Shown here in pieces: positions 1-64,000 of a stretch of DNA of 64,000 nucleotides (positions are counted from its first letter, which is position 1; each line of letters opens with the position of its first letter). Location of the stretch: positions 38,995 through 102,994 of the forward strand of contig FMBT01000446.1 in assembly GCA_900095095.1 (NCBI GenBank), in the 5' to 3' direction. Made by a program: the position numbers and the translations under genes. The notes below the pieces were generated by a model that saw only the letters and a list, made by a program, of their open reading frames with translations, was not told where the DNA came from and ran no database searches. Source of the stretch: Fragilariopsis cylindrus CCMP1102. Its lineage: Eukaryota > Bacillariophyta > Bacillariophyceae > Bacillariales > Bacillariaceae.

Positions 1-681
1 AAACGACGAGAAAGTATGCCCTTCCCAATTTTGAATGCTTGTGGAGTATTGGATGCTAAGGCCGCTGGAGAACAAGCGCTACAAGATGCTGCGGTTGAGG
101 GAGGATTCTCATATACCATTCTGAGGCCGGTAAGTTGTGTTTGTTTTTTGTTTTTGTTGTTGTTGTTGTTAATGAAATTTGAACTTGTTGAAAGTCGTTG
201 AAGTGAAGTTGAAGTTGTAGTTTGTACTGTATTGTATTGTATTGTATTTTCGTTTTCTTTTTCTGGTTACTATTATTTTGTTATTATTCTTCCTCATTTT
301 TTCCTCTCTCATTTTGTTTCCATTTTCTCGGAATTGAATTGAATTGAATTGAAATTGAATCGCTCAAAAACAAATATTTATATTACTGTGCTCCATTTTT
401 ATCTTTGTGCCTGCTGTCAGGGCCAATTATTCGGAGGCCCCTACGACAACAACTACTACCTTGGAACATTATTTCAATTAGATAAAGACTCGAAAACGAG
501 GGATGTGGATATCGGAAGGGGTGATGAATTACTGGGAGATACCCTTAGGAGTACCCTCGCTGAGGTTACGGCACAGCTATTAGAGGGTGACTGTGCGAAA
601 GATATGGATTTTGCGGTTGTTAACGTGAAGGGTGATGCTCCCACTGAAGAAGGTGTACGGGAGAAACTCGAAGCGTTATAA
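1..681 (+). CDS. NAD(P)-binding atypical SDR / NmrA-like protein, 3' part
   Basis: The gene enters from the left edge, so its 5' end and the nucleotide-binding GxxGxxG region are outside the window. Two exons are inferred: up to 129 and 421-681. The donor GTAAGT follows ...ILRP and the acceptor is CTGTCAG; splicing gives a continuous LRPGQLFGGPYDNNYYLG. The LRPG-x-F-G segment, after a stretch reading GEQALQDAAVEGGFSYTI, is typical of atypical short-chain dehydrogenase / NAD(P)H-binding proteins, many of which work in plastids of algae and plants. The C-terminus (GDTLRSTLAEVTAQLLE) matches the usual 'R.dvA.v...al' end of that family. The substrate cannot be told. It converges on the next gene, 218 bp away. 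Confidence 0.75.
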
Positions 682-898
682 AATAAATAGTGAACAAAGG
701 CACACGCGTTTTCTTAATAATCATATTTTATTTTAAAAGGTAAAAATAAGCGTAGTTACATTACTACAGTGGAAGACAATTGTTTTTGTCAACGGGATAG
801 AGATTAATTCTTGATTCGACGTCGTAATATGAAAACTCTATCAATGGTTAGAACAATGACAAAAAAATTCATTCCACCCTCCATCGGCCATCCGTCCG

Positions 899-1543
899 TC
901 AGTTGAGTCTAACGTGAACATCGTTGTTCTTTCCCCGTCGTATTCGGATACGGAGTTTGTCGATGCGTTTCGTATCATAATATGTCGATAATCCTCGGCG
1001 ATCTCTCCATTTGATGTTTTTATTTTTTAAAGTTTTCGCTTGTTTTGTAACGTGTTGTAAGTGGGATTTTAATTCTCCCAACCGCCTTTCCCCCACCATC
1101 CCACCCAACTGTTTCAAGGTTATCTCTTCCCCAGACGACGAAGCTAACGCTCTCCATATTCTTACACGCACGGTATCAGTATCCTCCTCCTCGACGAAAG
1201 ATTCTGTTGCTGACTCAAAAGCACCGTTACATTCATCAGGATCTGTGGTAGCAAAAATCGGCCACTGGAATCTGAATCCAGAAGTACCAAAAGTAGACGT
1301 CGCGACGAATGCAGTTGTCGTACCTGTACCGACCAACGGATGGATACCACAATTAAGTATCAACACAACCAACCGTATTTGTTTACGAATAGATACAGCG
1401 ATCCCCATGACGGGAACGATACGGTGTATATTTACTGCTGTACATAGACTTCGTCCAACCTCACAACCAGCTAGAAGAGCTAATAATACTGTAGGAAAGA
1501 GGAAAGGGAAAGAAGATGGTGTCCATGTGATTTGAAGGAGCAT
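899..1543 (-). CDS. Hypothetical protein with hydrophobic N-terminus and basic helical domain
   Basis: Single-exon frame of 214 residues from an ATG at 1543. Residues about 12-26 are hydrophobic (signal peptide or anchor) and a second hydrophobic stretch lies at about 42-70. The C-terminal 70 residues (VRIWRALAS...GEEITLKQLGGMVGERRLGELKSHLQHV...) are charged and look like a compact helical domain, ending in a very basic tail. I do not recognise the family. The opposite strand has a 174-residue open frame, but its composition is less protein-like and it lacks a coherent domain, so the minus frame is preferred. It is divergent from the Mpv17-ACT gene, with a 326-bp shared upstream region. Confidence 0.55.
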   Translation of the reverse strand: MLLQITWTPSSFPFLFPTVLLALLAGCEVGRSLCTAVNIHRIVPVMGIAVSIRKQIRLVVLILNCGIHPLVGTGTTTAFVATSTFGTSGFRFQWPIFATTDPDECNGAFESATESFVEEEDTDTVRVRIWRALASSSGEEITLKQLGGMVGERRLGELKSHLQHVTKQAKTLKNKNIKWRDRRGLSTYYDTKRIDKLRIRIRRGKNNDVHVRLN

Positions 1544-1869
1544 AAATAAGCGATAGATCCCAGTCGTGTCTAAACGAGAACACGTCTACGAAAATAGGCG
1601 CGCCCTTTTGTGAAACACGTGATTTTTTTGAGAACGTGCTCTATTTTTTAGGATCTGCCGCCAACAAAAATAGAATTCAAATTTTTGTCAGAATAAACGT
1701 AATGAAATTCGATTCGGATTCTTGCTTTGCACGTAGCTCTTGGTGGTATCTTCTGTTCTTACAATATTAATTCTAATTCTTGTACCACATTTCTTCAATA
1801 CTTTATTGTTTAACACTTTAGTAAGAATTCGGAGTCGGTGCAACGGTCTGTCATAAGAAACAATTCAAA
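1544..1869. promoter_or_regulatory. Shared upstream region of two divergent genes
   Basis: This 326-bp interval separates two divergent start codons and should hold both promoters. I see a GC-rich patch at about 1595-1607 followed by AT-rich sequence, but no motif I can name with confidence. Confidence 0.3.
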
Positions 1870-3434
1870 ATGGTAGCATCGATGGCAGCTCGTCGGGTGG
1901 CAATGACATCGACAGCTACGCGCTTTTGGTCGAAAGCCAAAACTGTTCCTGTTACGTATCCTCTTGCATTTGGAATCGTTCTTTCGGGATTTAAGACTTC
2001 CTTTTCCGATCTGTTGGTACAAAAGGTTGTTGAAAGAAAAGAAAAAGTCGATTGGAAACGGAACGCTGCATTTGCTGCTTTTGGTTTTTTGTATTTAGGA
2101 GGTATTCAATATACGCTATATGTTCCTATCTTTGGTCGTCTTTTCCCCAACGCTGCTAGGTTTGCTGCCAAACCAATTAACCAAAAATTAAAGGATGTTA
2201 AAGGAATGGTACAATTGGGAATACAAGTTTTCTTAGATCAATGCGTACACCATCCTCTAATGTATTTCCCCGCTTTTTACATAACGAAAGAACTGGTTAT
2301 GTGTGGTAGTAAGAATATTGACGGAAAACCTGACATCTCCCACGTATTGACTGAATACCGAGCCAATATGAAGGAAGATTTGCTGGCATTGTGGAAGATT
2401 TGGGTTCCTTGTACGATTTTTAACTTTGCATTTATGCCCATGCATTTGAGAATTCCCTTTGCAGCTGGTGTATCACTGCTTTGGACTGCTGTCTTGTCAG
2501 CCATGCGGGGCGGGGATACATTACACGGAGACGACTTAGCTGGTGGTATGGTAACAGGTGCCTCGTATCAAATCTTCTTGGAGGGATTGGATGCATTCAA
2601 CACTACACCAGTTGAATTGGATCGTGACCTAGATCATATGAGTATTTCAGCTTCTGGGAAAGACCGAGCCGGGATTGTCGCACAGCTTGCCGGTCACGTA
2701 GCCAAACAAGGGGGTAACGTTACTCATTCGAAAATGGTTAGATTGGGAGAAGAATTTATCATACAAATGCACGTAGCCGTCCCTAAAGAAACATCCAATG
2801 CCTTTTTCCGATCTCTTAAGAGTCGTAACCTCAAAAAAGAAATGGAATTGGATATTCAAGCAACAAGACTGAATCGACGAAAAACAAACCACGCACATAC
2901 GGCTGTTATGGGTATGAAAATTCATTGTGTAGGAGACGATCGGTAAGTTGTTTCTTTTTTAATTCTATTTTAAATTGAGAAAGTCTATCATTTGTTTGTT
3001 GTGTTCAACAATACAATACAATGTAATATCAGATCTGCTATGATGATTCTCGTTTTCTTGTTTTGTTTCTCTCTCGGCTTGGGGTGTTTCTTGTAGAAAA
3101 TGGTGATAAAAGCGTTATGTACTCACTCATGCACCCTTATCTTGCGATATTAACAACGATATTGATTTCTAAATTATCGTTATCTCTATGTTATAGACCT
3201 GGGATTTTGGCCGATGTAACCGACCGCATTGCTAGAAAAGGCATGTCACTAGAAGACGTAACTACGTCGATTCGTTTGAGTAGCACCGGACAGAGAGAGT
3301 TTATCATCGATGTGTTAGCTAGTTCACCCAACATGAAAGATAAAGAAAATCTGGATCAATATCTTGCAGATATTACATCAATGGAAAAAGATTTGAAACT
3401 CTCTCATCTTGATATTCGAGTTCATACTGGATAG
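1870..3434 (+). CDS. Mpv17/PMP22-family membrane protein fused to two ACT domains
   Basis: Two exons, 1870-2942 and 3197-3434, joined through a phase-2 donor CG|GTAAGT and acceptor TTATAG, give 436 residues. Residues about 25-235 are an Mpv17/PMP22-type four-helix membrane protein: the signature is W-x-I-W-V-P...NFAFMPMHLRIP...LLWTAVLSAMRG. After it come two ACT ligand-binding domains: one at about 255-330 (ISASGKDRAGIVAQLAGHVA) and one crossing the intron at about 350-430 (GDDRPGILADVTDRIARKG). ACT pairs of this kind, as in GcvR-like proteins, often bind amino acids. Mpv17 proteins sit in mitochondrial, peroxisomal or plastid membranes. The inferred role is a membrane protein gated by a small ligand; the ligand and organelle are unknown. 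The N-terminus is basic and Ser/Thr/Ala-rich, fitting mitochondrial targeting. Confidence 0.82.
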
Positions 3435-4085
3435 ACATGGTATTGCATGATGAAAACAAGAAATAAATCACTCAGGGAAGATACCAAGCTTTTTGCTCAG
3501 ACAGTGCCTGGAGTTGAAGTTGATTTGTCGATAATATTGAAATAGACAATACACAATTGTGGATATTGAATATATCCTGTACTATAATATGTATTGTAAT
3601 AGGTGTGTAAGACCGCGATAATTTTCTAGAGATAATTAACGCGTAATGCGTGGTTCTACCTGTACAAAGTGTACTAGTAAGAAATATCAAAATATGGGCA
3701 TTATGGAAAAAATTGCAAATGGATCGACAACTTAATTCACATCGTTCATACAATACGGTACTTAAAAGTCAAAGACAAGCTAGCAATTAAAACTAAATAA
3801 TACATTAATCTATGATACATTAATCCCTATCAGGTCTATTGTAGAAGTATTGGTCTAAAGTTCAGTGATGTTCACAGAATAGTTGTAACTCCTCCCATAT
3901 TTTTCATTTGGCATCAAAATCGTTGTCATCACCTCCAACCAAGAAATGTATGATTTGATTCGATTCTGTAATGTCGAAGTTTTTAGATTCATCTTCCTTT
4001 CTCCCTCCTCTCGAGAAAGAAGGTGTTTACGTCTCTATTTTGAATATCTATGTTAACAAAACGATTCTCTTTTACCTGTACTACA
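3435..4085. other. Intergenic region between convergent genes
   Basis: About 650 bp of AT-rich DNA between convergent stop codons. Only short spurious frames are present; I see no RNA gene or repeat. Confidence 0.6.
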
Positions 4086-7000
4086 TCATGATTCATGCAG
4101 CTGTGAAAGAGCTTCTCTCGAAATCGAATAGGCGGCCTTTTCGATTTTGGCTGGGATGCCACCCCCGATTACAGAAAAAATAGCATCGCTTCGTGTCTTC
4201 AGGTTTGCATCTCCAGGCAATAGGTCCATTTGGTCCTCGTCATCTCGAACTAACTTTTTTGACAGCATGCCACGCTCCGACGGTGTGTGCAGGTGAGGAC
4301 ATAGTTTAGCGAAGAGCTTGACTGTGTTGGCAAAAGTGAGGGGACCCAAGCTGTAAGCATGTTCTACCTGTCCACCGATAGCGGGTTGACACAAAGAATT
4401 AAGCGCGGTGATAATAACTCTGACCTGTTTCGTTTCGTAGAGGATAGTGCTGAGAATCTTTTGCAATTCTAGACATTCAACGTCCGAAGACTTGATAAGT
4501 TCAGTGCGGTCGAAAACAATCAAACATTTGTCGGTCTTTAAACTTCTGCAGATAACTTCCAGCATAGCTTCCGTGTCCGTATCTTCGTCGGTCGGTCTAC
4601 ATTTGCCCTTTTCTTCAAGTTTGTCCAGTAGTTGACGAAGGAGAGAGCGACACAGGACGTTTCGGTCGCCTTGTTTTGGTTTGATGAAGTAAATGTGTTG
4701 AATCTCTGAAATGGTGCTGGCGCGCTCATTAATGTAATGGCAAAGTGCACAAACTAGTGACGATCGACCGATACCGGTATCGCCCAACACCGAGACCAAT
4801 CTTTTATTCAATTTGAGCAAAGCCGAAAGAATGTAATACAAGTCCATTTCTCTACCCAAAAAGAATTGCGGAGGAGTCGGAGAAGGATCTTCCTGCATCA
4901 TATTTCGAACACTCAGCTCGGAACTCTTGGTTCCCAAGGTGAAGCCGCCTGTCAAAAAGCTTCCACGACTCCCGCGTCGACGAGAGGATTTTGTAAGGAC
5001 AGAGCCATGACTTCGAGACTGTTGTTTTGGCCATTCTCGAATAGATTTTGCACGGAATACTGGCTTATTGTGGTCACCGCCCTCAGGAAGCAGTACAAAT
5101 TTCTTCATTTCTTCGGTACTCTCTCTCAAGTTAGGGGTGGCTCGTACAGCTTTACAGCCTTGGTCGAAAGATTCCTTTACAGTATGACCCATAAGCAGGG
5201 CTAGATAGAAGGATCGAGTAAAGGCCAGTGCTGAAAAGAAAAAGAGAAAATGGTAAAATAAATTTGATAAAGGAGAGAAACGATGGATTAGAACCCCAAA
5301 AATTATCTGGATGATAAACCAAATTCACGAGAGATTTTAGTTTATTTAGATTAAGATTCACTTACCTGCCGTATCCTTTAGTTCGGAATCTTGTTTACAA
5401 CAAACAACATGAGGTACCCCCGCATCTGCAAATGTTTCACCTGCTAGACCACTATGACAGGCAGATACAAAGACAAATTTAAATGGGACAACACCGTTTT
5501 GCAGAATAAGGTCCTTGATATCCTGGACGCTCAACCAATTCGGACCTCCCATTCCATCTTCAAAAGGTAGAAACGATTGATGGCCGTGTCCAGAATAGTG
5601 GAGAACACTGCAACGCCTAGTCAAGGTTGCCAGTAGACGAGAATGATGCGCATTATCAAAACTCATCTCGATGTCTCGAGAAGCTTCCTTCATACACTGC
5701 CATAACAGTTCCTGCTCCATTTCAAAATCCAACTTCGCAAATGGATGCAATTTGTTCTCTCCGTCAGCAAAGACAAGGGGAGCCGAAAACAGCACAGTGA
5801 TCTTGTTGTCACCCTGATCATTTGTGTCAAGAGATAATGTTTCTTGGTCTCCGGTATATGAGTTTCTAGAGCAGATTGTCTTTGTTTCTTCGTCAATAAG
5901 GTCAAGTTCGCCTGATTGTCTATCCACGGCATCTTGAGTATCAGTGTCTCCCAGAAGTTTCATTTCTTTTTCAACCACATATCGCTTGATAGCATTTTTC
6001 CGAGATTTCTGTAGGAAGTCAGCGAGTTTAGATTCTTGATTAGAAGTCAGAGTGGGGCTGTTATTCTCGAAAAGTAGAAATGATAAACCGCTTTCGGCAT
6101 CTCGATTATTCAGGTTATCAAGAATTAGATCGATGAGAGCGGGGTTGAATTTATTTTCTGAAAGATTCAAATGGCAAAGTGAAGTGTTCTTCAAAAGACA
6201 CGATGCCAACAACTGATAGGAGTCGCTCTCTAGACCATTATTAGAGAGATCCAAATAACGTAAGCACAATGCATTGTGCTTCAGTAGGGCAAAAATTTCT
6301 AGACCAGCCTGGCCTAGGAACAAATTGTTACCAGCCAGGATTAGCGTGTGCAAAGATGATTGCCAGCTCTTCCGTAACATTTTCACTCCCACCTTCTGGT
6401 TGTACCGGTAGTACTCTGTGTAGGCGCGCAAAACTCGAACAACATTAGCACCTCTTCCTATACGGTTTCCTGTGAGATCGAGTTGCTCTATACTGCATCC
6501 AGAATGCTTGTCATGGACAAGTTCGAGTATCATAGCAGCAGCTTCGTCTCCTAAATTATTTCCAGTAAGATCTAGAATTTTCAATGTCGATAATGGCGCA
6601 GGAGCAGGATTTCGTCGTGCATGTCCCATTTTACCAAACATTTGAAAGAACGAGCTCCATGATTCTCTACTTATTTGCAAAGAATTACGAATACTCATGC
6701 ACGCAAAATTTCCCTGTGGTTGGCCAATGGACACTAGTGAAGTTTCGTCGTCAAGATCATGTCCTGACGATAACTTTCCAATCGTATCTAGAATAGCAAC
6801 TAAAGCCCTGAGATCACGATCATTCAGCATGTTGTCGAATGTCAGATGAGAAACCCAGGGTGGAAGAGAACCGGTAAGATTAGCAAGTAAACCACCTCCA
6901 TCGTCTGCATCACTTCCTTTGTCGGATTTGCGCATAGCAATCCATTCAGAATTCCGTACAAAAGAAAGCCCCGTGATCATGGGGTGTTTGTATAAAGTCT

Positions 7001-10000
7001 GAACGAGCGACTCAACGAATTCACCAGCGAAGGTGCTATTGGTGAAACCAAGCGTCCAATGAACATCATCAGAATCAATAACAGATCCTTGCTTGTCGCA
7101 TAGCCGAGCCAAGAGCTCACCCTCTCGTCGGAACGAAAAATACCTCCTTTTTGGCATCATAAAAGCCCGAAAATTGAAGCTCGACTGGGGAAGAAGATCA
7201 TTGACAGGTACAATGTAATTACGAAGTGCCTTTGACGGGAAACAAGAATCTAAAAGCTTTTCAACTCGCTCTGGCATGGTTCCAGATATACTAAATTTCT
7301 GTGACTCATTGCATGCTTCTATTGCATGATGGTGACTAAGAACCCAGTCTTTTTCTTCCCTCGCATCGCTCAGAGGGAAAACATGAGACGCCATCATATT
7401 TTTATCAGCTTCCGATACATGTTGGTCAACACTACCTGGAACTCTTTTCAGTCTATTACTAGATTCATAGACGTTAAGATATTGCCACAGTATTTTCTCT
7501 CTATCGTCACGTGAATCGTAGTCACTAGTGAAACTCGCGAATAAGTCCTTACAAACTGGGTCGTCGTTAGAATCAATACTTCTTTCGTCGGTAGTAGATG
7601 ACTTCTCTGAATTCGCCTGTGATCGTTCGCGAATAAGTCTCATCTCTTCTAAACTATCGGGATCGGTTTCACTGAGAGGTATTTGCCACAATTCCAATAC
7701 TTTTGTACGTATTTCAGTGCGCACCATTGCTTGCAGAAGTAAAGCCCGATGCAAACAAAACAAATCGACAAGAAATTGCGGATTGTTTCCGGCCACTTGT
7801 GCTGAAATTTCATCTTCGATAAATCCCATCGAAAGCAGAACTTGATTCGCAGCGGTTGCAATATCAATCTGTTCTCCACCCATACTTTTGAATAGGAGCA
7901 ATTTCGGTAGTGTTTGGTTTACGATTCTAATCTTGAGGGGCTCGTAAACAGCAAGAGCTCCTATTCCCTGTAGTGCATCAATTGTTAACTCTGTCGAAAG
8001 ATCGGTCTCGATATTGTCATCACACTCGTTTAACCGCTTGAGAATACCGTCCAATGCTTCGAACACATCAATTGCCCAATTTGCTATTCCCGATGATGCA
8101 GTATCTGATAAAAGCAGAGGTGATAAATTTGCCAACAAGCGGCACGATTCCTCAAGAAGATCTATTCGATCAAGTGCTATCATTTTATTTTCTGCAAGAA
8201 ACGACGGAGTGCTCGATAGCGCGGAGACGCAAAGGATCCCCGTAAGTCCTCCACTCATTGCAACGTCAAGACAGCCCTTCACAAGCAGCTCCCTTGGCTT
8301 AAGTTGAGGATCCATTCGACGAATGTTCTGTGATTTCTTCGACTCTCTTTGAGGCTCCAATATATTTGCTAAGGCGCGAAGAGCTCTGTAGGTGTCTTTC
8401 ACTCCTGTAATCAAAGTTTCATCTATGCCCAAGGAATCCATCGTTTGTCTTGCATCTAGTCTGTCATAACCTTCTAATAGTTTTATGACCGATGTATTGT
8501 CCTTGATAGTCTGTCCAAGTGTTCCCGCAGCACCCACGCTACAAAGTTGCAATCGGGTCTGACGGTAAGAATCTGTATCTTCGCTCAGAACTCTGAGAGC
8601 CTCTACAGAAATAGATCGGAGTTTCCCAGTATGTTCCAGGGCAATCTGCACAAACGACCCATGAGCCCATCCTTGTAGAATATCGCTAATATAAGAGGGA
8701 ACAAAAACACCGTTTAGAATGTAATCTTATTAGGATCGACCCATCAATACTGACTTTCATATATGTACTTACTTGACGACATTCGCATGTTTTGTTGTAT
8801 TGTCAGAGTACTTGTAATTCCCGCATTCAGCACTAGCACCAGTCATAGCACCAGCCGCTAATTGTAAAAGAGCAGTACAGGCAAAAAGAACTATATCTTC
8901 CGATTCTGGTGAAGTATGCTCGTATAGTAGGGCCACCAGATAATTCACCCCGTTGGCATGTACCACTGCTGCTCTGGTATGAGGTGCAACACACAAATAA
9001 GACAACATTTCGGCAACTGCAAGACGAACATCTTGACCAACAGACTCGTTTAGAAGTTTCACAATTTCACTGACAGCTCCCTCATTCACAACCTGCGAAT
9101 GAATCCAACCGGCCATGTATTTGTCCTGGATTGCGATCAGATAGCGCAGTGCCGAAGCAGCCGGTCGAACCTTATAAAAAACTTCCGACCGAATCCATTC
9201 TACAAATATAGCAAGGAGCCCCTCACGAACTGCAATAGGCCTCGCTTCATCAACCTCGCACACTTGTTCGACAATATTATATCCCGTGTCAATCCTAAAT
9301 TTTGCTGTTTGTGTCAGTTTAGCTAGATGGGCTATAAGCGTAACAGCTAGCTCTGTTAGCTCCTGGATTTCTATCGACTCTGACCCTTGGTCGAATACAC
9401 CCCCGCCGGTACGTGATCGTAGACGTCCGTAACGAACTGTTTTGCCAGGACGAAGTGATGGGGGTGATGTACTGGATGCATTCTTTAATTTATTCATCTC
9501 AATCAGAGGCTGAATGGAATTTATCCATAAAATATTAACGCCCACTGAAGCCGCCTTGCACATCTCCTCTATTGTTATCACCACACCGTTTGGAGATACC
9601 GAATTTGACGTGGCCAAAAAATGAAGGCATTCTACCAGCTTAAGTCCAATTGATGAGGATGTTTGCGAGGAGGCCACGTATGACGGTAAAATGTAAGCTA
9701 CCGCCAAGCTTGCAACTACTTTGAGTTCACGGGTCATACCCCTTGTCTGGTGAAATAATGATAGAAACGAATGTATCCCCCCGGATGATATTATTTCGTC
9801 ACTTAACGCCTGATCGTCCCTTGCAAACTTCATAAGGGCTAAAGCTGCTTGCATTCGTTTCTCGTTCGGAGCACGTAACATGCAAATCAAACTAAACACA
9901 TCCTTGTTTTCTTCTAGTAGTTCTATAGTTGGACCTTCCACGGCCTTTTCCTTTTTCATCGGTTCCTTTTCCCGCTTTAATGCGTCCTTTCCCGCTTCCA

Positions 10001-11282
10001 TTGCCGCACAAATCTCATCGTTGATACCGAATAGCTCTTCCAAATTATCTTTACCGATGGTATCTTCTTCCAGGACTGCACTGAGTTTTCCCTGTAAAGT
10101 TTCTTGATCTTGTTTACAACACTCCATAAGTTCTCGTATGTAGCTAGCATTAATATCATTGATACCACTTTTTGACGTAACAACCGACATGAGTGCCGAC
10201 ATGAGTGCTCTTGAATGTTCCTTTGCCAATGTAGTAAAATCATCACCATCAGCCACGACCGATATGGGATGAACATCGTTACCACTGCCGCTGTCATTGT
10301 TTTTGTTGTCTCCTTTACTATTATCGTTGTAGTTATCATCGTAATTATAATCTTCGTCATTTTTTGGTGGGGCTTTGCGCGTAGTCGTTGGTTCGTTATC
10401 TGATGTTATTGATGGTGATAAGGGTGAATGTATCGTCGAAGATTGTTGCCGTAATGTCGCTGTTTCTGTAGTTGTGGTAGCGGGAGGCGCGGATGTATGA
10501 TCCGGAGGAATATTCAAACTCAACCTTGTTGGTGTATTGGGTGTATAGCTGTTACTGCTATTATTAATATTATTATTGCTATTGCTGTTGTTATTGTTGT
10601 TATTTATTCCAAGAGATGATGACCAACCCATTCCTCCTGCAGGAGTCTGAACGGAGGATGATGGTACTGACGACGACGACGATAGAGTTAAATGATCCAT
10701 TATATTGGCTGTAGCATCGGCTGGATCATCATCCTCGAGACTACGTTTGTTAAATTTTGTTCCATAAATCGACGAGCTGTATTTGATAGTCGGCATCGCA
10801 GTATCATCGGTAGAAGAAGCTATTGTTGCTGCTGCTGTAGTCGTTGTCGTAGGAAATACACCGACCGTTGACGATGCCGTCAACGAAGGATGGATGGCCG
10901 ACCTCGTCAATTGACTATCAGGAGTCGGTTTGAGATTGTTATTATTTTCGTCGTCGACATTATGGAAATTACTTGAGTGGCGCGAGCTGGGGCTCTGATC
11001 ATGGTGATGATAGCGCTGAGCAAATTCTTTTTGGGGCTTTCCGTGTTCATTAGCGTCGTTGTCCATATTTAAAAGTTGCCAGGATTTAGAGTACGGCGAA
11101 GATACAGAACTTCGAGAGGTGGAGGGTCGGAGAGAGGAAGCGGTTGTCGTTGTCTTTGTTGTCATTATTGACGAAGTGTCATCGTTGCTTTTTGGCTTTC
11201 CCTTGTGGTCGTCATCCTTCTCCGAATAGTTGTCTTTGCTGCTCTTCATTGGTGATATATTATCACCCGACGAAAAATCCAT
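4086..11282 (-). CDS. Giant ARM-LRR-CHAT protease-STAND NTPase protein (NLR-like)
   Basis: Three exons are inferred on the minus strand: 11282-8773, 8685-5366 and 5230-4086. The introns (87 and 135 nt) have GTAAGT donors and AG acceptors, and phases match exactly, giving 2324 residues. The first 350 residues are Ser/Asn/Thr low complexity. Residues about 400-1130 are armadillo/HEAT-like helices that continue across intron 1. Residues about 1540-1700 hold ribonuclease-inhibitor-type LRRs (LKILDLTGNNLGDE, LRYLDLSNNGLES). A CHAT caspase-like protease follows, with the His motif HYSGHG (1866-1871) and the Cys motif SACHSG (Cys about 1913), continuing over intron 2. The C-terminus is a STAND-type NTPase: FLGRE (2067-2071), P-loop GDTGIGRSS (2093-2101) and Walker B LIVFD (2180-2184). 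The P-loop has Arg where Lys is usual. By analogy with NLR and caspase-like switches it may sense a signal and activate proteolysis; this is inference. The ATG at 11282 is the first one in frame. Confidence 0.85.
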
Positions 11283-12454
11283 CTTGAGAGCACTTTCAAC
11301 TTTCAACTTGCGTCACGTGTACGTACTACTTGTATGATCAAATTATTGATTCAATTCGTGAATTTTCGAAGCACAGGAAGTTATATTATCAGATCTTATT
11401 CTGTTATGTATGATATGGATACTTGTACAATGCACACGACTCGCTAACTCTAGCACAAGCTAGCCTTAAGATCTTTCCACAAAAATTGAATATAACAAAA
11501 AAATCATTTATGAAGAGACGATACAGTAAATAGCTGCCGTTGTTATTCTATTCATAGACTAACGAAGAATAACGAACAACGATGCACACGCCGAATGTTA
11601 CAGGTATTCCAGAGAAAAAGCGCTATGTGGTAGAGATGATGCCAATCACTCTTTGATCTTTATGTTTTGATCATTCTCATCATGCTAATGGCATTTGGCA
11701 TAAGTTCATATCACGATTAATAGATCGCTCGCGACTGCTACACACTATCAAACTAGTATATGATAGTACCACGAAGTTTACTAAAAGGTATGTAAACTAC
11801 ATTCTAAAAAATAATTAGTACTGAGACGCGTACTGACGAGCTGTACTTATTGTACAAATGACTTAAGGTAAAAATAAATAAAAATATACAGTAGGACTGT
11901 CTACTGTAATAATACCTAATAACGTATATTAAAATTAAATAATGCAATGATAATAATATAACAAAACAATTGTTTGGAGCTCTCTCTATTACTAGAAGAT
12001 GTTGATGTTGTCCTTGTTACAAGACATATCGTATATGTTGAACTTCAACCTGTTATCAGACTAATTGATATAATATCTTAGAATTAACTCGGTATGATAT
12101 GCTAGCATCGAAGACAATATATATGTGTATCTAGCTAGATTCTAACAGTAGTAGGCAGTAAAGCCGGTTGACAAATAAGAATTTTTCTTTAGTATTTGAT
12201 TAAGTACATGTACAGTGACGTTACTTTTCCATACATACGCGATTATACATTATATGCCATAAGATAATAAAACATACTTCACACAAAAAAGTATTCGATA
12301 ATAATGACAAATCATGGTGTATTTTTTTTTCGTATTCAGTTCTTTTCACATGATATCTTGAAGCAGAATAGGATATAAGACGATCGAAGAAGAGAGGGCG
12401 AGATAGGGTCGCTTTCTCTCTCTCTCTTTCTCCTTCTCCTTTCCTGATTTCTTC
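11283..12454. other. Intergenic region
   Basis: About 1.17 kb of AT-rich DNA upstream of the giant minus-strand gene and downstream of the next one. A CT-rich stretch (TCTCTCTCTCTTTC) lies near 12412-12445. No coding frame or structured RNA is evident. Confidence 0.55.
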
Positions 12455-13044
12455 CTATTTAAGTGTTGGACGACCACCAACCGGAAACATATCGTCCGCT
12501 AGCCAAATTGTCTCTCTATCAAAGTCGATGATATCCAATTTCTTAAGAGGTGTTAACATATTTGCCCATGTCGAATTCATCTTGCAACCAATTGCAGCAG
12601 CAATCTCCTTTTTATTGCGAGTTCTTCCATCAGAAAGTTCACCAAATAAATCGCGGGCCTTGGTTTTGAGTTTGAATTTATCCTTGACCTTCTCATGAAA
12701 TCTTCGTTTCTGACAGAACTCATATCAGTAATTTTCGCCTGGCTCATCCCTTTGTCGGTGACATCAATCGATCCAGACGACAAGGTGACCAAATTTAACT
12801 TTTTCAGTTTGGTCAATGCATTGGCAAATGTTGATGTACCCATGACTCCCTCAAATTTAGCAAAAGCGACAACCTTTTTTCGAGGAACGCTATTACTGTC
12901 AGACTGTACACTTGCGAGAGTAGCAGCTACATTAAGTACTATTTGGACAGCACCCCCAGGGCTACTACTGGAGGATGTTCCTCTATTAGACTTGCTGTGC
13001 TTCGCGGTGGAAGAACTTCCTTTTACGACTTTTGGCTTAGGCAT
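12455..13044 (-). CDS. Small basic protein with two related (winged-helix-like) repeats; one frame break
   Basis: Starts at an ATG at 13044 with a Ser/Lys-rich tail. The first 115 residues contain a unit with GTSTFANALTKLKKLNLVTL; about 110 residues later the second unit reads NSTWANMLTPLKKLDIIDFD, an obvious internal duplication. The pattern of short helices ending in a hydrophobic beta hairpin suggests small DNA-binding winged-helix-like units, but the family is not one I can name. The frame changes near 12697 at GATTTCATGAG: one additional T there would give continuous ...NEDFHEKVKDKFKLK. The uninterrupted second frame ends at a TAG at 12455-12457. A homopolymer undercall is more likely than true loss, because both flanking parts are conserved-looking. 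Confidence 0.6.
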
Positions 13045-14037
13045 GGTAGTTTGTCTTGGGTATTATTGACCTATTATTATATACTTGTTGTAGATTTTGT
13101 TTTTGTGAGAAAGAGAAAAGTTTCCTTTATTATGAATGCTATAATATCAATCATCGAACACTACTTTGTCGTCACCTTCTTCCTCTTTCAAAACGTAATC
13201 TTCTTGCGAGAAAAAATCAAGCAGAAATAGCTCCCGATTTATCACCGCTGTATACTCCACGAGTGCAATGATATCGAAACAGAAGCAGCGTCCCGTTCCC
13301 ACGTAATATTTTCGATTTTTTTCTTCGTGGAAATTAATTGTCAACGAAGACTTAGAACGTAAATAACGCCTACAGTTCCCGTGATCTTCTCCGTTTCGCT
13401 CTCACGCTAAAACACGAGAGTACACGTTGAACGTGTGTACAATTTTAAAGCCGATGTGTCAGTTGCAGCCTAGTTTTATCAATACGGTACCCAGCGTGAT
13501 GAATGAATGAATCGGAATCAATCCCACCAAAACATGTGACCGCACAAATCTGCTGGGCGGCATTCTTATTCATATCATCTCCTTCCACATTATTATACCT
13601 TATTTGACTTTTAATTTAAGTTCATCGTCGATCGATTGCTGATGTGTGCTGTCGGCGTTTGAAGGTTTTGGTTGTGATTTTGTTTTTTCGTCGAAAAGAT
13701 TTGATTTCTTGGGGTAGACGATTTTTCGATTTTTTTTCATTCTATTTTTATTTCATTCTATTTTTATTTCTGGTTGATGACGCTGCATGTTTAAAGATGA
13801 ATGACGATGTATGAATCATTCATCAATCGTTCTTCTTCCTTCAATAAAATGAGAATAAATACTATTGACGAAGACTACGAACACAGCCAAAGACGACATA
13901 AAGACAACGCCAACGAAAAACTTGAAAGCCACAACGTAAACAACGAAACACCGACCGCATCAAACTGTAGACCGTAGCCTAGTTTTGTTTAAGTAATTAA
14001 TTTAATTGAAGGAAAAACCGATACTTAAAGAACAAGT
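13045..14037. other. Intergenic region between divergent genes
   Basis: About 990 bp separating two divergent starts; AT-rich, with T-runs near 13685 and 13730 and a local repeat of TTCATTCTATTTTTATT near 13738-13768. No gene supported. Confidence 0.55.
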
Positions 14038-14601
14038 ATGAATCAAACAAATTTAATAAGGTCCATATGTTTGTCCGTACTATTGTCGACATTGTCGATG
14101 AGCTGTCAAGCTTGGGTATCCACACAGCAACTAGTAGTACATCCTCTACATATAAATCCTTCTTCGTTATCGAGCCGGCATCCGATTCGTAGTAGTACTG
14201 GGAAAGAATCTATAATAATGTTCTCAGATGCTTCCAGTAGTGGTAGTGCTGGCGTTCAATCGATCGATTTGGCAGGAGGGAAAATGAATGATAATCATGA
14301 CGAGGAGGGACAATTGATGGCAAATTCGGTCATCGCCTGGTTAGATTCCGAATGGATACCACAAGAGGTACACGTCCAAATGGCAAATTCTGCAAAAAAA
14401 TCATACATTGATTGTCGAGAGTCAAATACTTCCGACGTTATGGATATCATGATGCAGATTTCAAATGACTTGGATGAAAATTGGGCAAAGTATAATGATG
14501 ATGCATTTATTAATGCATGGGATATTGGCAACTACTGCTCGGATTATTTGATCAAGAAATCAGGCTATGAAGGTTGTGAATGTTCGCCTGAAATTTTCTA
14601 A
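14038..14601 (+). CDS. Putative plastid- or secretory-targeted hypothetical protein
   Basis: Single exon, 187 residues, ATG at 14038. Residues 1-25 form a signal peptide (LIRSICLSVLLSTLSMSCQAW) and the following Ser/His/Arg-rich stretch looks like a plastid transit region after a CQA-W site. The mature part (about 85-187) is acidic and helical, with SVIAWLDSEWIPQEVHVQM, NDLDENWAKYNDDAFINAWD and a Cys-containing end. I think this belongs to a conserved algal family of unknown function, but I cannot name it. A (TA)n run follows the stop directly. Confidence 0.65.
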   Translation: MNQTNLIRSICLSVLLSTLSMSCQAWVSTQQLVVHPLHINPSSLSSRHPIRSSTGKESIIMFSDASSSGSAGVQSIDLAGGKMNDNHDEEGQLMANSVIAWLDSEWIPQEVHVQMANSAKKSYIDCRESNTSDVMDIMMQISNDLDENWAKYNDDAFINAWDIGNYCSDYLIKKSGYEGCECSPEIF

Positions 14602-14603
14602 TT

Positions 14604-14626
14604 TATATATATATATATATATATAG
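14604..14626. repeat. (TA)n microsatellite
   Basis: A run of about 11 TA units immediately after the stop codon of the preceding gene, so probably inside its 3' UTR. Confidence 0.9.
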
Positions 14627-15251
14627 CTTAATACGGTATATAGTCTGAAAAACGATGAGCTCAGACATGAAAAATATTTTTCAGTCCAATTTCATGACTG
14701 TGCTACAGCATAGTGCACGTTGAAGAAAGGAATGAACATAATATAGCTTGCATCATCAAGCATACCACAATGCTGTGTCTAGAATCGAACTTTCTTTCCG
14801 AATGCTTGGTTGTATTTTATTCCGTCGTCTTTTTAAAGATCACGTCTTCCAAAATATGGTGTAGTAAAATTCCATTTATTGTCTAATGATGTTGATACAG
14901 CTTGGACGAAATATATAAATAAAATAGGACCGATATTGTCACGTTGTTTTACTCTACCGTTCCATATTTTCACTTCTTCTTCTCCTACTCGCATAACAAA
15001 AGTTATATTTATATAATAAGATTTATAGTATACTGTAAAGTTATAAATTTGTGTTCGTGGTACAAGTACCAAGGATAAACCATACTTGGTAACTTTAAAC
15101 GAAAACAACAATTAGTGCTTACAATTGACTTAGATGGGATCTCTTTCCCCCCGTATAACCTCCAGCATAGTAAGGTCAGAACCATCTATGTGCACAATCG
15201 TTTGAACACAGCTATTGTTTCCTGTGAGAACAATTGTTCCACAATCCAACT
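14627..15251. other. Intergenic region between convergent genes
   Basis: About 625 bp, AT-rich. It would contain the 3' UTRs of both neighbours. Nothing else is supported. Confidence 0.5.
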
Positions 15252-15782
15252 TTATCTTCTTCTCTCATTATCATTATCAGTGCCATTCTTGTTTTCGCTC
15301 TGACCACAGTCTTCACATGAACTTTGTTCCGTTCGACTGATTAGGATGGTATCATCGCCCACTTGATGAAAGAGGTATTCAAATGGTAATCCCTGTACAT
15401 CAAGCTTAATCACACCGTTTCCAATGTGTTCACCAGTCAATGTAATAGGAGTAGCATCAGGATCCGTACGTAGCAACACTTTACATTCATTTTCACCATG
15501 TATTTCCCAATTTACGTAACGTATGCGATCATCGCCCTGCTGAAATTCTGTTCCATTAAATATCTGATAATGATTTTCTCACGTTCCTCCCACGAGCCGC
15601 GATATGACGGAAAACGCTATGCTGACCATTTCCTTCTGCTGTGTATCAACACTGCTGAATCCTCCACGAAGATAGCTACTACTACTCCCAAAATATGATA
15701 GCTTAAAATGATGAGTGAGAGACAAAGCCGGTGCAGCGAGAAGAACTACAACGAGTGTAAGGATAGCTACCGATGACCGCAT
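15252..15782 (-). CDS. Secreted hypothetical protein interrupted by an in-frame TGA
   Basis: From an ATG at 15782 the minus frame encodes a clean signal peptide (SSVAILTLVVVLLAAPALSL) and reaches a TGA at 15579-15581 (codon 68). The same frame then stays open for a further 108 residues to 15252: ENHYQIFNGTEFQQGDD... to an acidic, Cys-containing tail (SCEDCGQSENKN). Three readings are possible: a nonsense mutation, recoding of TGA, or two compensating one-base errors. The last would put SYRGSWEERE from the +1 frame between the parts and looks most protein-like. I could not recognise a selenocysteine insertion element downstream. No family recognised. Confidence 0.45.
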
Positions 15783-16171
15783 GCTTGATTTGTGTGTGAG
15801 TTTAGTTGTGATTGTGACACGAATACTACCCGCTATCCTCTATCAATAGAAGATAAATGGTTGTAATAAAAGGCAAGATGAAATACTGGAGGCATCTTGC
15901 AATGACGAAAAAAGATACACTTTTGATTTCGCTTTTTCGCGATAAAAATACAAAATACGTTTTCCCTCATTTTTTGATCCGTGCAGACGGACGGACGGAC
16001 ACACATCAAACAAAAGAAAGAAAGCAAACAAAAAACAACGCCACAGTTATAGTTTCTTTCCTCATCATATATCCATCATCCTTTATTAGCATAGAATTGC
16101 TGCTACCGACTTCTGTTATGAAGAAGCAGTAAAAGCAAATCTTACGTTAGGTCGAAAGCAGAACTACTCCA
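15783..16171. promoter_or_regulatory. Divergent upstream region
   Basis: 389 bp between the divergent starts at 15782 and 16172. It contains a GACGGACGGAC repeat near 15987. No named promoter motif is evident. Confidence 0.3.
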
Positions 16172-17107
16172 ATGAGAAGTTCATTTATCCAACAAACGCG
16201 GTTACTGGTTATTTTCTCTCTTGCTCTTTTGGATGCCACTACCGTAATTATTGTTGATTCTTTCTCACATTATCACAAGAAAAAAGTGTTTACAAGACGA
16301 ACGGCATTATTTAGTAATAGTCAACAACAGAGGACAAATGCTCGTCGTTGGAACGGAAACTATAAAGAGGCAAGCACTAAACTATCGGATCTTTCGAAAT
16401 TTAAGAAACTCACGTTGAACGTAACGGCAAATGGAATAACTAAGACACTACAAAAAAAACGAGAGGAAAGTCTTCAGCATGTCTTAACAAAGGCGATGAT
16501 ATGGAAACTTTTTATGAATGATTATCCTAACTTAGAAATTGAATACGATATTGGTGATGAGAATTATCTCCCAGATGTAGTTTCTACAACGGGTGAAGAA
16601 ATCTCTTTTTGGGGTGAATCAGGACGCATGAAAGTTCATAAGGCTTTGGATCTGATACGACGTTATCCAAAAGCTCATATCGTGCATTGTCGGTGGGGTA
16701 TGGATATCGAAAAATTTATGGACCCCTTCATTGAATATTTAGAAGTTGAATTGGAGGCAGGTAGATTACAAGATATTATGTTGGATTGGAAAGGGAAATT
16801 TTCATTCGCCTCAATACCTACCTTGGCAGTTTGGGATTTTATTGACGAGGATACTGGGACCATATTAATAGAGCGAAGTGATCTAGAATGGAAGGAATTG
16901 GATCTATCACAACTGCAACTTCTCAATAGTACTAATTCTTTGGGTACTTCTCGAGAAGTTGACACTACTATGAATATTGACGAAATAGAGCCTGAGAAAA
17001 TAAACAGTTCCGAAATAAGTACAGGAATGACAACGCGAGAAAAGAGGCGTGCAGGAAGGCGACGTGCAGGAAGGCGGACGCGGTCCGTTCTTAAAAGCAT
17101 TGACTAA
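16172..17107 (+). CDS. Plastid- or secretory-targeted YaeQ-like protein (PD-(D/E)XK fold, tentative)
   Basis: Single exon, 311 residues. Residues 1-32 are a signal-peptide-like leader (LLVIFSLALLDATTVIIVDS) followed by a basic stretch, fitting a plastid precursor. The core, about 80-250, reads LTLNVTANGITKTL, then ESLQHVLTKAMIWKLF, then EISFWGESGRMKVHKALDLI and FASIPTLAVWDF. This order (beta strand, 'RMMLRLLAWL'-like helix, W-x-E strand, long helix, closing L-x-VW strand) resembles bacterial YaeQ, a protein with a restriction-endonuclease-like fold. The match is by eye and tentative. The C-terminus is a disordered acidic stretch followed by a tandem RRAGRRRAGRR, possibly nucleic-acid binding. 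Confidence 0.6.
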   Translation: MRSSFIQQTRLLVIFSLALLDATTVIIVDSFSHYHKKKVFTRRTALFSNSQQQRTNARRWNGNYKEASTKLSDLSKFKKLTLNVTANGITKTLQKKREESLQHVLTKAMIWKLFMNDYPNLEIEYDIGDENYLPDVVSTTGEEISFWGESGRMKVHKALDLIRRYPKAHIVHCRWGMDIEKFMDPFIEYLEVELEAGRLQDIMLDWKGKFSFASIPTLAVWDFIDEDTGTILIERSDLEWKELDLSQLQLLNSTNSLGTSREVDTTMNIDEIEPEKINSSEISTGMTTREKRRAGRRRAGRRTRSVLKSID

Positions 17108-17127
17108 ACGATATGTATATACTGAAG

Positions 17128-17133
<6 letters not shown>

Positions 17134-17160
<27 letters not shown>
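17134..17160. repeat. (TA)n microsatellite
   Basis: About 13 TA units followed by a short CA run, just beyond the stop codon of the YaeQ-like gene. Confidence 0.9.
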
Positions 17161-17167
<7 letters not shown>

Positions 17168-17800
17168 ACCACACATGTTTTCCTTCCTTTAAATTTTCAG
17201 CTACAAAATATCTCTTCTCCAGCAGAAAATGATCATGTTAGATCTCTAGCTAGATTGCCAGTTTAATTTCTGATTGCACTAAAGATAATTTCGGACCGAT
17301 TTACTTCCAGTTAGTATATTCCAAATTTCTTTTACTAACCCAATAGTAATTTGAAGAAAAAAATCGAAATAAACTTCAAAACATCTAATAGGACAGCCAG
17401 TCACCTAATCGATAAAGGGAAAGCGTTGTGTGCAACTTTTTGACAAAATGATATTTTAAAAATAGTTAGCTACTAAACTATCAAAAGTTCAGTAACCATA
17501 CAGTACGTACATACCACCACAATTGTGGCAACGGAAATATTTTTGTATGCGTGCAGGTGCGGAATTTCCGGTTAGTATGCTGTGTGATCTTGCCTGCCGT
17601 TAACATGCCGTTTACTAAGTCTTATTTAAGGGTAATAAAAAGTCGGACACCAACCAAAAAAGTTTTAAAAATTTGTACAATTTCTATCGAGTAAAGTTAG
17701 CATCGGCGTAAAATCAATTCTTTCATCTTTACTCTCGTTCTGATAATCTTTTTGCTCTGTCACTACGCAACGTTGTAAGCAGAAAAAAAACTGGACCGTC
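17161..17800. other. Intergenic region upstream of the PDZ gene
   Basis: About 640 bp, AT-rich; must include the promoter of the plus-strand gene at 17801. No recognisable elements. Confidence 0.45.
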
Positions 17801-19882
17801 ATGCATCCTATCGAAGATGGTATCGTTGTTGCCGTCAATGATGGCGCTGATATTCTTATCAACAAACCCTCTGTGTTAGTTAATGTTAATGTTAATGTTA
17901 ATGTTAATGGGGACGAATCATTCGAATCATACTCTACAGAATCGTCATCGTCGACGACTAATGAAGAAGAAGAGGAAACGAATGTGGAGGATGATCCATC
18001 TACGATTGGACCTTTCTCTGGATTTCGTCGACGAAGAGCGGAACGTAGAGCTTCTTCAATAGCTCTACGTGATGAAAGAATATGTGCCGAAAATGTACGT
18101 CGAGAAGAAAGAATGCGAGCCGATGACGCGCGGAATAAGGCGAGAGAAGAGGTACGACGACAAGCTGACGAAAAACGACAACTGGCAAATGAAGCTATTC
18201 CAGAGACTATGCTAGAAGCGAATTTTGATTCTTTACGTGCTGCTAGAATCAGTGTAACAGTCGTCAAAGATGAGTCGAATTCTTACGGTTTAGGGTTAGT
18301 CCAAGTTCCTCGAAAGAAAAATATGGTCAAAATTGATGCCTTGGTAAACGAAGGTTTGTTAAGTGAGTCTCCACTCCGTGTAGGCGATATTCTCAAAACG
18401 GTCAACAACAAAGTTGTTACAGAACACAGACCTGTCATGTTACAACTGATGAACCTAGATGGACCAGTACAATTACAGTAGAAACTCCAACTCCCATGGC
18501 AATCCAGCCGTAGTTCAAGCATTTTGTCGGAAATCCACTATCGAAACATTAGTTGGAATTAGTTTCAGTGTCACCGAACATTGTACAACTCATAATGAGC
18601 TATGTGGAGATTTATCTGAAACACAGGAGGTCACTACTACAAAATTATTGAAAATCAATACTATCGAATCCAATGGCCTATTGGCGAATTCCGCGTTGAG
18701 CCCTGGAGATTTAGTCTTAGCCATCAATGGAGTTCCTTGTAAGAGTCCCGATGAAGCAACCGCCTTGATTTTAGAATCTTCGTTCACTGTTAACATCCTA
18801 GCTTTGAACCCAAAACTAGCCCAAGAGCATTGTGGACCCACTCGCACACAGCGATGGATGCGAGGAGCTAAAAGGGCCGGCATTGCCGTAGGGGGCGGAA
18901 CTATGCGTAAGTAATTATATATGTTCATTGAACTCAATACTACTGTATGGATTGTACCAAATTAATCGGTTTAATGATTTTCGAGATGGTTATGTTAAGT
19001 CTTAAATTTTTTTGATCTTCTTTATATTATAATATAACGCATATCGTATCATATCATATCATATTATCAGTCGGTATTGGTGTCTGTGTTGTTTTAATTC
19101 CATTTCCTCCACCATTTGGAGAAGTGTTGGTTGTGGGGGGCGTCTCTGTCTTGGGAACGGAATTTGAAGGACCAAAGCGCGTTTTTCGCAATGCTAGGAA
19201 TTCATTGGAGAATGCTATAGGGCGGCATGGCAACGAAGAGCTCGCAATCGAACAACAATTAAAACAAAATGAGAGTGTGGCAATTGATATTGATTGTTAT
19301 GATAGTGCAAATGATGTGGAAGAAAAAGTGATACTAAGGGATAGTTTCTTTACAAATGCTGCTGGTGGAATAGATGATAAGACTAGCGCTGGTGCTGCTG
19401 ACATCAACGACTGCTGGACAGACGCTAACATCCAAGCAAATATTGACAATATGTACATCAGTAAGGAGCCGAGGGATCTTTCGCCATCACCATCGCCAAC
19501 CAAATCTTTTCTGAAGAGTATTGGTCGAAACGTAGTCCTGCCCTTTTTGGATCAAGTTGTAGGAGATCGCAAGAAGCTTGAAAATCTGGAAAATTTCGAA
19601 CCGAAACGACCAGACGAAGAAGACTCAAAAATACTTGAAGCAAGAAAAATAGAATCCAAGACTAATGCAGAGGAAGAGGAAATAATAAAGGACGATAGCG
19701 AAGATCAGTGTAGTGATGATAATGGGTTCACCAATAATGCTATAGCAGCGGTAAACTCCAACAAAACACTTGACATAGCAGCAGAAGTCAATGAAGCAGA
19801 ATATAATATGAGTGAAAAGTCTTCTGATTCAGAAGTACTTGAAGACGACGAGAAAATCGATGTTTTATCTAGTTTTAATTAG
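17801..19882 (+). CDS. Double-PDZ protein with membrane segment and acidic tail
   Basis: ATG at 17801. The N-terminus has a (VN)n stretch encoded by GTTAAT repeats, an acidic Ser-rich region and a long charged helix (about residues 80-130). PDZ 1 lies at about 145-225 (YGLGLVQVP...LLSESPLRVGDILKTVNNK). PDZ 2 lies downstream (ISFSV...GLLANSALSPGDLVLAINGVPC). An intron at 18907-19070 (C|GTAAGT ... TATCAG) leads into a hydrophobic segment (IGVCVVLIPFPPP) and a roughly 250-residue acidic tail. Between the PDZ domains the frame breaks twice, at about 18480 (CAG|TAG) and about 18514 (CCGTAG); one additional base at each restores a continuous VQLQVETPTPMAIQPVVQAF. The likely role is a membrane-attached scaffold; partners are unknown. 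Confidence 0.7.
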
Positions 19883-20121
19883 AAAAATCCTGACTAAGTA
19901 ATGGATTCGGGACCGATATTAGAACACGTTGTCGACGTTTATAAGAATTTACAGATCTCATTGAGATGACGCGAAGGCTTTGTTAATTAAAACAACTACT
20001 TTACATTATAACTTCGATACAAATTAAATGTAGAATTAAGATTAAAAAAGAGCGAAGGTTCTTTTATAGACTGTAATTCTTAAGTAAAATATGCATGCGA
20101 TCTCTTTACTGTCTTGGGGGT

Positions 20122-22885
20122 CTATTCACCACGAGGAACTCCAGAAAAAATACCCATCAAAATAGCTTCAGTTACTGCTTCGAGTGAACCTCTATTTCTC
20201 AGTTCTCTTGACAAATCGCTTCGGTCATACTGCGGGAACATATCTACCAACTGAGTGAGTGCTCGTGCTTCTTCTTCGGGCGACATTGGTATTGCTCCAG
20301 CCAACATCAAGAGACGCCGAATGAACGATATTGAGGTTCTTGCTGCTGCTCCTGCTGCTGGTGTATTTGATTGTCGTTTTCCAACTCTGGATTCAACTCT
20401 TGATCTCTTGGTATTGTGGGCGCATGTTCATTAGATTGTATTGGTCCCATTGTTTGATCGTGCTGTATATGTCCTGCTGCCACTTGGGCCCCGAGTGCGG
20501 GCCGACGTACCACTTCGAAGGAAAAGGCTGGAAATGGCAACCAAATTGGTAGAATCCCTTCAGTGGAAAATCGAAAAAGAGCCCGTTCTCTTCCTGCCTG
20601 GTGTAGTGGAACGTCATCTCTAATGCTGCTTCTGTTTCTACCACAGCTGTATCATTTGTTGCCGCAAGACTGTCATGGGAGGAGCGACGGGGATACTTCT
20701 ATCCGGGGTAGCTGTATTTATGTTATTATCATTGTGGATGGTATTTGTGGGAGATCCTGTTGCAGCCGAACTGGGCTATCTGCTAGGGTGCTCGACATAA
20801 AGGGCATTTTGCTACTTGCAAGTTCTGCTCACGTTCTATGACTTCTCTAAGACAATGTGTGTGGAATAAATGCCCGCACGTAATTTTTTTAACGTTCCCT
20901 CCAGTTGACATTGTTCCGAGACATATACAACAAACGTCACCGGATATAGATGCCCTTTTTAAGTCTTCATCGGTAGCGTCAGGGAATAGCCCATTTAAAT
21001 TTCGAGAGATATTACGAATATTTCGGCGTCGGGCAACTTTTGTGCAAGCTGCAGAAATGGTTGAATATATATGAAGAGAAATTAGACCATCGATCAATGT
21101 CAAACGAATACCATACAAATACCAGGTATGAAAATATTGTCCCACCGTCAATATATGGCAACACATTTTTAGATAGAAGATAACTGAGTCTAATATAGAC
21201 AAACGATGATTTTGTTTTGATTCGAAGCCTTCCATTCTGCGGTCCAACTGTCTCAATTCTTGTCGGATCTCCGCTGACGTCATCGTGGATATTGCCGCTG
21301 TTTGTCTTTCTCCTTCCATTGGAACCGGAACTTCCATCGAAAGCTCAATACCATTATCCTCCGAATCTTCTTGGTGGCCATCAGCAATATCGTCAACATT
21401 GTTATTATCACGGATAGCCCCATGCAAATTTAATTGTCGCGTCTCCAATTCCGTAATTGTTGTATCATGAGAATCTTCCAAAACACATTGATAATACTTC
21501 AATATATGACCAATCGTGTCACATAACAAAAGGGCACAATCGCAATTCAGCAGCAAAACAATGTCCCATCCCGCTGTGTGGAGTAATGTGTAACACGAGC
21601 AGGCGGCAACGATGTCACAAGCTAATACCAAAAACAACAATTGAACGACTCCAGTCTTTGGTGATTGTCCCATCGCGGTAAGGTGTGTGTTGGTAGAATG
21701 GGCTAGATGGTCCAAATTTCGTAGGCAACCTAGTAAGGTGAACCACGTCACCAATATCATTAGATCCAGAGTATCAGGTTCCACCACAGCAGATATTAAT
21801 AGTAACTTAAATACTAGAAAGCCTACCATGCGTTCTCTCGCGCTAGTAGCTGCCGAAGTAGAAGCGAAGGCCCAATCTGTTACTAAGGCCGCAGGATGAT
21901 CTCCCTGGTGCTGTCCTTGCTGCTGCTGTTGTTCTTCCGTGTTGTTTGAAGATCTAGAATGCAAGAGGAACCAAGCTGCCATGACCGAATGTAACAGATA
22001 TATCATAGCCACAATATAATTAGTAATGACACACAATCGAATCGTTGATTTTAATATTTTATCAATGATGTTGGTAACGATCTGACGAAATGAAGAATAT
22101 TCTAACAAGACTGGATCGACCCATTGCCAATCAATGCCATTATTTCTTTGTCTGTCTTTGTGTTTATCCGCAGGGGTATCGTCGTTTCCTCCTCGACGAG
22201 ATCGATCATTTGTGGCTTCAATATTCTTAAGAAGCTCCGACCACCATAGCTTGGGCTGCGTTGGCATTTCATCAGTAGGTTTGTTTTCTTGACTATCATC
22301 GTAATTTTCAAATAGCGATAAGTGTCGTCGTTGCCTTAGTCTTTCTTGTTGTTGCTTTTCTTCAATATTGCCGCGAGCACGGGTTAACATCTCTACGATC
22401 CCGGTATATGCGTCTCCTCCGACAGTTGTATCGACGTCGCCAAAGTTTTGAACTTTAGCAGTCATTGATAAGATACGAGGAATCCTCTCCCGACGATTTC
22501 TTTCTGCTACACGGTTCATCATCTTCATCATCCATGGATATTCGATTTTTGGTGTTGAAATTGGAGCTAAGATGATCGCTAATACTGCCAAAAAGACCGA
22601 TACCATAATATATACACGTGAGATTTGAAGTACGCCTATGCCTTTTGTTTGTGATCGTGTCGAGGATGTGTTACTGTGAATGTTGTTATGTGGTTGTTGC
22701 GAGACGATGTCAATCCCATCTTCGTTCACGGTACTGTTGTTGATGTTGACATCTGCATCTCCTTCTTCTTCAACTCCTCCTTCGGGATCATCAATATTGT
22801 TGTTGTCACCGCCGTCACGTTGGAAAAGCGGACCAGCTTGATGACGTCGGCGCAATCCGTATGGTAGCTCTCCCGTAGTCGACAT
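20122..22885 (-). CDS. Multi-spanning RING-H2 ubiquitin ligase with C-terminal CUE domain (gp78/Hrd1-like)
   Basis: ATG at 22885; 700 residues are open to 20783. There are about six hydrophobic segments (e.g. VYIMVSVFLAVLAIILAPIS, VVQLLFLVLACDIVAACSCY) in a Gln/Asn-rich context. A C3H2C3 RING-H2 follows (CCICLG...CGHLFHTHC...CPLC). The frame then breaks at GCACCC|TAG, and the remaining protein is spread over three frames down to 20122. The last part is a CUE ubiquitin-binding domain (LVDMFPQYDRSDLSRELRNR...GSLEAVTEAIL). Membrane helices, RING and CUE are the architecture of AMFR/gp78-type ERAD ligases, so ER quality control is the inferred role. About five one-base additions, several in short homopolymers, would restore one frame. 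Confidence 0.78.
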
Positions 22886-23493
22886 TATTTCGTTTGTTCG
22901 AGTTTCCTACTGCCGAATTGTAACAATCCGTAATCTGGATTGATTATGTTTTCTTTCAGCACTTCTTATATCATTTCGAGACAATAAGACTTAGCGTAGT
23001 AGGCAAAATAGAGTTTGGTGTCGTAGATTGTTGCAGATGCAAATCCAATTCTGATCTGGTGTTGACTTCTGACTGATGTCTTCGATAACAGTATGACACG
23101 GATACACGGTGCTACATTTTTAATTCACCTTAGTAAAGAATTAATTCTCGATCTTAGTAAAATCCGGTGATGTGAGAGCGAGCGAGTCGCGGGTGATTTA
23201 ACACTAAGTCAGCTCCTACGGTCACTATAGTTTTGAATACTGCACGGTAGATTCTTAATTTTTGCTAGAAACAAGAAATATGATAAGATAAATTACAAAC
23301 CTCTAATCTAACAGGCATCTAAAGTAGCGTTTGATCTAACTTCTTTGAGGTTAACTGTATGACAACAACAATAACAACAACAAAAATATTGGTACATACG
23401 TTTATAGAAAGAATATCAACCAGCTTAGCTTATATACATATTATTTTTTGTCTTAGTACCCCTGATATTAGCCGGGTTTTAGCTGTATAGTAA
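22886..23493. other. Intergenic region between the RING gene promoter and the citramalate synthase 3' end
   Basis: About 610 bp. No coding frame or repeat of note beyond a short ACAACA run near 23360. Confidence 0.5.
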
Positions 23494-25674
23494 TTATTCA
23501 AAATCATCGTCGCAAAGCATACACATCTGGGCGTGTTCAATTAAGGCGTATTCGAATCCATCCACTAAGGCATTCAACGAGGCAGATACAATGTTTGTAT
23601 CTACGCTGACGGTTGTCCATTTTTCCTTCGTTATTGTATCTTGGAAATCAATCAATACTCGTGTTACTGCCTCTGTGGCCGCATTTGGATTCAAAATTCG
23701 AACCTTATAATCCATCAGTTCAACAGATTTCAAAGACGGATGAGACGGTGTGAGAGCCTTCTTTAACGCCCTTGTCAAGGCGTCAACGGGACCCACTCCG
23801 TCACTAACTTCAAGGACCTCGGCAAATGCCAAGTCCGAATTATCTTCTTCATAGTTAGCAACGGTCCGGACTTTTATGGTAGCTCGTGCTGTCGTTCGAG
23901 CATCGCGGGAGGTCACCAATCGACTTGCGCTGTCTATATTCTGATCGTGAGTTTGTGCCGTATAATCAAGGACTTGAAAAGGAGGACAGTATCCTTGGCT
24001 ACCATATAGGATCAACAAATGTACCGATGCATCTGCTCCCTCGAATTGATATCCCATATTCTCAAGCTCCTTTACTCGATTCAATACAGCCAACGAACGG
24101 TCTGACTTTTGTCCTGCGTCCATACTGTTTCCAAATATGTCTTGCATCTTCCCCAGGATGTTTTGTCTTCCGCTCAATTCAGAGATCAAAACTCTCATTT
24201 CGTTACCGATTGATTTCGGCTCAACATGCTGATACGATAAAGGCGACCGTTCCATCGCTGCGACATGTAGTCCTCCCTTATGAGCGAATGCACTTTTACC
24301 AACGTATGGGGACGCGATATTAGGGCTGCGGTTCAAGACCTCATCTACGAAACGAGACAGTTGTGTCAGCTCGGTCAATTTGTCACTGCAAGTCATCTCT
24401 GTTTCGACGTGAATAGCTAGACTTGGAACAATGGAACACAGATCGGCGTTGCCCGTTCTTTCTCCAATTCCGTTTATTGTCCCTTGGATTAACCCCACGC
24501 CCGCATGACACGATGCGATACTATTGGCAACAGCCATGCCACAATCGTTGTGACAATGGATACCGATGGTACAGAAGGGGTCGAAGTGCTTTACAACAGA
24601 CTTGGAAATATCTGTAACCTCCCATGGCATACTTCCCCCGTTGGTATCACACATAACTAAGCACTTAGCCCCAGCGTCTGCTGCAGTTTCGCAACATTTC
24701 ATTGCGTATTCAGGATCAGCCTTGTGCCCGTCGAAAAAATGTTCAAGATCGACTAGAACAGTTTTCCCCAAACCAGCCAAGTACGCAACAGAATCGTGTA
24801 TCATTTCTAAGTTTTCTTCTCGTGTCGCTCTCAGAATTTCGGTGACCTGCCATGAATGGGCCTTAACAACCATACATACAGTAGGTACGTCGGAATCGAT
24901 GAGGGCTTGGATTTGTGGATCATCTTCGACAGCGACATTTTTACGACGACTTGAACCAAATGCAACAAGCTTTGCGCGGGCGTGTTCTGGTAATTCAAGC
25001 TGAGCTCGTTTGAAGAATTCCAAATCCTTCAATCAGAAAAGATGGAATGAAATAAATACAAACAAATCAGAAAATCCATAATTTTTTTATATTAGTGATG
25101 TGTATTTTATTATATATACAGTACTTCCAATTTACAATTAAACTTATATATCGTACAACAACAATACGATATCAATACAACAACATATAAAACATACCTT
25201 TGGATTTGAACCAGGCCATCCTGCTTCGATATAATCAACATCAAATGCTGCAAGACGGGTCGCGATCTTGAGTTTATCATCACACGAAGCGGATATCGAT
25301 TCTCCTTGAGTACCATCTCGCAGTGTCGTATCGAATACTAAACATTCCTTTGGACCTTTCACAAAACTTGCTAGTTTTGACGATGAAATTTTTGGTGCTG
25401 CAGTGTGTTTTAATAAAGACTTTTCTACCCAGTCGTCGTTGTCGTCGCTGCTGCTGCTGATTATGTTTTGATATTTGTTGTTGTTGGTAGTGGCTATGGT
25501 TGTATAGGAAGAAGATTGATCTTCTATCTGCGATAATAGTTGTGTTCCTATAGCAAAATATTTGTTATCGTTAACAAATGCATCGGTCGATGACGACGAA
25601 AATAACACAAATAATAGTATGTAAATAGGACCACTCATTATAACGTCTTGAAATGACAACAACTTCGGCATCAT
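23494..25674 (-). CDS. cimA: (R)-citramalate synthase, plastid-type precursor
   Basis: Two exons, 25674-25198 and 25026-23494 (intron 171 nt, donor AAG|GTATGT), give 669 residues. The signal peptide [18 protein letters not shown] ends in a diatom-type AF site, so plastid import is likely. The DRE-TIM metallolyase domain shows [13 protein letters not shown] (about 115-126), the junction [13 protein letters not shown] across the intron, and the metal ligands HCHND (316-320). The long C-terminus is a LeuA-type allosteric/dimerisation domain (about 500-660). The TLRDGTQGE...[15 protein letters not shown] signature is closer to the citramalate synthase branch (pyruvate plus acetyl-CoA) than to 2-isopropylmalate synthase; that assignment rests on family knowledge. 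It would feed isoleucine synthesis without threonine. The C-terminal domain suggests feedback inhibition by isoleucine. Confidence 0.88.
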
Positions 25675-26430
25675 ATGAACACTTTAATATTTGATGCGGT
25701 ACTGAAACGAAGTCGAGATGTCGGGATGTTGTGTGGCACAATGAAAATAAGAGGGATTCTACAATTTTTGTATTTGCTTTACATGTCAAGTCTTCCTTGG
25801 GGGTGTTTGTGAAGTTTATTGCAGGAGTTGATCTACTTGTACCGAAGACAGAAGGAATACAAAAAAAAAATAGCAGGTATCTTCCAAATCTGGCTTGATG
25901 GTTTGCTTCCGATGTCTTCGACCAAGCGATTTGGGTGGTGACTGGTTGAAGAACAGATGTTTGTTTTCTTCGTTATAAGTATTCCGTGATTTACTTACTT
26001 GTAAATATTAATGAGTCCCGCGTGACTAAGGAATAAAAACAAGCATAAAAAAATACTCTCTTGTTGTATAATTATATAGTCATTAAGTCAATCAACTAAA
26101 GAGACAGATGCTACTACTGTGCAGAGCTAATCTACTAGTATTGTCTCTTGAAATAAAGTCTACATAGAAGCAAACGAAAATTAATGTCTCCAAAAAAGCT
26201 AGGTCCTATATCATTACATTATTCCTATACACATGCCACTCATCTTCAATTAAATATATATGTGTGTATCAATTTATAGTAGGATTTTGTCGATTCTTCA
26301 AGAATTGTAGGACGTAGTAATATAAAGTAGTAGGGTGTATGTTAGACTGATTCCGATGAATTGAGGATTCTAAGTCGTTTTCGTTTTTTTGAAAAATCTG
26401 ACATCTGTGATTTGTATGCATTTGTATGCC
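25675..26430. other. Intergenic region, citramalate synthase promoter and FBPase 3' side
   Basis: About 755 bp containing an A9 run near 25861 and AT-rich DNA. No gene supported. Confidence 0.5.
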
Positions 26431-28414
26431 TTACTTAGCCACCCCAAATTCACCTATTGTTTCTGCCGTATCTCCCTCTTTATCTTCATTGAGTGAGGAG
26501 TCGCTGTTATGACTACCCAAATTATCGATGGGTGATGAAGATTCATCATCATCTAAAACCTCTGCGCCCTTCAATCGAGCTTTGCATCGGGCGATTAATT
26601 CAGGGTCGTTACTTTCTACATAGTACCTTCGCATTTCCAAAACGTCATCGCGACTACCCAGAATACAAGGAACGCGTTGATGTACCGATGTAGGTGGGAT
26701 ATTCATTATGCGATTTTTCCCTGTGAGAGCCAAACCACCCGCCTAAAAGTAATGAATTTGAGAGCACGAAAAGCAAAGCATTAAACAAGATGAAAAAGAA
26801 GCTTTTTTCTACAGAAATCAATGTTGGCAATATCCTTCCTTACCTGCTCTAGTATGAAGGCCATAGGTGCGGCCTCATAAAGTAAACGCAGTTTGCCGTC
26901 TGGATTCCTTTTGTCAGCAGGGTATCCAAAAATTCCTCCGTATTGCAAGGTTCTGTGAACGTCTCCAACCATCGATCCGATGTAGCGACTCGAGTAGCGA
27001 GATTTAGTATCCCCCTGTCATTATTATAGTCGTGAAAACGATCATGGAAGAAGTAAAAGAATGAGAATATTAGTATTGAACGAGTTTGCGTGTTAATATA
27101 TAGTAGTTTTCCTGGAGGTACAAAGAGGCTTTATAAAACATAACATTGAAATCACCCTTCCAACCGGTGCAATCATTTCAAACGTACCAAACCCTGTTGG
27201 ATATCAGTTATATACAGTTGTAGTGGCCGATCCCAGTCCCAGCGATTGGCTTCATTAAATGAATAGATCTTGCCTCTTGGTGGAATCTTCATATCAGCAT
27301 GAGTAAGGATAAATTCACCTATATTTTCGTCGAGAGTAAACCCATAAACGCCGGCGCCTAATGTGAAAACGAACGACGTCGCAGATGAATAAAGACAGTA
27401 TCCAGCCGCCACCAGATTGTTTCCTGGCTGAAGAGTATCTTGTAGACATTTTTCTTCCATCTTGACGCTGTCGCTCAAGTCTTCGATATCCTCAATAGAA
27501 CATTCTGCTTGATCGAAGATCCCAAAAATCGTACCGACTGGAATACCCGCATCGACATTAGAAGAACCATCTAAAGGATCGAATACGGCGACATAACGTC
27601 CGGTGTCTTCGAGGAGGATTTCACTGGAGGAGACAGAATTGCCCATGATATCAACTGGTCTATCCTCTTCTTCGCTGGCAAGAGTTGTTAATTGTCCACT
27701 CCATCTTAACGCATTTTTCAACACGTCGTTTGATATAACATCCAGCTTTTTCTGCTCTTCTCCCTGTATATTGATTGAGCCGCCTCCATCTTCCAAGCCC
27801 GTAATACCAGTAAGAGAACTTCTTCTTACCAGATTGCTCAAAGTTTTACATGCCACTTGTAGGGAGGTGAAGACTGGAGAAAAATGATATAGATATTATA
27901 TAGATCATGAGTAAATGGATTATAAAACATACAACAGCAAAATGTTGGTACAATAAAGGAAAGCAGTGACTATTAGATATTGCTTGTCAACGTACTGCTT
28001 TCGATTTCTTCTAAATCTGGGTTTGCCCGAACCATTTCCTTCACTGCATATCGGAAAACGAAATAAAAATAAAAATAGAAAAATTGCGTAGATATATCGT
28101 GAGTTAACCACAAAATAGCATAAAGACAAAAATTCATTGATTGATTGAATTAATTATCGGTTCGCTTGCAACGTACTGTATCTCGATAATGTCACACCAG
28201 TCTCCACACATACATCCGCTTGAAGAGGGCAGATCCATCGCGGATCAGGAAGTTCGAACGGGTCATTTTCATCTAGGATTGTTTCTCTGATGTTCGTCGT
28301 GCTTCGGGATCTTCCAGCTAATGTACGCGTGACGAAGGCATCTACTCCGAAAGGAAAAACCACATTCAGGAATACGGAAGTAAGTTGAAGATATAGTACT
28401 GCAATCCACTTCAT
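26431..28414 (-). CDS. Fructose-1,6-bisphosphatase, plastid-type precursor
   Basis: Five exons: 28414-28177, 28043-27996 (a 48-nt microexon), 27873-27188, 27014-26844 and 26742-26431, giving 484 residues with matching phases. Signal peptide plus GVDAF|VTRT supports plastid import. Class I FBPase hallmarks are the N-terminal RYMKEMV...DLEEIESIF, metal/phosphate motif DPLDGSSN (194-201), [29 protein letters not shown] and EQAGG. After DPLDGSSN there is an insertion with two cysteines (Cys220 and Cys238), placed like the redox loop of plant chloroplast FBPase that thioredoxin f reduces; the third plant cysteine is absent. It hydrolyses fructose-1,6-bisphosphate in the Calvin cycle or gluconeogenesis. 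The C-terminus carries an unusual acidic tail of about 55 residues. The ATG at 28414 is chosen because the upstream extension has no ATG. Confidence 0.92.
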
Positions 28415-28907
28415 TGTTGGTAGTGTTAGATACAAATATGTCAGGTATAGTAATTTATATGAACGATCCTTTTTCTTTTTCGCTCAGATGCACATAAAGA
28501 TTATGTACAAAAAAATATTGTATCGCCGTATGTATTAGATTATGATGAACGTACGGTACAACACCTACAAACACAGGCCAGCAGAACAAGAATATTTTAG
28601 CTCGTTTTATGTCCGTTATGTGTTGTTTGCTGTTTGCTTTTAATACTACAATTGAAGTAGATCGAACATTCTTGGATCTTTCCTGATACAGTAGAAAGAA
28701 TAAAGAAGTGTCAACAATCATCCAATCAACCGTAAAATTAAAGATGACGACGCAAGAAATTATTTCTAAAGGGTTTAAGTTTTGTTTTTTGTTTTTAGAA
28801 AGCGAAGCCCTGTCTCATTAAGAAATTCGGAGGCGACAGGAATATTATGTTATATAATAATATTAGTATTTTTGCATCATATTATAGTTTATATTATGGT
28901 ATTATAT

Positions 28908-28910
<3 letters not shown>

Positions 28911-28939
<29 letters not shown>
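28911..28939. repeat. (TA)n microsatellite
   Basis: About 14 AT units. Confidence 0.9.
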
Positions 28940-28942
<3 letters not shown>

Positions 28943-28955
28943 TAGATACTAGCGT

Positions 28956-28987
<32 letters not shown>

Positions 28988-29005
28988 AGGGGGAGGGAGG
29001 GAGAG
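28956..29005. repeat. (GA)n tract followed by G-rich run
   Basis: About 12 GA units lead directly into G7-A-GG-GGG-A-GGG-A-GGG-A, giving four or more close G-runs on the plus strand and a long polypurine strand. Confidence 0.85.
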
Positions 29006-29083
29006 CGATAGGATCTAATTATCTATCTCGCACTATTTGATTTTGGCCAAACAAGGAACATACTTGTACCACAGGTTATGATT

Positions 29084-29190
29084 AAAACAAAACAAAACAA
29101 AAACAAAACAAAACAAAACAATACAATACAATACAATACAATACAATACAAAACAAAGCAAAACAGAGCAAAACAAAACAGAACAGAACA
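29084..29190. repeat. AAACA/ATACA pentanucleotide repeat
   Basis: About 20 units of AAACA, six ATACA units in a block, then degenerate AAAGCA/AGAACA units. Confidence 0.9.
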
Positions 29191-29585
29191 AAGAGGTAAT
29201 CTATGGGCATCCAATCAGTAGACGTCCTCCACACTTCTTGCCCTTGTTTGCACCAACCCTGGACCCAAAAAATAAAGAAATTAGATTGCAGAAAACAATT
29301 TTGATACTTCAGATTTCATTTCATTTCAATTGATGTGCATATTCTTGCGTAAAACTTAGCACTCTTTGATTGTGGTGTACCTATCATACTTTATGAGGCC
29401 CCTTTGGTTTTTTGTCGCTATTCTGAGGTATCAATGAAACATGGAAAGGTTTTCTCCATCGCGTCTGTTTACCTAAATTGATAATACCTGATGATGACTT
29501 GGGAAAGAAAAATATTGAAAGTGTCTTAAGATAGATAATGTATAATTGTAATTTTATGGATTATAATCCTATTATATATATAGAT

Positions 29586-31911
29586 CTATTCCTGCCACTG
29601 CCAATTATTTGATGGCGTCCTACGAACTGGGGCTGGCATACATGTCTGCGATGACGTTTTACTCAACGTCGGCATCGTCGTGGTCTGCGGCGCCAAGGCA
29701 ACCTCACTCCTCCCAATTCCCGACAAAGGTAGAATTGGGTATTTACTGGTTTTGTTCTTATCGACACCACTATCACGACGAATCTTTTCGGTAGGTAGAT
29801 GTGCAAATGATCCGTCGTTGCTATTAGAACTGTTGTTCCAGCTTATCACAAGAGATTTACGAGTTGGCGTGTGGTCGCTGCTAAAGCTGCTCCTACTGGA
29901 AGAATGGTGAGTCAGATTATCTAAGGAAGTGTTGTGTTTTGATATCGATGCTGAGGCTGATAGTAAAGGCGAGGATAGCAAGAGAGACGATGGAGGTGGT
30001 AGTACCGGTGGCATAGGAGAAACTTCGTACTTGTATGGCTTTTATTCGTGCTATCCAATCGATAGCTACTATTACCACAATCGTGTATGCTACATAAGGA
30101 TTCCATGTCGGAAGCTAAGGATTTAGCATCGTCGTCGTCGTCGTCATCATCGTCATCATCATCGGTGTTGTCGTTGATGCTCAAGGCTCCGAATGAACTA
30201 TCGTGCGAGAGCAGTGACTCTGTTCGGCAGGGGTAGTGAACCGCAACGATCTATTCATTGACGAATGTGAACTCTTTCGAAGAAGATTATTTGGCTTAGG
30301 ATCAGAATTAAAGAAATCTGAAGTCAATTGCAAGGGGATACTCCTAATATCGGGTTGGATGATTTGCATCAAAGAAGAATCTCATTTTGTTGTTTTTCCT
30401 GTGATGCAGCCACAGCCATTTGTTGCAGATTCGAACAGCGTTTCACGACTGGTTCTCTGGGGGAGAGTACACCTCGAGCTTGACAACGTGATCTTTGAGG
30501 TGGGGACGGACGAGCTTTGCATCCATTGTCGTTGATATTGCTATTGTTATCGTTATGCTGTTGGTGTGACTGTCCTGGGTTTTCGAGTGTTTCTTGCCAA
30601 AGACATTATACCTGGCTTCAGTAGCATTATACGTTGTGTAGCAGCCTTGGCCGCCACGATGTTTGCCGCATCCGCGGAAAACTTCGTTACACTGTTCCGG
30701 CGACGAAATGGTCCTCCTCTCCGAGACTGCTGATGCTGTGGGTGTTGGGGCACCGCTGCATCAGGATCTCCATAACCATAATCAATTGGTGGATCCGTGG
30801 AGGATGATCGTGAGGGAACGTCATCGGGATCTCCATAACCATAATCAATTGGTGGATCTGTGGAGGATGATCGTGAGGGAACGTCATCGGGATCTCCATA
30901 ACCATAATCAATTGGTGGATCCGTGGAGGATGATCGTGAGGGAACGCAATCAGGATCTCCATAACCATAATCAATTGGATCCGAGGAGGATGTAGAGGAT
31001 TGTGAGTGCGAGGGAACGTCATCAGGATAAAAAAACCCAGAATCAATTGGATCAGTATCGCTATCGCTATCACTATCTAGCGCATCTGAGAGTTCCTGCT
31101 GATCTTTCTCCCGTTGCTGTTTCTGCTGTATCTGTTGTTCAGGTCCGTTGTTGATATGCAATCGTTGGTATGCTTCCTGTGCCTTTCGAAGATATTCCTT
31201 ACTGCTCTTTGTGTGATGGAAACTAATACCGCCCGCTTCTTTGCGACGTTTCTTAGCTATCTTTCTTAACGACGGTGACGATACGATAGTAGGAGGTGTG
31301 GGTATATCGTTATCTTTATCGTCATCGCTTTTGCTGTTGTCATTCGGCGGAACATCGTCACCACTGTCATCACTGTCGCTATCAACTGGTTGTTGTTGAT
31401 GAGGTCTTTGTCCCGCCTCTTGTTGACATTGACCACCGCCATATTGCTGCTGCTGTTGCTGCTGCTGTTGCTGACAGTCGATTCCGTTCGTTGCAGCAGC
31501 ATCCTTCAATGACTTACTCATCACCTCCAACGCACGATGAACGATATTGCAAGAGGGGGTGGTGTTGATGGTGTTGATGATGTTGTTGTCGCCCGCCACT
31601 GCTACTGCTACTGCTACTCCCACAGATTTACTCGTATTGGATGTACAATTAAAGTACGATGACGATGTATTACGTCGTCTTCGGATACTATCACTCTTCT
31701 TCATTAATGATGATGATGATGATCGATATTTCTGTTGATCGCGAAAATTTCTCGTTAAAGAAATGCTAAGTGTGTTGTTACTGCTACTTGTAGTCGTTGT
31801 GTCGTCGCCGTCTTCGTTCACGTCCACGTTGTCAGTAGTCGATAGACGGATGACACTAGGAACTTTCAGTGAAGACGCCCTGTCTTTATTAATAGAAGAT
31901 GATGCTAACAT
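29586..31911 (-). CDS. Low-complexity repeat protein, 3' half frame-broken
   Basis: ATG at 31911; 452 residues are open to 30553. The protein is Ser/Asn/Gln-rich with a polyglutamine stretch, an Asp-rich segment and three to four copies of a 21-residue repeat (DPPIDYGYGDPDDVPSRSSS). Downstream, down to 29586, protein-like low-complexity segments continue in alternating frames: CKARPSPPQRSRCQARGV near 30500, PLQLTSDFFNSDPKPNN near 30310, an Asp run near 30150, and SSRSSFSSDHTPTRKSL near 29880. This suggests one longer gene with several one-base breaks. No catalytic domain is visible and no family recognised. It could also be two genes. Confidence 0.5.
30765..31030 (-). repeat. 63-bp coding tandem repeat
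   Basis: Three near-identical 63-bp units and one or two degenerate flanking units encode the 21-residue repeat. Synonymous identity between units suggests recent expansion. Confidence 0.9.
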
Positions 31912-33118
31912 AACGGTACGCAGTGATTTATTATTATATATGTATCGCAATTCTATTATAATGCGCCTTGTATACAGTATTGAAATTTTTTATATGGAAA
32001 ATAAAATTTTAAATTCGCACTTTGAGGTATTGTTAAAAAACAAAAAAATCAGTAATAATTGAGATGACTTTTAAAACTTTGTTATTCGAAATAACGTAAG
32101 TTATGGGCGTTTGTTGTGTAAGCAATGTCACTACTGCTTGCAATGGTCGTATTTGACAGAAACTCTTCTTTTATTTGTTATCCTTTCTATTACAGTAGTG
32201 AGAAGAAGACTGTTTGGAGTCTTTCGTTTTTGTTCGCTATTCTTCGATGTGTTTATTATTGTTCAGGCAGTGTTGTAAATCGAAAAAATTAAAGAATGCC
32301 TACACCTGTTCAATTGAACACGGCGTTTAACTACACAACAAGACTAAACGCACTTCGCATAACAACGCTTAACAAACACGTTGCGCATGCATTACCAAAA
32401 CAAAAATGGTAAATTGAAAATGACTACCATAGTTAGGTAATTGACTTGTATCAGTTAAGACCTACTAATTATTATGGCCCGTTGTGAGCTTATATATATC
32501 ATCTAGGAATTGATTTTTGATTGGGCCTTCTTGCTCCCGAATCAGTGGTAGGTCTAAGTAATTCATTCACAGCCGTCACGCAACACAGAAGATGAATCTT
32601 TTGGAAATCTTCCCCAATCAACTGATGTCTGAAGCTTTTTTACTTCCCTTTGAAGCATGGTGATGTGAACTATAAATTATACTTTCTTCTAAAGGTCTTC
32701 TCCACTCTTTTATTGCACCATCTCCATGCACACCACACAGGTAACACACAACACCATGTTCAGGAAAACTCCCCCTCCCACCCTCCTCTTCCAACACAAA
32801 TGTTATCCTACCAAAGCCCACACTCATATCTTATATAATATGCCACTGGTAGCATAGTGGGAGCTTGATGCCATATGTTACGTTTCAGTTTGATTGATAG
32901 TAAAACCAGATAGAATAAGAATAGTATCCTGTTCGTAGTTTCATGTTCCCATTGAATGGATTTTGTTGAGATTGATGTATATTAGTGTGAGGTAGATTCT
33001 TATTGTCATTTCTTTTTGTCTATACTTTGTGCACAGTTGAAGAGGAGTGAGTGACTGCCATCCACAGTATTGTTTTGTTGGTTACGTTTCTAATTAAGGA
33101 AACTATCATCAATAAAGG
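31912..33118. other. Intergenic region
   Basis: About 1.2 kb AT-rich DNA between the low-complexity gene and the transposon block. No gene supported. Confidence 0.5.
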
Positions 33119-33413
33119 CTAGTGATTTATTTTGGCTGCCATCTTCCTTAGGCTTCTCTTGTTGCCATCTTCCTTAGAATTCTTGGAATCGTCGTCATCA
33201 TCTTTCTTAGTTGGCTCTTTGACGTCGTCGTTGTCTTTGTAGGAGGACTTGTCGTTGTTTTTGGTCAACTCATTGCCAGAGCTGAAGGATGAAGGGCTGG
33301 AGGATGAAGGTGGAAAGTGGGCCTCTTCAGTGAATTTTTGCCTCTTTGCTTGTGGAGTGACCTTAGTCCGTTTCTTTGACGGAATATTGTCTCTTGGTGG
33401 CGTTGGCTTTGAT
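33119..33413 (-). pseudogene. Fossil C-terminal tail of a LINE ORF3-like protein
   Basis: The minus strand reads PTPPRDNIPSKKRTKVTPQA, then a Ser/Pro stretch, an Asp/Lys-rich stretch and a TAG at 33119. Composition and order resemble the tail of the ORF at 51360-52923 (AKTATPKHTTDTPFATPSPK then acidic), but the sequence is diverged. It lies next to a fossil of the LINE ORF2 end, so I interpret it as a relic of the same old element. Only the tail is recognisable. Confidence 0.4.
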
Positions 33414-33455
33414 GCTGACTATGTTGTTGATTACTCTGTGTCTGTTTTATGAGCG

Positions 33456-33473
33456 GATGGTGATGGGTTGGTT
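33456..33473. repeat. Target-site duplication, left copy
   Basis: GATGGTGATGGGTTGGTT, identical to 34277-34294; the two copies bracket the truncated LINE. Confidence 0.9.
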
Positions 33474-34276
33474 TTTAATTTAACTCATTGATTTACTATG
33501 TAGTATAAATATATGTATATATATATGATGAGATACTCATAAATATATATAAGGCATATAAGTATATTTTATTAATCTAGCTAATTGCCTTTTTGTAGAT
33601 ATGTATAGCAGACTATAACGTCTTTAAACTCGCCTCCGATAAGTGAAGAATAATACAACTTCGGTAGAACGACAGTGATGGTGTGTATATGTATGTATGT
33701 ATATATGTATGGTGATTCGATGGTGGTGATTGTAAATGATATGTAATAGTATCAACACCTCTTCAATTGTAGTAGTAGGCCGGTTCCTCTTGTACTTGAT
33801 TTGAAAATAGAACTCGTTGGTGATGATATGGTTGTAAATAGAGCAGGGTATGGCACCTGTTCGGTGATTTCTTGTGTTTATAGAATTGTATGTTTGTAGA
33901 ATTTTATGTGTATGATGATGTTTGGTAGATTAGGTGTGGCTGCCTTATCGGGTAGTAGGGGTGGTCAACTGAAGGTGATTTTGGAATTAAGCAACTTATA
34001 CTTCGACGTCGTCTTGTGGTACTTCGTTGGCTGACTTATCGTCGTCTGAATCCGACGTGTCTTCATCCGACGTGTCTTCTTCCGATGAAATAATTTCCAA
34101 GGCGTTATCTGTGGTACTGCCTTTCTTTTCCGAGTTGGTTGTTGCTTCTTCTTCGAGAGTAAGCTTGACTTTCTTCTTTGGGGAAGGCGTTGCGAATGGT
34201 GTATCGGTAGTATGTTCTGGTGTGGCTGTCTTTGCCTTTCTTTTTTTATATTTGTTGGCTTGTAGATTGGCTTGTA
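33474..34276 (-). mobile_element. 5'-truncated LINE copy (3' end only)
   Basis: 803 bp nearly identical to 50839-51627 of the long LINE: the whole 3' UTR and the last roughly 80 codons of the coiled-coil ORF (frame disturbed by small indels). It starts at TTTAATTTAACTCATTGATT (3' end on the minus strand) and stops at TTGGCTTGTAG, followed by a short local repetition. Perfect 18-bp duplications flank it, the expected result of target-primed reverse transcription. High identity to 50.8 kb indicates a young insertion. Confidence 0.92.
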
Positions 34277-34294
34277 GATGGTGATGGGTTGGTT
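34277..34294. repeat. Target-site duplication, right copy
   Basis: Second copy of GATGGTGATGGGTTGGTT. Confidence 0.9.
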
Positions 34295-34748
34295 ATAATA
34301 TTCATTGGGTCTATTGTTCTTGTTAGGTGTTTCTTGGCAGCCAAGCAACTCCATGCCGAAGTTTCCCAGCTAATATATTTCTGTTTCAACCTTGTCATAA
34401 TATATGTGTCTTTGACATGGTGCCAGACAGACATCTGAGTTCTTTCCATGATTGCAATTGAAAATACGGATAACGAGTACCGGAGCATTTAATTTAGCTT
34501 TGCATGGATGAAGTTTCTCATGGATGCCAAGTAGGGGTTCAATCTTTGGTGAAGGGAGGTAGATATTGGTCCTTCATTGATGTGGGCAATTTTGCTACAA
34601 GAAGAATGCCATTGATTCCAGACTGCTAGTGGTAATAATTTGTGTATGATTGATGAAGCCTATCACTTACATGTTGGTCTACTTTTTGTGTGGTATTTTT
34701 GCTGTGCTATCTGCCATATCTTACCTCTTGGATTCCATCTTCCTAAAA
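34295..34748 (-). pseudogene. LINE ORF2 C-terminal fossil, left half (split by the copia element)
   Basis: The minus strand encodes LGRWNPRGKIWQIAQQKY and then IHKLLPLAVWNQW...KIAHINEGP. The long LINE at 53116-53562 has LGRWSRKWQVSQQQF and IHKLLLTAWDQW...KIAHSDEGP. Several frame breaks and stops show decay. The other half starts directly after the copia element at 40605. Confidence 0.8.
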
Positions 34749-34753
34749 CAAAG
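34749..34753. repeat. 5-bp target duplication of the copia element, left
   Basis: CAAAG directly before the LTR; the same five bases follow the other LTR at 40600-40604. Confidence 0.9.
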
Positions 34754-34988
34754 TGTTGAGATTCTAGTTTAGATAAGAGTTTGCTAGTTGTTAAGGTTGT
34801 TCTAAACGATTTATGAGTTCTATCTTAGGCTGTCCTTGAGACGCTGTGTTGCTTGTGCTAGTGGCGATAGGCATTTGTCGTTTGAATTGATGTTACTGTT
34901 TGTGTTTGACTGGCTTGTGTTACTGTTTGAATCGGTGCGTCGTAACGGTATTTGCGGTCTGTCCGTCGTACGGGTTAAGATTTCAACA
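34754..34988 (-). repeat. 3' LTR of the copia element
   Basis: 235 bp, TGTTGA...TCAACA; apparently identical to 40365-40599. It contains the last 56 codons and the stop of pol. A short purine run (GCAAGGGTG on the minus strand) abuts its inner edge as a possible polypurine tract. Confidence 0.95.
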
Positions 34989-37900
34989 CACCCTTGCAAG
35001 CTAGTTGGGCTCTTACCTTCAATATAAGTGTAGATAGGTCTTAGTTTTCTGTGTGTGGCTGGTGAGTGGTATTTGGTGTAGTAGTCGGCGAGGTTAACTT
35101 TGCCCGGAGCCCAGAATACTCTGTATTCTCCTTGTTCCACCCTGTCCTGTACCCAGTAGAATCTTTTGTCCATTGCTTTACTTTGTCTTTGTTTGATTGT
35201 TTTGTTCATTATACCATCTGCTGTACTGTTATCTGTTCGGAGTGGTGTTGGTGGTTGTGGATGGCCGAGTTCTTCGAGTGTTGTTCGCATTGGTGCTAGT
35301 TCTTGTGCGTTCATGTACAATGCTCCTACCTCTGCTTCTGCTGCTGATGCCATTACTGCTTTGATTATTTTTGCTAATACGTATATTGGTCCATTGAATT
35401 GAGTTCCATCTTTGTTGCCTAGATAGTGATATCCACCGGCTCTACTTCTTGATTTTGGTGCTACACAGTACGCTGCATCGCTGTCACATGATAATATCAT
35501 GTCACTGGCTCTGTAAATGATGGTTGCGTCTGGGTTGCTGGCACAGTAGTTTAGGAATTGTATTAGTGCTGCCTGAGTGTCTTCTGTGGCTGTTGTTGCT
35601 TTGATGCTTAGTTCGTTGAGTGCATGTAGTTGTGTGCTGTCTACCGATCTTCCATCATATAGAAATTTGCCACATACTTTTTGGATGTGGTTCTTTTGTA
35701 ATAGGGTCAGTTCCGGTGTTGTATCTTCTGTTGTATACTGTACTTTCTTTCCATATTCCGGTGCTACATATTTTGTTGGTCCATGGTGATGTTTTGTTGG
35801 AGTTGGGTGTTGGAATTGCTGTAGTGCTCTTTTGACATACCCTTTCATGGAAAGTTTTACTTCTCTTTTCTCGTAGTTCCATTCAAGATCAATTCCTATA
35901 TATTTGGATCCAGTCCAATCTATTTTGAGTGGGTATTTTTCTTTGATTGCTGTGAATAAGTGGTCAATGTCATCTTTGTTGGTGTATTTTACTCCAAAGT
36001 CGTCTACTACCAGTGTGAAGCTGATTGGTCTTGTTTTATGTTTCCATAATCCTGGTGTTCGCTTGGTTGGATAGTATCCATACTTGGCTAGGTGTTCCTG
36101 TAGGTCTTCATTTGCGATTCGGCCACTTTGTGCTAGTCCATACATGGCACCTGTAATCTCTACATAGACATGTCCGTCTGCTTCCACATACTGCATTACG
36201 TTGTATTCGTCTATGATTTCTGTTGGGATAAGGCTTAGGTGAATTCTCATGTATTCAGATGATTTGAGTTTTGAATTTGTGTAGAAGTTCCCTATATCTG
36301 CTGCTGCGTACTGTGCATTCTTGGTTGATATTGTACTGTTGAGGTGTATCTTGATTGTTTCTAATCCTGCTGTTTCTGTGCTTGTTTTGCCATCATACTG
36401 TAGTCGATCTCCTCCTACTGTTAGTCTTGTTCGATTGATATCATCTTTTTGTAGTCTTACATCACAGCAGAATCTTGCGTATGTTACCTTCTTTCCTATT
36501 GGTACTTGCTTTCTTCTGATGAAGTGGAATGTGTCTGATCCTTTGACTCGTTGTGTACCATCTGCTTTCTTTCCTACTCCTTTTAGAAGTTTGCCAAATT
36601 CATTTGCTGCTGATTTTTGCCATGATTCCCGTGTTTGTTTGTCTGAGTGGTTGACTAGTTGTTTGTAGTCTATCATTTTGCCTGTTGCTTCATCATATAC
36701 TGTCATTGCAAAGTGTCCTGGTAGTTTTCCTCCTGCTGCTGATGGATTGTTCCTGTTTTGTCGTACGATGTTGGCCCTTTGTAGTCTTGTTGATAGTCTG
36801 GTCATTCGTCTTGTTAGATCTTTGTCTGTATCAATGCATCGAAACTGGTTGAGTGTTCTACTGCTAACTTGTTCGTTATCTCCACTTTCATACTCAATGA
36901 AATATAATCGTTCATTTTCATTGTAGTGGGTGACTTCTCCTCGTTGGATGGTGTTGTTGTAGCTCTTCATAATCTTGGTTCCTATCTCATCTTCGGTAAT
37001 TGTTGGTAATGCCACCCTTGTAGCTACTCGGTTCGTACCTTGGTTCGGAAAGTATTGTTGTTGGTTTTCCACTGGATCACCTACTCGGTTCGGATCTTGG
37101 TTCACGAAGAATGGTTGTTGGTTTTCCCTCGGATCACCCACCACCCTTGTAGCTGCCCATGCCGGCACCCTTGTAGATTCATTATTCTGTTGTCTAGGAG
37201 TGAAGATTTCCCTTAACTTGTCGATGGCGTCATTAGTTGTTGTTCCTTGATCAAGGAATGGCGTGGGTGGATGTGGTTTTTGGAGTATTGCTACTAAATC
37301 TTCCGTTACACTCGCTAGTCTATCTTCTGATGATGTCTTTGGCATTTGTACATGTTCAGGGAAGAATTCGATTGTATCTGTTGTTCTTTCTCCTCTTGTT
37401 GCTGGTATGTATACTCTATAATTCCGATAGTGGTGTTTTGCTGGTCCAATGAAGTAACCTTTTACTCCATGGTCTGCCCATGTCTTTCTATCTTGTGGTC
37501 GCTCGTGTGCCACAATGAGGCATCCAGGTGGTGCTAGTGGTGTCTTGTTGAAGTCAAAATTTCCCCATAACTCGTTGTAGGCTGATTTTAGTGGGTTGAT
37601 TCTTGACGGCCGTAACATGTTTAGTGTTAGTACTGCCACTTGCAGTAGCCTATCCCATTGGCTCTTTGGGAAAGTTGGATCACACCCATACAGTGTTGAT
37701 ACGAAATGATTTTTGACTGTTTGTATTGCTCTCTCTGCAGGTATGGTCCGATGGTTGCCTCTTGGTGCTATTTGGTATTTTAATCCTCTTGATTCTATCT
37801 CTTCAATGAGTTCCTTCGAAAATTCGTTGTCTATTCGGTGTAGTACTGGGTTGATGCCTGCTTTCTTCAGTGTATCGTGCATCTCAATGAATCCTGCTAA

Positions 37901-38986
37901 TAGGTGTTCTTTTGCTCGTGATTTGATTGCCACTGCTAGAATTGCTCCTGAATCACTATCTTCCATCACCATGATGTATCTGTTTCCTCTTGATGATGTG
38001 TTTGGGAAAGCACCTGTTTGATCACTTGATGTCATTCCTTTTAGGTCTGCAAAGTTTACTGCTGTTATCTGTACAATGTGTTCCCGATTTGTTATTTCTC
38101 TTGGTGGTAGGTAGTCTGGATCATCTTCTTCATCTTCCATTATGTCCTCTGTTGTTACTTTGTCTGTTGGACGTAGGTTCTTTCTGACTTTGTGTAGATG
38201 CCCCATTGTTGTCTGTATTGATTTTGGTAGGTGTTTTCTGATGCCATGTGATGTTAAACCTGGGAATGATGTTAACCAATTTTTGTCAATTGCTTTGATT
38301 AGTGTAGTGACGACTGGAGCTCCTAATGTTGCATGGTGCCATGCTTGTAGTTGTGATGCAGATTTTTGTTGGTAGGCACTGTTGGCTGTGTGCTTTAGTT
38401 GGATCATAAATGGTCTTTTGCTTGTTGTTGTCGTGCCGTTGCTTTCTAGTGGCATTAACCATAAGTTCGTTTCAGCATCTCTTGGTCCCTCAATGATGAT
38501 TTTGTTATCTTTGAGTACTTGTACATTCTTCTTCTTGAATACCACTGTGCAGTTGGCATCACATAGTACTGGTACCGATATTAGTGATCTTTCCATTTCA
38601 TTGAATCCGTGTGCTTTCTGTGCTTCCACTGGCAGTTCTGGAGCTAGTTGTAGTTGCCTGGTCGTTACAGAGTTCATCGTGTTTGTGTTGGCTACTCCTA
38701 CGTTGATTTCTTCATGATGTAGTGGTTCTCCTAGATACTTGTGTTTGTTGGCTAGAAACATGCTAGTTGCTGCTGAGTCCGGATGACCCTGTGGTGTAGA
38801 TTGGTTGATTAATATTGCTTTGAGGTTGTTTGTGAGAGTTGACAAACGCGTTGAACTACTATTGTTTGTTACTGCTGCTGCATATGATATATGCCTGTTG
38901 TTGATACGCGAAGATGATGTGTAATTGTTCAAATCAGTATTAATTATTTTATTTTGACTTATCTTACTATTCACCTCCCCACCTTG
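34820..38986 (-). CDS. Copia pol: protease, integrase, reverse transcriptase, RNase H
   Basis: Open from just after the gag TGA to 34820: 1388 residues in the same frame as gag, beginning QGGEVNSK. There is no ATG at the start, so expression should depend on gag. A DSAA motif (HPDSAATSMF) sits where the aspartic protease has DSGA. The copia linker LISVPVLCDANCTVVFKKK follows. The integrase core has D (SSDQTGAF), D (HRIDNEF) and E (PAERAIQT). The reverse transcriptase has YAAADIGNFYTNSKL and catalytic VVDDFGVKY. RNase H has SCDSDAAYCV, AEAEVGAL and LRTDNSTAD. The C-terminal residues are Asn/Ser-rich and are encoded within the LTR. Confidence 0.93.
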   Translation of the reverse strand, partial: QGGEVNSKISQNKIINTDLNNYTSSSRINNRHISYAAAVTNNSSSTRLSTLTNNLKAILINQSTPQGHPDSAATSMFLANKHKYLGEPLHHEEINVGVANTNTMNSVTTRQLQLAPELPVEAQKAHGFNEMERSLISVPVLCDANCTVVFKKKNVQVLKDNKIIIEGPRDAETNLWLMPLESNGTTTTSKRPFMIQLKHTANSAYQQKSASQLQAWHHATLGAPVVTTLIKAIDKNWLTSFPGLTSHGIRKHLPKSIQTTMGHLHKVRKNLRPTDKVTTEDIMEDEEDDPDYLPPREITNREHIVQITAVNFADLKGMTSSDQTGAFPNTSSRGNRYIMVMEDSDSGAILAVAIKSRAKEHLLAGFIEMHDTLKKAGINPVLHRIDNEFSKELIEEIESRGLKYQIAPRGNHRTIPAERAIQTVKNHFVSTLYGCDPTFPKSQWDRLLQVAVLTLNMLRPSRINPLKSAYNELWGNFDFNKTPLAPPGCLIVAHERPQDRKTWADHGVKGYFIGPAKHHYRNYRVYIPATRGERTTDTIEFFPEHVQMPKTSSEDRLASVTEDLVAILQKPHPPTPFLDQGTTTNDAIDKLREIFTPRQQNNESTRVPAWAATRVVGDPRENQQPFFVNQDPNRVGDPVENQQQYFPNQGTNRVATRVALPTITEDEIGTKIMKSYNNTIQRGEVTHYNENERLYFIEYESGDNEQVSSRTLNQFRCIDTDKDLTRRMTRLSTRLQRANIVRQNRNNPSAAGGKLPGHFAMTVYDEATGKMIDYKQLVNHSDKQTRESWQKSAANEFGKLLKGVGKKADGTQRVKGSDTFHFIRRKQVPIGKKVTYARFCCDVRLQKDDINRTRLTVGGDRLQYDGKTSTETAGLETIKIHLNSTISTKNAQYAAADIGNFYTNSKLKSSEYMRIHLSLIPTEIIDEYNVMQYVEADGHVYVEITGAMYGLAQSGRIANEDLQEHLAKYGYYPTKRTPGLWKHKTRPISFTLVVDDFGVKYTNKDDIDHLFTAIKEKYPLKIDWTGSKYIGIDLEWNYEKREVKLSMKGYVKRALQQFQHPTPTKHHHGPTKYVAPEYGKKVQYTTEDTTPELTLLQKNHIQKVCGKFLYDGRSVDSTQLHALNELSIKATTATEDTQAALIQFLNYCASNPDATIIYRASDMILSCDSDAAYCVAPKSRSRAGGYHYLGNKDGTQFNGPIYVLAKIIKAVMASAAEAEVGALYMNAQELAPMRTTLEELGHPQPPTPLRTDNSTADGIMNKTIKQRQSKAMDKRFYWVQDRVEQGEYRVFWAPGKVNLADYYTKYHSPATHRKLRPIYTYIEGKSPTSLQGCVEILTRTTDRPQIPLRRTDSNSNTSQSNTNSNINSNDKCLSPLAQATQRLKDSLR

Positions 38987-40285
38987 TCAAGTGACAAAGT
39001 GGCAGTTGGTAGTGACACCTCCCATCTTGTTAGCGAGTGTGGCTGCTTCATTGTGGCAGTCCTTTCGGTTGGTACAAGTTCCTGGGGTGTGTGTTGGTTT
39101 GATATCATACCCACACGATGGGCAGTAGTTAGTGGAATCTGGGTATCTGCGTTTCGATCTTTCACCATTTCCTAGATCATTTCGGATATACTCTGTGCCA
39201 AACTTGTTCTTTTTCTTCTTAGCTGTACCTGCATTGTTTTCACCTTGGTTGTTGTTTTGAGTGAATTGTGCGAACATCTGCATCATTTCTTCTTTGGTAA
39301 CAGTGCTTGTTGCACTACTGCCACCGGCGCTGCCATTGCTGCTGCCTGTGCTGATCGACGCTGGGATCCGTCCGGGGACCTGGTTGGTTGCACTATTTGC
39401 GAGTTGTTGCTGTTCAATCCTTGCTTCTAGTTCTTGAATCTTCTGTGTTTGCAGAACCAGTACTTCTGATGCTTGTCTTTGGGCGTTTTCATCTTCCTTG
39501 GTTTGTGCTAGTACTGCATTTGCTAGTTCCACTCGTTTCATGATGGCTGGATCAGTCTTATTCATTTGGATTTCCTTGCTGAAGTGCTTTCTCATCTCCT
39601 CCCATGTGGTTAATGTTCCTCTGTTCCATTCTCTGCATGCATCTTCCAAGTCAATATTCTTTTCAAATGTGGCATATGCATTTCTCATTACTTCAGCATC
39701 CGTTACTGTTTCTCTTAGTCCAGTTAGTAGCTCTCTTGCTTCATTGATTGCTTTGTAGTAGTGTTGGACGATTCGATCTGGATCATAGTCAACCTTGAGG
39801 AGTTCTTTTGCATGTAGGATTTCACGATCCTTGTCTACCGTTAGGATGAAATTCGTCCACATGTGTTGGTATACTTCATGTGGTGAGACTCCAAGTAGTA
39901 GTCCATCAGTTTCCAATTCAATGAAGAGATCTTCATCGAAGCATGCTTGGATTGCTTTGTTGGTATTTCGCTTGTGTTCCTCATATTCTTCATAGAGTTT
40001 GAGCGCTTGTTTGTGTGCTGCATTGAGTATGTTGGTGTCGCCAATGTATGGACCTGGGTCGCCTGGCACTGGTACTTGTGCTGTGATTCCTTTCTTTAGT
40101 ATCCATTGTGCTTGAGTGCACATTATCCATGACCATCCATGATCTCTTGCTTCTGTGATGTTGCATTTGTAACTAGTTTGTACTTTTGCCATCTGTTTTT
40201 GGAATGTAATTAACTGTCCCGTTGTTGGTATTCCGGCTACTCGATCGATGCCTGAGTAGTCATATTCAATTTCAACTTTCGTCAT
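38987..40285 (-). CDS. Copia gag
   Basis: ATG at 40285, 432 residues, ending in CHFVT followed by TGA at 38987-38989. The N-terminal two thirds is helical capsid-like (IEYDYSGIDRVAG..., LLTGLRETVTDAEVM). A Gln/Ser-rich linker precedes a variant zinc knuckle CPSCGYDIKPTHTPGTC (CX2CX7HX4C rather than the usual CX2CX4HX4C). The capsid would package element RNA into virus-like particles. The TGA is followed by CAAGG in frame with pol, a context that could allow readthrough. Confidence 0.92.
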   Translation of the reverse strand: MTKVEIEYDYSGIDRVAGIPTTGQLITFQKQMAKVQTSYKCNITEARDHGWSWIMCTQAQWILKKGITAQVPVPGDPGPYIGDTNILNAAHKQALKLYEEYEEHKRNTNKAIQACFDEDLFIELETDGLLLGVSPHEVYQHMWTNFILTVDKDREILHAKELLKVDYDPDRIVQHYYKAINEARELLTGLRETVTDAEVMRNAYATFEKNIDLEDACREWNRGTLTTWEEMRKHFSKEIQMNKTDPAIMKRVELANAVLAQTKEDENAQRQASEVLVLQTQKIQELEARIEQQQLANSATNQVPGRIPASISTGSSNGSAGGSSATSTVTKEEMMQMFAQFTQNNNQGENNAGTAKKKKNKFGTEYIRNDLGNGERSKRRYPDSTNYCPSCGYDIKPTHTPGTCTNRKDCHNEAATLANKMGGVTTNCHFVT

Positions 40286-40364
40286 GGTGAATGCCTTTGA
40301 CTGTTAATGCCTTTGACTGTTTCGTAGGTCTAGTTTCGTGTCCTGCGACAATATTGTTTAGAAC

Positions 40365-40599
40365 TGTTGAGATTCTAGTTTAGATAAGAGTTTGCTAGTT
40401 GTTAAGGTTGTTCTAAACGATTTATGAGTTCTATCTTAGGCTGTCCTTGAGACGCTGTGTTGCTTGTGCTAGTGGCGATAGGCATTTGTCGTTTGAATTG
40501 ATGTTACTGTTTGTGTTTGACTGGCTTGTGTTACTGTTTGAATCGGTGCGTCGTAACGGTATTTGCGGTCTGTCCGTCGTACGGGTTAAGATTTCAACA
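40365..40599 (-). repeat. 5' LTR of the copia element
   Basis: 235 bp, apparently identical to the other LTR. Transcription would start here and run to lower coordinates. The 79-nt leader to the gag ATG has no obvious TGG-type primer-binding site; it may use an internal tRNA region as copia-type elements do. Confidence 0.95.
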
Positions 40600-40604
40600 C
40601 AAAG
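40600..40604. repeat. 5-bp target duplication of the copia element, right
   Basis: CAAAG, matching 34749-34753. Confidence 0.9.
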
Positions 40605-41560
40605 TTACTGCAGCCAAGGCCTGTGTTTTGGTCATAGATTGCTTCTCTCGTGCCAGAAACTGTTGGGTGATTGATTGGTGTTATTTCTTTTCCTTCTCTC
40701 CATTTTAGTAGGATTAGTAGTAGTCCTTTTTGTAGAGATCTAGTGCTGTTTAGGTGGTATTAGAAGTAAATACAAAATACATGTAATATTACATGGGCCG
40801 GAATGCGCCAATAACAGGTAGTTGAGTAATGTTCTATTAGAGTTACAATAATGTTAGAGTTTAAAGTAAGAAAAGTATGTTGTTTACATTCTGGTCATGT
40901 ATTGTTGTTTGGTTCTGTACAAAGAGTACCATCGTCTATTTCAACTGTAATGGGCAATTGGATGTGGCAATCGGATGTGGCGATGGGTCAGTTGAGAGTC
41001 AGTTGAGAGTCAATCATTATATCTGCCCATTTAAACTCTTGAGTCACAGTTGTGTATTGAGTTGAATTAGTCAATTAACACGTTAACAATTCAACAGGTG
41101 GATTCCTATGCTGGACAGAGATTTGTTTCAGTTTTTTTTGAAAGGCTGTCCTTTGATGGTTGGTTTAGGCAGAGGAGCATGTGGAACGTTGGGGCAGTTT
41201 TGCCATGGCTAGTCAGCTGACTTCCCACTCAAATGTGGAGTGGGGATCAAATTTAATGTCATGATGATTCCCCCAGTATGATAATATATGTGGGGAAATT
41301 GGGGCTGTGTATAGGGAATTCCTGTCTATTTTTGGCTTGTTTTACACCTTTTATACAGAGTGCCTATTTTTTGTGTAGCAGGTAGACTGGTTGTCTATTT
41401 GCATCTATGCAGAAGTCCTTTTGCATCTAGATCTATTTTTTGATTCTGAAATGCCCACCAGTCTAATATCCTGCCTATTTTGTCTAGGTGGCCTTCAACC
41501 CATCTCCATTCCACTTTTGGGAGGATGCACAATCATCTTGTCTGTATATCTTGAAGTTGA
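40605..41560 (-). pseudogene. LINE ORF2 fossil, right half, including RNase H remnant
   Basis: Directly after the copia element the minus strand encodes IYDQNTGLGCSNFV, which continues into LGRW on the other side of the element; the long LINE has DQNNGLGWTNFALGRW. Similarity continues at nucleotide level to about 40760. Near 41400-41530 the minus strand reads VEWRWVEGHLDKIGRILDWW, corresponding to VNWKWVEGHQDRKGKSMDWW of the intact RNase H, followed by a degenerate KIDLDAKGLLHRCK. Stops and frame changes are common, so it is dead. The stretch 40760-41390 is not clearly alignable by eye. Confidence 0.75.
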
Positions 41561-42450
41561 CTGAGTTGTCTGGCCGGTCTGCTTTCCTTTCTTCCTCAAG
41601 GTACCTATGAATGGTTTCTATATAATTTGTGATAATTCATAATTCATTCACAGTTTATGTACAGATCCACCTTCACATTAACACAACTTTTGCTGCTTCT
41701 TGCTAATAAGGAACTGTAATGTTTAAAAGTCATGTGATCCATTACCAGTACAGCAAATACTGTTTTTTGGGTACGTGCTCTTTGAAATACAGATACATTC
41801 CTGTCATTTATATCTTTTGAGGATGACATACTTTACATCAAAAAATGTTTGAAAATAGCCAGTGTTTAGCGTTGGGTTTGGCAACAAATTGTATCTTGAT
41901 TTACTATAAGAAACAAGTATATATATAACAATGGTAGACATAAACATTGCTCCTCTCCCTATCTCCTAAGGTACTGTAGATATGGTTGTTTTGTGGTCCT
42001 AGGGTACCAGTTTTTTATTAGAATCTGTAACTAATAGTTGGTGTATGTAGAATGTTTTGTAGCCTAGATGTAACACAAGCGTAGCTAATGCAATTAGAGC
42101 GTGCAAACAAAAACAACAGTTGTATCATTTCCTGTTTGTGAATGTTGCTGCATTATGTATGTTGTGCTCCTATATATTCAACACTTCTATGATTACCTCC
42201 TACAGTATTTTCAATGTTTTTTCATCAGTAGATAATATGAAAATATATGGACTGCAAAACATCACCAGATACAGAAATGGGGTATGATGCGGGGAAATGG
42301 AGGTATAATACATTTCACAAACAATGGGTGAAACAGGATTCCATTAATCTTACTATTAATACGGTAAGAGCTGTTACTCACTTCCCTTAATAGACGGCTG
42401 CGGTTGTTCTATCAGGTTACTCACCCTTCTTGAATACTAGCCTCTATTGA
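41561..42450. other. Intergenic, probably old transposon DNA
   Basis: About 890 bp with no coding frame that I can support; likely decayed repeat DNA given its neighbours. Confidence 0.4.
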
Positions 42451-42585
42451 TTTAATTTAACTCATTGATTTACTATGTATATTTTACTAATCTAGCTAGT
42501 TTCTAGGTAGATATATATAGCAGTCTATTACGTCTTTAAACTCGCCTCCGGTAAGTGAGGAATTAACACACTTCGGTAGAACGAT
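42451..42585 (-). mobile_element. Short LINE 3'-end fossil
   Basis: Matches the 3' terminus of the LINE family (TTTAATTTAACTCATTGATT ... AACTCGCCTCCGGTAAGTGA ... CTTCGGTAGAACGATA) with deletions relative to 33474 and 50839. A severely 5'-truncated insertion. Confidence 0.85.
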
Positions 42586-42928
42586 ATTGCTTTGATAGAA
42601 CTATTGGATGTGAAGTATATAACTTGTGTTTGGGCAATGATTTGTATACTGATTTCGATACTGTTCAACATTGACTTTTACGGGCATAATTCCTTTTGTA
42701 CAATTTAACAATACATGTTTACCTATACTATCAGAACTATGTTTGCACTATTATTGGATGTAATGATTTCTTACTTATTTTTAATTTAGCTATATGTATG
42801 CGAATCTTTGCATGTATGTGCGTATGTATGTTACAAGTACAGTAACTGATATCAAATAATAGTTGTTTCTTTAACATAATTGTGTTCTTCATTATTTTCA
42901 TTATAAACCATTTGAGGTTGTTATATCC
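42586..42928. other. Intergenic region 3' of the HMG gene
   Basis: 343 bp AT-rich; no gene seen. Confidence 0.5.
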
Positions 42929-43993
42929 TCACATTTCGTATCCCATCATCATATTGTGCTGTCGAATTCTTAGCATCGCAGCATACTCATCTAATGCTTG
43001 GAGATATTGGCTGCTACGTTGTTCTGGAAAAGGAGAGTTTTGATAGCCTAGTAGATCTCTGTCAGCAATGAGTCTAGATGATGTGGGTACCATCCCTAGT
43101 CGAGATAGACCAGGAAGGAGTGTCTGGTTTTCGATTTGAGAGTAGTATCCATTATGATTCGCCATAGTAGAGTATGTTAGTGGATTACGCGTACTTTGTA
43201 GAAGAGACCGATATCGACGATAATTTTCATCCTGAAGGATGAGACGCATCAAATCCGAATCGTTGTATCGTCGTGTACTGGTAAGGAATGATCGTCTGTT
43301 CGTTGTGGCAAACGATTCAATATTCATATTCAAATCTGATACGCTCATAGATGGAAACGCTTCATCACACTTGAACATATCAGGTCTTGAGTTAATGGGA
43401 TCTTCCCGTGTAACAACACTCGATACATCTTCAACTTCCTTATCCACATTGGACTTAGCTACCAAGGATTCTTCCTTTTGTTTCTCTTTCCACGCCGCCA
43501 ACACAATTAGATATCGTTCCTTCTCCTTTCTACCCTTGTCTTCGAACGTCTTCTTTTCATCGGGTCCTAACGATCTCCATCTGGCTCCAATCGTTCGAGC
43601 CATAACAGCGAAGCTAATCTTCCCATGAGTCTTACAATGAACTTTCTTTTTTTGTGCCTCTTGTTCTGGGGTAGGGATGTCTTGTCCAAGCATGATAATA
43701 CGTTCTTTTGCAAAGAAAAGATTGTAAGCCGACAACGGGCGTTTTGGTTTTCCTACTGGCTTAGTCCATTTCTTCTTTCTGTTCCTTCTTCGTTTCTTTT
43801 GCTCATCTCCATCTGCTTTCGTCATCACCTTCATAATAGTCTTGCTCGGGATATTCATTGGTGGTTCATCGAAAGGTATTAACCTGGACAAATCTGCCTT
43901 GACTCCATCGACGACAAAATCTCGTTCTTTTGAGTAGAAGGCAGTTGCCATCGTTATTTCGCCGTTGTGTTCTGGAAGAGATCGACTATTCAT
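42929..43993 (-). CDS. HMG-box protein
   Basis: The first ATG in frame is at 43993 (354 residues). A basic stretch KKRRRNRKKKW is followed by an HMG box at about 82-170: KPKRPLSAYNLFFAKER, then an insertion of about 20 residues (DIPTPEQEAQKKKVHCKTHG), then ISFAVMARTIGARWRSL...KKTFEDKGRKEKERY. The box binds and bends DNA, so a nuclear chromatin or transcription role is expected. The insertion between helices 1 and 2 is longer than in classic HMGB boxes. The C-terminus is low-complexity and ends MMMGYEM. Single exon; no other domain. Confidence 0.88.
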   Translation of the reverse strand: MNSRSLPEHNGEITMATAFYSKERDFVVDGVKADLSRLIPFDEPPMNIPSKTIMKVMTKADGDEQKKRRRNRKKKWTKPVGKPKRPLSAYNLFFAKERIIMLGQDIPTPEQEAQKKKVHCKTHGKISFAVMARTIGARWRSLGPDEKKTFEDKGRKEKERYLIVLAAWKEKQKEESLVAKSNVDKEVEDVSSVVTREDPINSRPDMFKCDEAFPSMSVSDLNMNIESFATTNRRSFLTSTRRYNDSDLMRLILQDENYRRYRSLLQSTRNPLTYSTMANHNGYYSQIENQTLLPGLSRLGMVPTSSRLIADRDLLGYQNSPFPEQRSSQYLQALDEYAAMLRIRQHNMMMGYEM

Positions 43994-46594
43994 GACGAAT
44001 AATAATGGATGTAAAATGGATGAATGGAATAGTTGTAATTGCACGACGATAGGAATGATTTTAAAGTGTAAATGATTTCCTTTCTTTGTTCATTCTTTTT
44101 ATGACGGAATTGTACAGGTGCGTAAGCTGGAAAGCGTTTGAGCAAAAGAGCGATACATTTCTTTGTAGAAAGAACAATTCGGAGTTTTCGGAAGTTAAGA
44201 AATTAGTAAATACATCACGTTTTTGTGTGAAGGAATAGAATAACATCACGTACAAAGTTAATTATTAATTATCCTTTTAAGAATTATGTGCTAGTGTAAA
44301 CATTTTTTTTCGACAGTTCTCGTTCAATCTAAACGGCGCTTGTATTGAAGTTTATATAATTGGGAGTCGTGTGTGTTAAGTATAATTATAGAGATCTATT
44401 GTATTAAAAATATTCTTTATTATCACTTTAAATAATAAATAATATTTTTGATAGCGTTCTGTTGCCTTTCGCTGATAGTTGTATACCAGTCGTTAAGTAC
44501 GAGTGGACAATGAATTCTATCCGGCAAGACTCAAGCAGGAATCGTAATTACCCTCACGCAAGTTTGAAAGTGTGAAGCATTTTCATCGAACGTCACGTTT
44601 AACCTGACTTATCACGTGTGTGTATTAAGTATTGTTCACTTGGAAGGAGGGAGGTTGCAGGCTGGGTGACCGAAACAAGTATACTAGAAGAAATGATATT
44701 CTGTTATTCCAAAAGGGACTACTCGCTCGTTGCAACAATTTCATTAATTACGTTCTACAAGTAGTATTAAACGATGTTCTCTATTTTAGATGATTCGGTT
44801 CCCTTTTTATTTTATATGACTAACTATCATCTAAAAAAAGACCAATTTTCTCCAATTCTTGTACTCGAAAGTCTATATCATGTTTATATCCATTTTCTTT
44901 TTGTCGATAGCAGTTTCGTTGTGTTTCTACCCAATAAAAAGTGACTGCTACGTCGAATTGCTATTATACGTCCTAGGAACATTGCAATTCCCGTACTTAT
45001 TACTATATACCTTTAATTTTAATTCATTCAATAACAGTATCAACCAGGTAGAATTTTTTTCTGGTTTTTTGAAGTCTCGATTTATATCCTTTTATACTTT
45101 CTGTGGTACCCAATTCTTGAAGTAAACGTAGGCCTTTTTCTTTATATGTCGACGTTGATCTCTCAACCAATTAGCGAGGCTTTTTTCTTCCGAAGTCATC
45201 GTTTTGTGAAATCATAAGGCTAGCATTCCCATTGCGCTTGTCATACTACTGTTTCAATTCTTTAAGTTTTTTCATCCCACCAAGTTATATGACGCTATGG
45301 CTTTTGTTCCATCAACTAAATAGTTGATAATATGCAATCTTTTCTGTTGTTCCTTTGATAATGAAGTTTTTAACCTTTACGTCGTTGATTCCACAGCCAT
45401 AAATTTATTTTGTCTGTTCAAAATTTAGATTTAAATTTATTATTGTCCTCTTTCAATGTGTTGATGGAGTCTTCATATTAGTCTGCTACATTTCCGCCGT
45501 TTGCTGATTCGACCGTAGATGAAGAAGACGAAACTATTTTAGCCAAGGCCGTGTGGACAGAATCATATCTTCGACGGTGATGCTATAATGTACCGTATCA
45601 ATTCCGTATCTTCCTTTCTCCGTCTTTTCTTCGGTATCACCGCCGTTGGAACAACCAATATCATTGCACGTATTTGATTTGTCCGTCCTCTTGTATATGA
45701 CGATGACATCCTCATTTCCGGGGACAGCTCTAGTCGTTGTTGTACAAGTAGGTAGTGCCGGTAATGGGAATATCGTTTCTTTGACGACATTCATCTTGCC
45801 TGATTATTAATCACTGTATACGACACAGCGAATAGTAACAATAATAAAATGAAAGACATTTGTTCTGATTGTTCTACAGAACGCATTATTTGTCCCATTT
45901 TTGATGACGCCTATAGTTCTAAGCGATATTCTTACAATCTACTTTTCTGTTAGACTCCAAAAATAATTCAACCAGTCTCTAGTACTGTTAATAGTAAAAC
46001 GCTGTTACCTACATGCTGCCGCAGTTGCTGATAAGTTTCTTGTTTCATTATCATGTGAGGGGTATGGAAGAATTATTTGTTTGTTTGTTTGTTTTTTTGG
46101 TTGTGTGTGTGTAGTAGTTGTCGTAGTGGTAGTTGTCGTAGTTGTATAAAGAAGAAGGAAGATCTGAAGACGAAGAAGATCTTGGTTTGATGACACTGCA
46201 TAAAAAAGAAGAACAGAACAGAACAGAACATACTATCGTGTACAATTGTAGCTTATATTTTTTTGACTGATGACACGGTGTCTCAGCAATCACGGTAATA
46301 ATTAATCTGCTTCAAGCCTAGCTATTAACGTTAGTGCGCACGTGTAAAGATCAAAGAATAGCTCGTGAATCAATCACAAATCAGTTTACTTGTTCATTGT
46401 ACGGTACAGTAAATACTCGTACTATCAATGAGAACGAATCTCAGCTAACATACACAGCAGTACAGTAACGTAGCCCATTCCTCGCATTGAAGCAAAAGAA
46501 CTTCATACGGTAAAACAGAGTTTCTATCTTCCTTATACCATCGTACCGCATAGTCGGTCCTTTTCTTGTGACTATACTTTCATCATTCATCACC
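43994..46594. other. Long intergenic region
   Basis: About 2.6 kb between the divergent HMG and sigma genes. It holds one weak ORF (45534-45794), a GTTT/T-rich stretch near 46076-46100, an AGAACAGAACAGAAC repeat near 46210 and otherwise AT-rich DNA. No RNA gene recognised. Confidence 0.5.
45534..45794 (-). CDS. Small hypothetical ORF, weak
   Basis: 86 codons from an ATG at 45794. Composition is fairly protein-like (ETIFPLPALPTCTTTTRAV, then acidic and Lys-rich), with a TAG stop, but there is no known domain. It may be a small gene, part of a spliced gene or chance. Confidence 0.25.
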   Translation of the reverse strand: MNVVKETIFPLPALPTCTTTTRAVPGNEDVIVIYKRTDKSNTCNDIGCSNGGDTEEKTEKGRYGIDTVHYSITVEDMILSTRPWLK

Positions 46595-47752
46595 ATGTAT
46601 ACCACGTCGGCGAAAATTTGCTATACCTCCGCACTGCTTTCTATAATAGTCCTACTAGCAATACTGGATTCGACTAGGATATTCACAGTTGCTTTCATTC
46701 CAGCCACGCGATCGCAGCATAATTCCCCCGAGTTCACTTCTTCCGTAATAAGAACAACAACGTCTTCCTATGCTAGTGAAGCAAGCATCGTAGACATCCT
46801 CGAGGATTATGAGGGACATATCAATCCGGAATTAGCTCAACGAATATGGAAATGGGAAAAACAACAAAGATTGAACCTTGATCAGCCGGACTTTCAAAAC
46901 TATTCTACGAGAGCCGGATTGAGATGGGTTAAAGAGATGGTTGAAAAAACAATGAAATCTTCGACAGTCACGAGTACAACAACGGCAACGCCCAATAATT
47001 TACGACGGAGTCTATACGATGATTTGATACAGGAGGGTGTCATCGGGTTAATGACTGCACTCAAAACATTCGAACAAAAATCTCGTCCCAATGAATCTTT
47101 CGAAACTTTCGCCAAGGCTCAAATTGAGTTTGGGTTGGAAGCATTTACGATAGAAAGAGAAAAGGGCATGGGAAGGTCCACAGGTAAAGGGAAAAGACAT
47201 CCGCTGAGCATGGAAAGTACGATAGAAATTGCTGATCCACTCCAAACAACGACTACCTTTCACAATCAGGACGAATGGGAAATAAGAGAAGGTCTACTAC
47301 TGGACAACGGTGAGTCAGTCGACGACGAGAGTCTCCAATATGAGGGAGAAGACCAGATGTGGATTGCCTCACAATCGGTAGCGTCTCCTCTTCGTGATTC
47401 GATACCCCAAATTGATGATGACGAGGACAGTATCATGGATGGTATTTTTGGAGACAAGAATTCAAATACGTCCCCCGATGATATTGCCCTTACCGATATG
47501 ATATTTTACAATGTCGATGACTTCCTAGGCAATACTTTAGATGAGATCGAATCACAAATTATTCAAATGCGGTATGGGTTGGATGATGGTGTTGCCAAAA
47601 CGCAGAAAGAAATTTCTTACGATTTAAATTTGACCATTAGAGAAGTACGAAAATTACAAAAACTAGCACTGAATAAATTGAGAGCCAAATTCACTGAACG
47701 GTATGTTAGCGACGATACAGGTCACGAAGACTTTTGGGAAGATACTGTATAG
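46595..47752 (+). CDS. Sigma-70-type RNA polymerase sigma factor, plastid-type precursor
   Basis: ATG at 46595 gives 385 residues; the open frame extends upstream only from a GTG. A signal peptide (SALLSIIVLLAILDSTRIF) ends at VAF|IPATRS, a diatom plastid-type site. Sigma region 2 lies at about 135-190 (SLYDDLIQEGVIGLMTALKT, SFETFAKAQIEFGLEAFTIE), aligning with 'DLIQEGNIGLMRAV..F....FSTYA...I' of bacterial factors. Region 4 lies at about 315-375 (DEIESQIIQMRYGL...TQKEISYDLNLTIREVRKLQ), the -35-binding helix-turn-helix. An acidic linker lies between them. It would direct the plastid-encoded polymerase to plastid promoters. Region 1.1 is absent, as usual for plastid factors. Confidence 0.9.
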   Translation: MYTTSAKICYTSALLSIIVLLAILDSTRIFTVAFIPATRSQHNSPEFTSSVIRTTTSSYASEASIVDILEDYEGHINPELAQRIWKWEKQQRLNLDQPDFQNYSTRAGLRWVKEMVEKTMKSSTVTSTTTATPNNLRRSLYDDLIQEGVIGLMTALKTFEQKSRPNESFETFAKAQIEFGLEAFTIEREKGMGRSTGKGKRHPLSMESTIEIADPLQTTTTFHNQDEWEIREGLLLDNGESVDDESLQYEGEDQMWIASQSVASPLRDSIPQIDDDEDSIMDGIFGDKNSNTSPDDIALTDMIFYNVDDFLGNTLDEIESQIIQMRYGLDDGVAKTQKEISYDLNLTIREVRKLQKLALNKLRAKFTERYVSDDTGHEDFWEDTV

Positions 47753-48600
47753 AATGAATCATATCAAAAAAGAAAGAGAAAAGAAGATGAAAAAAATTAG
47801 CACTTTCGGAAAGGAAAAGGAAGGAAAAAATAACAAGTCTATAAAATAAATTATAAAATATACATATATCAATCTTTATTATTTTTGACAATTGCATCCT
47901 GGTTGTTGTAGCTACCATATCCTGTGATATATAACACAAACGAAAAGAAATTATGAGTGTAGTAGCTGATACTTGTATCATTGCCACACAAATCCTAGTT
48001 ATGTACTTCTAACAAACAGCCATGACATCAAGGCTAAGCTTAACTTAAAGGGCAGCAAAAGTGTGTAGTGTCCTCCTATGAGAAAATAGCATGGACGAGA
48101 TTTTGGCACATCAATTATCATAGATCATTCTTGTGAGGAGCAAAGCTTCATTGAACGCAAGCGGGCAGCTTTTAACAGGTAAGTAAACTGAGAAGTTTTT
48201 GTGTTTGTTTTTCCGATAACCCCCTTTTTATCAAACACGCCTACGTATCCCCCGAATAATAATTTTAATTCATTCGGCGATTTTGTGTGGGAAAAACGCC
48301 GAAGATATCGAAAAATCAAGTAATCATCGGTCATCCGTTGGCTTTACTCTACTGTACATTCCCTACTCTTACTACTGCACCTCATTCCTCAAACATAAAT
48401 ACGCTCTTGAGACCCTTTTGATCTAACGAAGGTAAGGAATAAGCGGCTAGCTATGTTTCGACATGTATGTCGGAAAATCGTCGTTGTTTTTGTTCAATTG
48501 ATATTCATTGAACTTTAATGAAATAATGTCCCGATCTTAAACAGATTTTTTCTCTTTCCCCCCGCTTTTATTCTATATCTGTCTTGTAGAAACGTATACC
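47753..48600. other. Intergenic region
   Basis: About 850 bp between two plus-strand genes; contains the promoter and perhaps a 5' UTR intron of the Tudor gene (a CTTGTAG acceptor-like site lies about 10 nt before its ATG). No ORF supported. Confidence 0.45.
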
Positions 48601-49053
48601 ATGGATCTATTTGCAGCCAAACCAGTAGAAGCAGAAGCACCTACGGTGCCACCGCCAGCAGTAGTAGCTCCGATGTCAGAAATCCCTGCACCTGTGCCTC
48701 CTTCGCCTGCGCCTGCTGCACCTCCGTCTCCTCCCTCTGTTCCTGCATCAACTGATGCTGAGTACAATAACTTGCGCGTCGCTAAGAGGTTCAAAAAGAG
48801 AATCTACTTTGGAACTATCACATCAACATGGGTTGAAAATACCAAAGGATCCATGTATCATGTCACGTACGATGATAAGGATGAAGAAGATTTTGAACAG
48901 AAGCAAGTCGACAACGCCCGAAAACTTTACGAGAAAAGCAAAGATAAAGATTACATTACCTACCCCGAAAAAAAGCCCAAGAAGGCTGCCCCCAAAAAGC
49001 GTAAGGCAATCACTCCTCCAACTCGATCGATTCCAAAGAGAGGTGCTAAATAG
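48601..49053 (+). CDS. Small Tudor-like protein
   Basis: ATG at 48601 in a good context (ACCATGG), 150 residues. The first 50 residues are Pro/Ala-rich. The central part (about 58-110) reads LRVAKRFKKRIYFGTITSTW...MYHVTYDDKDEEDFEQKQ, the barrel pattern 'G-x-R-V-A-K-x-F...Y-F-G-x-V...W-x-V-x-Y-D-D-x-D-x-E-D' of Tudor-like chromatin readers found in plants and algae. The C-terminus is very basic (KKPKKAAPKKRKA) with a nuclear-localisation-like cluster. A nuclear histone- or chromatin-binding role is inferred. Confidence 0.8.
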   Translation: MDLFAAKPVEAEAPTVPPPAVVAPMSEIPAPVPPSPAPAAPPSPPSVPASTDAEYNNLRVAKRFKKRIYFGTITSTWVENTKGSMYHVTYDDKDEEDFEQKQVDNARKLYEKSKDKDYITYPEKKPKKAAPKKRKAITPPTRSIPKRGAK

Positions 49054-50838
49054 GATTGAGATGTTGTACAATATTTGTTTGTTTACAAAATGGAAGCTAG
49101 CTATGGATAGAGAGAAAAAGAGGGAGGGTTTTTCTTTTTTTTAATCGAAATTATAACTAGGACTAGCTAGGGAAGGAAGGAAGTTAAATATACCATGATT
49201 GTTCAATTGGCATACGTTGTTGTTTTGGGGATGTACAGAAGCATTGCAATACGGTACGAATAATAGATGATGATAGTAAATAGTAAACCCTCGCTCCTAA
49301 TCGATATACGTTGCACAACCTATAAGTATAAAACATAAATATATAAAGTAGTATCAAGGGAAGATACACGAAAATAAGTAAAAATTAATGTTATTGTAAG
49401 TAAAAATGAAACCACTTGTTACTATTGGTTATAATTACTGAGGCTGGTTAGCTAGGAAAACCTGGATATAGAATAGTTCTAGTAGAAAGTTAACTATATT
49501 AGCAATGAAATAAAGTCAACGAAGTCGTCAAGTATGAATACTACAAGTACTAATACTTAATATTCTTAAGCGGCCACGGCATCCTAGATAAGTGATAAAT
49601 ACTAATAATGAAGGCTTCTCAATTCATATATGTTAAAGGGAACGAATAGTACCAAATTATCAAAGAGCAGACAAATTCATTCTACCAGGTTAAAGAGTAC
49701 ATAAGTCTACACATAAGATACTGTACATATTATGTTAAAGGGAAAGAATAGTACCAAATTATCAAAGTGCAGACCAATTCATTCTACTAGTTTAAATAAT
49801 ACATCATAAGTCTACGCATAAGATACTATATAGACTTCCAGGGATCTTGAAAATATGTTCTGAGGCTAATGGAGATAATCTACCCTTCAAAGGTCACAGT
49901 TGATTTTGCATTTACACATATATCTATATAACTTGTTATTTATAAGCTGCCGCGTCGCTCCTCCCCACCTTAGAAAGGCTAGTGAGACAACGGTCGACTC
50001 GCCTACACATATATCTAAGAACACATATTATATTACATTTTTCACATACTCAATCAAATTGTTGTCTCTCAGAAATGGCCAAGCCAGTAATATTTGCTTC
50101 TTTGTCATAAAAGGAAGATTGACTCCTTTTAGTGCCAAATATGCTATATTATTATAGTATGATGTTTATGGCATTCAATCAATCAACCTATATCCATGCC
50201 ATTTCATTTGATGTATAATTGATGACAAAAATGCTGATGATGCATTCATTTTTGTTGTTAGTTAATAAGCAGTTAAGATTTTTAAGAATGTGCTTTTATG
50301 ATGTGCTGCTGATGATACAGTGCAATTAGAAGTAGTATAATCAAGTTTGTATAATTTAATCATAAGTTAATTCCAACAATCATTTACAGCATAAAGGAAT
50401 TTTGGAAAAGAGCCACAAACTGGAATCAAATAAAAGACAGTAGTCCATCATAAGCACAAAGATTATCAAGAGTTGTGTTTACTCCTGGAATGATGCATGT
50501 CAGTTATTGATCTGATTGGTTGGTTTGATTGGATGTGCACATTCCTATTGATTTTAGAGTTCACACTCTCCTTCTCTCTCTTATCTATCTAATTACTGAT
50601 GTAAAAAGCTTCTTCTCATTGAAGGCAAGTTCCACACTGATCTGCACTCAAATTAAAATGTGGGAGGCTGTTTTTATTTTGCACGAAGGCTAAGACACAA
50701 GAAAGCACGCAAGGTTTCCTTTTTTGTTGTTGTGTAATTGGGGAGCTCGTAAATTCATCAACCAACCATGATTTGACAATAGACAAATCCAGGAGATCTG
50801 TATGATGTAGGTGGTGCAGTAGGTTATGTTGTAAATAA
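49054..50838. other. Intergenic region with a tandem duplication
   Basis: About 1.8 kb AT-rich DNA between the Tudor gene and the LINE 3' end; apart from the duplication at 49629-49830 nothing is recognised. Confidence 0.5.
49629..49830. repeat. About 102-bp tandem duplication
   Basis: Two units starting TATGTTAAAGGGAA (49629 and 49731) with shared TAGTACCAAATTATCAAAG and CATAAGATACT blocks; roughly nine tenths identical by eye. Noncoding. Confidence 0.85.
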
Positions 50839-51359
50839 TTTAATTTAACTCATTGATTTACTATGTAGTATAAATATATGTATATATATATGATGAGATA
50901 CTCATAAATATATATAAGGCATATAAGTATATTTTATTAATCTAGCTAATTGCCTTTTTGTAGATATGTATAGCAGACTATAACGTCTTTAAACTCGCCT
51001 CCGATAAGTGAAGAATAATACAACTTCGGTAGAACGACAGTGATGGTGTGTATATGTATGTATGTGTATATGTATGGTGATTCGATGGTGGTGATTGTAA
51101 ATGATATGTAATAGTATCAACACCTCTTCAATTGTAGTAGTAGGCCGGTTCCTCTTGTACTTGATTTGAAAATAGAACTCGTTGGTGGTGATATGGTTGT
51201 AATAGAGCAGGGTATGGCACCTGTTCGATGATGTCTTGTGTTTATAGAATTGTATGTTTGTAGAATTGTATGGTTATGTTGATGTTCGGTAGATTAGGTG
51301 TGGCTGCCTTATCGGGTAGTAGGGGTAGTCAACTGAAGATGATTTTGGAATTAAGCAAC

Positions 51360-52923
51360 TTATACTTCAGCGCGGTCTTGTGGTACTTCGTTGGCTGACT
51401 TATCGTTGTCTGAATCCGACGTGTCTGAATCCGACGTGTATTCTTCCGATGAGATGTGCAAGGCGTTATCTGAGGTACTGCCTTTCTTTTCCGAGTCGGT
51501 TGTTGCTTCTTCTTCGAGAGTAAGCTTGCGTTTCTTCTTTGGGGAGGGCGTTGCGAATGGTGTATCGGTAGTATGTTTTGGTGTGGCTGTCTTTGCCTTT
51601 CTTTTTTTATATTTGTTGGCTTGTAGGATACCGGCGTCGAAATGTTCTTGGATGGTCGCTACAAGGTCTGCTGGTCGAGCTACACTAATGTCTGGGATGA
51701 TTTTGCGACCCAGAATGGCCCGTGCCGTTTCTCCAAGGTAGTAATTTTCTGTCAGCGATTTGTCTTCTACGACGATGAGCATTTCTTCTTCAGTCATTTT
51801 CTTCAAAGCCAACTTGACGTTGTTGTTGTGTGGGCTGTATCCTAAGAGTGTTTGGATTTCGGCTAGTGAGAAGAAAAGTGGGAGTTCGACGAGGATGCAT
51901 AGGATGCCTTCTACTTGAGGCCACAGTATTCTGTTATAGTTGGGGTCGCTGCATGTCCACTTCTTGAATCCAAATTTTTTACCTAATGATCTGAGTAGGA
52001 CTCTTCTGATAACTCTGAGTCCATCGCTGATGAGTATCTCATCCGCTAACACATCTAGCGCTGTCTCCGTTGCATCTGTGAGCTCGTTATCCTTGTTGGA
52101 AGTTTTTAAGGTGGCTGCCTCTTGCGCATTTTTGACTTTTTCGTATTTGGTATCTAAATTCTTCAATGATGGCAAATGGCCCTCGATAGACTTGCTAATT
52201 TCCTCGGTGGCAGACTGTGACTCCTGAAGTGTTTCCTGAAGTTCGTTAATTTTGATTATTGCATCTGCATGTAATCCTTCTGCTGCATCGACTCCTTGTC
52301 TGTATGAGTCTATTGCTTCTCTTACTCTTTTGAGATGCTCGTGTCTACTGATAGTTGCTCCTTCGGCTATCTTGTGCGCTGTATTGGCTGCCTCTTGTTG
52401 GTCTTGGCGTGTCTTCAGAGTTGAGTGAATGCCGGAGATGGCCCCGTAAATGGTCATGATGGTAGATTTTGAATCAGTGATTTGTCCCTGCAAGGAGTTG
52501 AAGTGGGAGGTGGCGTTTGTGTGTAGGTTCTTTACTTCATTGGTTTCGTCCCAAAATTTTTGACAGATATCTCTCATTTCTTCGTCTAGGGCGGCATCGG
52601 TTCTTTTCAGTGTGGCTAACTCGGCTGTTAGTTGCTTGATTGCTTCGTCGTTCTTGAGGAGCTCTGCAATGGTGGGTTTAAAGGTGTTCCATAATGCATT
52701 TGGTTTCGTTATTTCGCCATTGTTGGTATGTCGGGATTGATGATGTTATCGAAAATAGAAATCGGTAAGGCGAATGTGAAAGTTGCTTTTGTAATTGCTG
52801 AACTGAGGATTGTGAGAGATCCCTAGGGATAGTTGACGTTGCCATGACTGTGTATTTTGCTGGGGAGGTTGTTTGGAGACCTGTGTACTGGTTTGCCTGT
52901 GTTGGTTTTGATGTAAACTCCAT
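51360..52923 (-). CDS. LINE ORF3: coiled-coil protein with acidic tail
   Basis: ATG at 52923; the frame breaks two or three times between 52800 and 52680 (protein-like LPISIFDNIINPDIP and NALWNTFKPTIAELLKND lie in neighbouring frames) and is then open for 405 residues to 51360. The first roughly 200 residues are a coiled coil (AAEGLHADAIIKINELQETL). A folded helical domain follows (LGKKFGFKKWTCSDP...ILCILVELPLFFSLAEIQTLLGY) ending in a possible winged helix. Then comes a basic KKRK-type nuclear signal and a Ser/Asp acidic tail. No relative recognised. Coiled coil plus a folded domain recalls L1 ORF1p, suggesting an RNA-binding coat protein; this is inference. Confidence 0.65.
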
Positions 52924-52925
52924 GG

Positions 52926-52967
52926 TTTCGAAACGGAATGTGTGATAGTTTCGAAATAGTTTCGAAA
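52926..52967 (-). promoter_or_regulatory. Three TTTCGAAA palindromes just upstream of ORF3
   Basis: TTTCGAAA at 52926-52933, 52949-52956 and 52960-52967, between the A23 tract and the ORF3 ATG. Three perfect palindromes in 42 bp is unlikely by chance; a promoter or protein-binding role is inferred. Confidence 0.45.
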
Positions 52968-52980
52968 GACGTTTCTCCTC

Positions 52981-53003
52981 TTTTTTTTTTTTTTTTTTTT
53001 TTT
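52981..53003 (-). repeat. A23 tract (T23 on the plus strand)
   Basis: Uninterrupted run of 23, located 112 nt after the ORF2 stop in the sense of the element. It could be the fossil or functional poly(A) end of an ORF1-ORF2 unit. Confidence 0.9.
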
Positions 53004-53115
53004 AATGCAGTAACTTAGTTTTTTGGTGCGGTGAACGTTGGCGCGCGCTCTTCCTGTGTTGCTTATGGGTGTCTGTTGGCAGCCGGCAGGTAACGAGCAG
53101 GTCGAGGCAGTCGTG

Positions 53116-56100
53116 CTAGTCTAAATAGTTTTGCATTGCCACGCTCATCGCTGATATATAAGGGACGGTAGGTGCATTGTAGTTAATTGCTTTTCTTGCT
53201 TGGAAGACTGATCTTAGCCATTGTTGTTTTTGCTGGCTTGGAAGGGCTTGAAGTTCGGTGTACGTCCATTTTGTAAAGAGGAATGTATCTTGGCGCAGAA
53301 TTTGTCGATTATCGCTGCGCGTTTCTTCTAGCATTTCTGCATCTAGTCTTTGCCGAAGGGCAATTGCTCCTGGTCCCTCGTCGCTATGTGCTATTTTGTT
53401 TCTGAAATCCCATTGGTCCCATGCTGTTAAGAGTAATTTGTGAATGATAGCTGCGGCCCATCGCTTTGATTTTTTCTTGGATCTTATTCTGTCGTAGAAT
53501 TGTTGCTGGGAAACTTGCCATTTACGACTCCATCTGCCTAGTGCGAAGTTGGTCCATCCCAATCCGTTGTTCTGGTCTTTGATGGCTGCTCGTATGCCAA
53601 ATTTAGTGTAAAATCGGAAGGGTTGACTTTCTTATCTTGTCTCCATATCTGTAGGATTTCTAAGATTGCTTTTGACAGTGACGGTGCTGTATTGGTGGAA
53701 TCTAGGGTTGGTTTCAGAATGGTATCGAGGTTTTTCTTGAAGTTGGCTTTCGAATCTTTATCTTGGCATGTAAGAACGTGTGACGTTTTTCCTCATCTTT
53801 GTTGCAGAGAGGGCAGCGGGAGTGGTTTTGCCATTTTCTTATTTTTAACACGTGGCCTACTCCTATGCAACCTGAAGCTTGTTTGGGATAACCATCGTTT
53901 TTGCCCTTGAGGAAGTTTCTTTATTGCTTGTTGGCTTGCTTCCCAATCGGTGTCGTGTTGTGGATCTACTTTGATGTCGTGGTGTTTTTTCCAGTATTCC
54001 AAGGATCGAGGGGCAAACAGGGTGGCGTAGAGAGGTCCTGTGTCTATTTTTGATATCTTGATACCGTTTACGTATACCGCCCATTTTTCGTAGAGCAGGC
54101 GCACTGGACGATGTACTCGTTTCTCCCTTTTGCATTGTTTTAGATAGCTTTTTGCCTTGCCGTCCACTATAGTATTCTTTCTTGCCCACCAGTCCATTGA
54201 TTTTCCTTTTCTGTCTTGGTGGCCTTCAACCCATTTCCAGTTTACTGTTATTGGAAGGATGGAGATTCGCGTTCTGATTTCTTGGACGAGGTCGAAGTCT
54301 GCTTGGCCTATATTCATGATTGTGGCTGCCGCTGAAACATCTAATGCTGATTCGCCATCTAGGGCGATTGTTATTGATCCGGTAGTTAGCTCATAATGTT
54401 GGACTATGATTGCAACTGCTGCAAGAATTCCTGCAACTCCTGCGAGTTCGCTTCGGTACGCTGATTGGTCGAATGCTAGGCCGGGGACCCAGTTGGCAGC
54501 CTCGAGTGGTTGTTTGTCGTCCTTGTCTGCCACAATTATAAGAGCTGAAGTGCCTTTGAGAGTGTTTGGGTCGTAAGATCCGTCGCTGATGGCTCTAGCT
54601 GTGCCTTGTGAGATTCCTGTCGCGATTGCTTGGCAGTCGTCTGCAGGCAGTTCGACTTTGTCGAGAAGTATTTTTTTCGGAGGCCCTGGAAGAGTCAAAT
54701 GCGTCTTGTATGCAGGCGAATGGACCTTCTGTCGGATCGTAAGAGGCGAGGTCGGTATCTGGTTCTTCGTAATGCCATTCGGAGGTGCATTCCTTCGCTA
54801 GTACGACTGGATTTGGATTGTTGGCTGGGGTATGGCGTAGGCTGACTGATGCAAGTAGGTTGGGTCGATGTGGGTAATGATTCGCAGGTTTTGGTTGTTG
54901 AAACTGTATTTTCTATTTCTTACTCTTCCGCTGTGATGACTGTAGATTTTCCATGAGTTGCCGTGTTTTTTGAACAGGCGATCTTCACCTGGGTTGTAGA
55001 AGTAGGGCCAATCATCCAATGCTGATAGTGACTGCCAGGTCGAGACAGGTTGGGCCAGTATCCTATGTTCGAGGATAGATTGAGGTCGAATGAAGGTATT
55101 TCCTAAACGCTTTTTTCCAGAAGTCTTTCTGCTTTTTTGTGAATGATGGTGGGTCGCGTGGCCAGTCGTAATGCTCTCGTAGTAGGTTGCCTTCGCGGAG
55201 TTCCCATGCAAGGTGGTTGATTGTAAGACCTGACACCGATGTTATGTCTGCCACTGATATGGCTCTTAGGGACATTCTCATGTAGTTTAGTATTTGGAGT
55301 TCTTTGTTTCTGTAGCCAGCTTTTATGAATCCTTGCATGATATATTGGTCATTTTGTCTTAGAAGTGGGATTTGTGGATAATCTTCTATGAATTCTATGT
55401 TGTGTTCTGAGGCAAAGTTGAGTACTCCCCGGTACCAGACTTTTGTTGTGTATGCTTGAACTATGTTCCAGTCGATTCTTCCGGCTATTAAAGGGATTCC
55501 TAGTTCTAGACGGAGTCCTTCTGCTGTTAACCCTGATGAGGTCTCCCGTTGAATGATTGGTTAACTGATTCTTGAATGAGGGTGGATATTTTTTTAATGC
55601 CTTCACAGAATCTCGGGTTGTAGATGTTTTAGGCCTTGGTATAGATCAGGGCTGTATAGAACTTTCGCGAGGGAAATTTGCTGCCGATGCCTGATCTTTG
55701 CAAAGCTTTTCGTAGGGCTGGTCTTAGAATGTCGTTCCATTGTGTCTCTGTGAAGTCCGTGGTTGGCATGCAATATTCCATACTTTTCAAGAAAACAGTT
55801 TGTATAGGTGTAGAAGGCCTGTGTTATTATCGCACTTGCTTGATCGTATTTGGTCTCCAAATTTGACTGCCTCTTCATGTAAATGGCGAAATTGTCGTCC
55901 GTCGTTTGCCATCCATCGCCAAGGTATACTCCGAGGGTTTTTTCGGCTTCTTCCGCGTTCATTCGTTTTAACTCTCTTCTTTGTACCGTGTTTGTCTATC
56001 AGAGTGAAAGAACTGGCATGTTCCGTCCTTGATCGGTACTCCCAGTCTGTACCCGTCCATTGGAAGTCAATAAGGTAAGCAAAATGATTTTTTTTCGGAG

Positions 56101-59100
56101 CAAAGTGCGCCTCCTGAGACGATAAGGCTGCGGGCCCATCGGTCTAAAGCTGGTTTGGGAACTCTTCTATTACTTCTTCTCCTGTTGTCAGCCGGTCTTT
56201 TCCCCGTTATTGCTAGGTCCGGTGTCGTCCACAAATGCGAAGCAAAACTATGCTGGACCAGCGATAGAGAGAGAGCACTCCTTAGGTTGACTCCGTGACC
56301 GTGGCGCTTCATGTTTTTTATGAGGATTGAAGAGAGTAGGGCCCCAAAGTGTTGGACCGAGGCCATTGCCTTGTCCTATTCCTTGATGAGGCTTCCTCTT
56401 CATCATTGTTACCGTAGGCTTTACCTGATCGACCGTATCCTGTTTTAATGTTGATGATCTGCTGTTTGAAGTGTTTCGAAGACGGATCGTGCTAGTAGCG
56501 ATGAAAACTCCGAAGCCTCATTAAAACCAAAATTGCGAAGGTTGTGATTGATTCTGTCAAAGCATCCTTTTGCGTCGTTCATTGCTATTGCTCCAGCTTG
56601 TTTTTTCTGTCGCATTCCGTCCATGAGGAGGACTTTGGTTGAGGCATGCATTTATCGCTGTATGGTTTTTTTCCGGCAGCCATATTGATCTGGTGATACC
56701 GCTTTGGCTTTTTCTGCATGGGGCCAGAACTCGTTTTCCAAGGGTTTTGTTGTTTCATGTTATATTCGGCGTCCATTAGTTGGATGAGACGCATGGGAGT
56801 CGACATGGAAGACATTGCTACGTTTAAAAATTTGGGAAGTCTGTGATTAGTTTCCAGAGTTTTGGGGAAGTTCCCATTTGCAGGGGAAAGTTTCTGAAGA
56901 ATGTGTCGACCTTATTGAGGTCGTCAGTTAGACAGGCTGCCTTGTAGTGGTTGAAACCTAGTCCCATGGGTTCAGAGGATGTGCGTTCTGTTTGCTTTTT
57001 CCACCCTGCTCGATTGTCTTCCGGTGTTATTGTCATGTCTAGAGGTCCTAGGGCTCGAATTGAATCTTCCATTTTTAGAGTCTCCAGAAGTTCGACTGCC
57101 ACTGAGTCTGTTCCCGCCGGTGGTATGAAGGTACCGTCCATTACTTGCTGTCCCGCTTCGTCATTGTCCATTAGGTATCCGAAGACGTCTAGTAGTGGTG
57201 CCATTTGAAATGGAGTTTGTACGCATTGTTGTTGGCGCTCACTGTTTGATTTGGCCATGGCTCGAACCATTGTCTCTTGGCTGTTGCAATCGTATGGGTT
57301 CCCTTGTTGGTCATTGGCGACAGCTCGTAGTACTGGATCTTTCAGACCTTTTCGACGGATGTGTCTTGCTGCTTTTCCTATGTTTCTCGATTTCTGCTCT
57401 CTTTTAATCCTTGCTTCTATTTGCTTCCTTATTTTTGCCTTGTCGGGGGTTTTTCTTAGTATTTCTTGTTCCTTTGCGAGTGCGTCGATCAGTGTTTTCC
57501 TGTATTCTTTCGGTGCTCTATGTTGTTTAAGTAGGGATTTGATCTGTGATGGGATTAGGGTTTTTCGTGTTGTTTTTTGGTCTTTCAAGTTTTTGATCTG
57601 TTCTCGCAGAAATTTCAACCGTTTTTTTTCTGCCAGTGGTTTTCCCTTTTTCATTTCTGTGTACGCTTCTGTGAGCTTCTCTTTTGCTGTTTGGAGTGAA
57701 GTGTTTGAATTGGCGAGCCAAGGTAGTTTCAGTTTCTTTGCCAATCGTTTCAAGGTTGTGCGACTTGTGTTGACTTTCTTTTTCAATTTGACCATGCGAG
57801 ACCAAAATGTGACTGTATCTCGTAGACCCTGGTTGTCTGGTGAGTATGCGGTAGCTCCTGCGTAAATCTGTCTCATTTTTTTGTCTACTCCTTTGCGGAT
57901 GTTTCTAGATATATTATGAATGGAGTTTTCTGCTTTGTCGAGGATTGCATGATGAAGCTTTCTTTTTTTTTGTTGGTATGTTGCACCTTCTGCTATTTCT
58001 TCTTCTGGAATTGTGAATAGAGTTGTTCTTGGTATTACGAAGTCAGGATGCACACCAGACCACTCTACCGATACACCATCCGCGGCTACAAAGGCACGCC
58101 CTTGGTCATAGGCGGTTGGGTCGTTGGTTTAGGAAAAATGCTTGTGCCTTGGCCAGGTTTCTCTGTTATTTTGAAGACGCGGTGCTTTTTGTATTCTTTC
58201 CGTACCAGTCGCTGATACCTTCGCCTGCTTCTTGGGTCATGTGATTTGACCCTACTGACTGCCAGTGGGGGAGTGGAAGTAGGAATGTGTTTGCCTAAAA
58301 AGGAGAAGTTGTCCACTTCTAACCACAGCATTCTGTGTCCGTCTGATGGTGCTGCTGGTAAGCCGCCGTCGAATGGCATGTACCCTGCTCTTGTTATCTC
58401 TAAGTTGGGGGAGACCCACATACTGTCGATGGGGATATGGGATCGGTTGCGGTTGAATGTTGCTGGAGGGGACTTTGTTGGGTGTGCTGTTAAGATTGCA
58501 TCTCGTAGGTGGAGCTGTTGAAGTTGTGTCGTCAAATTGTTTTTCCTTACATCAGCATTCATGTCAATTCCTATGATAATGTTGTCGCCTCGCCAGTTTC
58601 AGCTTTTCCACTTCGTGGATGAGGTCCCTGTCGAATTCGTCGATCGGGTTTGGTAGTTTGATGCTATCACTTTCTCGGAAGTATCTGCAATGCTGTGACC
58701 AAACTGTACTGAGTCCCGTGCCGTTTTTGCATGGACGGTACGCTGAAATTATTGTAGTGAAGGTCCGTGGCTTTTCCTCTGAGTCTAGTCCACGTCCATC
58801 TTCCTAGTCCTGTTGTGTCTTCTCCGTAGGTTGTTTGGTGGGCTTTGATGTTGTTCTGGAGAGTGAATGCCGCTCCTCCTGCCTGGTTCCATATCGTGGC
58901 TTCTTTTTCGTGGATGTTGCTTGTTACATTTGAAAAGGAGTGTGGTGAATCCCTTTTCATTCTGGTGCTGAAGCGGTCTGCTGCTTCTAGTTTCGATTCT
59001 ACTAGGCTGATTTCTGCATATAACGCTATACCTGCCTGGCTTTCCTTGAAGGCTTTTGACGTTTTATCTGATTTGTGGTCGAAAAAAGTATCTTTTTGTG

Positions 59101-59359
59101 GGCCGATGTTTTGGAAAGTGATGAGGGTGCAATTTTTTCCGGGTGATGGTGGATAGTCGTCGCCGAAGGCTTCACTGTCCTTGGCTGCCTGCTCTTCGGT
59201 GTAGGGATTCGCTCGGGAGTTGTTGGATTGAAAGAAGGCGTTTTGGTTTTCATTGAGATCCTGTCTGCGTTTTCTTCGTCTTCTAGGTGTTATTTCCTGG
59301 CGTCCTGCACTGGTCGGTTGGTCGGATTGCCGTTGTCGCTGCTGACTACTGATTGTCAT
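53116..59359 (-). CDS. LINE ORF2: APE endonuclease, reverse transcriptase, RNase H (frame-broken)
   Basis: The ATG at 59359 overlaps the ORF1 stop. Endonuclease: LITFQNIG near 59110, AEISL, SAYRP near 58740, DMNAD near 58560 and SDGHRMLWLEVD near 58330. Long basic linker at 58053-57300. RT: motif A AIAMNDAKGCFDRINHN near 56560, motif B GIGQGNGLGPTLWG near 56370, motif C FAFVDDT near 56235. A post-RT helical region includes TLGVYLGDGWQTTDDN near 55930. RNase H: AISDGSYD, AYRSELAG, IALDGESAL and WVEGHQD (54590-54200). A CPLC-type finger follows near 53810, and the conserved C-terminal domain ends at 53116. At least eight frame changes split it, several at short homopolymers (e.g. CTTTGGGGCC at 56345). 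Confidence 0.85.
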
Positions 59360-62178
59360 TCTGTACTCCAGTCTGTCGTAAGGAGGCAATGTTGCTTGCA
59401 ATGTTTGTAAATGGGGCTGGTGTCCTATCTAAGGAATTGGTTGCGTCGTTCATTGGGAACGAATCTTGTTGCATTATTTGGTTGGGTATTGTGTTGATAG
59501 CTTGGCTGCCAGGGCTTGCTTCTGTTGTTACTGTGCTAACGTCGTCTATGTTTGTTTGGGGTCCACCTATTTGTCCAATAAGGGCGGTAGCTTGAGATAC
59601 TGATGTCAGTTGTGTTGATACTGAGTGGCCGTCGTCAAATCCACCACCGTCCCCTAGATTGGAGGTATTGAACATAATTTTCATGTCTATCTTGAGTTCT
59701 GGTTCGTTGTCGTCATCGGAGTCGACATCGTCCAGGTTTCCATCGTACTCGTCTTCAAGTGGGGTCCCGTTGGCTATTGCGTTTGCTGTTCTTGCTGGGG
59801 AATTGGAGGTGCAGAACCCATCGAAAGTATCTGCATCGTTGTCGTCGTCGGCATGGTTGACTTGGCCTGTGTCTTTGCAAATAGAGTAGCCCACTGCACT
59901 GTCGATGGCCTGTTGGGTATACCATGCCTCTATTTTATTGCCGTATTCCTCCTTCTGATAGACTTGAAGGTGTCCCAGAATCATTTCCGCTTCAGCGCGT
60001 TGGTCCTTGTGACAGATGCCAATGATTGATTTATCGGGTTGTTCGTGGATTTGGCTGAATAGGAAGAATTTGTAGTTTGTTTGGCATTTTATTGACAAGA
60101 TGCTTTGTTTGCAGGTGGTAGGTATATCTGGGAGAGGATTGCTTGGAGTGGAGAGTGGGTTGGTGAGCAGAATGGGGTGGTCTAGGTTGTCGATGCCTTC
60201 GATGCGTATTTGGCTGATATTTTGGGACCATTTTTTTTGTTTGATCATTGCTACTCCTGCTGAGTCGAGTTGTTTGCGAGTGGCGGCTTTGGACTTGGTG
60301 TCTGCATAGTATTCTATGTACTTGAAGTTGGCTCCGTCCGGTCGTTCAGAGATGGCCTTGGCTGTTTTTCGGTTGAAGGTTGCTTTCATTGCTACGTTTG
60401 TTGGATCGCGGTAGCTTGAGCTGCATAGGATTACGATAGCCATGGTTCCTTCGCCGTATTCTAGTTTCTCGGTTTTTGACTTTTTTAGTGCTTGTTTTTT
60501 GCATGCCACTGGTAGTTTTTCGAATTTTGGAAGAGAGTTGAGAAGGTCTGTGAACTGCTTGCAGTTAAATGTTCTCGGTTCTGCTCCAAGTAACCAGCCG
60601 CAGATCATGGGGGTCGGTGATTGGAGAGTTTCTTTGTATACGTTCATTTGGTGGTCTTGCAAGGTTTGATTGGCTGTGTCTGAGAGGAGGTCCTGGATTG
60701 GTTCATTGTGGCCGCAGTACATTTTGAGCCAGCTCTTTTTTCCTTCAGAGAAGTAAGCACTGCTGACGTAGCGCTGGAGTTCGTTTTTTGACTCTATTTT
60801 CCTTGCTTTGGGGTAGGAATCATCCAGATGTTTCTTGCTGTATGGTAGTACCGTTCTGTTGTTGTGGAACTTAAGAGGCCAGACGTAAATGACGCAGGTT
60901 CTGTCTGATGCCAGAATTATTTCGAATGCCAGGTTGAAGTTCTCTAGTGCTTGGACTTCCCCTGGGCCTTGTCCTGCTACCGATATTGCTGGAAGTTGTA
61001 AGGTGATGAAGGTTTGGTAGTTGCGTGGATTCTTCTCGGATGTGTCTTTGATGGCTTGTTCTGTAGTTGGCGTTTGTTGTCCTCCTGGTCGAGTCATAAA
61101 CCGACCTCTGGCAGCTGTGATCGTTTTGATTGAAGACTTTGGAATTACTACTCTATTCTTTTGTTTCTGTTGATGTTTCGGAGGGAGCTTGGGAAGAGAG
61201 TTAGAGTATTTCCAAGGCCATTGTGACCCGTATATTTTATTGGCTGCCTTCCATAGTGCCCCTTCTTTGCAGTTCGTAATGAAGCCGGTGGTGTAGCTCC
61301 ATGATTCGTCAAAGATTTCAGGGGACGTTCTGGCTAATTTGATCAGCATGGCTCGGGCGTCTTGTCTGATGGTGTCGTCTTTCCAAGGTTTTCTTGGGAC
61401 TGCTATTTCCCTGACCGCCTCTGTCAGCTGTGCCGGAGTAACCTCTGGGTCGTCCCATCCGTTAGGCAGGAGTTGTAGTGCTGCTTGGTTGAAGTTTACT
61501 GTTATACCGTCTTGTATGGAGTCCAGGTCTGGTTGTACATTTTCCGTTAGTACAGTGCCATCTTTTAGTCCTTCATAGTGAGTGAAGCCCTTGTTGCTGG
61601 CTATACTGCGTGTGGCGAGGTCTTCATACGCCTTGTTGTGGCGAATTTGCCCTCTTTGAGGTAGTCGTATGACCTAGTCTTTTCAAGTGCGATGTTGGCC
61701 TCAGCTATTGTTATCTGTCTTGCTGCTGCTGTTGTTGTTGTGGCGGTCTTGGGTATGTCAATGGTGGTCGAGTTTTTCCAATTGGCTGGAACCTTGAGGG
61801 AGCTCGAGAGGGCCGACTTGGATGAAGCGATTGTAGATGCCGCTGTGGTTTTTGTATTGACGCTACCAGGTGGTGATGTTGGTGTCTTTTCGTAAATGTC
61901 CTGCATAATAGTGTCGCTTGTAGCTTCGCTAATGCTTTTACAGTGGAGTCGTCTTGGTGGTGAACTGTCTTGGTTACTGTTAGACCTTTCAGCAATGTGG
62001 CCGTGTCTTCCGATTTTTCACTTGCTGCACTTAGGGAGGCTGATCCTGACTCCGATGATTCGTCGGTGCTCTTGCTCGAGTCTGTGAAACTTAAGGCGTC
62101 TTCTTTAGTCTTTCCACGGGAGACGTGTTTCGGCTTGAGGATGCTGGTGCTTAGCTTTGCAGTGCGTACATATATCAC
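59346..62178 (-). CDS. LINE ORF1
   Basis: About 940 residues from a GTG at 62178 to the TAG at 59346-59348; no ATG is seen at the very start, so the true start may be upstream or mutated. Ser/Thr/Ala-rich N-terminus, then after two frame changes (near 61900 and 61630) a continuous 667-residue stretch plus its upstream in-frame part. Blocks include NGWDDPEVTPAQLTEAVREI, EAWYTQQAIDSAVGYSICKD and an acidic linker (DDDNDADTFDGF). I see no CCHC knuckle. It occupies the position of a LINE nucleocapsid protein, but its sequence is not of a family I recognise. Confidence 0.65.
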
Positions 62179-62997
62179 GGGACTAACACTAGTGATTCAT
62201 CGCTAAATCAATCGCTAACGAATCAAATGAACTGCCTCCATTACGATGGAAGCAGCTCTCTAGAATAGAACCCAATACTAATGCTTATAATATACATTAT
62301 CTCACAATAGAAAGCCTCTTCCCTATATACTAGTCTAGGGCATGGCATGATTTTAAAATCTTACTAATAAGTTATTGACAATAAGATAGGACGTAATATT
62401 TTATCTAAAATGAAGTACTACGTACCTCTTGTTCGAAACAAGTAGGCATCGATAACACCAAGAGTGATATCGAATGGACGACAACAACCATGGTGGAGAG
62501 AAAGCTCCTATACCAGAACGTTGAACAATGATAAGATATGGAGGAGTCTAAGAGCTCCATCGTATCGCTTCAAGGCAGTATCAACCATCGTTGATATCAA
62601 CTTGGAAGAAAATCACATGATATGATGAAGCGAAATAGAATTAGCTATTCTAATCGAATGAGTCATATATTGATTGAGGTGCGCGCAACACACATTCAAT
62701 AAAGCATGACAGCCAGAAAGGCATGCGTGTCTAACTTCCAACGCTTAAGTAAAATAAGTCGTTGAGAGTATTATACAAAAAATACATAACAATGTATGGA
62801 TATATTAAAAGAAATAATTAGAGGATTAGCAACATGTGTAAGGTACCCATTACACAAGCCTAACTAAGTAAATGTCATTTTAAATGAACTGACCACTAAC
62901 TGACAGGTGCCCAACGGGTTAAATACAGCGATCACTGTCTCTAGCACTGAGTATTCAATATTGAAAATTCAATCGCACAAAAATTATAGGAATTGTA
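62179..62997. other. Probable LTR/leader of the next retrotransposon
   Basis: About 820 bp between the LINE 5' end and a plus-strand gag. It should contain the 5' LTR and primer-binding site, but with the second LTR outside the window the edges cannot be fixed. Confidence 0.4.
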
Positions 62998-64000
62998 ATG
63001 GAAATATTACAACCACACAACCACAAACACGTTCGATTTAATATTAAAAATATTGATTTGACCATGGCAAAATCCAACCGTAACAACGCTGAAGAGCCAG
63101 CCAAGGAGGCAGCCAAGGCAAAGAGGGTCCATAGAATCAGCGGGTTCAAACCGTTCCTCTATGACGCAGAAGAATGGGATACGAAATCCCCATCTCAGAT
63201 CCTCAAGACAACTGAAAATGGAAATAGAATCGATAATAAGATGTACATTTTACAGGGTGATGAAACACCTGAACAGTTAATGTTATGGATCAAGAACTAC
63301 AATGACAAGATCAATGTAGCTCTTGCACCAGCAGCACGATTAACCTTCCTTAGAAGAATCGTGGACAAGGAAGCACAAACCATCGTAAGCAATGTGGAAA
63401 CAGCCTTTGAAGGCTATTCCGATGCTGAAGATATTGACCTTATTGAAGATCAAACTATCAGAGATGAGATCAGAGACGACTGTCCTGATGATGCTACCAT
63501 TGATGCGTACTTCAACGCTGGTAATGCAGCGCAGAAGAGAAAGAAGATAACACATATCATCCGTGAATGTATGTATCATCTTAAGCTCAAGATATTTGGT
63601 AATGAAACTCTTGGAAGATCAAGCTTCATTCAACTAAAGAGATCCATACGTAATATGAAGATCTCACCACAACTGGGAGTAGCAGCATGGAGCAAACGTT
63701 TCGATACGTTCCAGCTATACCTTCCTATGTGCTTGTGGGATGCCGGCGCGAAGAAAGGACTTTATCCTACAAGTATGATGAAGAGAACTGTCGAGAGATA
63801 TTAGAGTACGCTCTATCTCCAGTATACCTCACGAAACTTCACGATGATGGGTGGTGCTTACAAAGCAACACATACGTCCAATCAATCACCAAACTCAAGG
63901 AGATTGAACCGGGTATTCTTAAACAATTAAAATTTGTAAAAGAACAGTTGCAACAAGCAAAAGATATTGCTGAATTGCAGAAAGGAAAAGGAAAATCTTA
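62998..64000 (+). CDS. LTR-retrotransposon gag, 5' part
   Basis: Two candidate starts: ATG at 62998 and ATG at 63064, the latter in a better context (GACCATGGC). The protein is helical and charged (GFKPFLYDAEEWDTK, MYILQGDETPEQLMLWIKNY, YLPMCLWDAGAKKGLYP). The frame shifts at 63774 (ACAAGTATGATG): with one more T the following frame reads TSYDEENCREILEYALSP and stays open to the window end, finishing in a coiled-coil, Lys-rich tail. This is capsid-type gag; the superfamily is not certain. The rest of the element lies to the right. Confidence 0.65.

Follow-up and report, generated by a model that had tools for sequence, protein, structure and literature searches.

A putative CHAT protease joined to armadillo and leucine-rich repeats and to a divergent NACHT/STAND-profile module in raphid diatoms

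Introduction

The gene described here lies in the window, the whole 64,000-nucleotide stretch of Fragilariopsis cylindrus CCMP1102 DNA that was analysed, and its product carries, in order along a single chain, a low-complexity N-terminus, armadillo (ARM) repeats, leucine-rich repeats (LRRs), a CHAT protease and a NACHT/nSTAND NTPase. We read it as a raphid-diatom CHAT cysteine protease that would be governed by the ARM and LRR repeats of the same chain and by its C-terminal NACHT/STAND-profile module, a functional reading to which we give about an even chance (roughly 0.5). Since two features of STAND proteins (the Walker A lysine and the winged helix) and one of NLRs (the domain order) are absent, the protein is classed as a CHAT protease with a divergent NACHT/nSTAND-profile module and is kept apart from canonical STAND switches and NLRs.

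Gene Model and Genomic Surroundings

An earlier note on this DNA had proposed a gene with two introns and a product of 2324 residues; its coordinates, strand, intron number and length were all right (Table 1). In the splice modelling, all GT/AG pairs near both gaps were tried, and more than 2200 residues were obtained from 20 combinations, the longest of which gives the full-length protein with GTAAGT donors at both introns and strong junction sites (CAA/GTAAGT...TTATATTAG/C and CAG/GTAAGT...TTTTCTTTTCAG/C). The 19 other combinations (2266-2314 residues) were rejected for their poorer sites or for the loss of aligned residues.

Comparison with relatives supports both junctions. P0001 (2304 residues, 89% identical) spans the two of them without insertion in the alignment, and its source is a contig of 7916 bases, a length consistent with a transcript. 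At junction 2, the uninterrupted pattern is matched by 129 of 138 family members, some of which may derive from transcripts or from gene models already spliced, where an intron would be invisible; P0019 (95% identical), one of the nine that do not match, reads into intron 2 exactly as the window's frame does, and this intron is thus probably lineage-specific. The 87 shorter relatives start at a median of residue 840, adjoining residue 838, with which exon 2 begins; only 37 of them start within residues 780-880.

Elsewhere in the window, an Mpv17/PMP22 domain and an ACT domain are fused in one open frame (1825-2943, plus strand), a HMGL domain with a LeuA dimerisation domain probably represents a 2-isopropylmalate synthase (23497-25032, minus strand), a Copia-like retrotransposon frame (RVT_2, retroviral SH3-like) includes a Tudor-type match (34823-38986, minus strand), and a Sigma-70 region 4 protein is probably a nuclear-encoded plastid sigma factor (46514-47749, plus strand).

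Table 1. Features of the gene in the window and the related genes on contig C63; residue counts are for the window sequence and the best 120 of 145 relatives
Feature	Position	Strand	Description
Whole gene	11282..4086	-	Three exons, two introns (87 and 135 bases); 2324-residue protein
Exon 1	8773..11282	-	2510 bases; ATG at 11282; low-complexity N-terminus and start of the armadillo region; from splice modelling
Intron 1	8686..8772	-	87 bases; GTAAGT...TTAG
Exon 2	5366..8685	-	Remainder of the armadillo region, LRRs and N-terminal portion of CHAT, which includes both catalytic motifs
Intron 2	5231..5365	-	135 bases; GTAAGT...TTTTCAG
Exon 3	4086..5230	-	C-terminal part of CHAT, linker and NACHT/nSTAND NTPase; stop codon 4088-4086
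Low-complexity N-terminus	residues 1-350		In exon 1
Armadillo region	about residue 441 (base 9962) to about 7716	-	Start boundary set from conservation
LRRs	about 7235-6036	-	Exon 2
CHAT	5810-5366 in exon 2, onward in exon 3 to about 5076	-	
HYSGHG motif	5583..5600	-	His1870, 121/121
SACHSG motif	5448..5465	-	Cys1913, 121/121
NACHT/nSTAND NTPase	4940-4089	-	Exon 3
Walker A (GDTGIGRSSL)	4755..4784	-	Arg2099 where Lys is expected
Walker B (LIVFDRTE)	4500..4523	-	D2184 in 118/121; E2187 is E in 106 or D in 13 of 121
GxP (GIP)	4152..4160	-	Residues 2301-2303, in the helical domain; chain ends 21 residues later
Three LRR-pseudoCHAT-STAND-macro genes	C63, about 147-178 kb (L007, L009, L010)		

Domain Architecture and Predicted Structure

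Five Pfam models match the spliced protein over their curated cut-offs: nSTAND1 (31.2 bits against 27.1), NACHT (30.6 against 26.7), CHAT (PF12770, 29.0 against 24), Arm and LRR_6, the last two with one repeat each over the cut-off (residues 767-806 for Arm). The claims that armadillo repeats, LRRs, CHAT and NTPase share one chain, with the protease lying between LRRs and NTPase, are thereby borne out, including the HMM matches for CHAT, NACHT and Arm that the earlier note had called for. A GAT-domain match at residues 361-429 (E 0.0016) fell under its cut-off and was ignored.

Structure prediction, also proposed as a check, agrees in part. The AF2 model of exon 2 (mean pLDDT 78.0) comprises helical repeats at 1-360 and an LRR domain at 505-870 (model numbering), followed by an incomplete CHAT sheet at a pLDDT of about 50-72. 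Its LRR resembles NLRP3 and RNase inhibitor in the structure comparison; among the 50 PDB matches listed for this model there are LRR and NLR-type chains only, none of them named CHAT. A caspase/separase-like CHAT fold is nevertheless seen in the predicted structure of an ortholog: the AF2 model of P0190, residues 805-1069, in which the chain ends inside the helical domain, has a pTM of 0.54, so that the placement of its domains is not fixed. A PDB profile search gave 33 matches, with the best stretches at profile positions 594-920, taken as the LRR part; a PDB sequence search gave nothing better than E 0.15 for CHAT-NTPase.

Conservation of the Family and of the Catalytic Dyad

The spliced protein has 145 homologues at E <= 1e-3, and the best 120 of them together with the window sequence form the set used for residue counts (n = 121). 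A further homologue search listed 120 of 217 matches; 18 extra members (P0180-P0197) entered the junction check, 15 of them alignment A1 and none the residue counts. Among the matches listed, at least 31 relatives exceed 1800 residues and cover 84-100% of the query at 39-89% identity. Named sources include Psemu1 (81% identity), which we take to be Pseudo-nitzschia multiseries, Nitzschia inconspicua (66%), Nitzschia sp. Nitz4 (58%), Seminavis robusta (46%) and Epithemia clementina (41%), as well as Cylindrotheca fusiformis and Entomoneis paludosa; these are raphid pennates, and the gene is conserved in raphid diatoms. The organism of the window is probably a near relation of Pseudo-nitzschia. 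P0048 from Seminavis has no Arm or LRR_6 match listed at E <= 0.001 in Pfam, and its ARM_ARMC5 match is far under the cut-off. P0048 also has an SPRY match at 189-315 (22.1 bits, under the cut-off of 26.3), and SPRY is present in the precomputed domain list of P0017 from Nitz4; some species may carry an extra binding domain near the N-terminus. Two strict patterns run across genome contigs for bacterial relatives gave 3 matches, none of them confirmed.

The two catalytic motifs reported by the earlier note, HYSGHG and SACHSG, are indeed present, and the His-Cys dyad is invariant, each residue being found in every one of the 121 sequences. By analogy with the CHAT/separase dyad described in the accessible part of PMC9729208, His1870 would be the catalytic histidine; according to the same part of that source, the distance within the CHAT dyad falls from about 7 to about 3 angstroms upon activation.

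Mean amino-acid identity to the window sequence among the 31 full-length relatives is highest in CHAT (0.77), followed by the NTPase (0.56), LRR (0.56) and ARM (0.52) regions, and lowest in the middle (0.34) and the linker (0.27). Every folded part is conserved, and the repeats are about as constrained as the NTPase, which argues against a fast-evolving pathogen sensor engaged in an arms race. Both exon searches of the organism's own genome (67.9 Mb) found one copy.

Conservation among the relatives listed and the single copy are what a housekeeping or developmental protease would lead one to expect. Such a protease would act in the cell cycle, resting stage, sex or cell-size control, like separase or the cyanobacterial protease HetF, its repeats docking a substrate or partner; we regard this role as plausible but less likely than not. 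A STAND module would be unusual in proteases of the separase or HetF type. It draws further support from the bacterial CHAT domain, the closest relation of which is eukaryotic separase as far as the accessible part of PMC9729208 goes. This role and the immune role discussed below can each overlap with the proposed mechanism, so that the probabilities of these readings do not add up to one.

An Altered P-loop and a Missing Lid

The earlier note had described the C-terminal module as an NLR-type NTPase; its profiles, Walker B acid and GxP motif agree with this, but the Walker A lysine and the winged helix behind the helical domain are missing. Position 2099 is Arg in 115 sequences, Lys in 3, Ser in 1, Cys in 1 and a gap in 1 (n = 121), while the neighbouring G2096 and G2098 are kept in 120 of 121; the nucleotide pocket is thus maintained and the canonical lysine not. 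The relatives with a natural lysine are P0039, P0055 and P0115. The G and P of GxP are found in 120 of 121 sequences and the chain ends 0-51 residues (median 23) after the proline, so that no room is left for a winged-helix lid. Additional downstream exons encoding a winged helix are unsupported, as the 120 relatives likewise stop within 51 residues of GxP. Arginine may still permit nucleotide binding and slow hydrolysis, and a winged helix could be provided in trans.

In plant NLRs, the engineered changes K296R in Pikp-1 and K217R in Pikp-2 (PMC7491719) and K188R in NRC2 (PMC9975942) abolished cell death, according to the accessible parts of these papers. However, the P-loop is dispensable for the sensor in some NLR pairs (PMC7491719, same limit) and mouse NLRP1b with a mutated Walker A is constitutively active, as reported in the accessible part of a review (PMC7583971); a changed P-loop therefore does not inactivate the protein in every case.

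These observations bear on the suggestion of an inflammasome-like protease. As a parts list it stands, with CHAT, NACHT and LRR over their cut-offs, but the order is not that of an NLR and the conserved repeats argue against a pathogen sensor. A true NLR-type immune receptor would sense a viral, bacterial or parasitic intruder through its repeats, oligomerise through the STAND module and trigger cell death through CHAT, as a contracted inflammasome. Such a receptor shares its components with the CHAT-bearing NLRs of fungi and the CHAT proteins of bacterial defence, as far as the accessible parts of PMC12881547, PMC10197012 and PMC9729208 describe them, and would fit the resemblance of the LRR to NLRP3 and RNase inhibitor. 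We nonetheless consider this role unlikely, given the single copy, the LRR and ARM regions conserved about as well as the NTPase, and the arginine P-loop, a change whose plant counterparts abolished cell death. A six-frame search of the genome, made without intron handling, found no gasdermin over the cut-off, the one match (E 0.036) being under it and containing a stop, and P0190 and P0001 had no match at E <= 0.01 in the anti-phage library (PADLOC).

A Sister Family with a Macro Domain

Genome searches identified three further LRR-CHAT-STAND loci on contig C63 of the same genome. The one that was modelled has 1716 residues with a macro domain behind the NTPase (22.7 bits against a cut-off of 22); a third, diverged locus stays under the cut-offs for CHAT (20.1 against 24) and macro (14.4 against 22) and lies closer than the other two to P0178 of P. 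multistriata. Two of the genes form an inverted, tail-to-tail pair with 83% protein identity over their second part; between the inverted genes, two near-identical open frames of 174 codons, one on each strand, overlap head to head (C63, about 170.7-171.7 kb; L010:739-1670). The CHAT profile search of the genome recovered two C63 loci and missed the window's own CHAT, split as it is by an intron; further CHAT genes may therefore be overlooked. Further NACHT-profile matches lie at C164:279875, C62:107437 and C465:32567, the last two having identical scores and perhaps representing one duplicated locus.

The modelled C63 gene has 59 homologue matches, 58 of them usable (P0121-P0178); P0179, a shark NLR with 19% coverage, was left out of what we call family B (n = 59, excluding two of the three C63 genes), as distinct from family A, to which the window protein belongs. 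The macro model is present in the precomputed lists of 10 of the 58 homologues, and the alignments of most others cover that region too. Nearly all precomputed domain lists of family B include PF27087, as does that of the shark NLR match, and P0162 of family B gave three weak matches over 843-964 in the anti-phage library.

Both families share the LRR-CHAT-STAND core, but family B is without ARM in the Pfam lists and bears the macro domain. Its catalytic Cys is kept in 3 of 59 members (being mostly Phe, 34, or Tyr, 12) and its catalytic His in 20 of 59; the full dyad persists only in P0162, P0176 and P0178 and is lost in the other 56, so most members seem to have an inactive protease part. The Walker A lysine is present in all 59, Ser or Thr follows it in 37, and in most members another residue stands in place of the second Walker B acid (Lys in 32, Gln in 9 of 59). 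The residue patterns of the two families are accordingly in part opposite, family A pairing the dyad with an arginine P-loop and family B a lost dyad with lysine. That a CHAT domain can be kept without its dyad lends something to the idea that the window protein too is no working protease and serves as a scaffold; the dyad of family A is nonetheless invariant while family B displays what loss looks like, and we judge the idea very improbable.

A single branch with 100% SH-aLRT separates the families in an unrooted 55-row tree, built by a quick method with trait columns included; being unrooted, this tree does not tell gain from loss. Among the matches listed, five genomes contain both families (Nitzschia inconspicua, Nitz4, the SGILL Bacillariaceae MAG, Cylindrotheca fusiformis and the window's own); family A only is listed for Psemu1, Seminavis, Epithemia and Entomoneis, and family B only for the SGBAC MAG and P. 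multistriata.

Proposed Mechanism

In the mechanism that we favour, with the CHAT protease governed by its own repeats and NTPase module, the ARM-LRR scaffold would bind an internal, slowly evolving ligand or partner, and binding would free or assemble the molecule through the STAND module. The latter would hold nucleotide as a structural or oligomerisation platform, without the lysine-dependent, lid-gated cycling of an ATPase; the neighbouring CHAT domain would then gain its active geometry and cleave a host protein, on the assumption that the dyad-closing principle given in the accessible part of PMC9729208 also applies to the diatom CHAT. The repeats may guard a conserved host protein against pathogens.

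Family B is a plausible regulator or partner of the window protein. A more specific version supposes that an ancestral one-chain protease and nucleotide switch was duplicated in diatoms and its activities divided, family A retaining the protease without the lysine P-loop, and family B retaining the lysine, acquiring an ADP-ribose-type macro domain and losing the dyad; the two would act in trans as a split switch, with B gating A. Models for such gating are cFLIP, which gates caspase-8, and paired NLRs. The idea springs from the mirrored residues of the two families and appears improbable, its standing being lowered by the Ser/Thr count and the replaced Walker B acid of family B, whose switch does not look clearly canonical.

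Relation to Known Systems and Significance

NLRs are arranged as effector, NOD and C-terminal repeats, and the window protein as ARM-LRR-CHAT-NOD. Among the published proteins found, the nearest in kind would be fungal NLRs, described in the accessible parts of PMC12881547 and PMC10197012 as having an N-terminal CHAT, a central NOD and C-terminal WD40, TPR or ANK repeats, with CHAT paired with gasdermins. They likewise unite CHAT, NOD and superstructure repeats in one chain; the diatom protein, unlike them, has ARM and LRR at the N-terminal side, the NOD at the very C-terminus, an arginine P-loop, no lid and no gasdermin over the cut-off. Bacterial SAVED-CHAT (8tl0) and the TPR-CHAT of Craspase share the CHAT fold and the His-Cys dyad and are, as far as the available accounts go, activated by a ligand or partner, but they sense through SAVED or a CRISPR complex and are not known to carry STAND, LRR or ARM. 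Animal and plant NLRs (NLRP3, NOD2, Sr35, NRC) have in common with the diatom protein an LRR of the RNase-inhibitor type and a NACHT/NB-ARC-type NTPase; in the diatom protein, however, the order is reversed, the winged helix absent, the Walker A lysine replaced and the protease on the same chain. No report of a diatom protein with the ARM-LRR-CHAT-STAND architecture was found among the open PMC papers that the searches listed, the accessible part of PMC2939053 included.

CHAT proteases and STAND switches are a common thread in phage defence in bacteria, incompatibility in fungi and cell death in animals. The present algal lineage of eukaryotes joins the two in a single conserved chain, in inverted order and with the same P-loop change in nearly every member seen. 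The death machinery of diatoms is usually discussed in terms of metacaspases; the present gene is a specific candidate for a role in their regulated proteolysis or cell death, and it offers a natural setting in which to ask whether a STAND module can function with an arginine in Walker A and without a lid.
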